Shown in pieces: positions 1 through 41,970 of a stretch of 41,970 nt of DNA. The stretch lies in the NCBI GenBank assembly GCA_023475225.1, contig JAMCVK010000017.1:1-41970 (forward strand). Direction: 5' to 3'. Every line of letters starts with the position of its first letter. The first letter of the stretch is position 1. Made by a program: the position numbers and the translations under genes. Origin of the DNA: Chloroflexota bacterium. GTDB taxonomy: Bacteria > Chloroflexota > UBA6077 > FW602-bin22 > JAMCVK01. Under the pieces are notes generated by a model, which made no database searches, was not told the DNA's origin, and worked only from the letters and a program-made list of their open reading frames with translations.

Positions 1-646
1 ACGGCGAAAACGCGCCGTACGGGGGGCAAATCTCATCCCTTACCACCAGTTCACCATTGGGGCGTCGTCCAAATTCCAGTTTGAAATCCCAGAGTTCGAT
101 GCCCAATGGCGCCAGAAAGCATTGCATAACGGAATTCACCTGTCTTACCGTCCTTTTGATCTGCTCGATCTCAGCCGCATCTATGATGGACAGCTTGCGC
201 ACTGCTTCTTCTGTAATAAGGGGGTCTCCTAGAAGGTCATCCTTGAGCGTGAACTCAATCAGACCATCCAACGGCTGCCCTTCCTGTACAAACTCTCCAT
301 AGCGGCGGACAAAGGACCCGGTCGCTTGATTACGGCAGATGACCTCTAACGGTATCAGTTTCAGGGCCTCTACACGGATTTGCCATTCATCCAACTGCTG
401 TATTATTGGGGTGGCGATACCGGCCTGGCGCAGGAGGGTGAAAAAGGCCATGGTTATCGTTAGATTCTTTTTCCCACTTCCGGGAATGGTGCCGACAATG
501 AAATTACCTCCCGGATCTGGTGTGCCATCCGGCCAGCCGGTCACGTTATCCTTGAATGCGATGATGATGTCATCGCTACCGGATTCAGCGTATACCGTTT
601 TGGTTTTGCCATTGTAAATAAGACGTTGTTCGGATTGTTCAGGCAT
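1..646 (-). CDS. purC: Phosphoribosylaminoimidazole-succinocarboxamide synthase (SAICAR synthetase), 3' end outside window
   Basis: Reverse-strand reading frame beginning MPEQSEQRLIYNGKTKTVY at an ATG (644-646). PurC condenses CAIR with aspartate using ATP in de novo purine synthesis, in the cytosol. Family signatures seen are the N-terminal YNGKTKTVY ATP-binding strand, the central RNQATGSF block (SAICAR_synt signature 1 region) and WDFKLEFGRRPNGELVVRDE, which matches the conserved DxKxEFG...DE stretch. About 215 codons lie in the window. Near the window edge the read frame gives DEICPPYGAFSP, whereas the family expects DEISPDT(A/C)R(F/L). Removing one G from the G6 run at 21-26 restores DEICPRTARFR, so a one-base indel, real or from sequencing, is likely there. 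The HAD gene lies 12 bp upstream on the same strand, so the two are probably co-transcribed. Identity is secure; integrity of the 3' end is not. Confidence 0.9.
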   Translation of the reverse strand, partial: MPEQSEQRLIYNGKTKTVYAESGSDDIIIAFKDNVTGWPDGTPDPGGNFIVGTIPGSGKKNLTITMAFFTLLRQAGIATPIIQQLDEWQIRVEALKLIPLEVICRNQATGSFVRRYGEFVQEGQPLDGLIEFTLKDDLLGDPLITEEAVRKLSIIDAAEIEQIKRTVRQVNSVMQCFLAPLGIELWDFKLEFGRRPNGELVVRDEICPPYGAFSP

Positions 647-658
647 AGTACCCCTTGT

Positions 659-1384
659 TTAATCGAGGTCGAAGCGCTCCATCATCAATGGAATTAAGTC
701 AGCCAGATTATCCAAATGCGGGCAGTCCACCTCACTGTAACAGTGACGCCGATCTATCAGCACTGGGGCGATCCCTACTGCTCGGGCACCTATGACGTCG
801 GCCTCGTAAGAATCGCCTAAGTGTAGGACACAATCGGCACTTATGCCGAGCTGGTCCAGGGCATATTGGAAGATACGTCCATCGGGCTTGCCAACCCCAA
901 CGATCTCTGATGAGACGATGAGCTCCAGGTATGGGGTAAGAGCAAACTGCCTGGCTAACTCGGCTAACCTTTGTTCCGAGTTGTTGGATACCACAGCCAA
1001 TCTCAACCCCCGAGACCGCAGGGACTGGATTACCGGTATAGCATCCTCGAAAAGCAGCGTTTCCTTGACCAGCTCACGTTCTTGGAAGGCTTGAGTGGTG
1101 GCTCGGAGCACGGGTTCAGGCAGACGCAGCTGGCTACAGAGTGCTTCTACATACTGCTCGCTGGGTAAGATAGCCCCAGACCTGATGGCCGCTTCGGCGC
1201 AGATCAGGGCGGAATCGCTGATGTTGTAGCCGAATTTCTCCAAGACTGCTCCGAAGGTATCATAGCGATGTGGCTTAACGTAACAGAGTGTATCATCCCA
1301 GTCAAAGAAAATGGCTCTTAACCTGTTCACGTATCTATCCCACCTGTTAGCAAAAAGGCGTTCAGAGACGCTTCGCAACCCCAT
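659..1384 (-). CDS. HAD-superfamily hydrolase (phosphatase)
   Basis: A 241-residue protein with all four haloacid dehalogenase motifs: motif I DWDDTL (nucleophile D28, general acid D30), motif II VVSNNS (S133), motif III VGKPD (K166) and motif IV HLGDSYEADVIGA (G190, D191, D196). An alpha-helical cap lies between motifs I and II, as in subfamily I phosphoglycolate phosphatase-like enzymes. The substrate cannot be told from sequence; a small phosphorylated metabolite is likely. The ATG at 1384 has only a weak upstream AGGG. A GTG at 1328-1330 (VNRLRAIFFDWDD) would place motif I close to the N-terminus as is usual, so the first 18 residues may not be translated. It is followed 12 bp later by purC. 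Catalysis is well supported; the biological role is unknown. Confidence 0.85.
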   Translation of the reverse strand: MGLRSVSERLFANRWDRYVNRLRAIFFDWDDTLCYVKPHRYDTFGAVLEKFGYNISDSALICAEAAIRSGAILPSEQYVEALCSQLRLPEPVLRATTQAFQERELVKETLLFEDAIPVIQSLRSRGLRLAVVSNNSEQRLAELARQFALTPYLELIVSSEIVGVGKPDGRIFQYALDQLGISADCVLHLGDSYEADVIGARAVGIAPVLIDRRHCYSEVDCPHLDNLADLIPLMMERFDLD

Positions 1385-1409
1385 GATGCATCCCTATTGT
1401 AACAATCTC

Positions 1410-1439
1410 ATACTAACTAACTTTGCGGCTTCTGGTCAA
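1410..1439 (-). promoter_or_regulatory. Candidate sigma-A promoter for the HAD/purC pair
   Basis: On the minus strand TTGACC (1434-1439) is followed after 18 bp by TAGTAT (1410-1415), four of six matches to TATAAT. Transcription would begin about 20 bp before the ATG at 1384. The match is moderate and untested. Confidence 0.35.
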
Positions 1440-1444
1440 GCTTT

Positions 1445-1492
1445 GGGTAGTGCCGCTACCCCTTGATCCTCCTTTGGCAGAACTTTCTGCCA
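1445..1492. repeat. Two short hairpins in the divergent spacer
   Basis: GGGTAG (1445-1450) and CTACCC (1456-1461) form a 6-bp stem with a 5-nt loop. TGGCAGAA (1475-1482) and TTCTGCCA (1485-1492) form a perfect 8-bp stem around CT. Both lie between the divergent HAD and metallo-beta-lactamase-fold genes and could be operators or transcript hairpins. Neither is followed by a T-run on either strand, so terminator function is not evident. Confidence 0.5.
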
Positions 1493-1504
1493 TGGGTAAA
1501 AGAA

Positions 1505-1530
1505 GGCAATCCTCGTAAGGGGATTGAAAC
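1505..1530. repeat. Solitary CRISPR-repeat-like sequence
   Basis: The 26 bases contain the inverted arms CAATCC (1507-1512) and GGATTG (1520-1525) and end in GGGGATTGAAAC. That 3' tail, with its ATTGAAA(C) handle, is typical of many type I and III CRISPR repeats. No second copy, spacer array or cas gene is visible in the window, so this is either a lone repeat, an array relic or a coincidental hairpin. A TATAAT hexamer at 1537-1542 follows but has no matching -35 box. Confidence 0.3.
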
Positions 1531-1609
1531 ATGGATTATAATGGTATTGAGGAGAGGTAGTTCAGCAAACCTTCTCGAGGCTTACAAATTATTTTGAGGA
1601 GGTAGTAGG

Positions 1610-2242
1610 ATGCTTGAGAACATCAAGTGGCTCGGCCATGCTGGTTTCAAGATCAGCGGGGAGAAGACCATCTATATTGACCCCTGGCAATTGAAACGGG
1701 AGAAGGAGCCGGCAGACCTGATCCTGGTCACCCACGAACATTTTGATCACTGTTCCAAGGAGGATATAGCCAAAATCAGGAAAAATGATACGGTCATCGT
1801 GACCATTGCTGCTTGTGCGAAGGAACTTGCGGGGCAAATCAAAACGGTGAAACCGGGTGATATGCTGACGGTGCAGGGTATACCCATTGAGGTTGTCTCA
1901 GCCTACAACGTGAATAAGTTCCGCAGTCCGGGGGTGCTCTACCATCCGAAGGAAGATGCTAAGGTTGGCTTCATCGTCACTGTCAAGGGTGTGCGCATCT
2001 ACCACGCCGGTGATACCGATTTCATCCCCGAGATGCGGGATATAAAGACCGATGTAGCCCTCTTACCCGTCAGTGGTGTCTACGTTATGACGGCTGGGGA
2101 GGCCGTCGAAGCCGCCGCAGCGATTAATCCGAAGGTAGCAGTTCCCATGCATTACGGGAGCATCGCTGGATCAGCAGCTGATGCGGAGAGGTTTAAGCGG
2201 CTAAGCAGTGTGGAGGTGCAAATTCTGACGCCACAGGGCTGA
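1610..2242 (+). CDS. Metallo-beta-lactamase-fold metal-dependent hydrolase (UlaG/UPF0173-like)
   Basis: A 210-residue single-domain protein. The metal-binding signature is THEHFDH (H42, H44, D46, H47), followed by YHAGDTD (H132, D135) and PMHYGS (H181), the usual five-part ligand set of the fold. The early IKWLGHAGFKI and DPWQL segments are typical of the L-ascorbate-6-phosphate lactonase (UlaG)/UPF0173 branch, which is shorter than glyoxalase II or RNase J relatives. The substrate is unknown; hydrolysis of a small ester or phosphodiester is the general expectation. The ATG at 1610 is preceded by a strong GAGGAGGTAG ribosome-binding site. It is a single-gene unit: the next gene (HD-GYP) is convergent, with its stop 18 bp away. 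Confidence 0.85.
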   Translation: MLENIKWLGHAGFKISGEKTIYIDPWQLKREKEPADLILVTHEHFDHCSKEDIAKIRKNDTVIVTIAACAKELAGQIKTVKPGDMLTVQGIPIEVVSAYNVNKFRSPGVLYHPKEDAKVGFIVTVKGVRIYHAGDTDFIPEMRDIKTDVALLPVSGVYVMTAGEAVEAAAAINPKVAVPMHYGSIAGSAADAERFKRLSSVEVQILTPQG

Positions 2243-2259
2243 GAGTCGTTTGGCCAGGG

Positions 2260-3555
2260 CTAGCTGGCTGCCGGCAAAGATTGGCTGGCCACAACTGGTT
2301 CTCTGAGCAGTGGTCTAATGGATAGCACTTTCAGGAGCGCGGAGACAACCTGCGGGTCAAACTGTGTACTGCTATGCCTTTGCAGCTCAAAAGCCGCCCG
2401 TTCGGGAGTTAGAGCGCCACGATAAGGCCTATCAGAGGTCATCGCGTCGAAGGCATCGGCTACAGCGAGGATGCGGGCGCCCAAAGGAATCTTGCTGTTT
2501 GGAATCTGCTTGGGGTAGCCGCTGCCGTCATAGCGCTCGTGATGATGGAGAATAAAGTTCTTTCCCAGCCTGAAATCCGGGAATTTGGACACAATATCGG
2601 CGCCAATCTCGGGATGTTTCTGCATCTCTGCCCACTCTGTCGGGTCAAGGCGCCCCGGCTTGATAAGGATGGAACTTCTGACACCGATCTTACCCACATC
2701 GTGGACACGGGCGGCAGAGCGAATCAGGTCAATCTCTTCGTGGGAGAGCCCCATAGCAGTCGCTATCTCGGCAGCGTATTCAGCCACACGTTGAGAATGA
2801 GCGTAAGTATAGGGATCGCGCATATCTACGACATCGGCCAGCGACTCCATGGCCTCCTTGGTCTGGAGGCGTAATTGGAGGCTATTCTTGAAGGAGAGAT
2901 AGACGATCGCTACCGGCACGATCACCAGCATGATGGTCCACGGATAATCGCGAGCGGTCCAAGCGGCCAGGATGCCGAGGAGGAAGAGGGCCACGTGTTG
3001 AGCGGCGTCGTAGCGGCGATCGGTCAACCATAAATGTAATGGGTCCTGTCGGAGCTGTAGTCCAGCGGCTACCGAAACGGCCAGCGTGTTGGCCAAGTAC
3101 ATAATTGCCGCCGCCAGCGGCATGGCGATGATGTTCTGTTGCCAGAGGGTGGAGAACGGTATTGCTTGCGGAACTAGGCTGTAATAGGTTAATCCACTGA
3201 GACCGACGCACACGGCGTGTTGACTGGCATTGAAGAGTGTATTGTACCAACTACGCTTTAGAGCGATGTTACCTAGTCCATTGCCGATAGCCGCCACAAC
3301 GATAGCCGTGGGAGTTCCGAAGAGGAGGAGACCAGCAAAGAGCGCAGCGGTCGCTACCGATACCTTCACACGGGGCGAGATCATCACCGGATAGCAGGTG
3401 GCAACCGCGATTAAAACCGTAAATACTGCTGGCAGCAACAGGTCGTTTGGTAATGGCGTTGCCTTCCAGGTGTAAAGGCAATAAACAAGTAAGACTATCG
3501 CTGCCAGCACCATGCTGCCAATGTAAGTTGCGAGGCCAAGAGAGAGTCTGTGCAT
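2260..3555 (-). CDS. Membrane-anchored HD-GYP domain protein (probable cyclic-di-GMP phosphodiesterase)
   Basis: A 431-residue protein. Residues 1-220 hold about seven hydrophobic segments forming a membrane sensor module. Residues 225-235 make a short helical linker and residues 236-415 are an HD-GYP domain. Metal and catalytic signatures seen are H253 (YAHSQRV), the HD pair H285-D286 in ARVHDVGKIG, and HHERYDGSGYP (338-348), which contains the GYP motif. Proteins of this class hydrolyse c-di-GMP to pGpG or GMP; the input sensed by the membrane half is unknown. The intact HD and GYP residues suggest an active enzyme. It lies 78 bp downstream of a small secreted protein on the same strand, so both may share one leader. 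It ends convergently with the hydrolase at 1610-2242. Confidence 0.88.
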   Translation of the reverse strand: MHRLSLGLATYIGSMVLAAIVLLVYCLYTWKATPLPNDLLLPAVFTVLIAVATCYPVMISPRVKVSVATAALFAGLLLFGTPTAIVVAAIGNGLGNIALKRSWYNTLFNASQHAVCVGLSGLTYYSLVPQAIPFSTLWQQNIIAMPLAAAIMYLANTLAVSVAAGLQLRQDPLHLWLTDRRYDAAQHVALFLLGILAAWTARDYPWTIMLVIVPVAIVYLSFKNSLQLRLQTKEAMESLADVVDMRDPYTYAHSQRVAEYAAEIATAMGLSHEEIDLIRSAARVHDVGKIGVRSSILIKPGRLDPTEWAEMQKHPEIGADIVSKFPDFRLGKNFILHHHERYDGSGYPKQIPNSKIPLGARILAVADAFDAMTSDRPYRGALTPERAAFELQRHSSTQFDPQVVSALLKVLSIRPLLREPVVASQSLPAAS

Positions 3556-3633
3556 CCTTACCCCTTTTTACCTCCGGCCGCCGAACACCTGGGTTGGCTG
3601 CCCAATAACAAAATAGCGTCCAATCCGGCTAAG

Positions 3634-3879
3634 CTATTTGTGGGGATTGCTGCCACCCTTCTCTGTCGAGACAGCGACGGAGGGAACGCTGATGATGTGC
3701 TGACTCTGGATGTCACTGGCCGGGGTGCCTACGATCTGGGCTTCAGCTGTCGTGCTCATTGGAGCAAGGTGCGACTCACACCAATCTACCGCCGCTGAGG
3801 CGCTGGGGACATTCACCATTACTGTACCAGCGATCAGCAGGGTAGCTAGAATGAGCACCCAAATAAATCTCCTCCTCAT
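3634..3879 (-). CDS. Small secreted protein of unknown function
   Basis: Eighty-one residues starting MRRRFIWVLILATLLIAG. The start is the ATG at 3877-3879 because AGGAGG lies 5 nt before it; a TTG further upstream would put that site inside the gene. A classical signal peptide is visible: positive n-region RRR, a hydrophobic core of about 18 residues, then the Ala-rich cleavage region PSASAAV. The mature part is about 55 residues with a single Cys (WCESHL) and is Ser/Thr/Val rich; no domain is recognised. It precedes the HD-GYP gene on the same strand and follows a long, structured-looking leader. It could be an exported peptide or simply a wall-associated product. The secretion call is firm; the function is unknown. 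Confidence 0.6.
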   Translation of the reverse strand: MRRRFIWVLILATLLIAGTVMVNVPSASAAVDWCESHLAPMSTTAEAQIVGTPASDIQSQHIISVPSVAVSTEKGGSNPHK

Positions 3880-3975
3880 CTTTCCTCCTTTGATCAAAGA
3901 CTTATTAGAAACCGATAGGGCGATGGCTACAGAAGCCTGCCTCTGGTTAAAATCTACACCTTTCTTGGGTGGCTC
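3880..3975 (-). promoter_or_regulatory. Structured 5' leader of the small secreted protein (candidate cis-regulatory RNA)
   Basis: Read on the minus strand, GCGA (3972-3975) can pair with TCGC (3920-3923), enclosing a CACC/GGTG hairpin (3964-3967 with 3957-3960), a CAGA/TCTG hairpin and GGC/GCC segments. This is a compact multi-branch fold. Further 3', CTTTGATCAAAG (3888-3899) is a perfect 12-nt palindrome that abuts and partly overlaps the AAAGGAGG ribosome-binding site. A branched domain followed by a hairpin next to the Shine-Dalgarno is the layout of a translational riboswitch. I do not recognise the ligand class, and no covariation evidence is available. Confidence 0.4.
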
Positions 3976-3987
3976 GCAATAGGAAAA

Positions 3988-4017
3988 TAGTACTAATTGG
4001 CCCAGACGGTAGTACTA
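3988..4017. promoter_or_regulatory. Paired TAGTACTA palindromes upstream of the ECF sigma operon
   Basis: The 8-bp perfect palindrome TAGTACTA occurs at 3988-3995 and again at 4010-4017, exactly 22 bp apart, about two helical turns. TACTATAG occurs at 4013-4020 and at 4069-4076, and ACTATAGT (4070-4077) is itself palindromic. The phasing suggests a dimeric DNA-binding protein on one face of the DNA, or an autoregulated promoter region for the sigma factor. No standard -35/-10 pair is evident here. Confidence 0.45.
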
Positions 4018-4101
4018 TAGAAGTCCATGGGTATACTTTTTGTAAGGTTTTGCGTTATTTGTTCGTCATACTATAGTAAGATCAGGAACGATGAGACAGC
4101 G

Positions 4102-4677
4102 ATGGAAGGCGAGATAGTCCAGGTGAATGAGGCGCTGGGAAGGGCTCGGAGGGGAGAGGCGACGGCCTTTGCGCTCATCTATGAGCGTTATGGTGAAGCC
4201 ATTCACAGGTATGCCTACCGACTGCTGGGCGATCAGACGCAGGCTGAGGATATCGTCCAGGATACGTTCCTGCGGGCCTTCCAGAATATATCCCGTCTGC
4301 GGGACGATAGTCGCCTGGAGCCGTGGCTTTACGCCATCGCCTCTCACGCCTGTCTTGATCTGCTGCGGCGAAAACGGCTATTCTCCTGGTTCCTGCTAAA
4401 GAGGGGGTATGGCGGAAGTGTTGATTCAGAGAGCAACCAGCTGAGTAGGATGGCCGAGGCCGAGCTGGTGCGTTGCACCTTGGCTCAGATGCCACCGCAA
4501 TATGCGGCCTGTCTGATCCTGCGCTCTGTGGAGGGTTTCTCCGTTGAGGAGATCGCCGAAATTCTGGGCACCTCCAAGGGGGCGATATGGACGAGGCTAT
4601 CCAGGGCACGGGAGATGTTCGTTCAGATTTATGGGCGTGTGAGCGGAGGAAAGGGAGATGGGATGTCCCGCTTATAA
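4102..4677 (+). CDS. ECF-subfamily RNA polymerase sigma factor
   Basis: A 191-residue sigma-70 family protein with only regions 2 and 4, as in extracytoplasmic-function sigmas. Region 2 includes YERYGEAIHRYAYRLLGD and EDIVQDTFLRAFQNISRLR, then the WLYAIASHACLDLLRRK segment that contacts the -10 element. Region 4 is PPQYAACLILRSVEGFSVEEIAEIL followed by the GTSKGAIWTRLSRARE recognition helix. The frame is open further upstream from 4027, but the ATG at 4102 (MEGEIVQV) puts the start at the normal distance from region 2. The gene overlaps the downstream anti-sigma gene by 20 bp, indicating translational coupling. The two TAGTACTA palindromes lie 85-114 bp upstream and may mediate autoregulation. 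Confidence 0.92.
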   Translation: MEGEIVQVNEALGRARRGEATAFALIYERYGEAIHRYAYRLLGDQTQAEDIVQDTFLRAFQNISRLRDDSRLEPWLYAIASHACLDLLRRKRLFSWFLLKRGYGGSVDSESNQLSRMAEAELVRCTLAQMPPQYAACLILRSVEGFSVEEIAEILGTSKGAIWTRLSRAREMFVQIYGRVSGGKGDGMSRL

Positions 4678-5512
4678 ATTATTGCTCTCACGTTATATAG
4701 ATGACGCCTTGAGTGAGCGTGAGCGTCAGCAGCTTATCAGTCACCTGATGGGATGTCCTTCGTGTGCCACCATGCTGGCTCGTTACCGGCAGATTCAATC
4801 TCTGCTACAGCACGTGCTCACGCCTCAACCTTCGGCCGATTTACGTCAAAGGGTCCTTGCAAGTATAGAACGTCGTAATTCGTTCAGATCGCTGTGGAGC
4901 CTCCACTTTGGACGCCTCCTTCTCAGTTTTGTGACGCTTGGAGTCGTGGTGGTGCTGGCGGGAGTGCTTTGGCTGGGATGGAGGTGGCCCCAAAGGGCGA
5001 TAGGCTCGGCTACGCCTCAGTTTGGCTATACAATCTCCCCCCTGAAAGGTGATAGTGTGTCAACGGCCACGCTAAAGACGAATAGTCCTGGTGAGAAGTT
5101 AAGCGGTGAAGGGGGAAGGCTGGCACGGGCGCTAGAGCGGGCCAAGGCTCAGACCACTTTCGAGGTACATTTGCCGGAGTATCTACCCCCCGGAGCAAGA
5201 TTGGAGCGTTTAAATCTGGAGAGCGTGGGGCCAACAGATAGGATCAATGAGGTTGATATCTCTTATGTGACCAAGGATGGCCGCAAGATACGCCTTTGGC
5301 AAAGCAGTCGCTCGGATCTGGGAGGAATGCGTCTTGGACATTTGGCTCAAAAGCGGTTACTCATCGGTGGAAGGGAATGGTGGTACGAACGACGGTCTGA
5401 TGGCCAAAACGTTGTTCATATCCTGCGTACTCGGCGAGATGGGGTGATCATCTCGGTGGATACGGCGGCACCGCTTGACGAATTGATCAAGATTGTGGAA
5501 TCACTTAAGTAA
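4658..5512 (+). CDS. Zinc-binding membrane anti-sigma factor
   Basis: A 284-residue protein. The N-terminus carries a ZAS-type zinc finger: C3, then H29-x3-C33-x2-C36 in ISHLMGCPSC. This domain normally binds and sequesters the partner ECF sigma. Residues 86-108 form one transmembrane helix (RLLLSFVTLGVVVVLAGVLW), leaving a C-terminal extracytoplasmic domain of about 170 residues. Its FEVHLPEYLPPGARLERL segment resembles DUF4367-type sensor domains found in other anti-sigma factors. The ATG at 4658 has a strong GGAGGAAAGGGAG site inside the end of the sigma gene. The topology implies that an extracytoplasmic signal releases the sigma factor in the cytoplasm, by proteolysis or conformational change. 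The partner assignment rests on the gene overlap and is strong. Confidence 0.88.
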   Translation: MGCPAYKLLLSRYIDDALSERERQQLISHLMGCPSCATMLARYRQIQSLLQHVLTPQPSADLRQRVLASIERRNSFRSLWSLHFGRLLLSFVTLGVVVVLAGVLWLGWRWPQRAIGSATPQFGYTISPLKGDSVSTATLKTNSPGEKLSGEGGRLARALERAKAQTTFEVHLPEYLPPGARLERLNLESVGPTDRINEVDISYVTKDGRKIRLWQSSRSDLGGMRLGHLAQKRLLIGGREWWYERRSDGQNVVHILRTRRDGVIISVDTAAPLDELIKIVESLK

Positions 5513-5570
5513 GAAACTATTCGCTTGGGCTGAGTTTTGGCCAACTAATTTTGATGCAGGAGAACAATCT

Positions 5571-6473
5571 ATGAAGAGGGTTTACCTTGGGATACTGATA
5601 TTGGCGATCCTACTTGGCTTGGTGGCTGTGGGTTGTAAGGCTAACATAATAAATGCCTTCGAAGGATCTACTCCAACATCTTCAGCCACAGCCACGCCCA
5701 GCGCACCTCGAAGTGAGATGCCTTGGCTGGGGGTTTTATTGCGAGATGCTAGCAAGGTCAAAGAGCACGGTCAGACGCCAGCAGTGGCTAAAGGGGCAGT
5801 TGTTGTCCGGGTTATCGCGGACAGTCCGGCGGCTAAGGCCGGATTGGAGAAGGGTGATGTTCTTACGGTCATAAATGGACAAGCGATAGCCACGGCCAGA
5901 GAAGCGGTAGATAAGCTAAGCGCATTGCATGTTGGCGATAAGGTATCCCTCAAGGTGATGAGGGATGGGCAGGAGAAAACCGTAGAGGCTACCCTGGGTG
6001 CTAGACCGAAAGGAGAGAGAAGATTTATCCCTCCTTCCAGTGTCTTGCCAGAACGCCTTCTATTTGGTGAACTGAAGGGTATCGCGCCGGGCGAAAGGTT
6101 TGATCATTTCCTGGGTGGACAGTTCGCCCTCACGAACAAGGAGGGCAAGAGGATAGAGGTGAGGATCATCCCCGGCCGGGCGACGGCTGTAAGCTCGAAC
6201 AGCATCACCATTGATCCTAACGATAAGAGCGTCAGCGGCGGCCCTTATGAGGTGACCGAGAAAACGATTGTCAGGGCCGGTCCGCGCACTGTTAGGATAG
6301 ATGCCCTAAAGAGCGGGGATCGCGTGATAATTGTGACGATCGAGTCGCCGACGCATGCGGCTGCTGTGATCGATGTAGAAGGGTTTGGTAAACATGTATT
6401 CCCTCACCGCAGCTGGTTCAGGATGAGGGAGAAGGGAGGCTGGTCAGACTTCATATCATCGCCGACTTCTTGA
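5571..6473 (+). CDS. PDZ-domain lipoprotein, third gene of the sigma/anti-sigma operon
   Basis: A 300-residue exported protein. The start is the ATG at 5571, preceded by AGGAGAA; the frame is open upstream but without a better start. The signal peptide ends in a lipobox LVAVGC with lipidation at C22. A Ser/Thr/Pro-rich tether (about 30-47) precedes a PDZ domain (about 50-145: MPWLGVLLRD, then ADSPAAKAGLEKGDVLTVIN). The C-terminal half contains GRATAVSSNSITID and a VRIDALKSGDRVIIVTIE strand set resembling DUF5666-type beta domains. PDZ domains commonly present C-termini to proteases, so a role in sensing envelope stress together with the anti-sigma factor is plausible, but no protease domain is present. 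It lies 58 bp after the anti-sigma stop and ends before a strong hairpin. Confidence 0.8.
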   Translation: MKRVYLGILILAILLGLVAVGCKANIINAFEGSTPTSSATATPSAPRSEMPWLGVLLRDASKVKEHGQTPAVAKGAVVVRVIADSPAAKAGLEKGDVLTVINGQAIATAREAVDKLSALHVGDKVSLKVMRDGQEKTVEATLGARPKGERRFIPPSSVLPERLLFGELKGIAPGERFDHFLGGQFALTNKEGKRIEVRIIPGRATAVSSNSITIDPNDKSVSGGPYEVTEKTIVRAGPRTVRIDALKSGDRVIIVTIESPTHAAAVIDVEGFGKHVFPHRSWFRMREKGGWSDFISSPTS

Positions 6474-6530
6474 GTCTGTTCATCGTTGTGAAAAACTATC
6501 CTGTGGCGCCCAAAGGGGCTTCAGGTGCAA

Positions 6531-6564
6531 AGAAAGCCCGCGATTTTTGGATCGCGGGCTTTCT
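6531..6564. terminator. Strong hairpin, probably a bidirectional terminator
   Basis: A perfect 14-bp stem: AGAAAGCCCGCGAT (6531-6544) pairs with ATCGCGGGCTTTCT (6551-6564) around TTTTGG. It sits between the stop of the PDZ lipoprotein (+) and the convergent LysM gene (-). The stem itself ends in TTTCT on both strands, and the minus strand continues TTTCTTT, closer to a U-tract. It probably serves both converging transcripts. Confidence 0.8.
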
Positions 6565-6598
6565 GTCATAGGGATCTTATAACAGCCGGCTGACCCTC

Positions 6599-6988
6599 CT
6601 AGGAGCGCCTTGGTATGAGCAGCTTTTGTCCTGGTATGATAGCGTTAGGATCAATGATGTCGTTCATCCGGACCAGGTCTTCGATGGAGACGCCATATCT
6701 GGCAGCTATGGCTGAGAGCGTGTCGCCAGGTCGGATGATATAGATGGTCGGCTCTGGGGTAGTGGTAGGTGCTGGACTGGGCAGCAGTGTCGGCGTAGGC
6801 ATACTGGTGGGTTGGGCTATTACGGTCGCGGTCGGCGTCGGTGAGACTGTGGAACTGGTCATCATCAGAAGAGAGGAGCAGGCGTGCGCGAGCAGAAGAG
6901 TGGCCGATAAGGCCAAACCCAGGATAAAGGCTGGAAGTAGCCAATCGGTTGCTGGCAATCTCCCTCGTTGTCGTTCATCAGTGGGCAC
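6599..6988 (-). CDS. Membrane-anchored LysM-domain protein
   Basis: A 129-residue protein. After a short cytoplasmic N-terminus (about 16 residues) there is one hydrophobic helix, WLLPAFILGLALSATLLLAH, followed by a Thr/Pro/Ser-rich stretch (about residues 45-78) that probably spans the wall. The C-terminus is one LysM repeat: YIIRPGDTLSAIAARYG then VRMNDI...IIPGQKLLIP. LysM binds the GlcNAc backbone of peptidoglycan. No catalytic domain is present, so it may be a wall tether or accessory protein. It follows the stomatin-like gene by about 90 bp on the same strand, and its stop faces the bidirectional hairpin at 6531-6564. The LysM call is firm. Confidence 0.88.
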   Translation of the reverse strand: MPTDERQRGRLPATDWLLPAFILGLALSATLLLAHACSSLLMMTSSTVSPTPTATVIAQPTSMPTPTLLPSPAPTTTPEPTIYIIRPGDTLSAIAARYGVSIEDLVRMNDIIDPNAIIPGQKLLIPRRS

Positions 6989-7077
6989 CTGTTGTGCTCT
7001 CCCGGGGCTTTATATTGAGGCCATTATATCATCGCCTGTTGTTTTTTCTAGTACGGGCTGGTTCTGAACATTTGCTA

Positions 7078-7971
7078 TCAAGCGGAATCTTCCCGGGCAT
7101 CATTGGCCATCGCCACGCTGACTTCTTCCGTGTGCTTGATAAAGGGTCGTAGCAAGTTAGTGAACTCCATAGGGAAGATGTACTTGGTGGCTGGGCTGGC
7201 GCCAAGCGTCTTAAGCGTTTCCAGGTATTGGAGGCTCATGGTCTTACTATCTATAGTTTTGGCTACGGCGAAGATCTTATCCAGGGCCATGGCGAAGCCC
7301 TCAGCGCGCAGGATCGCTGCCTGGCGATCTCCCTCAGCCCTAAGGATGGCCGATTGTTTTTCCCCTTCGGCAACCTTGATGGCCGCCTCGCGTTTGCCGT
7401 CGGCTTCGGTAACCATTGCGCGACGATTGCGTTCAGCCGACATTTGCCTGTTCATCGCCTCCTGTACCTCTCTAGGGGGCAGGATCTCGCGAATTTCTAC
7501 CGTAGTAACCTTGACGCCCCACCTTTCGGTGACCTCATCCAGTTTTACACGCAGCACCTGATTGATCTGTTCCCTCTTAGCCAGCACATCGTCCAGCAAG
7601 ATATCACCGATGACGGCTCGTAGGGTGGTGGTGGCTATCCCCTGGCTGGCACCGGCGAAGTTTTTGACCTGCACGACACTTAGTGTAGGATCGACGACCT
7701 TCCAGTAGATCAGGAAATCGATGGCGATCGGCGCATTGTCCTTCGTGATGCATGTTTGGTGTGGTATCTCGAGGAAAAGCTCCCGCAGGTCGACCCATAC
7801 CGGTTGATCAACGATAGGGATCAACAGGACGATCCCTGGACCCTTACTGCCGATGCAGCGACCCAAACGAAAAACAACCAGGCGCTGATACTCGCGTACA
7901 ATTTTGATAGCCATCGTGGCCAACACTATGATGAGAAGTAGGGGGATGATAATCCAGATTAATGCTTCCAT
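7078..7971 (-). CDS. Stomatin/prohibitin-like SPFH-domain protein (slipin)
   Basis: A 297-residue protein: an N-terminal membrane helix (residues 3-24, ALIWIIIPLLLIIVLATMAI) followed by an SPFH domain with the family opener REYQRLVVFRLGR and GPGIVLLIPIVD. After it comes a coiled-coil of repeated EADGKREAAIKVAEGEKQSA and ILRAEGDRQAAILRAEG units (about 190-225). Slipins form large membrane-bound rings that organise membrane microdomains. The nfeD gene ends 27 bp upstream on the same strand; slipin plus NfeD is a widespread conserved pair in bacteria and archaea, where the NfeD protease can cleave the slipin C-terminus. The hydrophobic tail near NLLRPF is the expected region for such cleavage, but the site is not certain from sequence. 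Confidence 0.92.
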   Translation of the reverse strand: MEALIWIIIPLLLIIVLATMAIKIVREYQRLVVFRLGRCIGSKGPGIVLLIPIVDQPVWVDLRELFLEIPHQTCITKDNAPIAIDFLIYWKVVDPTLSVVQVKNFAGASQGIATTTLRAVIGDILLDDVLAKREQINQVLRVKLDEVTERWGVKVTTVEIREILPPREVQEAMNRQMSAERNRRAMVTEADGKREAAIKVAEGEKQSAILRAEGDRQAAILRAEGFAMALDKIFAVAKTIDSKTMSLQYLETLKTLGASPATKYIFPMEFTNLLRPFIKHTEEVSVAMANDAREDSA

Positions 7972-7998
7972 TTTGCCTTCTCCTTTCGTCTTTGGCCA

Positions 7999-9315
7999 TC
8001 ACGCGCTGCGGCATACTCGTAACCGCAGTCCATCAACAGCCACTACCTGCACCCTTTCCCCAGCTTTGATCATTTCCCCGCTGGTTGTCGCGCTCCACTC
8101 CTCGCTTTGCACCTGCACGATGCCGGTCGGATCTAAATCTGATATGGCTATTCCTGTCATCCCGACGAGGCTCTCCACGCCGCTGGTAGGTCGCACCCGT
8201 TGGGCCCGCAGCCCGGCACCAAGGGCAAAGATGAAGAAGGCTGATACCGCAGCAGTCATAGCGGTGATTAACCACCAGCTTACGCGTATTTCAGGCATGG
8301 TCGGGGCCATAGGGGTCAATGGACTGAAGAGCATAAGGGAGCCCAGAATAAAGGCGATAATGCCCCCTCCCGTCAGTACCCCATGACTGGGAGACTTGAG
8401 ATCTACAATGAAGAGTATCATAGACACAATGACAAGGGCCAGCCCTCCCCAGTTCAGCGGTAGACTCTCGAAAGCAACAAAGGCTAAAATCAAACAGATG
8501 ACGCCAGTGATGCCCGGGATGATGGCTCCCGGGTGATAAAATTCGGCGATGATGGCCCAAATGCCGATGGTCAAAAGGAGGTAAGCGATATTCGGATCGA
8601 CGATAGTGTGCAATAACGTCTCTGGCAAGCTCATCGGCGTTGGGACGATTGCAGCCTCCCTGGTTCGTAAGGTCCTTTCTCCGCCAGCTGTCACCACTGT
8701 ACGTTCATCGAGCTTGGCCGATAGGTCAGCGAGGTTGACGGCGATGAGATCAATGACTCCATTCTCCAGCGCTTCTTTATCTGTGATAGAGGCGCTTTCC
8801 CGCACTGCTTTTTCGGCCCAGGCTGCATTGCGTCCTCTCCGCACCGCAATCGCTCGAGCAGTAGCCGCTGCATCACTAGTTACCTTCTCAGTCATCGTTT
8901 TATCGACCTGTTCACCTACGGAGACGGGATGGGCTGCTCCTATGTTTGTGCCGGGGGCCATTGCCGCTACATCGGCGGCTAAGGTGATAAACATTCCGGC
9001 TGAGGCGGCGCGTGCTCCGGATGGATAGACGTAGACAATCACAGGTACTGTAGAGTTGAGCATCTTCTGCATCATAGCGCGCATGGAAGTGTCCAGCCCA
9101 CCCGGCGTATCCAGCTGGATTATCAGGCACTCAGCACCGGTTTGCTCTGCTTTATCGATGGCACGACAGAGATACTGGGCAGTGAGGGGGTCAATGACTC
9201 CTTTAATTGTGACCAGGTCTATACGTGGCCCGTTGGCCCAGGCCATACCTAGTGTTACGCCCCAGAGGAACAGTGCCAGGAGCAGCGACTTCGAGATGAG
9301 CGGGATAGCCCTCAT
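7999..9315 (-). CDS. nfeD: NfeD-family membrane serine protease (ClpP-class, long form)
   Basis: A 438-residue long-form NfeD. It has an N-terminal signal/anchor helix (about 8-27) and a ClpP/crotonase-fold protease domain (about 30-230) with the oxyanion segment LDTPGG and nucleophile S105 in ARAASAGMFI. The candidate general base is K144 (EKVTSDAAA), which aligns with the Ser-Lys dyad of archaeal 1510-N. About four to five transmembrane helices follow (about 235-355) and a C-terminal NfeD OB-fold (about 375-438, LVGMTGIAISDLDPTG). Long-form NfeD proteins process the stomatin encoded just downstream (27-bp gap), making this a two-gene operon that may extend to the LysM gene. A candidate promoter lies at 9375-9403. 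Assignment to the family is firm; the dyad is inferred by position. Confidence 0.92.
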   Translation of the reverse strand: MRAIPLISKSLLLALFLWGVTLGMAWANGPRIDLVTIKGVIDPLTAQYLCRAIDKAEQTGAECLIIQLDTPGGLDTSMRAMMQKMLNSTVPVIVYVYPSGARAASAGMFITLAADVAAMAPGTNIGAAHPVSVGEQVDKTMTEKVTSDAAATARAIAVRRGRNAAWAEKAVRESASITDKEALENGVIDLIAVNLADLSAKLDERTVVTAGGERTLRTREAAIVPTPMSLPETLLHTIVDPNIAYLLLTIGIWAIIAEFYHPGAIIPGITGVICLILAFVAFESLPLNWGGLALVIVSMILFIVDLKSPSHGVLTGGGIIAFILGSLMLFSPLTPMAPTMPEIRVSWWLITAMTAAVSAFFIFALGAGLRAQRVRPTSGVESLVGMTGIAISDLDPTGIVQVQSEEWSATTSGEMIKAGERVQVVAVDGLRLRVCRSA

Positions 9316-9374
9316 TTTTTTTGGCCTTTATCTAGCGAACCAACCGCGGCCAGCCTTCGAATCCCTTCTCTCTT

Positions 9375-9403
9375 ATTCTAGCAGTATGTTCGAAGTAAGT
9401 CGA
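9375..9403 (-). promoter_or_regulatory. Candidate promoter of the nfeD-stomatin operon
   Basis: Minus strand: TCGACT (9398-9403), a 17-bp spacer, then TAGAAT (9375-9380) preceded by TGC, an extended -10. This predicts a start near 9368 and a leader of about 50 nt before the ATG at 9315. The -35 matches four of six bases and the -10 five of six. Confidence 0.45.
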
Positions 9404-9439
9404 TAGATACAGAAGAGAGCGTTGCATATCTCCCCCAAA

Positions 9440-9672
9440 TCCCCGCAGGGGGTTCAAGGGGAAGACGCCCTCATCCCCCTACACCCCTTCTCCCGTCCTC
9501 CTCCGGAGGAGGACGGGAGAAGGGGGGATTGAACTAGGGCGGAGCCCTAGGACCCTCCAAGGAGGGTGTTCCCTCCTTGACCTCCCCTTACTCCAGTGGG
9601 GGAAATTGGATAGGCTGTGTCCCCCGGGTCATCCCAGCAGTGGGGCAGTGCCCCCTTGGAACCCCCTGTTGT
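9440..9672. repeat. Cluster of GC-rich palindromes, including a perfect 42-bp palindrome
   Basis: This fills most of the gene-free stretch 9316-9685. It holds a loopless perfect palindrome 9484-9525 (two 21-nt arms); CTAGGGC/GCCCTAG (9534-9540, 9544-9550); ACCCTCC/GGAGGGT (9552-9558, 9561-9567); and AAGGAGGG/CCCTCCTT (9559-9566, 9571-9578). Smaller C-run/G-run hairpins lie at 9441-9451 and 9642-9654. The second- and third-named stems share bases 9561-9566 and are mutually exclusive. No open reading frame here resembles a protein. The structure resembles REP-type intergenic elements and sits downstream of the antiporter stop, where it could also end or stabilise that transcript. Confidence 0.75.
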
Positions 9673-9685
9673 GGGGAGAACAGTT

Positions 9686-10696
9686 CTATCTTATGACCAG
9701 GTAGGACAGGTAGAGGAGATACCAGAGTCCGCCTGTCAGCAACAAGGGTGCTGTTAGACGACCGCGCCAGGACATAGTGCCAAAGATAAATGTTGTGGCG
9801 CCAAGGGCGATGGCCGCGCTGACGAAACCATCCAGGTTGCGGGTGGTGACGCTCCAATCAGTGAAGATGAGACCAAAGGACACGGGGATGCAGCTTTGGA
9901 AGACCATTGCCCCGGTGATATTGCCCAAGGCCAGGGTATCTTTGCCGTCACGTACCCAGAGGATGCTGTTACACTTCTCCGGCAGCTCAGTGGCGATTGG
10001 AGCTATAATCAGGGAAAGGATAAGGGCTGGCAGCCGAACCGTTTCGGCAACAGCACTGGTACCATTCACGAAGAGGTATGCTCCGCCCATCATCAGCCCA
10101 AGCCCAGCTAATACTTGGAGAATGACCAGGGCTAGTGGTGGGTTGTCCGCATTGCGGGCGAAGTGAAGGGGACTGAGATGGTTGGCATCGATGAGCTCCC
10201 CACCCTCGATGGCATGCCGGTAGACGTAGAAAACGTAGATGAGCAAGAACCCCAGAGCAATGATCACCTTAATGGCCGGTGAGGCGAAGAACGCCGCGGC
10301 TACAGCCACTAGATAAACGGCGAGAAAAAAGCGTACGTCCCGCCATAGCACCTTAGGGTTGATGCTCAAAGTAGTAGCTCTCCTCCCTGACCAGCTGTAC
10401 AACACTACAGCGAGTCCGGTCACGAACATGGCCAAGGTAGATAGCATAAATGGTGCTCCCAGGATAGCTCCCATGCCCACATCGTGACCATGTTTAACGC
10501 CTCTGGCCAGGAACACGGCGACGATAGGGATCAACGTCTCCGGCAGTGCCGTGCCCACAGCAGCCAAGACACTCCCCACTATCCCCTCGTTGAAGTGGAG
10601 CTTATGTCCAACCCACTCAATGGAGTTGGTGAAGAGGTCCGCCGCCCATAGAATTATCCCCAGGCTAAGCACCAACGAAAGAATATCCCAAAGCAA
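9686..10696 (-). CDS. Sodium/calcium exchanger-family (CaCA) membrane antiporter
   Basis: A 336-residue protein with about ten hydrophobic helices in two inverted halves. The first alpha-repeat is GSVLAAVGTALPETLIP (41-57, with E53) and the second SLIIAPIATELPEKCNS followed by NITGAMVFQSCIP. These acidic residues and the G/N-rich signature coordinate the exchanged cations in YrbG/NCX-type exchangers. The hydrophilic centre (about 105-120, 165-185) is short, as in prokaryotic members. Start: TTG at 10694-10696 with GGAG 9 nt upstream. It probably exports Ca2+ in exchange for Na+ or H+; the ion choice cannot be read from sequence. It is a single-gene unit divergent from the VTT gene and followed by the palindrome cluster. 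Confidence 0.88.
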   Translation of the reverse strand: MLWDILSLVLSLGIILWAADLFTNSIEWVGHKLHFNEGIVGSVLAAVGTALPETLIPIVAVFLARGVKHGHDVGMGAILGAPFMLSTLAMFVTGLAVVLYSWSGRRATTLSINPKVLWRDVRFFLAVYLVAVAAAFFASPAIKVIIALGFLLIYVFYVYRHAIEGGELIDANHLSPLHFARNADNPPLALVILQVLAGLGLMMGGAYLFVNGTSAVAETVRLPALILSLIIAPIATELPEKCNSILWVRDGKDTLALGNITGAMVFQSCIPVSFGLIFTDWSVTTRNLDGFVSAAIALGATTFIFGTMSWRGRLTAPLLLTGGLWYLLYLSYLVIR

Positions 10697-10713
10697 TCAA
10701 TTTCACTCCAACG

Positions 10714-10742
10714 TTGACAATTGCGCCATGTCGGTATTTAAT
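10714..10742 (+). promoter_or_regulatory. Candidate promoter of the VTT membrane-protein gene
   Basis: TTGACA (10714-10719), a 17-bp spacer, then TTTAAT (10737-10742). The predicted start near 10749 leaves a leader of about 125 nt before the TTG start codon at 10874. The -35 is perfect and the -10 matches five of six bases. Confidence 0.5.
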
Positions 10743-10873
10743 GTAAAAGTTAACACGGCTTCGCTTAGATTGCAAGGAATAGACCTCTTGGAGCCTATTT
10801 CCTAAACCTGAGGAGGGGTAGGGCCTCTTGTAATCTCTATGGCTATTGATTTCTATCAGAGGGTGAGTGAGCA

Positions 10874-11437
10874 TTGCTTCGTTTAGATCCTGAACAACTG
10901 GTGAGGATACAAAAGGCTACGTTAGTCCTTGTCATCCTGAGTATAGTCGGTTTGAGCATTTATTTAGTGCTGGCCAGGCCAAATATAGCCAGCTTAGCCG
11001 ATTATGGTTACCTGGGCATCTTCTTCATTATGTTCCTCTCGTCTTCGACGGTTCTTTTCCCTTTCCCGGGCTTCGCCACGGTGATAGCGGCGGGGGCCCT
11101 CTGGTCGCCTCTTCTGGTAGGCATCTGTGCTGGGCTAGGAGCAGCCACGGGCGAACTCACCGGCTACCTGGCCGGCTATGGCGGTAAAGCTTTATTGATC
11201 TCACGCCATAGTGAGCGATGGCAGCAGGCGGAAGCGTGGCTGCGCCGTTACGGATTTCTGGCTCTGCTTTTTCTGGCAGCTATTCCCAACCCTTTCTTCG
11301 ATGTAATTGGGATCGTGGCTGGCAGTCTTTCCTATCCAGTGGGAAGGTTCTGGTTGGCTTGTGGATTGGGGAATTCGGCGAAGCTTATCTTCCTGGCCTA
11401 TCTGGGGGAAAGAGCGGCCATCTGGTTGCTTCAGTAG
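10874..11437 (+). CDS. VTT/DedA-family (SNARE-associated) membrane protein
   Basis: A 187-residue polytopic membrane protein with about five hydrophobic segments. The VTT core is visible: FPFPGFATVIAAGALW, an LGAATGELTGYLAGYGGKAL segment with the conserved G-x3-G/Y pattern, then FLALLFLAAIPNPFFDVIGI, equivalent to the R/P-x-P-x2-D block. DedA/VTT proteins act in lipid scrambling or proton-dependent envelope homeostasis; some flip undecaprenyl phosphate or phosphatidylethanolamine. The exact substrate here is unknown. The start is TTG at 10874, as the nearby GTG codons are out of frame; GAGGGTG lies just upstream. The protein ends close to the last helix. It is transcribed with the same polarity as the ABC genes 71 bp downstream, but those have their own candidate promoter. 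Confidence 0.85.
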   Translation: MLRLDPEQLVRIQKATLVLVILSIVGLSIYLVLARPNIASLADYGYLGIFFIMFLSSSTVLFPFPGFATVIAAGALWSPLLVGICAGLGAATGELTGYLAGYGGKALLISRHSERWQQAEAWLRRYGFLALLFLAAIPNPFFDVIGIVAGSLSYPVGRFWLACGLGNSAKLIFLAYLGERAAIWLLQ

Positions 11438-11465
11438 AGAGAACAGCGCGGCCGTCTCGTCCCAA

Positions 11466-11494
11466 TTGCAGTGGACGGCAATCGTGATTATAAA
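11466..11494 (+). promoter_or_regulatory. Candidate promoter of the ABC exporter operon
   Basis: TTGCAG (11466-11471), a 17-bp spacer, then TATAAA (11489-11494). The start would be near 11501, only a few bases before the GAGGGGG ribosome-binding site and the ATG at 11509, so the leader would be very short. That makes the assignment provisional. Confidence 0.4.
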
Positions 11495-11508
11495 TCGAGG
11501 GGGTTTTA

Positions 11509-12492
11509 ATGAGCATCATCGAAGTAGAAAACCTGGTCAAGAAGTTCAATGGCCTCACGGCCGTAGATGGTATCTCTCTTGAGGTCAAGGAGGGGGAGAT
11601 CTTCGGTTTTCTCGGCCCCAATGGGGCGGGCAAGACCACTACCATCAATATTATTTGCACCCTGCTGCAGCCCACCTCTGGGCGAATCGTCTTGGATGGT
11701 TATGATGTGACCGCCCATCCGGACGCAGTTCGCCGTTCTATTGGTCTGGTCTTCCAGGATACTACCCTGGATGATCGCCTGACGGCCAAGGAGAACCTAG
11801 ACTTCCATGGCGTGCTTTATAATGTACCGGCACTGATACGCCGGCAACGGGTAGAGGAGCTCCTCAAGATGGTGGAGTTATATGATCGTCGTGATAGCAT
11901 TGTGCGGACCTTCTCCGGAGGGATGAAACGGAGACTGGAGATCGCTCGAGGGATTTTGCATCACCCTAAAGTGCTCTTTCTCGACGAGCCGACGCTTGGG
12001 CTTGACCCACAAACACGCAGTCATATCTGGAGCTACATCCTCGATCTGCGCCAACGGGCTGGGGTTACAATATTCCTTACAACGCACTACATGGATGAGG
12101 CGGGTAATGCTGATCGTATCGCTATCATCGATTATGGTCGCATCGTGGCTCTGGATACCCCAGAGCGCTTGCGAAGCCTGGTTGGTGGCGATGTGATTAC
12201 CCTTAAGACGATCGATGATGCGCGGGCAGCGCACGAACTGTCTCGTATTTTCAATATTCAAGCTCAACAGGGTACTGATGGTCTCCGTTTTGAGGTGTCC
12301 AACGGTGAGCAATTCATTCCTGGCTTAGTATCCAGCTTGCAGACAGGGGTAACGTCGGTGAGCCTGCGTCGTCCTACTCTTGATGATGTCTTTTTGAAGC
12401 TCACTGGCCGCCAGATACGCGATGAGGAGGTCGATGGGATGGACAGGGCCCGTCTGATCTGGCGCGCTCGAGGCGGCCGCAGATTTCACTGA
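11509..12492 (+). CDS. ABC transporter ATP-binding protein (DrrA-type exporter)
   Basis: A 327-residue nucleotide-binding subunit. Walker A is GPNGAGKTT (36-44), the Q-loop is in LVFQDTTLDDRLTAKENL, the signature is FSGGMKRRLEIARG, Walker B is VLFLDEPTLGLDP and the H-loop is LTTHYMDEA. The C-terminal extension of about 80 residues after the core (ITLKTIDDARAAHELSRIF, then TSVSLRRPTLDDVFLKLTGR) is the regulatory tail typical of DrrA/daunorubicin-resistance exporters. It powers the permease encoded 17 bp downstream. The substrate is unknown: a lipid, drug or glycolipid is usual for the group. The ATG has GAGGGGG upstream. The last residues (ARGGRRFH) extend past the conserved tail and carry no motif. 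Confidence 0.93.
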   Translation: MSIIEVENLVKKFNGLTAVDGISLEVKEGEIFGFLGPNGAGKTTTINIICTLLQPTSGRIVLDGYDVTAHPDAVRRSIGLVFQDTTLDDRLTAKENLDFHGVLYNVPALIRRQRVEELLKMVELYDRRDSIVRTFSGGMKRRLEIARGILHHPKVLFLDEPTLGLDPQTRSHIWSYILDLRQRAGVTIFLTTHYMDEAGNADRIAIIDYGRIVALDTPERLRSLVGGDVITLKTIDDARAAHELSRIFNIQAQQGTDGLRFEVSNGEQFIPGLVSSLQTGVTSVSLRRPTLDDVFLKLTGRQIRDEEVDGMDRARLIWRARGGRRFH

Positions 12493-12509
12493 GGTGGTGA
12501 GGAGGGAAG

Positions 12510-13313
12510 ATGATGAACAGCCTAAGGGCTATCTATATCATGTGGCTTCGTGATCTGTTACGTCTAAAGCGTGACCAGGCCAGAGTAGTCACCTCTCTGG
12601 CTCAGCCTATCTTATGGCTGTTGCTTATTGGTACTGGTCTCTCGCCAGTAATGCGCTTTGGAATCGGTCCAGGCAGCAACGCTATAGGCTTCGATTACCT
12701 TAAGTTTATGTTCCCTGGCGTCCTGGGAATGTCCATTCTGTTCACCTCTATGTTCAGTGGCATGTCCATCGCTTGGGATAGGGAGTTCGGCTTTCTCAAG
12801 GAGATACTCGTCGCGCCGGTACCGCGCTGGGCCATCGCTGTAGGCAAGGTGATGGGGGGAAGCACCGTGGCCGTCGTTCAGGGTGCTTTGATGTTGGTGC
12901 TGGCACCCTTCCTCGGGATCACCCTTACCCCGGCGATCATCTTGAAGCTTCTGCCTCTTATGTTCCTGGTAAGTTTTGCCATAACTTCTCTGGGTGTGGC
13001 TATCGCCGCTGGCACACGGAGCATGGAGGGCTTTCAGATGATCACCCAGTTTGTCTTGTTGCCTCTGTTCATGCTCAGTGGGGCCGTGTTCCCTCTGCGC
13101 AACCTACCGGAGTGGATGGAAATATTAGTCAAGCTGAATCCAGTGGCCTATGGGGTAGATCCGATACGCCAGGTCATTCTGCGTCCGAGTGTTCCCTCGG
13201 CTGTGATGGAGACTATCTCCTTCAATTCGGTTCAGGTTGATCTGGCTGTAGTGGTGGGGTTCACTGTATTAATGTTGCTCTTTGCGATGGGGAGATTCAG
13301 CACGCAGCAGTGA
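12510..13313 (+). CDS. ABC-2 type transporter permease (DrrB-type)
   Basis: A 267-residue permease of six predicted helices. The N-terminal IYIMWLRDLLRLKRDQARVV coupling helix is followed by QPILWLLLIGTGL. Also seen are the ABC-2 signature region MFPGVLGMSILFTSMFSGMS, the EILVAPVPRWAIAVGKVMGG loop, and LPLFMLSGAVFPLRNLPEW with the LNPVAYGVDPIR exit helix, all characteristic of ABC2_membrane proteins. With the upstream ATPase it would form a homodimeric or heterodimeric exporter in the cytoplasmic membrane. GAGGAGGGAAG precedes the ATG. The stop at 13313 lies 2 bp from the stop of the convergent LCP gene. Confidence 0.92.
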   Translation: MMNSLRAIYIMWLRDLLRLKRDQARVVTSLAQPILWLLLIGTGLSPVMRFGIGPGSNAIGFDYLKFMFPGVLGMSILFTSMFSGMSIAWDREFGFLKEILVAPVPRWAIAVGKVMGGSTVAVVQGALMLVLAPFLGITLTPAIILKLLPLMFLVSFAITSLGVAIAAGTRSMEGFQMITQFVLLPLFMLSGAVFPLRNLPEWMEILVKLNPVAYGVDPIRQVILRPSVPSAVMETISFNSVQVDLAVVVGFTVLMLLFAMGRFSTQQ

Positions 13314-13315
13314 TT

Positions 13316-14731
13316 TCATTCAGGTACCCTGGCATTTGCCCCTAAGATGACCACTATATCGCTGTTGGGAGAGATATCGCTACTCGTCCGGATGTTGGCT
13401 TTGGAGATGTGCAGCAGGGTAGCCAGCTGTTCAACAGTGTATCTCTTGTCGGTGTGATCGAGAATTATGGTCTCCCTATAATCAGAGCGATCAGCCTGGG
13501 CAACATTGACGATATTATAGCCCTGTCGTTTTAGCACCTCGGCTACGGCCGCGGCCAGTCCGTTGCGGTTTGTACCGTTCCATACCTCCACCCTTGCCGC
13601 CTCTTTTCTTAGACGGGCGTCGAAGAAGACCTCTTCGATCACTTTGCGGATTTCGTCTCGTTTGGGCATCAGGGCCCCGAAAATTGGGGAATTTTCCACG
13701 AACATCGTCTCGTCGATGGATCTGAGAGCGATGTTCTTGGGGTTGATGTCCTTGCCCAGCTTGGCCAGGGCCAGGATGTCGTTAGGGGGGATGTCGGTTT
13801 TGACAGCGTCGCGCAGGATACCCAGCATGCTGGGCAACTTGGGCAGGAGATTCTGTCCGATAGCCTCATTTCTGGCTGCCAAAAGCACCTCCTGTTGCCG
13901 TCTGGTACGGGCAATATCGTTATCCCCATGGCGCGAACGGGCATATTGCAAGGCTGTTCTCCCGTCCATCCTTTGTAAGCCGGCCGGGATGAGGACCCGA
14001 ATGACACCATAGTTGCCCGTAGGGTACTCGTCATCCTTGACTGGTTTTGGTACGTCAAGGGTTATTCCTCCCAGAGCGTCGATAAGCTTCTCGAAACCGT
14101 GGAAGTCGACGCGCGCGTAATAATCTATTTTGACGCCAAAGTTGTATTCTACCGTCTTCTCGGCCAGGGCTGGACCGCCTCCGGGATAGTTACCCATATC
14201 GCCAAAGAAGTTAGCCGTGTTAATCTTATTTTCGCCGTGACCGGGGATGGGTACCCAGAGATCGCGGGGGATGGAAAACATACCAGCCGACTTAGTATAA
14301 GGGTCGATGGTCAGGATGATCATTGTATCAGTGCGGGTGGGCTGTCCCCTTTCATCATCCCGCTGATCTATCCCTAGCAGGAGAATATTTACCCTCTGAG
14401 TGCTCTTCCAGGTTGGAAAGCTATCGATCACCCCTGCTGGAGAACTGATGAAGGGAAGCAGCGGCCGTGGGATGCCACTGAGGAGGGACCCCAGAGTTGA
14501 GAGAAAAAGGTACCCAAAGTATAACCCACCTATGGCGAAGATAAGGAAAAGAAGGGCGAAGATGGCCAAGGTGAATCGGCCCTGACCACTGTGCTTTACA
14601 GCCCCACGTCGATTGGGCTCGCCTCGCCGTTTATGTGATTGATCCCACCGGGGATTGAGCACGGTTTTATCCTTAAAGTGGCTGATGATTTGGGTAGCAT
14701 TATAACAGCTGGGGGCGAGGAGATAAAGCAT
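13316..14731 (-). CDS. LytR-CpsA-Psr (LCP) family cell-wall glycopolymer ligase
   Basis: Up to 471 residues. A cytoplasmic N-terminus rich in Arg/Lys (KRRGEPNRRG) precedes one membrane helix (about 53-75, LAIFALLFLIFAIGGLYFGY). The LCP catalytic domain follows (about 110-275): NILLLGIDQR, GQPTRTDTMIILTID, MFSIPRDLWVPIPG, KINTANFF, and later LQYARSRHGDNDIARTRRQQ, carrying the conserved Arg/Asp residues that bind polyprenyl pyrophosphate. The C-terminus (about 375-471) is a LytR_C domain (VEVWNGTNRNGLAAAVAEVL). LCP enzymes transfer teichoic acid-like or capsular polymers to peptidoglycan on the outer face. The ATG at 14731 overlaps the end of the upstream glycosylase gene by 32 bp; a GTG at codon 24 (VLNPRWDQ) avoids the overlap and is an alternative start. 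Confidence 0.9.
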   Translation of the reverse strand: MLYLLAPSCYNATQIISHFKDKTVLNPRWDQSHKRRGEPNRRGAVKHSGQGRFTLAIFALLFLIFAIGGLYFGYLFLSTLGSLLSGIPRPLLPFISSPAGVIDSFPTWKSTQRVNILLLGIDQRDDERGQPTRTDTMIILTIDPYTKSAGMFSIPRDLWVPIPGHGENKINTANFFGDMGNYPGGGPALAEKTVEYNFGVKIDYYARVDFHGFEKLIDALGGITLDVPKPVKDDEYPTGNYGVIRVLIPAGLQRMDGRTALQYARSRHGDNDIARTRRQQEVLLAARNEAIGQNLLPKLPSMLGILRDAVKTDIPPNDILALAKLGKDINPKNIALRSIDETMFVENSPIFGALMPKRDEIRKVIEEVFFDARLRKEAARVEVWNGTNRNGLAAAVAEVLKRQGYNIVNVAQADRSDYRETIILDHTDKRYTVEQLATLLHISKANIRTSSDISPNSDIVVILGANARVPE

Positions 14732-15404
14732 TTGGGGTGGTGCTGGTGTTGTAAAGGCATATTGAGGTCAGAGGGCAAGGGGCGCAGCGAGGTTGTTTAC
14801 GACATAACTCCTTGCCGTGGCGCACGAGTAGGGCGTGGTACTCGTTAAATAGCTGAGGGTCTGGTGGCAGGTTGTCCATAAAGAGGCGTTGTAGATTTTC
14901 ATAGCTGGCATTTTCCTCAGACAGGCCAAGGCGAGCACAGATGCGACGGGTGTAGGCATCGATGACGAAGACCGGTTTAGCTGCTGCGTAAAGGGCGATG
15001 GAATCGGCCGTCTCCGGCCCGATGCCATGTATGCGCAGGAGTTCTCGCCGCAAGGTGGTCAGATCAAGGGTGAACAGCTCCTGGAGGTCGCCGTGGTAAC
15101 GTTGTATCAGGTGAGCAACGAAAGCTGCTAATTTCTTAGCCTTAGCGTTGTAATAACCAGAAGGATAGATCAGTGACGCTAGCTCCGGCTCGCTAAGTTG
15201 AGCAAGAGCCATTGGAGTAAGGACACCACATGCCTTTAAGTTCCCGATGGCCCTCTCAACGTTCGCCCAGGCGGCTGCTTGGGTGAGGATGGCCCCCACG
15301 ATGACCTCAAAGGGGTCATCAGCTGGCCACCAGTGTTGGGGTCCATAGCGTTGATGCAGGCTTTGATAAACGTAGTCCAGCTTCTCGGCGACAGTCACGG
15401 CCAA
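14700..15404 (-). CDS. HhH-GPD base-excision DNA glycosylase, endonuclease III superfamily (COG2231-like)
   Basis: A 234-residue protein. A six-helix core with DPFEVIVGAILTQAAAWANVE leads to the helix-hairpin-helix RIHGIGPETADSIALYA (125-140). The catalytic aspartate is D149 (VIDAYTRRI). The C-terminal Fe-S loop has C201, C207, C210 and C216 (Cx5Cx2Cx5C). In endonuclease III the residue at E131 is the catalytic lysine (K120), so this protein should lack beta-lyase activity and act as a monofunctional glycosylase. It fits the COG2231 branch, in which the motif GxGxETADSI and DAYTRR is standard. Its lesion specificity is unknown. It sits 18 bp downstream of the homocitrate synthase gene, same strand, and overlaps the LCP gene. 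Confidence 0.88.
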   Translation of the reverse strand: MAVTVAEKLDYVYQSLHQRYGPQHWWPADDPFEVIVGAILTQAAAWANVERAIGNLKACGVLTPMALAQLSEPELASLIYPSGYYNAKAKKLAAFVAHLIQRYHGDLQELFTLDLTTLRRELLRIHGIGPETADSIALYAAAKPVFVIDAYTRRICARLGLSEENASYENLQRLFMDNLPPDPQLFNEYHALLVRHGKELCRKQPRCAPCPLTSICLYNTSTTPNALSPRPQLL

Positions 15405-15422
15405 TATTTCGGCTGCTGCGGT

Positions 15423-16577
15423 TTAAGAGTGTAACGATCCTGTCTTAACCTCTTCCTTCCTCTCTAGGCAATCGCGGTAGATGTACATCAGTTCTTTATC
15501 AAAGAGGGCCCGCTTCAGCTGCACGGCTAGTACCCTTGCCGCAGCCAGGATCTTCGTTGTCTGCTCCTCTGTCAGCTCTATCCCAAATTCCCGGAATTTG
15601 TAGTGGATAGTGTGCGAGCCCGAGTGCTTGCCGACTACCAGCTGTCGTGTCAGCCCAACCTCCTCTGGGCTGAAGATCTCGTAGTTATGAGGGTTCTTAA
15701 TCACGCCATCAACGTGGATGCCCGATTCATGGGCGAAAACGTTAGTTCCCACCACTGGTTTCCAGCCAGGTAATATTCGTCCGGAGGCTTGGGAGACATA
15801 CTCGGCCAGTTCACGAAAACGGCTGGTATCGATTCCTAAGTCAATGTGCTGGGTGTACTTGAGAGCCATCACGACCTCTTCGAGGGCGGCGTTGCCGGCT
15901 CGCTCGCCAAGACCATTAACGGTTACGTTGACATAAGTCGCCCCAGCCCGGATGCCAGCCAGGGCGTTGGCTGTAGCCAGACCAAAATCGTTGTGGGTAT
16001 GCATCTCAATATCGATATGGACTGTTTCAATGAGTCGCTTGATTCGGTCGTAGGTTTCGAAGGGGTCGAGAGCGCCCAGGGTATCGCAGAAACGCAATCT
16101 ATCTGCCCCCCATTCCTTGGCCGTTTGGGCGAATTGTACCAGGAATTCCCAATCAGCCCGAGAAGCGTCCTCAGCATTGACAGAGACGTAAAGATTGTGC
16201 TTCTTGGCAAAGTCTACGCTCCTCTTGATGTTCTCCAGGACCCAAGGACGGTCGCGCTGTAACTTTGTCTGAATATGGATGTCTGAGGCGGAGATGGAGA
16301 TGGCCACGGCGTTAATCCCACAATCCAGCGAATCTTGGATATCAGAGACAACGGCCCTATTCCAGGCCAGAATGCTGGTGGGGAGGTCAAGCCTGGCGAT
16401 CATCTTTACGGCCTCTTTCTCGTCTCCTCCCATAGCCGGGATGCCTGCCTCGATTTGATGCACACCAATCTCACTGAGGAGCCTGGCGATACGTACCTTC
16501 TCGGCATTGGCAAACACTACCCCCGCCGTTTGCTCTCCATCACGCAAGGTGGTATCGTCTATCTTGATCTGTCTCAC
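15423..16577 (-). CDS. nifV: Homocitrate synthase / alpha-isopropylmalate synthase family (NifV-type)
   Basis: A 384-residue (beta/alpha)8 acyltransferase. It opens IKIDDTTLRDGEQTAGVVF, the DxTLRDGEQ signature holding the divalent-metal aspartate and catalytic residues. RFCDTLGALDP and HTHNDFGLATANALAGI (metal-binding His residues) and VTVNGLGERAGNAALEEV complete the family signatures. The opening GEQTAGVVF and the 384-residue length, without a LeuA regulatory domain, fit the NifV/homocitrate synthase class, which condenses acetyl-CoA with 2-oxoglutarate. Homocitrate serves either nitrogenase FeMo-cofactor or the aminoadipate lysine route. No nif or lys gene is next to it here, so which path it feeds is open, and an IPMS- or Re-citrate-synthase-like role is possible. 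It is first in an apparent operon with the glycosylase, from the promoter at 16684-16712. Confidence 0.82.
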   Translation of the reverse strand: MRQIKIDDTTLRDGEQTAGVVFANAEKVRIARLLSEIGVHQIEAGIPAMGGDEKEAVKMIARLDLPTSILAWNRAVVSDIQDSLDCGINAVAISISASDIHIQTKLQRDRPWVLENIKRSVDFAKKHNLYVSVNAEDASRADWEFLVQFAQTAKEWGADRLRFCDTLGALDPFETYDRIKRLIETVHIDIEMHTHNDFGLATANALAGIRAGATYVNVTVNGLGERAGNAALEEVVMALKYTQHIDLGIDTSRFRELAEYVSQASGRILPGWKPVVGTNVFAHESGIHVDGVIKNPHNYEIFSPEEVGLTRQLVVGKHSGSHTIHYKFREFGIELTEEQTTKILAAARVLAVQLKRALFDKELMYIYRDCLERKEEVKTGSLHS

Positions 16578-16683
16578 TGTACACCCTCCTTACTAACCTA
16601 CTTAACTTACCAGGAATACAGCCTATTTATGTTGCGGATACACACCAGCCCAGTTCTACATCCAGGGTTTACAATAATGCCGT

Positions 16684-16712
16684 AGTGTAGCATATATTTA
16701 GCTGAAGTGCAA
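16684..16712 (-). promoter_or_regulatory. Promoter of the homocitrate synthase operon
   Basis: Minus strand: TTGCAC (16707-16712), a 17-bp spacer, then TACACT (16684-16689) preceded by TGC, an extended -10. The predicted start is near 16677, leaving a leader of about 100 nt before the ATG at 16577. The -35 is one base from the divergent -35 box at 16714-16719. Confidence 0.6.
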
Positions 16713-16713
16713 A

Positions 16714-16742
16714 TTGACAGCAGACAAAGGGTGACCTAAAAT
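16714..16742 (+). promoter_or_regulatory. Promoter of the multihaem cytochrome operon
   Basis: TTGACA (16714-16719), a 17-bp spacer, then TAAAAT (16737-16742). The -10 box covers the in-frame ATG at 16741, so that codon cannot lie in the transcript. Translation should start at 16801 or 16804, just after AGGAGGG at 16792-16798. This is one of the strongest promoters in the window by consensus. Confidence 0.6.
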
Positions 16743-16803
16743 GAGGCTAATTCGGGTCGCCGGGAATTTCAACTACGATAGGGGTAATCTCAGGAGGGTA
16801 ATG

Positions 16804-18057
16804 ATGCCCAAACTAGTGTGGGGGATGCTCGCACGCACCGTCATTCCACTTTGGTTACGCCGCTTCAGCCTGATCTTGGGTGTTGCGGTGTTTTTTCTGG
16901 CTCTCATCCCGGCCGTCGCGAATGCTCAGCCTGGTGTTCCTCATACCCTGGAGAACCGCAGCAACTGTTTGCAATGTCATGGGCCGGGAGGCATGAAACC
17001 GGTCCCGGCCGACCATGCCGGTCGGGGGAACGATACCTGTTTGTCCTGTCATCGGCCTGCTCTGGGGCCAAGCCCAACTGTTGTGTCTGCGACGCCCACC
17101 CCTGTTCCCACAGTGGTCCCTGCGATGCCTACACCCACTCCAGCGATTACGCCTATGGCCCCTATCCGCACGCCCGGAGAGCCCACGCCGCTGCCGAGTC
17201 CAACCATTACACCCTCTGTCCCGGCTCCCACTGCACCAGTGCCCAGTCCTACCACGGTTATGCCACCCAGTCCTACTCCTACTCCAGCGAAGGTTGGTGT
17301 GGTGAGTGCTGGCTGTCGTAGGTGCCACACCAAACCAGAGTTCACCCACGTGGCCTTATCTACCGCTCCTCCCCCAGCCAGCGTGGAGGAAGCTCAGGCG
17401 CAAAGGGTGTACGCTCATCGTTTCATCGAGTGTACGTCCTGTCATAGTGAGGATCCACACAAGCAGATGGCGCCGGTGACGAAGGTGTCTATAGCCGAAG
17501 CCTGTGGTCGCTGCCACACCTTTGAGCTTGCACTGCATCGGGGTAGCGTCCACGGCCAAAGCCTCGCCGCAGGTGGCCGTGACGCAGCGTCCTGCGTCGA
17601 TTGTCACAGCACTGAGAATACGCCCCATAGCATCGCTCGTATAATGAGTCCAGACTCTCCCGCCTATCGTCCAAGTATCGCCCATACCTGTGCCCAATGT
17701 CACGCTAAAACGGAGCTGATGGCCAGATACGGGGTACCGACGACGGTGTACAGCTCTTATATGGCTACCTTTCACGGTAAGGCCAACGTGTTAAGTCCCT
17801 ACGAGATCACTCAACATCCCAAGGCTACCTGTATTGATTGCCACGGCTATCACGATATCAAGAGTGTAGAGGCGCCAGATTCACCTGTAAACAAGCAAAA
17901 CCTGGCCAGCACCTGCGGACGCTGTCATCCTGGCGCTGGCGAAAGATTTGCCAGCGGTTGGTTGGGACATAAGGAGGCTTCGCCCAAGGAGTTCCCAGCA
18001 GTATACTTCACGGAACGGTTCTTTTTCTTCTTTACGGCGGCGGTGTTAATCCTCTGA
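16804..18057 (+). CDS. Nine-haem c-type cytochrome, C-terminal membrane helix cut by an in-frame TGA
   Basis: A 417-residue protein starting MPKLVWGM, with AGGAGGG upstream and the promoter above. A signal peptide (core about 22-38) ends near VANA. Nine CxxCH haem motifs start at residues 55, 79, 171, 210, 234, 264, 296, 343 and 371: two N-terminal, then seven after a Pro/Thr/Ser-rich linker (about 87-165). The C-terminus FFFFFTAAVLIL stops at TGA 18055-18057. The same frame then continues FLFMVGLEILAWSMGRKPTYH to a second TGA at 18121-18123, completing one membrane helix with a positive tail. The ancestral protein was therefore about 439 residues and tail-anchored. As the TGA stands, the product loses half the anchor. 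The gene is 102 bp before a cytochrome b gene, an arrangement expected for quinol-linked electron transfer across the membrane. Confidence 0.88.
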   Translation: MPKLVWGMLARTVIPLWLRRFSLILGVAVFFLALIPAVANAQPGVPHTLENRSNCLQCHGPGGMKPVPADHAGRGNDTCLSCHRPALGPSPTVVSATPTPVPTVVPAMPTPTPAITPMAPIRTPGEPTPLPSPTITPSVPAPTAPVPSPTTVMPPSPTPTPAKVGVVSAGCRRCHTKPEFTHVALSTAPPPASVEEAQAQRVYAHRFIECTSCHSEDPHKQMAPVTKVSIAEACGRCHTFELALHRGSVHGQSLAAGGRDAASCVDCHSTENTPHSIARIMSPDSPAYRPSIAHTCAQCHAKTELMARYGVPTTVYSSYMATFHGKANVLSPYEITQHPKATCIDCHGYHDIKSVEAPDSPVNKQNLASTCGRCHPGAGERFASGWLGHKEASPKEFPAVYFTERFFFFFTAAVLIL

Positions 18058-18159
18058 TTCTTATTTATGGTCGGGCTTGAGATTCTGGCATGGTCGATGG
18101 GGCGCAAGCCGACCTACCATTGATGTAATAACTTCGCTATTTCTCCAGGGAGGATAATT

Positions 18160-18966
18160 ATGGCCATTTCATCAAACGAAGCGGTGATGAACGTTCCCCA
18201 ACCTGCAGTGGGTAAGGTGAGAGAGGTGATCGTAGGAAGGGCTGTCAGCCGGGAGATCGTTCGTTTTGATGTTCACCAGAGGGCCCAACATTTGATGATG
18301 ATGGTCTCCTTGCTCCTTTTAGTGTTCACTGGCCTGCCCCAAAAGTTTTATACCCTATCTGTGAGCCAATGGCTTATTGGGGTATGGGGTGGGCTAGACA
18401 GTGCTCGCATGATTCATCGGTCAGCAGCTGTAGTGATGATCCTGGCCTGTGTCTATCACCTAGCCTACCTTATCTATGGTATAGTCGTCCTCAAGCGACC
18501 GTTCCCCGTCTGGATGATTCCTTCCCCGGAAGATTTCCGGGATTTTTTCCAGAATACGGCTTATTGTCTTGGTCTGGCCAAAGAGAAGCCTAAGTTTGAC
18601 CGCTACAGCTACTTCGAGAAGTTCGATTATTGGGCGGTGTTCTGGGGTGTTCCCATAATGGTAGGCACGGGGTTGATCCTCTGGTTCCCCTTGATCGCGG
18701 TCAGATTTCTGCCGGGGGTGGTGGTACCGATAGCCGCTATTGCCCATAGCGATGAAGCGGTGCTGGCAGCTGGTTGGATCTTCGTTATTCATCTCTATAA
18801 TGCCCATCTGGCACCGCACATCTTCCCCTTCAATAAATCGATCTTCACCGGTTGTGTGACCGAGGAGCGCTACAAGAGAGAGCACCCCCTCGAATATGAG
18901 CGTCTGCTTAAGGTGGCAGAGGCTCCAAGGGAAGCACAGGAGGAGCAGGTCCAAGGGGAGGGCTGA
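18160..18966 (+). CDS. Membrane dihaem cytochrome b (FdnI/formate-dehydrogenase gamma-like)
   Basis: A 268-residue protein with four main membrane segments. Candidate haem-b ligands are H39/H44 (RFDVHQRAQHLMMM), H86 (MIHRSA), H100 (VYHLAY) and the paired His in VIHLYNAHLAPHIF near residue 210. The opening FDVHQRAQH and the final helix with IHxxNAHL match cytochrome b subunits of membrane formate dehydrogenases and of Cyt_b/NapC-associated complexes. The tail (about 245-268) is acidic, Glu/Gln rich and cytoplasmic. GGGAGGATAATT precedes the ATG. It should pass electrons between the menaquinone pool and the upstream extracytoplasmic cytochrome; which way they flow is not visible. No catalytic oxidoreductase subunit is adjacent, so the terminal partner lies elsewhere. 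Confidence 0.86.
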   Translation: MAISSNEAVMNVPQPAVGKVREVIVGRAVSREIVRFDVHQRAQHLMMMVSLLLLVFTGLPQKFYTLSVSQWLIGVWGGLDSARMIHRSAAVVMILACVYHLAYLIYGIVVLKRPFPVWMIPSPEDFRDFFQNTAYCLGLAKEKPKFDRYSYFEKFDYWAVFWGVPIMVGTGLILWFPLIAVRFLPGVVVPIAAIAHSDEAVLAAGWIFVIHLYNAHLAPHIFPFNKSIFTGCVTEERYKREHPLEYERLLKVAEAPREAQEEQVQGEG

Positions 18967-18979
18967 AAGGGACTATGAT

Positions 18980-19013
18980 GGCGCAGTGGGCGATGGCCAT
19001 CGCCCACTGCGCC
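18980..19013. terminator. Perfect 34-bp palindrome after the cytochrome operon
   Basis: Two 17-nt arms meet without a loop (18980-18996, 18997-19013). It lies 14 bp after the cytochrome b stop and before the carboxypeptidase gene. As RNA it would fold into a very stable hairpin able to stop or protect the upstream transcript, though the following TAATGATT is not a T-run. An operator function is also possible. Confidence 0.65.
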
Positions 19014-19070
19014 TAATGATTAGACGGTAGAGCGAAAGCGCAGACTCGGTGCTCTGGGCTTGGTGTTGGA

Positions 19071-20159
19071 TTGGGTAAGAGAACAGCACTCATCTTCTTG
19101 TTCGCCGTTGGCCAGTTGTTGACTGGGTTTGGCCCGCCGGCCTTGATCGAGAGCGATCAGGTTAAGGCCCCCTTATTTGCTGAGCAAGTAGGGCTAGTCC
19201 GCCGGGCGATCGCGCCCGAGGTGAGCGCTCGCAGTGTAGCCATCATCGATGGCGCCACCGGCAAGCTCGTTTATGGGAAGGATGCTCATCAGCGGCTACC
19301 ACCGGCCAGTCTCACTAAGATCGTCACGGCCATCGTGGCTCTGGAAAACGCTCGACTCAGTGATCTGGTCAAGGTCAAAGTGAATAGCGTAGCGATGCCT
19401 GGTAGCTCGGTTATGGGACTCCGTTCAGGTGAGGAGCTGACCCTTGAGGACCTCCTGTATGGGCTGATGTTGCCCTCGGGAAACGATGCAGCGGTGGACA
19501 TCGCCCAGTATGTGGGGGGTAGCGAAGAGCGATTCGTTCAAATGATGAACGCGAAGGTAGCTGAGCTGGGTTTGCAGGACACGCATTTTGTCAATCCCCA
19601 TGGACTGGATGCCGAAGGCCATTACTCCAGCGCCTATGACATGGCCATGTTAGGGCGATACGCTATGCGTAATCCGGTTTTTGCTAAGATTGTTGGGACA
19701 AAGGAGATCACGGTTCGGGGGAAATGGGTCTACTGGCTAAAGAATACGAACGCGCTGCTCTGGAAATATGCCGGCACTGATGGTGTCAAGACTGGCGACG
19801 AAGAGGCGGCCGGGCAGACCTTGGTAGCCTCCGTGACCAGAGCTGGTCACCAGGTTTTTGTCGGGTTGATGCACAGCAAAGACCGGGTGGCTGATGCCCA
19901 GTCGCTTTTGAACTATCTCTTCGCCAATTTCACCTGGGTCGAGCTCGCCTTGCCACGTAATCCCTTCTTCGGGATGGAAGACGCTGAACAGGTCTGGCAC
20001 CCGTTCGTTCTACAGGATAAGTACGAGGAATGTCTGGGTACTTGGCAGAGGTCCTTCTTAAACTGGTTCGTTGATTTCAGTCCAGGCGCGGGATCAGGAG
20101 TAGCCCGCTTCTATCTGGATGATTCCCTTGTGGCAAAGCTGCCTTTTAGGATACGCTGA
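19071..20159 (+). CDS. D-alanyl-D-alanine carboxypeptidase (DacA/DacF, peptidase S11)
   Basis: A 362-residue penicillin-binding protein of class C, type 5. A hydrophobic N-terminus (6-21) acts as the signal. Catalytic triad motifs are S80-x2-K83 (PPASLTKI), S136-G-N138 (LPSGNDA) and K240-T-G (VKTGDEEAAG). An upstream SVAIIDGATGKLVYGKD segment is usual for the family. The C-terminus (about 285-362) corresponds to the PBP5 C-terminal region in shortened form; no clear membrane-anchoring amphipathic helix is seen. The enzyme trims the terminal D-Ala from peptidoglycan stem peptides. The start is a TTG at 19071 with only a weak ribosome-binding site; other TTG/GTG starts nearby are less well placed. 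It overlaps the next gene as TGAGTG. Confidence 0.9.
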   Translation: MGKRTALIFLFAVGQLLTGFGPPALIESDQVKAPLFAEQVGLVRRAIAPEVSARSVAIIDGATGKLVYGKDAHQRLPPASLTKIVTAIVALENARLSDLVKVKVNSVAMPGSSVMGLRSGEELTLEDLLYGLMLPSGNDAAVDIAQYVGGSEERFVQMMNAKVAELGLQDTHFVNPHGLDAEGHYSSAYDMAMLGRYAMRNPVFAKIVGTKEITVRGKWVYWLKNTNALLWKYAGTDGVKTGDEEAAGQTLVASVTRAGHQVFVGLMHSKDRVADAQSLLNYLFANFTWVELALPRNPFFGMEDAEQVWHPFVLQDKYEECLGTWQRSFLNWFVDFSPGAGSGVARFYLDDSLVAKLPFRIR

Positions 20160-20921
20160 GTGGGGGGAGCTGTGGCGCAGGTTAGGGTGCGGGGGGAGCG
20201 ACTACAGAAGGTGCTCGCCCGGGCTGGGATAGGCTCATGGCGATTCTGCGAGCAACTGATTCGCCAGGGACGCGTGGCCGTCAACGGCGATGTAGTCACC
20301 GAACTGGGGATACAGGTTGACTCATCTGCTCAGGTCACGCTGGATGGCCAACTGATCTCTAAACCGAAAGAGCATATTTACTGGTTGTTAAATAAACCTC
20401 CTGGCTATGTGAGCACGGTTACTGATCCGCAGGGCCGTCCTACGGTCTTGGACCTGGCGCCGCTAGCAGAGCGGGTCTACCCTGTGGGGAGGCTAGATGT
20501 TGATAGCGAAGGGCTCATCCTGCTCACTAATGATGGTGAGTTAGCCTATCGACTGACTCATCCTCGCTATGGGGTAGAGAAGGAGTACCATGTGTTGATT
20601 GATGGAGTACCATCAGATGATGTGTTGCGACTCTGGTGTTCTGGGGTTGAGCTCGATGGACGGACAACTGCCCCAGCCATGGTAGAGAAGATGAAGCAAG
20701 ATAAGAGGGGGATGTGGCTGAGATTCGTCATCCATGAAGGGCGCAAGCGCCAGATTCGCTTGATGAGTGAACTTTTTGGCTACAGAGCGCAGCGCCTGAT
20801 CAGGGTTCGGTTTGGCCCCCTCTCTCTGGGGTGCTTGCCGGTGGGAAAGACGAGGCCACTGGCCGAGGAGGAGATAGAGAGGCTGAAGAGAGCCGTGGGA
20901 TTAGTAGTAGCAAGCAGGTGA
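20160..20921 (+). CDS. rluB: RsuA/RluB-family pseudouridine synthase
   Basis: A 253-residue protein. The N-terminal S4 RNA-binding domain (about 12-60: RLQKVLARAGIGSWRFCEQL) is followed by the pseudouridine-synthase core with LLNKPPGYVST, GRPTVLDL, the catalytic motif VGRLDVDSEGL (D113) and LTHPRYGVEKEYHVLI. The EGRKRQIRLM segment closes the core. The enzyme isomerises specific uridines in rRNA; RluB (23S U2605) and RsuA (16S U516) share this layout, and the RluB assignment is by general similarity only. The reading frame starts at a GTG contiguous with the previous stop (TGAGTG); a second GTG at 20172 after GGGGGGAG is an equally good start. It is part of a head-to-tail run with cmk, ispH, the DUF512 gene and glmS. 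Confidence 0.9.
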   Translation: MGGAVAQVRVRGERLQKVLARAGIGSWRFCEQLIRQGRVAVNGDVVTELGIQVDSSAQVTLDGQLISKPKEHIYWLLNKPPGYVSTVTDPQGRPTVLDLAPLAERVYPVGRLDVDSEGLILLTNDGELAYRLTHPRYGVEKEYHVLIDGVPSDDVLRLWCSGVELDGRTTAPAMVEKMKQDKRGMWLRFVIHEGRKRQIRLMSELFGYRAQRLIRVRFGPLSLGCLPVGKTRPLAEEEIERLKRAVGLVVASR

Positions 20922-20929
20922 AATAGATA

Positions 20930-21631
20930 ATGATAAAGCCCTCCACCATTGCCATCGATGGACCGGCCGGTTCAGGCAAGAGCACTTTAGGGGAACTGTT
21001 GGCCCGCAGGCTCGGCTATCTATATTTTGACACTGGGGTAATGTATCGCACCGTGGCCTGGCTGACTTTGCAAGAAGGTGTTGACCCGGCGGACCGGGAG
21101 GCAATGGCGCAGATAGCCAGAACGGTGAGGATTAAGGTAACCCACCCAACTGTCGCTGATGGACGCCAATATACGGTCCTGGCCGACGAACAGGATGCTA
21201 CCTGGCAGATTGTCTCCTCCCAGGTTGACGCCGTCGTCTCTGTCGTCTCGGCCTATCCAGAGGTGCGGGAGGCACTGATTGAGCAGCAACGGGCCATCGC
21301 CCGTGCTGGAGGGGTGGTAATGGTTGGGCGGGATATTGGCACAGTGGTGGTGCCTGATGCTGATCTGAAGATCTACCTGGAGGCATCACCAGCCATCCGG
21401 GCTCGACGTCGCTACGAACAAGCCCTACAGAGAGGAGAGAAGGTGAGCTACGCCACAGTATTGGCCGACTTATGTCGTCGTGATAAGCTAGATAGCGAAA
21501 GGTCTATCGCCCCTCTCCAACCGGCGGCAGATGCGGTGATCATCAGGAGCGACGACCTGAGCCTTGAGGAGGAATGGCAAATCGTCGAAAAGTTAATTGC
21601 GGAACCATTCGGCAGTGAACTTCAGCGTTAG
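20930..21631 (+). CDS. cmk: Cytidylate kinase
   Basis: A 233-residue P-loop nucleotide kinase. TIAIDGPAGSGKST contains Walker A (G11-T19), and the CMP-binding start of the family is YLYFDTGVMYRTVAWL. Further conserved parts are VVMVGRDIGTVVVPDADLKIYL and the Arg-rich lid RARRRYEQALQRG, with RDKLDSERSIAPLQPAADAVII near the end, all standard for Cmk. It phosphorylates CMP and dCMP to the diphosphates with ATP. The ATG is 8 bp after the rluB stop, and AGGTG precedes it. The length is near the usual 220-230 residues. The rluB-cmk-ispH order is a common bacterial arrangement and suggests co-expression. Confidence 0.95.
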   Translation: MIKPSTIAIDGPAGSGKSTLGELLARRLGYLYFDTGVMYRTVAWLTLQEGVDPADREAMAQIARTVRIKVTHPTVADGRQYTVLADEQDATWQIVSSQVDAVVSVVSAYPEVREALIEQQRAIARAGGVVMVGRDIGTVVVPDADLKIYLEASPAIRARRRYEQALQRGEKVSYATVLADLCRRDKLDSERSIAPLQPAADAVIIRSDDLSLEEEWQIVEKLIAEPFGSELQR

Positions 21632-21669
21632 ATCCCTTCGGTCATGCCCTTCCTGAGGGAGGTTGATTC

Positions 21670-22524
21670 ATGGAGGTTATTCTAGCTAAGGAGATGGGGT
21701 TTTGTTTTGGGGTGCGACGAGCGGTAGGGCTTGTCGAGCGGGCGGCCAAGGAGCATGAACAGGTTTCAACGCTGGGTTGGTTGGTTCACAATCCCCAGGT
21801 GGTTCATTGGTTAGAACAGTTGGGGGTACGGGTGGCCTCCGATTTGGCAGATATAGACGGTGGTGCGGTGGTGATTGCAGCCTATGGTGTCCCTCCCACT
21901 GTAGTAGAAGAGGCCAGACGGAGGGGGCTCAAGGTCATTGACGCTACTTGTCCTCTGGTAAAAGTAGTTCAGGAGAAGGCCCGTCACCTTTCCCAGGATG
22001 GATATTTGGTCGTGCTTTTCGGTGATCCCGGCCATGCTGAAGTGAAAGGTGTCCTTGGTTGGACGGAGGGCAAGACGCGCGTAGTCTCCAATCTACAGGA
22101 CTTAGAGGGTCTGCTGCTGGCCAAAAAGGTGGCTGTTCTGTCCCAAACTACGCAACGTATAGGGGCGTATGAGGAGATTGTTAAGCGTTTGATCGAGCTT
22201 CAGATTAAGCAGGCTAAGGAGATCGCGGTATACAATACGATCTGCAATGCCACCGCGGAGCGACAGCAGGCTGCGCTGGAACTCACCAAAGAGGTGGATG
22301 TCGTGGTCGTTGTCGGCGGACGCGAAAGCGCCAATACACGCCGCCTGGCCGAAATCTGCCGCAATCAGGGTGTACCGACGTATCATATTGAGGAGGTAAG
22401 TGAGCTGCGGCCAGAATGGTTCGTTTCTGCGTGTCGGGTTGGGGTAACAGCGGGGGCATCAACCCCTGATTGGTCCATCGCCAGTGTGTTGGAGTGCCTG
22501 GCTAGAATTAGCGAACGAACATGA
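21670..22524 (+). CDS. ispH: 4-hydroxy-3-methylbut-2-enyl diphosphate reductase (LytB)
   Basis: A 284-residue enzyme. The three [4Fe-4S] cysteines are C12 (KEMGFCFGVRRAV), C94 (IDATCPLV) and C192 (YNTICNATAERQ). Active-site histidines lie in LGWLVHNPQ (H40) and LFGDPGHAEVKG (H122). IspH converts HMBPP to IPP and DMAPP as the last step of the MEP isoprenoid pathway, which supplies undecaprenol and menaquinone side chains. The ATG has GGGAGGTT upstream. The stop overlaps the next start by 4 bp (ATGA), so the DUF512 gene is translationally coupled. Its presence implies use of the MEP route and an electron donor such as ferredoxin. Confidence 0.96.
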   Translation: MEVILAKEMGFCFGVRRAVGLVERAAKEHEQVSTLGWLVHNPQVVHWLEQLGVRVASDLADIDGGAVVIAAYGVPPTVVEEARRRGLKVIDATCPLVKVVQEKARHLSQDGYLVVLFGDPGHAEVKGVLGWTEGKTRVVSNLQDLEGLLLAKKVAVLSQTTQRIGAYEEIVKRLIELQIKQAKEIAVYNTICNATAERQQAALELTKEVDVVVVVGGRESANTRRLAEICRNQGVPTYHIEEVSELRPEWFVSACRVGVTAGASTPDWSIASVLECLARISERT

Positions 22525-23876
22525 TTTGCCGAAATAACCTACCCCAAATTGATGGAGTGCGAGCGGGTGACACTATTGTGCAAGTAGAGCCTGAGAGCGA
22601 AGCGGCCAGGCTGGGGATCAGGAGAGGGGATCGGCTGTTAGCAGTCAATGGCAAGCTGCTTAGGGATGTGCTTGACTATCAGTTTTACACGGCTGATGAA
22701 GCGTTGCATCTGACCATTGAGCGCCGTGAACAATGCTGGCAGCTAAAGGCCGCGGGTGGTCAGCCGCTCGGCATCAGCTTTGCCGAACCAACCTTTGATG
22801 GTCTGCGCCGTTGCCAAAATCATTGCCCGTTTTGCTTCATCGACCAGCTCCCCAAGGGATTACGCCCGAGCTTATACATTAAAGATGATGATTTTCGTTA
22901 CTCTTTCCTTTATGGACATTTTATTACCCTCACAAATCTCAGCGAAGATGATTGGCAGCGGCTAGCCGAGCAACGGCTAAGCCCTCTTTATGTTTCAGTA
23001 CATGCCACCGATCTCGAACTGCGCCGGCAGTTGTTGGGTAATCCTGCTGCTCCTGATATCCTAGAACAGCTGGTGCGCCTGGGCCAGATGGGGATCAGGA
23101 TGCACACCCAGGTAGTAATCTGCCCAGGTGTTAACGATGATCTTCGGTTGAAGAAGACAGTCTTTGATTTGGCCGTTCTCTATCCCTGGGTGCAATCGAT
23201 AGGACTGGTTCCTGTTGGTCTAACGCGCCAGCGGCGGGGGCGATCGTCGAACCTGCGCCTATTCACCGCGGCTGAGGCTGCTCAATTGGTCCCCCTGGTA
23301 CACTCCTGGCAAAAGGAGCTGCGGGCGAGGCTGGGTGTTGGGTTGGTCTATTTGGCCGATGAATTGTACCTTCTGGCCGGCTGTCCCATCCCAGCGGCGT
23401 GGCGCTACGATAAATTTCCACAGTATAGTAATGGAATAGGCATGGTACGGGTGTTGCTGGATGAGTGGTCAAGAATACGAAAGCGCAACCTTGGGAGGAT
23501 CTCCCTGTGTAAGGCGACGATCGTTTGCGGTCGGTTGATTCAGCCTGTCTTGGCTGCGATTTTAGCCGAGCTATCCACCAGGATGGGGGTTCACCCTTCG
23601 CTGCTCCCGGTGGAGAATCACTTTTTCGGTGAGAGCATAACTGTTTCCGGTTTATTGACTGCTCCTGACATTTTAGCGACTGCCCGCGGACAGCCGCTTG
23701 GTGATCTGGTTATACTACCTGAGGCGACTATCGATCCGGCCATTGGTTGTTTTCTGGATGGCATGACCCCAGCTGAGTTAGAGCAGCAGCTGGGTATTCC
23801 CCTTCGGTTTGCTGGTACGGTGCGGGGGCTTCTAGGCGCAACTCGGATGGGGCAAGAAGCGCTCAAGGAGGTTTAG
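22521..23876 (+). CDS. PDZ / radical SAM / DUF512 protein
   Basis: A 451-residue protein. Residues about 10-70 form a PDZ-like domain (SEAARLGIRRGDRLLAVNGK). The radical-SAM cluster motif follows as C98-x3-C102-x2-C105 (RRCQNHCPFCFIDQLPKGLR), then DDFRYSFLYGHFITLTNL. The C-terminal DUF512 region begins near SIGLVPVGLTRQR and includes LADELYLLAGCPIP and GIGMVRVLLDEW. Members are widespread in anaerobic and spore-forming bacteria. The family is often called a putative FeS-containing cyanobacterial-type oxidoreductase, but its reaction remains undefined to my knowledge. It overlaps ispH by 4 bp and is followed directly (0-bp gap) by glmS. The coupling to isoprenoid and amino-sugar synthesis points to a housekeeping function. 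Confidence 0.93.
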   Translation: MICRNNLPQIDGVRAGDTIVQVEPESEAARLGIRRGDRLLAVNGKLLRDVLDYQFYTADEALHLTIERREQCWQLKAAGGQPLGISFAEPTFDGLRRCQNHCPFCFIDQLPKGLRPSLYIKDDDFRYSFLYGHFITLTNLSEDDWQRLAEQRLSPLYVSVHATDLELRRQLLGNPAAPDILEQLVRLGQMGIRMHTQVVICPGVNDDLRLKKTVFDLAVLYPWVQSIGLVPVGLTRQRRGRSSNLRLFTAAEAAQLVPLVHSWQKELRARLGVGLVYLADELYLLAGCPIPAAWRYDKFPQYSNGIGMVRVLLDEWSRIRKRNLGRISLCKATIVCGRLIQPVLAAILAELSTRMGVHPSLLPVENHFFGESITVSGLLTAPDILATARGQPLGDLVILPEATIDPAIGCFLDGMTPAELEQQLGIPLRFAGTVRGLLGATRMGQEALKEV

Positions 23877-25721
23877 ATGTGCGGCATCGTTGGTTACATT
23901 GGCGGGCGTGAGGCGACGACGGTTGTACTGGAAGGACTGCAACACCTAGAGTATCGGGGTTATGATTCAGCCGGTCTGGCTATATTTCATAATGGGCGAA
24001 TTGAATTGCGACGCAGTGTGGGCAAGCTGGAGAACCTGCGCAGGATTCTGGAAAGCGAACCCATAATCGGCTACATAGGCATCGGACACACTCGTTGGGC
24101 CACTCACGGTAAGCCTAGTGAGAGTAATGCGCATCCACACATTGACTGTCTGGGGGAGACGGTTGTGATCCATAATGGGATCGTGGAGAACTACCTCCGG
24201 CTCAAAAATCAGCTCCAGGCAGAGGGACATATCTTCCGCTCGGAGACTGACACAGAGGTGATCGCCCACCTCGTCGAGAAGCATTGTCGTGCTGGTGATC
24301 CTCTGGTAGAAGCGGTGCGCAAAATGCTGTCACAGGTAAGTGGGGCCCATGCTATCGTGGTGATGAGCGCGCGTGAGCCCGATAAGATTGTAGCGGCACG
24401 CCTAGGTCATGCCGGCGGGGTGGTTATCGGCTTAGGGGAAGGCGAGATGTTTATCGCCTCTGATGCGCCAGCTATTTTGGATCATACACGGCGGATGATC
24501 TTCCTTGATAACCGCGAGATTGCTGTCGTGCAGCAAGATGGCGTAGTTTGTTTGAATCTAGAGGGGGAACGCCTGCTGAAATCCTCTCAGATAGTGCCCT
24601 GGGATCCCATAGCGGCGGCCAAGGGTGGCTATAAGCATTTTATGTTGAAGGAGATACACGAACAATCGACAGCGGTGATGGATACCATTCGAGGCCGGCT
24701 GGAATGCCAACCGCCTCGGCTGTATCTGGAAGACGTTCTCTTTTCGCCTCAAGAGCTGCGGAATTTCGAGAAGGTCACCATTGTCGCTTGTGGGACGGCC
24801 TGGCACGCCGGATTGATCGGGAAATTCCTTATCGAGGAGCTGGCCCGTCTCCCGGTCGAAGTAGATTATGCCTCTGAGTTTCGCTATCGCGATCCACTGG
24901 TTGATGAGCGAACGCTACTTGTTGCGGTTACGCAATCTGGTGAAACTGTGGATACATTGGTCTCTATGGAAGAGGCCAAGAAGAAGGAGGCCAAGATACT
25001 GGGGGTGGTAAATGTCGTCGGCAGTCAGGCCAGTCGGATAGCCGATGCCCTTATCTATACCCGCGCTGGGCCTGAGATTGGTGTGGCCTCGACTAAGGCC
25101 TTCACGGCTCAGCTAGTGGCCCTATATCTCTTTGCTGTCTATCTAGGACAGGGGCGAGGACTATTGAATGAGGATAGGGTGAGGGAGCTGCTGCAGGATA
25201 TTGCTGAGCTCCCTGTCCTCGTAGGGGAGACGCTCGCTCGCCCTGCTGAAATTTACGAACATCTGGCGAATGTCTATTTCAAGTGCCACAATTTTCTTTA
25301 CCTTGGCCGGGGGATCAACTATCCAGTGGCCCTGGAGGGGGCACTGAAACTGAAGGAGATCTCTTACATTCATGCTGAGGGTTATCCGGCTGGGGAAATG
25401 AAGCACGGTCCTATCGCCCTTATCGATGAGCTGATGCCTGTCGTGGCCATCGCCCCACGGGATAGGGTCTATGAGAAGGTTGTAAACAACATCCAACAGG
25501 TGAAGGCAAGGGGGGGCATTGTTATCTCGGTGGCTTCTGATGGTGATGAGGAGATCAGAGAGAAATCGGATCACGTGCTGCTTATTCCCCGTACCTCCTA
25601 TCATCTTACGCCTGTGTTGGCCGTGCTTCCTCTGCAGTTGCTGGCTTACTATATCGCTGTCAGGAAAGGCTGTGATGTAGATCAACCACGCAACCTGGCT
25701 AAATCGGTGACGGTCGAATAG
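23877..25721 (+). CDS. glmS: Glutamine-fructose-6-phosphate aminotransferase (isomerizing)
   Basis: A 614-residue enzyme of normal length. The N-terminal class II glutaminase domain starts with the catalytic MCGIVGYIGG (Cys2 exposed after Met removal) and has GHTRWATHGKPSESNAHPH and HNGIVENY. Two SIS domains follow: CGTAWHAGLIGKFLIEELAR, TQSGETVDTL and GVASTKAFTAQ in the first, then LGRGINYPVALEGALKLKEI and EMKHGPIALID in the second. The C-terminal PRNLAKSVTVE is diagnostic. It makes glucosamine-6-phosphate for peptidoglycan. AAGGAGG lies in the end of the preceding gene; with no intergenic leader there is no room for a glmS ribozyme. Confidence 0.97.
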   Translation: MCGIVGYIGGREATTVVLEGLQHLEYRGYDSAGLAIFHNGRIELRRSVGKLENLRRILESEPIIGYIGIGHTRWATHGKPSESNAHPHIDCLGETVVIHNGIVENYLRLKNQLQAEGHIFRSETDTEVIAHLVEKHCRAGDPLVEAVRKMLSQVSGAHAIVVMSAREPDKIVAARLGHAGGVVIGLGEGEMFIASDAPAILDHTRRMIFLDNREIAVVQQDGVVCLNLEGERLLKSSQIVPWDPIAAAKGGYKHFMLKEIHEQSTAVMDTIRGRLECQPPRLYLEDVLFSPQELRNFEKVTIVACGTAWHAGLIGKFLIEELARLPVEVDYASEFRYRDPLVDERTLLVAVTQSGETVDTLVSMEEAKKKEAKILGVVNVVGSQASRIADALIYTRAGPEIGVASTKAFTAQLVALYLFAVYLGQGRGLLNEDRVRELLQDIAELPVLVGETLARPAEIYEHLANVYFKCHNFLYLGRGINYPVALEGALKLKEISYIHAEGYPAGEMKHGPIALIDELMPVVAIAPRDRVYEKVVNNIQQVKARGGIVISVASDGDEEIREKSDHVLLIPRTSYHLTPVLAVLPLQLLAYYIAVRKGCDVDQPRNLAKSVTVE

Positions 25722-25760
25722 TCCGAGGGGCGGTTGGTATGAGAGGGACGATCTGTTGGG

Positions 25761-26972
25761 GTGGCTAGGGCGATGAAGGTGGTCATGGTCGGCAATTTTG
25801 GGTTATGGCACAAAGGGACGATGGGCGTTCGGGCCTTGCCTATGGCCGAGTCTCTGGTGCGGCGTGGTTGGGAGGTGGTAATAGTGGTACCGCCCTGGGA
25901 GACACCAGCCGATTCTGCTCGTGAGGATGTCAGCCACGGTGTACGGATTGTGAATATCAAGTTGCCCCCAAGGCTTCCCCTACTGGGGCATATTTGGATA
26001 GTGTATCGCTTGCTGCGGCGTATCCTGCGGGAGAAGCCTGACGTAATCCACACTTTTAAGCCCAAGGCCTACACCGGTCTCGTAGCCACATTTTTATGGG
26101 GGTTAAAGACCCTCGGGTTCAGCAAGGTCAGATTAGTTATGGATAGCGATGACTGGGAAGGGCCGGGTGGGTGGAACGAACTGGATCCTTTACCGAGGCA
26201 CATCAAACTGATTGTCGCCGCCCAAGAGAAGTGGGGTTTGAGGCATTGTGATGCTCTGACGGTGGCCAGTCGCACTCTACAGACGTTAGCCTGGTCCATC
26301 GGTGTGCCGAGTGATAGGGTTCATTATGTTCCAAACGGAGTCGGCCAGTCAATGGCAGTTCGATCGCCGGAGGCAGGGGCACGTATTCGCCAACTATATA
26401 ACCTGGGGGATTACCCCGTAGTGTTGTTATACACGCGCTTCTTTGAGTTTTCTCTAGAGAGGATGAGGCGCATCTTCCGTCGCATAGTGACGGGACTACC
26501 GGAGACAAAACTGTTGGTCGTGGGCACTGGTCTTTACGGCGAGGAGCGAGAATTGAGAAGGCTTTTGGAGGAGGGGCTGGGAGAGTCCGTTGCGTTCGCC
26601 GGCTGGGTCGATCGTCATGATCTGGAAGACTATTTCGCTGCTTCGGATGTGGCCATTTATCCTTATGATGATAACCTTCTCAACCGTGCCAAATGTGCCG
26701 TGAAGCTGATCGACCTGATGGCTGCGGGCCTACCGGTCGTCGCTGATTGGGTGGGGCAGAATGCTGAATATATAGAAGATAGGCTCAGCGGTGTATTAAT
26801 CGAACCCGGCGATTGGGTCGGGTTCGGCGATGCAGTCGTCGCCCTTCTAAAAGATGGGGAGAGGCAGCGCTGGTTGGGGGAGAAGGCACGACAGCGTGTT
26901 ACGACCGCTTTCTCTTGGGACAAACTGGTTGAGACAGTGGAGCTGGCCTATCAAACGGCTACCGGTGGATAG
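25761..26972 (+). CDS. Glycosyltransferase family 4 protein
   Basis: A 403-residue GT-B enzyme. The N-terminal Rossmann half starts MKVVMVGNFGLWHKGTMGVR (the ATG at 25773; the frame opens at a GTG, 25761). It contains DVIHTFKPKAYTG and the unusual acidic VMDSDDWEGPGGWNEL segment. The C-terminal nucleotide-sugar half shows YVPNGVG, LLVVGTGLYGEERELRRLLEE, VAFAGWVDRHDLEDYFAASDVAIYP and KLIDLMAAGLPVVAD, the place where GT4 enzymes carry the E-x7-E donor motif. Here the first Glu position is not obvious (NRAKCAVKLIDLM). It probably adds a sugar to a lipid, wall or surface glycan. The donor and acceptor are unknown. It lies 39 bp after glmS and 13 bp before a VanZ gene. Confidence 0.85.
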   Translation: MARAMKVVMVGNFGLWHKGTMGVRALPMAESLVRRGWEVVIVVPPWETPADSAREDVSHGVRIVNIKLPPRLPLLGHIWIVYRLLRRILREKPDVIHTFKPKAYTGLVATFLWGLKTLGFSKVRLVMDSDDWEGPGGWNELDPLPRHIKLIVAAQEKWGLRHCDALTVASRTLQTLAWSIGVPSDRVHYVPNGVGQSMAVRSPEAGARIRQLYNLGDYPVVLLYTRFFEFSLERMRRIFRRIVTGLPETKLLVVGTGLYGEERELRRLLEEGLGESVAFAGWVDRHDLEDYFAASDVAIYPYDDNLLNRAKCAVKLIDLMAAGLPVVADWVGQNAEYIEDRLSGVLIEPGDWVGFGDAVVALLKDGERQRWLGEKARQRVTTAFSWDKLVETVELAYQTATGG

Positions 26973-26985
26973 GGTGTAAGGAGCA

Positions 26986-27402
26986 GTGTTGGATCTCAAA
27001 AAACATCCGCCATCTGTCCTGCGAAGGTTGTTCATCTATTGGTTACCGGTAACGGCCTGGATGGGCATTATCTTCTACTTTTCTTCTCAGCCCCATCTTC
27101 CAACTGCTCCATACCCTCTGCTGGAACTCCTCTGGAAGAAGGCAGCTCATTTGGGCGAATATGCGCTGCTCGGCTGGCTATTACAAAGGGCTGCGAGTTC
27201 GGCAAGTGAAGGGCGACCCAATGCGCCGTCTTTTTATTCCTTATCTATCGCTGTAGCCTATGCCATGACCGATGAGCTGCACCAGATGTTCACGCCGGGC
27301 AGATCAGCTAGTCCATGGGATATCATTGTCGATGCCTTGGGCTCAGCTATTGGTGTGGCTCTCTGGTGTCGCTACCGCAAAGATAAGGATCTCCCCGAAT
27401 AG
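26986..27402 (+). CDS. VanZ-like membrane protein
   Basis: A 138-residue membrane protein with three to four helices. FIYWLPVTAWMGIIFYFSSQP, KAAHLGEYALLGWLLQRA, and YAMTDELHQMFTPGRSASPWDIIVDALGSAIGVAL match the VanZ family, in which the H-x3-Y and TDExHQ-x2-PxR-x4-D motifs are conserved. VanZ of enterococci gives low-level teicoplanin resistance, but chromosomal relatives are common and their role is unclear. Start: GTG at 26986 or TTG at 26989; AAGGAG (26978-26983) suits the latter better. The last 60 bp overlap the 3' end of the convergent scpA gene. Confidence 0.85.
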   Translation: MLDLKKHPPSVLRRLFIYWLPVTAWMGIIFYFSSQPHLPTAPYPLLELLWKKAAHLGEYALLGWLLQRAASSASEGRPNAPSFYSLSIAVAYAMTDELHQMFTPGRSASPWDIIVDALGSAIGVALWCRYRKDKDLPE

Positions 27403-28092
27403 CTTATCCTGTCTCACCCCTACTCGACCGGTTTTTAGTAACTCCAGGAGGGCCAGGAAGGTGACGATCACCTCGAGGCGTGAGGTAGCCGAGGCTGTAA
27501 GAGCGTCGAATCCGAGCTGGACGTCCCGGCGAAGTAGGTTCGAAATCAACTCTATCTTGTCCCCGATGGTGAAGGTGTTTCTGGGCATGGCCATCTCCTC
27601 TCCAGGAGGAGAATGTTGTCGGAGGACCCGCTGGAGAGCGGTCACTAGATCAGCCAGGATTAAACTGTTGAGCCCTGATGATAGTGGTGGCCGCGACGGA
27701 GTGGCAGGCCGAACATAAGAGCGGAGCCCTTGATCTTGTCGCTGCTGGAGTTGAGCGGTTGCTGCTTTGAAACGCTTATACTCAAGTAGCTGCTGGGTCA
27801 AGTCGGTGGCCATCTCCTCCGCCTCGTCGTGTAAGACAGCAGGCGAATCCATCTCCTTTGAAGTTGGTAGCAAGGCCAGCGACTTGAGGAGGAGCAGCTT
27901 GGCGGCGATGGAGAGAAACTCGGCTAAGATAGCTGGATGGGGATGGTCGAGGGCATGTAGATACTCCAGATACTGATCGGCCACCGTAGCCAGGGAGATA
28001 GCGGTGATATCAAGATCATGTCTCTCGATGAGGTGGAGGAGCAGATCTAAAGGACCCTCGAAGATGCCTAATTTTACCTGATAGGCTGACAC
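27343..28092 (-). CDS. scpA: Segregation and condensation protein A
   Basis: A 249-residue kleisin. The N-terminal YQVKLGIFEGPLDLLLHLIERHDLDI is the ScpA signature that binds the Smc neck, and ISLATVADQYLEYL with AKLLLLKSLALLP completes the N-terminal domain. The middle is acidic and coiled, and the C-terminal winged helix (about 175-245) includes NTFTIGDKIELISNLL. The partner ScpB is not in the adjacent sequence, although scpA and scpB are neighbours in many genomes. The start is GTG at 28090-28092 with GAGGTAGGAA upstream. It lies 139 bp after cooC on the same strand, and its 3' end overlaps that of vanZ. Confidence 0.9.
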   Translation of the reverse strand: MSAYQVKLGIFEGPLDLLLHLIERHDLDITAISLATVADQYLEYLHALDHPHPAILAEFLSIAAKLLLLKSLALLPTSKEMDSPAVLHDEAEEMATDLTQQLLEYKRFKAATAQLQQRQDQGLRSYVRPATPSRPPLSSGLNSLILADLVTALQRVLRQHSPPGEEMAMPRNTFTIGDKIELISNLLRRDVQLGFDALTASATSRLEVIVTFLALLELLKTGRVGVRQDKLFGEILIFAVATPESHTNS

Positions 28093-28231
28093 AGTTCCTA
28101 CCTCGACGGCTTAAGTGGTAATCATGAAAAGGACATCTTGGGTTGCGCGCTGCATCCCTTGTTCGATTTTCTTCAATCAGGTTGACAGGTGTATGCAGCC
28201 AGACTATACTCCAAAAGATCTCTGGTATTGG

Positions 28232-29020
28232 CTATACCTGGCCTTTACTGATAAGTCTGTCGAGGCGTTGGCGTATCTGATCCGCCTCGGCGACAGCGTT
28301 GGGATCGAGATCGAATGGTGATAGCCCTTTGAGGTCGGCAGCGACGATCAGATCGCTATAGGAAAGGAAGCCTATCACCTCAAAGGTCGGCAGATGTGTC
28401 TTAATGAAAGAGCGATCAGACTCGTCTTTGACCTTGGAACCGACGACGAGACAACGGGGGATGCCGATATCGTCAGCCAGTGGCCTGATTGTCTCAGCGG
28501 TGTGGAGGGAGCGTAGGCCCGGTTCAACAACGATGAGGAGGGCATCTGTCGACTGAGCCGTCCCACGCCCAAGGTGCTCGATGCCCGCCTCCATATCCAT
28601 AATGACGATTTCTTGGCGGTCAAGGAGTAGATGGCTGACGAGGTTTTTGAGGAGAACATTCTCCGGGCAGACGCAGCCACTGCCCCCCTTTTTTACTGTA
28701 CCCATAACCAACAGCTTAACCCCGGCGTGGGTGGCAGAGAACTGTTCCGGAATGTCGTTAACCCTGGGGTTGAGCTTAAAAAAGGCGCCAAAGGTGCCTG
28801 GTCGGGCGCCGGTGCGCTCCTCAATAAGATCCTTCATTTCGCTGATGGGTACAATCCGGTCCATAACCTCGGCCGGAAAACCGAGGGCGGAGGCGAGGTT
28901 AGCGTTGGGATCGGCATCGATGGCCAGAACAGGATATCCTTCCTGGGCATAGAGCCGGGCCAGCAGACTGGCCAGGGTAGTCTTACCGACGCCACCTTTG
29001 CCGGTGATGGCCAGTTTCAT
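28232..29020 (-). CDS. cooC: CO dehydrogenase maturation ATPase, CooC type (SIMIBI/MinD-like)
   Basis: A 262-residue ATPase. A deviant Walker A (MKLAITGKGGVGKTT) with the signature lysine K8, then VLAIDADPNANLASALGF, and Walker B VIMDMEAGIEHLGRGT identify the MinD/ArsA class. The metal-binding pair is C116-x-C118 in KGGSGCVCPENVLL, corresponding to the C-x-C motif that binds Ni in CooC dimers. CooC uses ATP hydrolysis to help insert nickel into the C-cluster of CO dehydrogenase and acetyl-CoA synthase. No CODH subunit is adjacent in this window, so the partner must be elsewhere. The ATG at 29020 is divergent from glgA with 90 bp between. Confidence 0.88.
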   Translation of the reverse strand: MKLAITGKGGVGKTTLASLLARLYAQEGYPVLAIDADPNANLASALGFPAEVMDRIVPISEMKDLIEERTGARPGTFGAFFKLNPRVNDIPEQFSATHAGVKLLVMGTVKKGGSGCVCPENVLLKNLVSHLLLDRQEIVIMDMEAGIEHLGRGTAQSTDALLIVVEPGLRSLHTAETIRPLADDIGIPRCLVVGSKVKDESDRSFIKTHLPTFEVIGFLSYSDLIVAADLKGLSPFDLDPNAVAEADQIRQRLDRLISKGQV

Positions 29021-29110
29021 GGTAAAAAGTGCTCTCCTTGCGCTCTATCAACAGCCAATTATACTATAATTCTTAAAATATAGGAGTAAGTTTGGAGGAA
29101 AAAGAGTACG

Positions 29111-30592
29111 ATGGCTGATAAATCGCTTAAGGTTCTTTACCTGGCTGCGGAGGTAGTTCCTTTCGCTAAGACCGGTGGACTGGCCGATGTGGCTGGGGCC
29201 TTGCCTAAGGTCCTTAAAGACTTGGGACACGATATACGGGTGGCTATGCCACGTTATGGGCGCATCGACAAGAGTCGCTTTGGCCTCACCACAAAACTGG
29301 AGCCATTCCCTGTCCCAATAGATGACACTAGCGAGTCTGTGGCCATCCTGGAGTCAACCATCGGGGGAAAGGTGCCCATCTATTTCATGGATAACGATCG
29401 TTACTTTAACCGGGAAGGTGTCTATGGTTATTCCGATGATGGAGAACGCTTCGTCCTTTTCTGTAGAGCTGCGGTGGAGATGTTGAAACGGCTGGATTGG
29501 CTGCCGGATATCATTCATTGCAACGACTGGCACACAGCCATCATCCCCAACTATTTGACGACCATCTACCGGGACGACCCCTTCTTCGCCAATACTGCTA
29601 CTGTATTCACCATTCACAATCTCCGCTACCAGGGCATATTTGGGAATCGCATCTTGGAGATCGCCGGCATAGATGAATATGGGTTCCTGCATCATCCCCG
29701 AATGGAGGATCTAGACAACGTTGTTGACCTTTTGGCCAGGGGCATCAATTTCGCTGATGTCATTAACACGGTTAGCGAAACCTATGCTAAAGAGATCTTG
29801 ACTCCAGAATATGGGGAGAAGCTTGATCCTCTCTTACTCGACCGACAGGACCGGCTTTTTGGTATCCTAAACGGTATAGATTACGATGAGATGAATCCAG
29901 CCACGGATAAGTATATTGCGGTCAATTACGACGTAGCTACCCTTGATAAAAGGATTGAGAATAAGGCTGCCTTACAACGTGAGACTGGGCTGAACGTGGA
30001 TGCAGCTGTTCCCCTAGTGGGGATGGTCTCCCGCTTGGCCGATCAGAAGGGGTTTGATATTTTGGCCGAGATCTTCGATCCAATGATGGAAGCGCTGAAT
30101 ATGCAGTTCGTCCTTTTGGGAACGGGCGATCAGCATTATCACGATATGTTCAGTAACTTTGCGCGCAAGCATTCTGGCAAGATGGCTGTCCTGCTCACTT
30201 TTAATGCCACCCTGGCGCAGCGTATCTATAGCGGAGCGGATATGTTCCTTATGCCCTCGCGGTTCGAACCATGTGGGCTGGGACAGCTGATTGCCTTGCG
30301 CTATGGTTGCATCCCCATCGTCCGTACTACGGGAGGGCTAGCCGATACCGTACATGACTTCGATCCGCGCAGCGGCGAGGGAAACGGTTTCACTTTCAGT
30401 CGGTATCGCTCCCTTGACCTCTTTGCCGCTATTGTGCGGGCGATCGAGAACTATAAATACAGAAGCACCTGGCGCATGTTGCAAGAGAGGGGGATGCAGG
30501 CTGATTATTCCTGGAATGTTTCAGCCCAAAAATATGCGGAGCTGTATCGAAAGGCGATTGAGTTCAAGCGCATGGCGAAGGTGGCTGGTTAG
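29111..30592 (+). CDS. glgA: Glycogen/starch synthase (GT5)
   Basis: A 493-residue ADP-glucose-type glycogen synthase of normal length. The N-terminal KVLYLAAEVVPFAKTGGLAD (K20-T-G-G-L) is the nucleotide-sugar binding signature. IIHCNDWHTAIIPNYL, FTIHNLRYQGIFG and INTVSETYAKEI define the first domain. VGMVSRLADQKGFDIL, FLMPSRFEPCGLGQLIALRYG and VRTTGGLADTV (the STGGL-type loop) define the second. It extends alpha-1,4-glucan chains; the donor (ADP- or UDP-glucose) is not readable here. GGAGGAAAAAG precedes the ATG. It is followed 29 bp later by galT, suggesting a shared sugar-storage operon. Confidence 0.93.
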   Translation: MADKSLKVLYLAAEVVPFAKTGGLADVAGALPKVLKDLGHDIRVAMPRYGRIDKSRFGLTTKLEPFPVPIDDTSESVAILESTIGGKVPIYFMDNDRYFNREGVYGYSDDGERFVLFCRAAVEMLKRLDWLPDIIHCNDWHTAIIPNYLTTIYRDDPFFANTATVFTIHNLRYQGIFGNRILEIAGIDEYGFLHHPRMEDLDNVVDLLARGINFADVINTVSETYAKEILTPEYGEKLDPLLLDRQDRLFGILNGIDYDEMNPATDKYIAVNYDVATLDKRIENKAALQRETGLNVDAAVPLVGMVSRLADQKGFDILAEIFDPMMEALNMQFVLLGTGDQHYHDMFSNFARKHSGKMAVLLTFNATLAQRIYSGADMFLMPSRFEPCGLGQLIALRYGCIPIVRTTGGLADTVHDFDPRSGEGNGFTFSRYRSLDLFAAIVRAIENYKYRSTWRMLQERGMQADYSWNVSAQKYAELYRKAIEFKRMAKVAG

Positions 30593-30621
30593 CTGCCCTG
30601 TGATGAAAGGGAGGTTCGAAG

Positions 30622-31629
30622 ATGCCGCAGTTAAGACAGGACCCCATTGCTGGGTACTGGGTGGTGATAGCCACCGAAAGGGCTAAACGTCCACACACCT
30701 TCACGCAGGCCCCAAAAGAGCATACAAAACCTGGTAGAGAGTGTCCTTTTTGTGAGGGAAACGAGAGGATGACTCCAGCGGAGGTGATCGCTTACCGGAA
30801 ACCCGGTTCAACACCAGATTCCCCTGGTTGGTATCTGAGGGTAGTACCCAATCTCTATCCGGCCTTTGGTCCGGCTGAGGGTTCTCTCTACCCTCACCAG
30901 GTGGGGATGTATGCAGTGATGCAGGCTCTAGGGGTGCATGAGGTGATAATCGATGGTCCGGACCACCATAATGACCTCGGTTCCCTTTCTGTGGAGCAGG
31001 TGGCTACGGTAGTTAAAGCGTATGTGGAGCGTTATCTGGCCCATAAGGACAACCCGATAATCAAATATATCCTCATCATTGTCAATCATGGCCAGGAGGC
31101 CGGCGCTTCACGAGAACATCCCCATTCCCAGCTGTTTGGTACGCCGCTGGTTCCAGCCATGATAGAGCAGGAGCTTGCTGGAACGAAGCTTTATCAGCAA
31201 AAAACGGGCCGCTGCGTCTATTGCGCCATGCTCGAGGAGGAATTGCAGCTAGGTGACCGCCTGATTTACGAAAACGGATCGTTCGTTGCCTTTGCACCCT
31301 ATGCCTCACGTGTTCCCTTTGAGATGTGGATTCTCCCCAGACACCATAGCTCGCACTTTGAGGTGATAAATGAGATGCAGCGCTACCTCTTTGCGGAATC
31401 GCTCCACGCTGTGCTGGGTAAGTTGCAACAGGGGTTAAACGATCCACCATTTAATCTATATATACATACTACCCCTTGTCACGACGAGGCAGGCGGGGTT
31501 TACCACTGGCACGTGGAGATTCTGCCAAAGTTATCTATTGCGGCCGGTTTTGAACTGGGTAGTGGGATCATGATTAACACGGCTACCCCCGAGTCTGCGG
31601 CTGAATTCTTGTGCTCCATCCCTATCTGA
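30622..31629 (+). CDS. galT: Galactose-1-phosphate uridylyltransferase (GalT, HIT superfamily)
   Basis: A 335-residue protein. Zinc cysteines C41 and C44 lie in ECPFCEGNE, and QLRQDPIAGYWVVIATERAK is the usual start. The active-site triad HPHSQ (H166-Q170, nucleophile H168) sits in GASREHPHSQLFGTPLVP. Later parts are FVAFAPYASRVPFEMWILPR and NLYIHTTPCHDEAGGVYHWH. The enzyme exchanges UMP between UDP-glucose and galactose-1-phosphate; in many anaerobes this class also acts as an ADP/UDP-glucose phosphorylase-like enzyme, which would fit next to glgA. GGGAGGTTCGAAG precedes the ATG. No galK or galE is adjacent. Confidence 0.9.
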   Translation: MPQLRQDPIAGYWVVIATERAKRPHTFTQAPKEHTKPGRECPFCEGNERMTPAEVIAYRKPGSTPDSPGWYLRVVPNLYPAFGPAEGSLYPHQVGMYAVMQALGVHEVIIDGPDHHNDLGSLSVEQVATVVKAYVERYLAHKDNPIIKYILIIVNHGQEAGASREHPHSQLFGTPLVPAMIEQELAGTKLYQQKTGRCVYCAMLEEELQLGDRLIYENGSFVAFAPYASRVPFEMWILPRHHSSHFEVINEMQRYLFAESLHAVLGKLQQGLNDPPFNLYIHTTPCHDEAGGVYHWHVEILPKLSIAAGFELGSGIMINTATPESAAEFLCSIPI

Positions 31630-31730
31630 GGGGACTTTCGTCGCTTCGACTGGCCAGCCAGATACCAGTCAGGGTGATCCGCCGTAGGTGGACGCCCAAC
31701 AGCTGGATGGAGGCTGGCCTCTCGTTCAGG

Positions 31731-31829
31731 ATGACTACTGACAGCTTGCGAAGGGCATTCGAAGGCAAACTTGTGCCGCAGGATCTGCGTGACGAAGCCG
31801 CAGAGAAGTTATTGGAACGAATACGCGTA
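31731..31829 (+). pseudogene. Fossil C-terminus of a type I restriction specificity subunit (HsdS)
   Basis: About 33 codons encode LRRAFEGKLVPQDLRDEAAE followed by KLLERIR. This closely matches the terminal helix motif of HsdS proteins, (L)xxAFEGKLVPQDPNDEPAxxLLERIR. The upstream part of the frame (31611-31730) has no resemblance to an HsdS target-recognition domain, and no hsdR or hsdM is near. The fragment lies between galT and secG. Its last codons run straight into the palindrome at 31825-31856. It is a non-functional remnant of a deleted restriction-modification locus rather than a live gene. Confidence 0.6.
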
Positions 31830-31856
31830 GGGACACGGCCCGCCGTGCCCCTACGC
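31825..31856. repeat. Palindromic element in the galT-secG gap
   Basis: Two 15-nt arms, GCGTAGGGACACGGC (31825-31839) and GCCGTGCCCCTACGC (31842-31856), pair at 14 of 15 positions around CC. This GTAGGG(G)CACGGC-type palindrome resembles mobile intergenic hairpins common in several phyla. It begins inside the hsdS remnant. The rest of the gap 31630-31939 holds only the secG promoter and low-similarity sequence. Confidence 0.6.
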
Positions 31857-31891
31857 TCGTTTTCTCGCAATCTCGCCAAAGTGCTGCCTTC

Positions 31892-31920
31892 TTGGAACTA
31901 GCAAAAGACCATGTTATAAT
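31892..31920 (+). promoter_or_regulatory. Promoter of secG
   Basis: TTGGAA (31892-31897), a 17-bp spacer, and TATAAT (31915-31920) preceded by TGT, an extended -10. The start would be near 31927, giving a very short leader to the GGGAGGGGGTGAGG ribosome-binding site. It is among the best promoters in the window. Confidence 0.65.
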
Positions 31921-31939
31921 CATACTACTTCGGGAGGGG

Positions 31940-32185
31940 GTGAGGTTCTTGCTTACTTACCTTAACATCGTGGAGATGATCCTATCGATAGTCTTAATTG
32001 TGGTCATCCTCTTACAAACGAAAGGGGCTGGCTTCAGTGGGACTTTCAGTGCTGATACCTCTATCTTCCGCACGCGGCGGGGTATCGAGAAAACTCTCTT
32101 CAACTTCACCATCATACTGGCAGTTATCTTCCTTCTAGTATCCGTCATTAGCGTCATTGCAGCCAGGACCGGTCCGACAGCCTAA
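31940..32185 (+). CDS. secG: Protein-export membrane subunit SecG
   Basis: About 81 residues. Two membrane helices are visible, YLNIVEMILSIVLIVVILLQ and FTIILAVIFLLVSVISVIA. Between them is the family loop QTKGAGFSGTFSADTSIFRTRRGIEK, with the G-rich QxxxxxGxSGxFG-like element characteristic of SecG. SecG associates with SecYE and assists SecA-driven translocation. The frame opens upstream at 31892, inside the promoter, so the start must be later: GTG at 31940 or TTG at 31949, both after GGGAGGGGGTGAGG. The TTG has better ribosome-site spacing. The gene is followed 26 bp later by the binding-protein gene. Confidence 0.9.
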   Translation: MRFLLTYLNIVEMILSIVLIVVILLQTKGAGFSGTFSADTSIFRTRRGIEKTLFNFTIILAVIFLLVSVISVIAARTGPTA

Positions 32186-32211
32186 TCACCTGAGGAGCTG
32201 GGGTAATCATC

Positions 32212-33873
32212 TTGTTCAAGTACCTTCGCTGGCAGCTCTTAATTGCGGCGGCCGGCCTCTGCCTGATCGTCGCCCTCATCATCACGGCCGCCTCCCCTAC
32301 CTCAACAGCGATCGTGCCCGAGGCAGGCGGAACCTACATCGAAGGGGCAATAGGGCAACCAAAATTCCTAAATCCTATCCTTCGTCAACTGGATACGGTC
32401 GACGATGATATCGTTTCCTTAGTTTTTCAGGGGTTGACCAAAGTAGGGGATGATGGCCAGATAATGCCTGGGCTCGCTGAACGTTGGGAGATCAGCCCGG
32501 ATGGCAGGGTTTATACCTTCTACCTGCGTCCAGGGGTGCGCTGGCACGATGGTCAGCCGTTTGGGGCTGACGACGTCGTCTTCACAATCAAGGCGATTCA
32601 AGACATCGACTTCCAGGGCAACCGAGCACTGGCTGGGCTTTGGAGAGACGTGACCGTTCAGCAGATCGACGAAGCCACTGTTCGTTTTGTACTGAAAGAC
32701 GCTTACGCCCCCTTTCTGGAATTTACCACGATAGGCATATTACCCGCCCATATTCTGGCGAACGTTCCGGCTAAACGGCTACCTGATAGTGCTTTTAACG
32801 CTAAGCCAGTGGGAACCGGCCCCTACAAAGTGAAAGCGGCGAGCCTGCAGGAGGTCGTCCTTGAGGCCAATAAAGACTACTATGGACGGCGGCCATTGCT
32901 CTCACGGATTCGCTTCCGCTTCTACCCGGACGATAAAAAAGCCTTAATTGCCCTGCAACGAGATGAGATCCAGGGTGTCGGTCGCCTGAACCCCGCGGAG
33001 GTAAGAGTGCTGGAGGGAGATAAGCAATTTAATACCTATGCGCTACCGGAGATGTCCAAATTGACCCTTCTCATCTTAAATACAAAGAGTTCTATCTTCG
33101 GGGAGAAGGGCGTGCGCCAGGCCGTAGCCTATGGCATTGATCGCCAAAAGTTGATCAATCTTGTCTTGGACGGTCGAGGGACCCAGGCTGACAGCCCGAT
33201 TAGCCCCGCCTCTTGGGCGTACAAGTACGATGTCAAGAGATACGACTATAAGCCGGACTATGCCCGCAAGTTGCTCGATGACCTCGGCTGGAGGGATACA
33301 GATGGGGATGGCATCCGGGATAAGGGTGGACAAAAGCTACGCTTCGTTATCCTAACCAACGACAATCCTCTGCGGATCAAGGTGGCTGAGGAGCTCGGTC
33401 GTCAGCTGAAGGACATTGGCATGCAGGTGGAGGTTCATGCCGCTGGCTGGTCTGGGGTCGTTCAGGATTTCCTCATACCGCGCAATTTCCAGTCCGTCTT
33501 GACGGAGGAGTGGTCGCCGAATGCCGATCCTGACTGTTATCAATTTTGGCACTCCTCACAGATCAAAGAAGGATTGAATTTCTCCTCATGGACGAATCGG
33601 CGAGCTGATGAGGTCCTGGAGAACGCCCGACGTTCAAGTAGCCAAACGGAACGTCTGAAGCTGTATCAAGAATTTCAGTCCATCTTCGCCGATGAGGAGC
33701 CGGGTATTCTGTTGTATTACCCGGTCTATAATTATGTCATAAACAAGAACGTTAAGGGCATCCACCTTGGACCGCTCATTATGGACAGTGATCGGTTCAA
33801 GAACATTGACCAATGGTACGTCAGGAGTCCTTATACTGTCTCCGACGGCGGTGAGATACCCAAACCGCGCTAG
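32212..33873 (+). CDS. Extracellular solute-binding protein, family 5 (peptide/nickel type)
   Basis: A 553-residue exported binding protein. The N-terminus MFKYLRWQLLIAAAGLCLIV is a signal or anchor without a clear lipobox. SBP_bac_5 signatures are TYIEGAIGQPKFLNPI, LVFQGLTKVGDDGQIMPGLAERWEIS, YTFYLRPGVRWHDGQPFGADDVVFT, PVGTGPYKV and AVAYGIDRQKLINLVL. ABC importers use such proteins to capture oligopeptides, nickel or sugars. No dppB/C/D/F-like permease or ATPase genes follow, so it is an orphan. The start is a TTG at 32212. Together with secG it may form a two-gene transcript from the promoter at 31892-31920. The substrate is unknown. Confidence 0.9.
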   Translation: MFKYLRWQLLIAAAGLCLIVALIITAASPTSTAIVPEAGGTYIEGAIGQPKFLNPILRQLDTVDDDIVSLVFQGLTKVGDDGQIMPGLAERWEISPDGRVYTFYLRPGVRWHDGQPFGADDVVFTIKAIQDIDFQGNRALAGLWRDVTVQQIDEATVRFVLKDAYAPFLEFTTIGILPAHILANVPAKRLPDSAFNAKPVGTGPYKVKAASLQEVVLEANKDYYGRRPLLSRIRFRFYPDDKKALIALQRDEIQGVGRLNPAEVRVLEGDKQFNTYALPEMSKLTLLILNTKSSIFGEKGVRQAVAYGIDRQKLINLVLDGRGTQADSPISPASWAYKYDVKRYDYKPDYARKLLDDLGWRDTDGDGIRDKGGQKLRFVILTNDNPLRIKVAEELGRQLKDIGMQVEVHAAGWSGVVQDFLIPRNFQSVLTEEWSPNADPDCYQFWHSSQIKEGLNFSSWTNRRADEVLENARRSSSQTERLKLYQEFQSIFADEEPGILLYYPVYNYVINKNVKGIHLGPLIMDSDRFKNIDQWYVRSPYTVSDGGEIPKPR

Positions 33874-33952
33874 ACGCTCCAGACAGCTATCCTTTTTGGC
33901 TTGCTCCCCTCATCTGTCTTTTTAGCAGCTCTAACACATTAACTGAATAATA

Positions 33953-33973
33953 CTTGACAAAATGACACTCAAG
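33953..33973. promoter_or_regulatory. HAIR operator (HspR-binding inverted repeat)
   Basis: CTTGACA (33953-33959), a 7-bp spacer, then ACTCAAG (33967-33973). The consensus HAIR is CTTGAGT-N7-ACTCAAG, so the right arm is exact and the left matches five of seven. It overlaps the -35 box of the dnaJ promoter, so bound HspR would block RNA polymerase. HspR itself is encoded in the operon (35020-35352), which supports the assignment. Confidence 0.78.
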
Positions 33974-33982
33974 ATATATACT
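33954..33982 (+). promoter_or_regulatory. Promoter of the dnaJ-hspR-clpC operon
   Basis: TTGACA (33954-33959), a 17-bp spacer, then TATACT (33977-33982). It predicts a start near 33989 and a leader of about 55 nt. The -35 is perfect, the -10 matches five of six bases, and the HAIR inverted repeat lies over the -35 and spacer. Confidence 0.7.
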
Positions 33983-34044
33983 TATATCGTCACTGGGTTA
34001 GCCGTTGATTTGTAGTTGGGACGAAATGTAGGTGTGGTGAGAGG

Positions 34045-34986
34045 ATGGCTGGCAAAGACTACTATCAGATTCTTGGCGTCAGCAGGAATGCCACTGACAA
34101 GGAAATAAGACAGGCGTATCGCAAGCTGGCCCGCAAATATCATCCGGATCTCAATGCTGGGGATAAGACGGCTGAGGCCAGGTTTAAGGAGGTACAAGAG
34201 GCTTACGACGTGTTAAGCGATCCAGAGAAGCGGGCGCAGTACGACCGCTTCGGTGAGGGATGGCCATATGGCGAGACCAGCCGGCCGGGTGGTTTTGAGT
34301 GGACCTTTACAGATGTGGGTCCGCAATTCGATGGCTTCAGGTTCGATTTTGGTCGTCCTGGCGGAGCGACGGGAGATTTGGGGAGCATCTTTGAACGTTT
34401 GTTTGAGACGGTTGGACATGGTCGTGCTGCTCAGGACACGATGCGACGGACACAGCGCGGGCAGGACATTGAACATCACATTGAGGTGACTCTGGAGGAG
34501 GCTTACCAAGGTACACAGCGGCTTATCGAAGTCAACGTGCCCGGCAGCAGCCGGCCGCGACGTGTAGAGGTCAAAATACCGCCTGGGGTACAGGATGGCT
34601 CCCGGATACGCGTGGCCGGAGAAGGGTACGAGGGGCTAGCTGGGGGACCACGGGGTGACCTTTATTTGATCGTCTCGGTGAAGCCCCACCCCCTCTTTGA
34701 AAGGAAGGGGAATGACCTTTATAGTGAAGTTCCGATTCCTCTTAGCCAAGCAATTCTGGGGGGCGAAGTTCAGGTGCCTACCTTGAAGGGTAAGGTGGCC
34801 TTGAAGATACCAGCGGAGACCCAAAATGGCCGGACCTTTCGGCTGGCTGGATTGGGTATGCCCCGCCTCCAGGGAACGGGCAAGGGCGATCTCTACGTCA
34901 AGGTGAAGGTCGTATTGCCCACAGGGTTGACTCCAAAGGAGCGGGCGCTCTTCGAGGAGTTGCAGCGCTTGCGTCCTGTGGCTTAA
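34045..34986 (+). CDS. cbpA: DnaJ-family co-chaperone, CbpA type (class B)
   Basis: A 313-residue J-domain protein. The J domain (about 5-70) is [20 protein letters not shown] with the HPD tripeptide H33-P-D35. A Gly/Phe-rich region follows (about 70-110). The two beta-barrel substrate-binding domains carry [19 protein letters not shown] and later [20 protein letters not shown]. There is no CxxCxGxG zinc finger, so it is a CbpA-like rather than classical DnaJ. It stimulates Hsp70 ATPase; no dnaK or grpE is in this window. GAGAGG precedes the ATG. It is the first gene of the HspR operon, followed 33 bp later by hspR. Confidence 0.92.
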
Positions 34987-35019
34987 ACCCAGACGGCAAG
35001 CGAGGAGGTGAAGTGATCT

Positions 35020-35352
35020 TTGGTTGATCGTGAACCGTGCTATGTTATTAGCGTTGCGGCCAAGATGGTCTGTATGCATCCCCAGACGTTGCGCTATTAT
35101 GAGCGTCTCGGTCTTATCGAACCTTCACGAACGGTCGGCAAGATACGTCTGTATTCGGCGGCAGATATAGAGCGTCTTCGCCAGATCAAGCGGCTTATGA
35201 AGGATTTGGGTGTTAACCTGGCGGGGGTGGAGGTGATCATCAATATGATGGAACGGGTGGCTCAAATGGAACGGGAGGCAGAAGAGATGCGACGTGAACT
35301 AGAGAGAGAGATCCAGCGGCTGCGTTCAATGTTGGGTGAAGTGGCTGAGTGA
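35020..35352 (+). CDS. hspR: MerR-family heat-shock repressor HspR
   Basis: A 110-residue regulator. The winged-helix MerR DNA-binding half is YVISVAAKMVCMHPQTLRYY with ERLGLIEPSRTVGKIRLYS, and the C-terminus is a coiled coil (about 70-108) rich in Glu/Arg. HspR represses chaperone operons at HAIR sites and works with DnaK as co-repressor in actinobacteria. The start is a TTG at 35020 with AGGAGGTG 9 nt upstream. Position within a dnaJ-like, hspR, clp operon and the matching HAIR operator at 33953-33973 indicate autoregulation. No metal or effector cysteines are placed as in MerR sensors. Confidence 0.93.
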   Translation: MVDREPCYVISVAAKMVCMHPQTLRYYERLGLIEPSRTVGKIRLYSAADIERLRQIKRLMKDLGVNLAGVEVIINMMERVAQMEREAEEMRRELEREIQRLRSMLGEVAE

Positions 35353-35436
35353 TAGCTGTGGGCCATCGACCGGCGAGGGGGCGACTCAATCTGTATATCC
35401 TGGCCGTTGGGAACGATAGAGGAGGGTGTATTTGAA

Positions 35437-37908
<2,472 letters not shown>

Positions 37909-37947
37909 GTAGATCCTGATAGATATGAATTAATCAAGGAGGAATCG

Positions 37948-38883
37948 ATGTCTAACAGTGGACATCTTGTAGTCGTCGGCAGCTCCAATATGGACCTGAT
38001 CGTCAAAATACCGAAATTGCCTAGGGTAGGCGAAACGGTGCTGGGTGGCGAATTCCATATGGCTGCTGGTGGCAAGGGAGCCAACCAGGCTGTGGCGGCA
38101 GCGAGACTGGGGGCCAGGTGTTTCTTTGTGGCCAGAGTAGGGCTGGACCTCTTCGGGGATCAATTATTGGCCAATCTGCAAGAGGCCGGGGTTGAGACCC
38201 CCTTAATTGCCCGTGATGCTGCTTATCCTTCCGGCGTGGCCTTTATCCTGGTAGATGAGCGGGGCGACAACATCATCGCTGTCGCCTCAGGGGCCAATAT
38301 GCAATTGTCAAGGGCAGATGTTGAGCAGGCAGCACCTATGATTGCCTCAGCCAAAGCCCTCATTACTCAGCTGGAGAGCCCGCTGGAGACCGTGGAATAC
38401 GCCATTGATCTGGCCAAAGAGAATGGGGTTCCCATCTTTTTGAATCCTGCTCCAGCCCGAAGTCTTCCCCTGGATCTGCTGCGAAAGGTTGATGTCATTA
38501 CCCCTAATGAGACCGAAGCGGCGTTGTTGACTGGCATGGAAGTTACCGATATGGACACGGTGAAAATGGCCGGCGAGCGGTTGTTGGGACAGGGCGTGGG
38601 AGCGGTTGTGGTTACTTTGGGTAAGGATGGTGCACTCCTCGTACAGCGGAATGGGGCCCAGCATTTCCCAGCCTATAGGGTGAAAGCGGTGGACACGACG
38701 GCGGCAGGAGATGCCTTCACGGCCGCCCTGGCTGTAGCTGCCTCCAAGGGACATAGTCTTGAGGAGGCAGTAGACTATGCTAATGCAGTAGCAGCCTTGA
38801 CCACGACCAAGATCGGTGCTCAACCCTCTTTACCGACCCGTGAGGAGGTAGCTCGTTTCCTGGCCAGTCAAGCGCGGTCCTAA
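37948..38883 (+). CDS. rbsK: Ribokinase (PfkB family)
   Basis: A 311-residue sugar kinase. The N-terminal VVVGSSNMDLIVKIPKLPRVGET and GGKGANQAVAAARLGA are PfkB signature 1. NPAPARSLPLDLLRKVDVIT with PNETEAALLTG and VDTTAAGDAFTAALAVA form signature 2, with catalytic base D255. A C-terminal YANAVAALTTTKIGAQPSLP is the ribokinase-type monovalent-cation region. It phosphorylates ribose (or deoxyribose) at O5. GGAGGAATCG precedes the ATG. No ribose transporter or rbsD is adjacent, so intracellular ribose from nucleoside breakdown may be the source. Confidence 0.92.
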   Translation: MSNSGHLVVVGSSNMDLIVKIPKLPRVGETVLGGEFHMAAGGKGANQAVAAARLGARCFFVARVGLDLFGDQLLANLQEAGVETPLIARDAAYPSGVAFILVDERGDNIIAVASGANMQLSRADVEQAAPMIASAKALITQLESPLETVEYAIDLAKENGVPIFLNPAPARSLPLDLLRKVDVITPNETEAALLTGMEVTDMDTVKMAGERLLGQGVGAVVVTLGKDGALLVQRNGAQHFPAYRVKAVDTTAAGDAFTAALAVAASKGHSLEEAVDYANAVAALTTTKIGAQPSLPTREEVARFLASQARS

Positions 38884-38904
38884 GCCTACACCCTCGCCTG
38901 TTTT

Positions 38905-38916
38905 GAGCTATAGCTC
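38905..38916. other. Short palindrome between convergent genes
   Basis: GAGCTATAGCTC is a perfect 12-bp palindrome in the 109-bp gap between rbsK and mnmG (38884-38992). As RNA it would make only a short stem without a T-run. It may be coincidental. Confidence 0.25.
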
Positions 38917-38992
38917 TGCCTTCATGGGCTGAGAACAAAGTCTTCCCGGAACCTTACGAGAAATGGATGAATACAATGTAGGCTGGGGAAGC

Positions 38993-41023
38993 TCAGGCGA
39001 CCCGCTGCAGCCGTTGGAGATAGACAAGTAAAATAGCGATGTCAGCTGGGGTAACACCGCTGATGCGGGAGGCCTGGCCAAGGGTCAGCGGCCTGATCTC
39101 CTTCAGTTTTTGCTTGGCCTCGCGGCGGAGACTGAGGATAAGGTCATAGTTGAGGTCTTCGGGTAGTCTTCGCTGCTCCAAATGGCGCATACGCTCCACC
39201 TCGACCTGTTGCTTTTCGATGTAGGCAGCGTACTTCACCTCAATCTCTACCTGCTCGGCGATGTCGTTCGGCAGCGTATCTTCACTGAGCAGTGGGGTGA
39301 GCATCTGGCAGGTTACCGCTGGACGGCGCAGGAGGTCGAGTGCACTCGTCGCCTTGTCCACCGGTTGGAGTCCTTCGGCGAGTGGTTGCGCGAGGTACGC
39401 CTTGGGGTTCGGGTATGTCTTGCTCAACCGATCTATCGTCTGCCAGATCAATCGCCGTTTCTGCTCGACCGCCTCGTAACGCTCCTCATCGATCAGCCCT
39501 AACTTGTAACCGATGGGCGTAAGGCGCAGGTCAGCGTTGTCGCTGCGCAGGAGTAACCTATACTCGGCCCGTGAGGTAAATATGCGGTAGGGTTCGCTTA
39601 TCTCCTTGGTGGTCAGGTCATCTATCATCACCCCGGCGTAGGCGAGGTTGCGTGGTAAGGTCAATGGTTCGCCCCGATCGAGAGCGCTCAGGACAGAGGC
39701 TATATCCGTCGGCAGATGGCCTGCATCTACAGCGCGGTTGATCCCCCTTATCCTTAAGGCCGCGTTGATACCGGCGACCAATCCCTGGGCCGCTGCCTCC
39801 TCATATCCAGAAGTGCCGTTGATCTGACCGGCGAGGAAGAGCCCCTCGACCAGCTTCGTCTCCAGGCTAGGGGTGATCTGGCTGGGCGGCACATAGTCGT
39901 ACTCCACAGCATAGCCAACGCGGGTCATCTCGACCTCAGCCAGGGCTGGGATACTCCGCAGCATGGCCAGCTGGACGTCCTCGGGTAGGCTAGTATTGGC
40001 CCCCTGTACATACATCTCACTGGTGTTCCAGCCCTCTGGTTCCAGAAAGAGCCCGTGGGCTTCCTTGTCAGCGAAGCGAATGATCTTATCCTCGATGGAA
40101 GGACAGTAGCGTGGTCCGATTCCTTTGATCAATCCGGTGAAGAGAGGAGCACGATGCAGGTTCTGGCGGATGATTTCATGGGTCCGGCTGTTGGTATGCA
40201 CCAGATAACAGGGCAGCTGAGGGCGCCAGGTGCTCGGCTGGAGATGGGGGTAAACCGGGTTGATATTCAAAGTGGTTCCAAACCCTGACCATGGCTGCCA
40301 ATGTCCATCCTCATCGAGGGTGGGGGGTCTGAAACTGAAATAGAGGGACGATTCGCTGCCTGGTTGCAAGACCGTTTTGCTGAAGTCTACGGTATGGGCA
40401 TCGATGCGTGGAGGTGTACCCGTCTTCAAGCGACCCAAGGTGAACCCGATCTCGGCCAGGCTTTGAGCTAAGCCGATGGCGGGGAATTCCCCGGCCCGAC
40501 CGGCTAGTTGGGTGACCTCGCCGATAATGATCCTTCCCCGCAGGGAGGTGCCGGTGGTGATCACCATAGCTTTAGCGCGGTACTCTGTTCCAGTAGAGGT
40601 GACCACGCCCCTGACCACCCATTGCCTTTCGCTCCGACTGTTCGGTTCGACCAATATCCTCTCTACCATTGCTTGTTTGAAATCGAGGCCGGGTTGGGCT
40701 TCTAGAGTTTGCTTCATGGCCAGTTGATAGAAGCGCTTATCAGCCTGAGCGCGTGGCACCTGCACGGCTGGGCCTTTACCCGTGTTGAGCATCCGTATCT
40801 GAATGGAGGTCTTATCGATATTGCGAGCCATCTCGCCCCCCATGGCGTCGATCTCCCGCACTAAATGACCCTTGGCCGGCCCACCGATGGAGGGGTTACA
40901 GGGCATCAAGGCTATGTTATCTAGGCTTATCGTCAGTAATAGGGTTTGGCACCCTGTCCGGGCGGCAGCCAGGGCGGCCTCACAACCGGCGTGTCCGCCT
41001 CCAACTACAATGATGTCGTACAT
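38993..41023 (-). CDS. mnmG: tRNA uridine-5-carboxymethylaminomethyl modification enzyme MnmG (GidA)
   Basis: A 676-residue FAD enzyme. [20 protein letters not shown] holds the Rossmann FAD-binding GxGxx[21 protein letters not shown] and [31 protein letters not shown] and [22 protein letters not shown] are family signatures, and the C-terminus [17 protein letters not shown] is standard. With MnmE it installs the cmnm5 group at wobble U34 of tRNAs. It is somewhat longer than the usual 620-630 residues. GAAGGATTC precedes the ATG. mnmE is not adjacent. A candidate promoter lies at 41155-41184. Confidence 0.96.
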
Positions 41024-41072
41024 TCAAGAATCCTTCTCAGCATTCATACAAACAAATGGGCGCTCAGGTGGT

Positions 41073-41117
41073 GGGCCGGACATCAGCCTTTCTGTGTGTA
41101 GGGGTGCAGACCGGCCC
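41073..41117. repeat. Inverted repeat in the mnmG leader
   Basis: GGGCCGG (41073-41079) and CCGGCCC (41111-41117) could pair around 31 nt that include a GTAGGGG motif (41098-41104) also seen in the galT-secG palindrome. Both lie within the predicted leader of mnmG, whose transcript runs from about 41148. The similarity to the 31825-31856 element is partial (GTAGGG and CCCGCCGTG). Confidence 0.35.
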
Positions 41118-41154
41118 GCCGTGCGCGGCAATTTCTCCGCTATACCTGGCCTAA

Positions 41155-41184
41155 AATATAAAGTTGGCCTGGGGAACTTGTCAA
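41155..41184 (-). promoter_or_regulatory. Candidate promoter of mnmG
   Basis: Minus strand: TTGACA (41179-41184), an 18-bp spacer, then TATATT (41155-41160). This gives a start near 41148 and a leader of about 125 nt. The -35 is perfect and the -10 matches five of six bases. Confidence 0.5.
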
Positions 41185-41301
41185 ATGATCGGCATTTTTT
41201 GAGCCTAGGGGTTGTTTACAGACGAGAGGGTTAAACGAGGGGTTGGAATAGCGCTCTTGTCTACACTATAGGGGCCGGCCGCTGCTGATTCACCTACTTA
41301 T

Positions 41302-41970
41302 CTATTGGGGTGGCGCCTCAGGGGTTATCGCCTCCCTGGGAATCAGTCCTGCCTCTTTGGCGATGTCTCCCCCATTGGCTACGGTCACCTCCCCCGCTTT
41401 GGCCCAGGGGGTATCAGTGCGCCACTGCTGCAACACTGCCCGCTGGCAGCGCAAGACAAAGACGTTCTCATACTCCCCATAGCCCATGGGCAAACCGAAG
41501 TGGGCGATGGGGTCTGGATCGGCTAAGTAACGCGCCTTGATGGCCGGGTTGAGATCGAGCAGGGCCAGGTGCCTCTTCGCCACCTCCTCCCAGGGCAGCC
41601 CCTTATCCCCCGCCCAGTCAAAGGGCCTGGGCACCTGACGATAGGCCAATAGCCAGCCGTCCTTGCCAGCCTTGGAGAGCTCATCGAAGACGTTGACGAA
41701 GTAGACCTGCTTCACCTCCGGTCGCCACTGGAAGACCTGTTTTTGCATCACCTGGCTGGTGAAGCCATCCCAGATGAAGCGCCTTGAGGCGGGATAGCCC
41801 AATTCTGTTACCCCGCCCAGGCGCTGAAACTCAGTCCAGAAGGGGACATCGTGCGCATCGCTGATGGCGTAGCCACGGCCGCGGGCTGCTAGCCTACCAC
41901 TGGTCTGCTCAAAGAAGTGTCCTCCGGGAATCTCATAATCCGTTGTCTCCTGAAGACCCAAATGCACTAG
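41302..41970 (-). CDS. LGFP-like repeat protein, 5' end outside window
   Basis: About 222 residues in the window, open to the right edge. GHFFEQTSGRLAARGRGYAI followed by FQRLGGVTELGYPASRRFIW and FTSQVMQKQVFQWRPE is a repeat unit seen in many Chloroflexota exported proteins: a TGH/TSG-type start, a GG-x3-E/F-GYP centre and an FQR/KQ-x-F aromatic end. The family resembles LGFP-repeat proteins that bind cell-surface glycans, though the function is unproven. The C-terminus (about 100-222) includes a YFVNVFDEL start and VFVLRCQRAVLQQW, with no catalytic residues recognisable. A secretion signal would be beyond the window. It is transcribed towards mnmG with 278 bp between. Confidence 0.6.
   Translation of the reverse strand, partial: LVHLGLQETTDYEIPGGHFFEQTSGRLAARGRGYAISDAHDVPFWTEFQRLGGVTELGYPASRRFIWDGFTSQVMQKQVFQWRPEVKQVYFVNVFDELSKAGKDGWLLAYRQVPRPFDWAGDKGLPWEEVAKRHLALLDLNPAIKARYLADPDPIAHFGLPMGYGEYENVFVLRCQRAVLQQWRTDTPWAKAGEVTVANGGDIAKEAGLIPREAITPEAPPQ

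Follow-up and report, generated by a model that had tools for sequence, protein, structure and literature searches.

A gene for a nine-haem c-type cytochrome, carried on a 41,970-nucleotide stretch of DNA from a Chloroflexota bacterium (the window, meaning the whole stretch that was analysed), is interrupted by an in-frame TGA codon, raising the question of whether this codon is an ordinary nonsense lesion or a recoded stop that governs how the protein is attached to the membrane. As the first-pass annotation had correctly described, the TGA at 18055-18057 lies halfway through the C-terminal membrane anchor, and the 21 codons that follow it complete the hydrophobic helix and add a basic tail before another TGA is reached. 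The features of the locus are as follows.

16741 to 18057, forward strand: open reading frame of the nine-haem c-type cytochrome, 438 amino acids with nine CXXCH motifs, cut short by the premature TGA
16861 to 16929, forward strand: hydrophobic signal segment RFSLILGVAVFFLALIPAVANAQ, a likely export signal as judged from hydropathy, with presumed cleavage
18019 to 18054, forward strand: first half of the anchor, FFFFFTAAVLIL, the portion included in the product if the TGA acts as a stop; aligns with the anchors of all relatives
18055 to 18057, forward strand: in-frame TGA, premature by comparison with all orthologues and acting as a surplus codon in the alignment
18058 to 18123, forward strand: remainder of the anchor and basic tail, FLFMVGLEILAWSMGRKPTYH, with the second TGA; contains the conserved acidic position and raises the profile score by 8.5 bits
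18147 to 18153, forward strand: AGGGAGG, resembling a ribosome-binding site, ahead of the cytochrome b gene (direct reading)
18160 to 18966, forward strand: cytochrome b of the b561 / formate dehydrogenase gamma kind, 268 amino acids, with Pfam and NCBIfam matches; conserved as a neighbour

By direct reading, the frame that contains the TGA starts at the ATG at 16741, and the 21 open codons lie in this same frame between 18055-18057 and the second TGA at 18121-18123. All nine haem motifs and the remainder of the 438-codon gene are intact, the signal segment reaches a hydropathy maximum of 2.61 over 19 residues, and the protein is matched by the Pfam families Cytochrome_C7, Paired_CXXCH_1 and Cytochrom_c3_2. 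The Pro/Thr-rich linker between the second and third haems (window positions 17070-17310) seems to be longer and of lower complexity than in most relatives.

The anchor identity of the peptide encoded after the stop was originally argued from its hydrophobicity, and this argument holds only in part. The 12-residue hydropathy after the stop (2.05) ranks second among the sufficiently open ORF ends of this genome, at least 21 open codons follow the stop at 21 of 58 ORF ends, and the top rank (2.22) belongs to the natural end of a dihydrolipoamide-dehydrogenase-like gene. Hydrophobicity beyond a stop is by itself weak evidence, because the latter gene naturally ends before an equally hydrophobic chance stretch. 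Codon-usage likelihood gives no guidance on the 63-base tail, whose +2 frame scores higher. Homology makes the stronger case. Against a hidden Markov model built from the anchors of 30 relatives, with the window excluded, the score of the window rises from 63.5 bits for the part before the stop to 72.0 bits when the continuation is included, a gain that was equalled by none of 1000 shuffles of the tail, by five of 1000 shuffles that preserve the hydrophobic block, and by one of 1000 random open 21-mers from the genome. Judged by this profile match, the peptide encoded after the stop is the other half of the anchor, and more than a chance continuation.

The same cytochrome was found by protein and profile searches in many genomes of the phylum, drawn from a phylum listing and a class-wide sample that both lie outside the window's GTDB family, and the C-terminal ends of 37 orthologues were read in detail. 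Every one of these carries an uninterrupted anchor: a complete hydrophobic helix (37/37) is followed by an acidic residue (36/37) and then by a basic tail, while the window lacks this complete C-terminal transmembrane helix and tail, its TGA falling after half the helix. The first-pass annotation had counted orthologues that all end at the point corresponding to 18055-18057 as evidence against its reading; instead, all of them continue past it. Among the matches listed from the phylum and the class-wide sample there is no other stop inside the anchor and no TGA ahead of the basic tail; where other matches show TAA, TAG or TGA, the codon is a natural end behind that tail (checked in L092, L101, L117, L119 and L143-L149). 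The relatives whose cytochrome b partners are closest to that of the window (L095, L120, L121 and L122) share the anchor motif VHVELDLLRW (LHVELDLLRW in L095), whose histidine falls within the membrane helix and has no counterpart in the window. A second orthologue (L099 / G042:C174, also L006 and L020) bears an in-frame TGA elsewhere, downstream of the signal peptide and ahead of the first haem motif (PHTIEG*DNCLTCH), at a position occupied by Arg in the compared relatives. That about 37 copies include two unrelated lesions, each a single TGA, is probably a coincidence or the result of draft-assembly error.

The alignment also bears on how the stop arose. At 36 residues beyond the WxxH histidine, 36 of 37 relatives have an acidic residue (35 Asp and one Glu) and the remaining one has Gln; the window places its Glu at this position only when the TGA is left uncounted. 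The profile score of 72 bits climbs to about 76 when the stop, or any one of a few residues close by, is deleted, and falls when a residue is taken out of the phenylalanine run. The window's anchor is thus apparently one codon longer than that of any relative read, in an alignment that does not fix which triplet is the surplus one, and this suggests that a single codon was gained in frame together with the stop. Such a surplus codon is better explained by a genuine mutation than by a miscalled base, and it also argues against the read-through of a position that the relatives use as sense.

The damaged gene belongs to a conserved pair, as the adjacency of the multihaem and cytochrome b genes is kept in 30 of 30 relatives tested. 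The partner in the window matches the Pfam family Ni_hydr_CYTB with 38.9 bits and the NCBIfam model formate-DH-gamm with 59 bits, the latter under its cut-off, and is up to 54% identical to the partners of relatives. Between the complete multihaem frame and the start codon of cytochrome b lie 36 bases, which include a good ribosome-binding site. The locus is part of a widespread two-gene respiratory unit consisting of a nine-haem cytochrome and a membrane partner. It shares gene order, haem motifs, C-terminal anchor and partner family with the 30 pairs of multihaem cytochrome and formate-dehydrogenase-gamma / b561-type cytochrome b in the relatives, and differs from them in the stop inside the anchor, which only the window's copy has. 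A described system of similar composition is CbcL of Geobacter sulfurreducens, in which nine c haems are joined to a six-helix di-haem b domain that draws electrons from the quinone pool (PMC9129911). The likeness, that of a nine-haem periplasmic c part combined with a membrane cytochrome b, is one of description and not of membership: CbcL is a single fused chain, whereas the window has two adjacent ORFs, the c part with its own single C-terminal helix, and with the c and b parts on separate ORFs an assignment to CbcL was rejected. The genome also encodes a 532-residue multihaem paralogue with an intact C-terminal anchor (G000:C26:19864-21462; L087:4865-6463) that adjoins a cytochrome b6-like gene, and thus has a possible substitute for the broken cytochrome.

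The most likely explanation is that the stop is an ordinary recent mutation, private to this genome. That the TGA is simply not recoded, whether it is a fixed lesion, the allele of one strain or an error of the consensus, taken jointly, is very probable. An erroneous consensus or an allele of a single strain would look identical to a fixed lesion in the assembled sequence, and each is counted here as a sub-case. The lesion would be young, because the continuation is still recognisable as an anchor, and not part of a general decay, because other long genes were matched in the genome without such interruptions. Rapid evolution of multihaem cytochromes is reported for Geobacter and Shewanella (PMC12977616), which would make an occasional broken copy unsurprising. 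It speaks against a plain lesion that an anchor kept intact behind the stop is also what a long-lasting switch would predict.

A genetic code with UGA reassigned was rejected. TGA is the commonest stop, ending 26 of 58 long ORFs, and the RF2 gene prfB is present (506 bits), so that the genome uses the standard code, consistent with the original exclusion of a changed code. The classic site of programmed +1 frameshifting, CTTTGAC, is retained in prfB itself (L090:1440-1560, G000:C38).

Site-specific decoding of the UGA is a separate matter. In the form proposed by the first-pass annotation, regulated or leaky read-through would switch the cytochrome between a released and an anchored form; more broadly, read-through of the UGA, or a ribosome skipping the surplus UGA, would yield a minority of anchored cytochrome and a lineage-specific partition between membrane and periplasm. 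UGA is the leakiest stop in bacteria, the anchor and its basic tail are preserved behind the stop, and the genome does contain a UGA-reading tRNA. This is tRNA-Sec (72 bits, anticodon UCA; G000:C45:53793-53887, L043), one of the two kinds of tRNA that the first-pass annotation had proposed to look for, and with SelB (371 bits; G000:C14:75391-77238, L124) it implies that some UGA codon of the genome can be decoded as selenocysteine. The other kind, a suppressor tRNA, is absent among those of the 44 tRNA matches to the Rfam model that were read with ARAGORN, and tRNA-Sec is the only UGA-reading tRNA found. In bacteria, read-through of UGA has been traced to tRNA-Trp with a 4-base-pair stem or with suppressor changes (PMC13092985). 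The window shares with these systems an in-frame UGA with a preserved frame behind it, but the tRNA-Trp(CCA) of this genome has A9, G24 and a complete five-pair anticodon stem and is without the changes reported to raise UGA decoding (PMC13092985); a UGA-misreading tRNA-Trp of the four-pair-stem type was accordingly rejected by sequence. RF2 retains its normal frameshift site, no stimulatory RNA was detected downstream of the stop, where folding is worse than that of shuffles (z +1.1 and +1.0), and no Rfam family matches in the window. No relative among those listed shares the stop, and its decoding would insert a residue absent from every relative read. With the stop unconserved, no suppressor tRNA, no unusual fold and an anchor one codon too long, the proposed switch finds no support, and a minor anchored form produced by read-through is considered very unlikely. 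Still more remote, and scarcely credible here, is a selenocysteine site at 18055-18057. The presence of tRNA-Sec and SelB speaks for it, but the site is unlike a selenocysteine site: no SECIS hairpin follows the UGA, as the 51 nt downstream are matched or surpassed in folding by 179 of 200 shuffled versions, none of the aligned relatives has Cys opposite the stop, the residues around that position being Gly, Met, Leu, Phe and Ala, and the codon sits in the middle of a membrane helix. Neither a Sec-containing formate dehydrogenase nor SelD, sought as a positive control, was found in the genome with the two models tried. A search of viral contigs gave no match.

Two further explanations leave the code untouched. 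The organism's real gene may have a complete anchor with no stop, the TGA being an error of consensus or assembly; this overlaps with the sub-case counted above and is unlikely, though the best placed of the rivals. The stop occurs in one assembled genome only, with all relatives intact, and the draft assembly is split over multiple contigs and has 3.37% contamination. Against this, the anchor seems to carry a full extra codon, whereas simple errors of base calling take the form of substitutions or single-base indels, and the frame is preserved on both sides of the stop with no other examined gene of the genome interrupted. Conversely, the shortened protein may be a stable, selected product, serving as a soluble or loosely held shuttle and leaving cytochrome b as the sole membrane part. 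Other multihaem cytochromes of similar kind are soluble, and the nine haem motifs, the export signal and the partner gene are all intact, but no relative lacks the anchor and the untranslated remainder is undecayed, which would have left little time for selection. This outcome is rated improbable, somewhat more so than an error of consensus or assembly.

If the stop is an ordinary nonsense lesion, a mechanism for its effect can be outlined. The intact gene product would be the exported nine-haem half of a quinone/cytochrome module, held by one C-terminal transmembrane helix, and by analogy with CbcL, electrons drawn from quinol by the cytochrome b would be delivered to this anchored multihaem protein on the outer side of the membrane. 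With the lesion, which keeps the frame and apparently adds a net single codon reading TGA, translation would stop when only about 12 of the helix's 22 or so residues have been made. The truncated product is predicted to be exported with a hydrophobic stub of about 12 residues but without the basic stop-transfer tail, and may be weakly held by the stub and cytochrome b, released, or degraded. Traces of the full-length protein could still arise from basal misreading of UGA.

If the stop is a plain lesion, it would have little importance beyond annotation, where automatic pipelines would call a shortened soluble cytochrome and miss the membrane attachment of the family. Should read-through prove true, the locus would represent a rare bacterial case in which one stop codon decides the anchoring of a respiratory protein.
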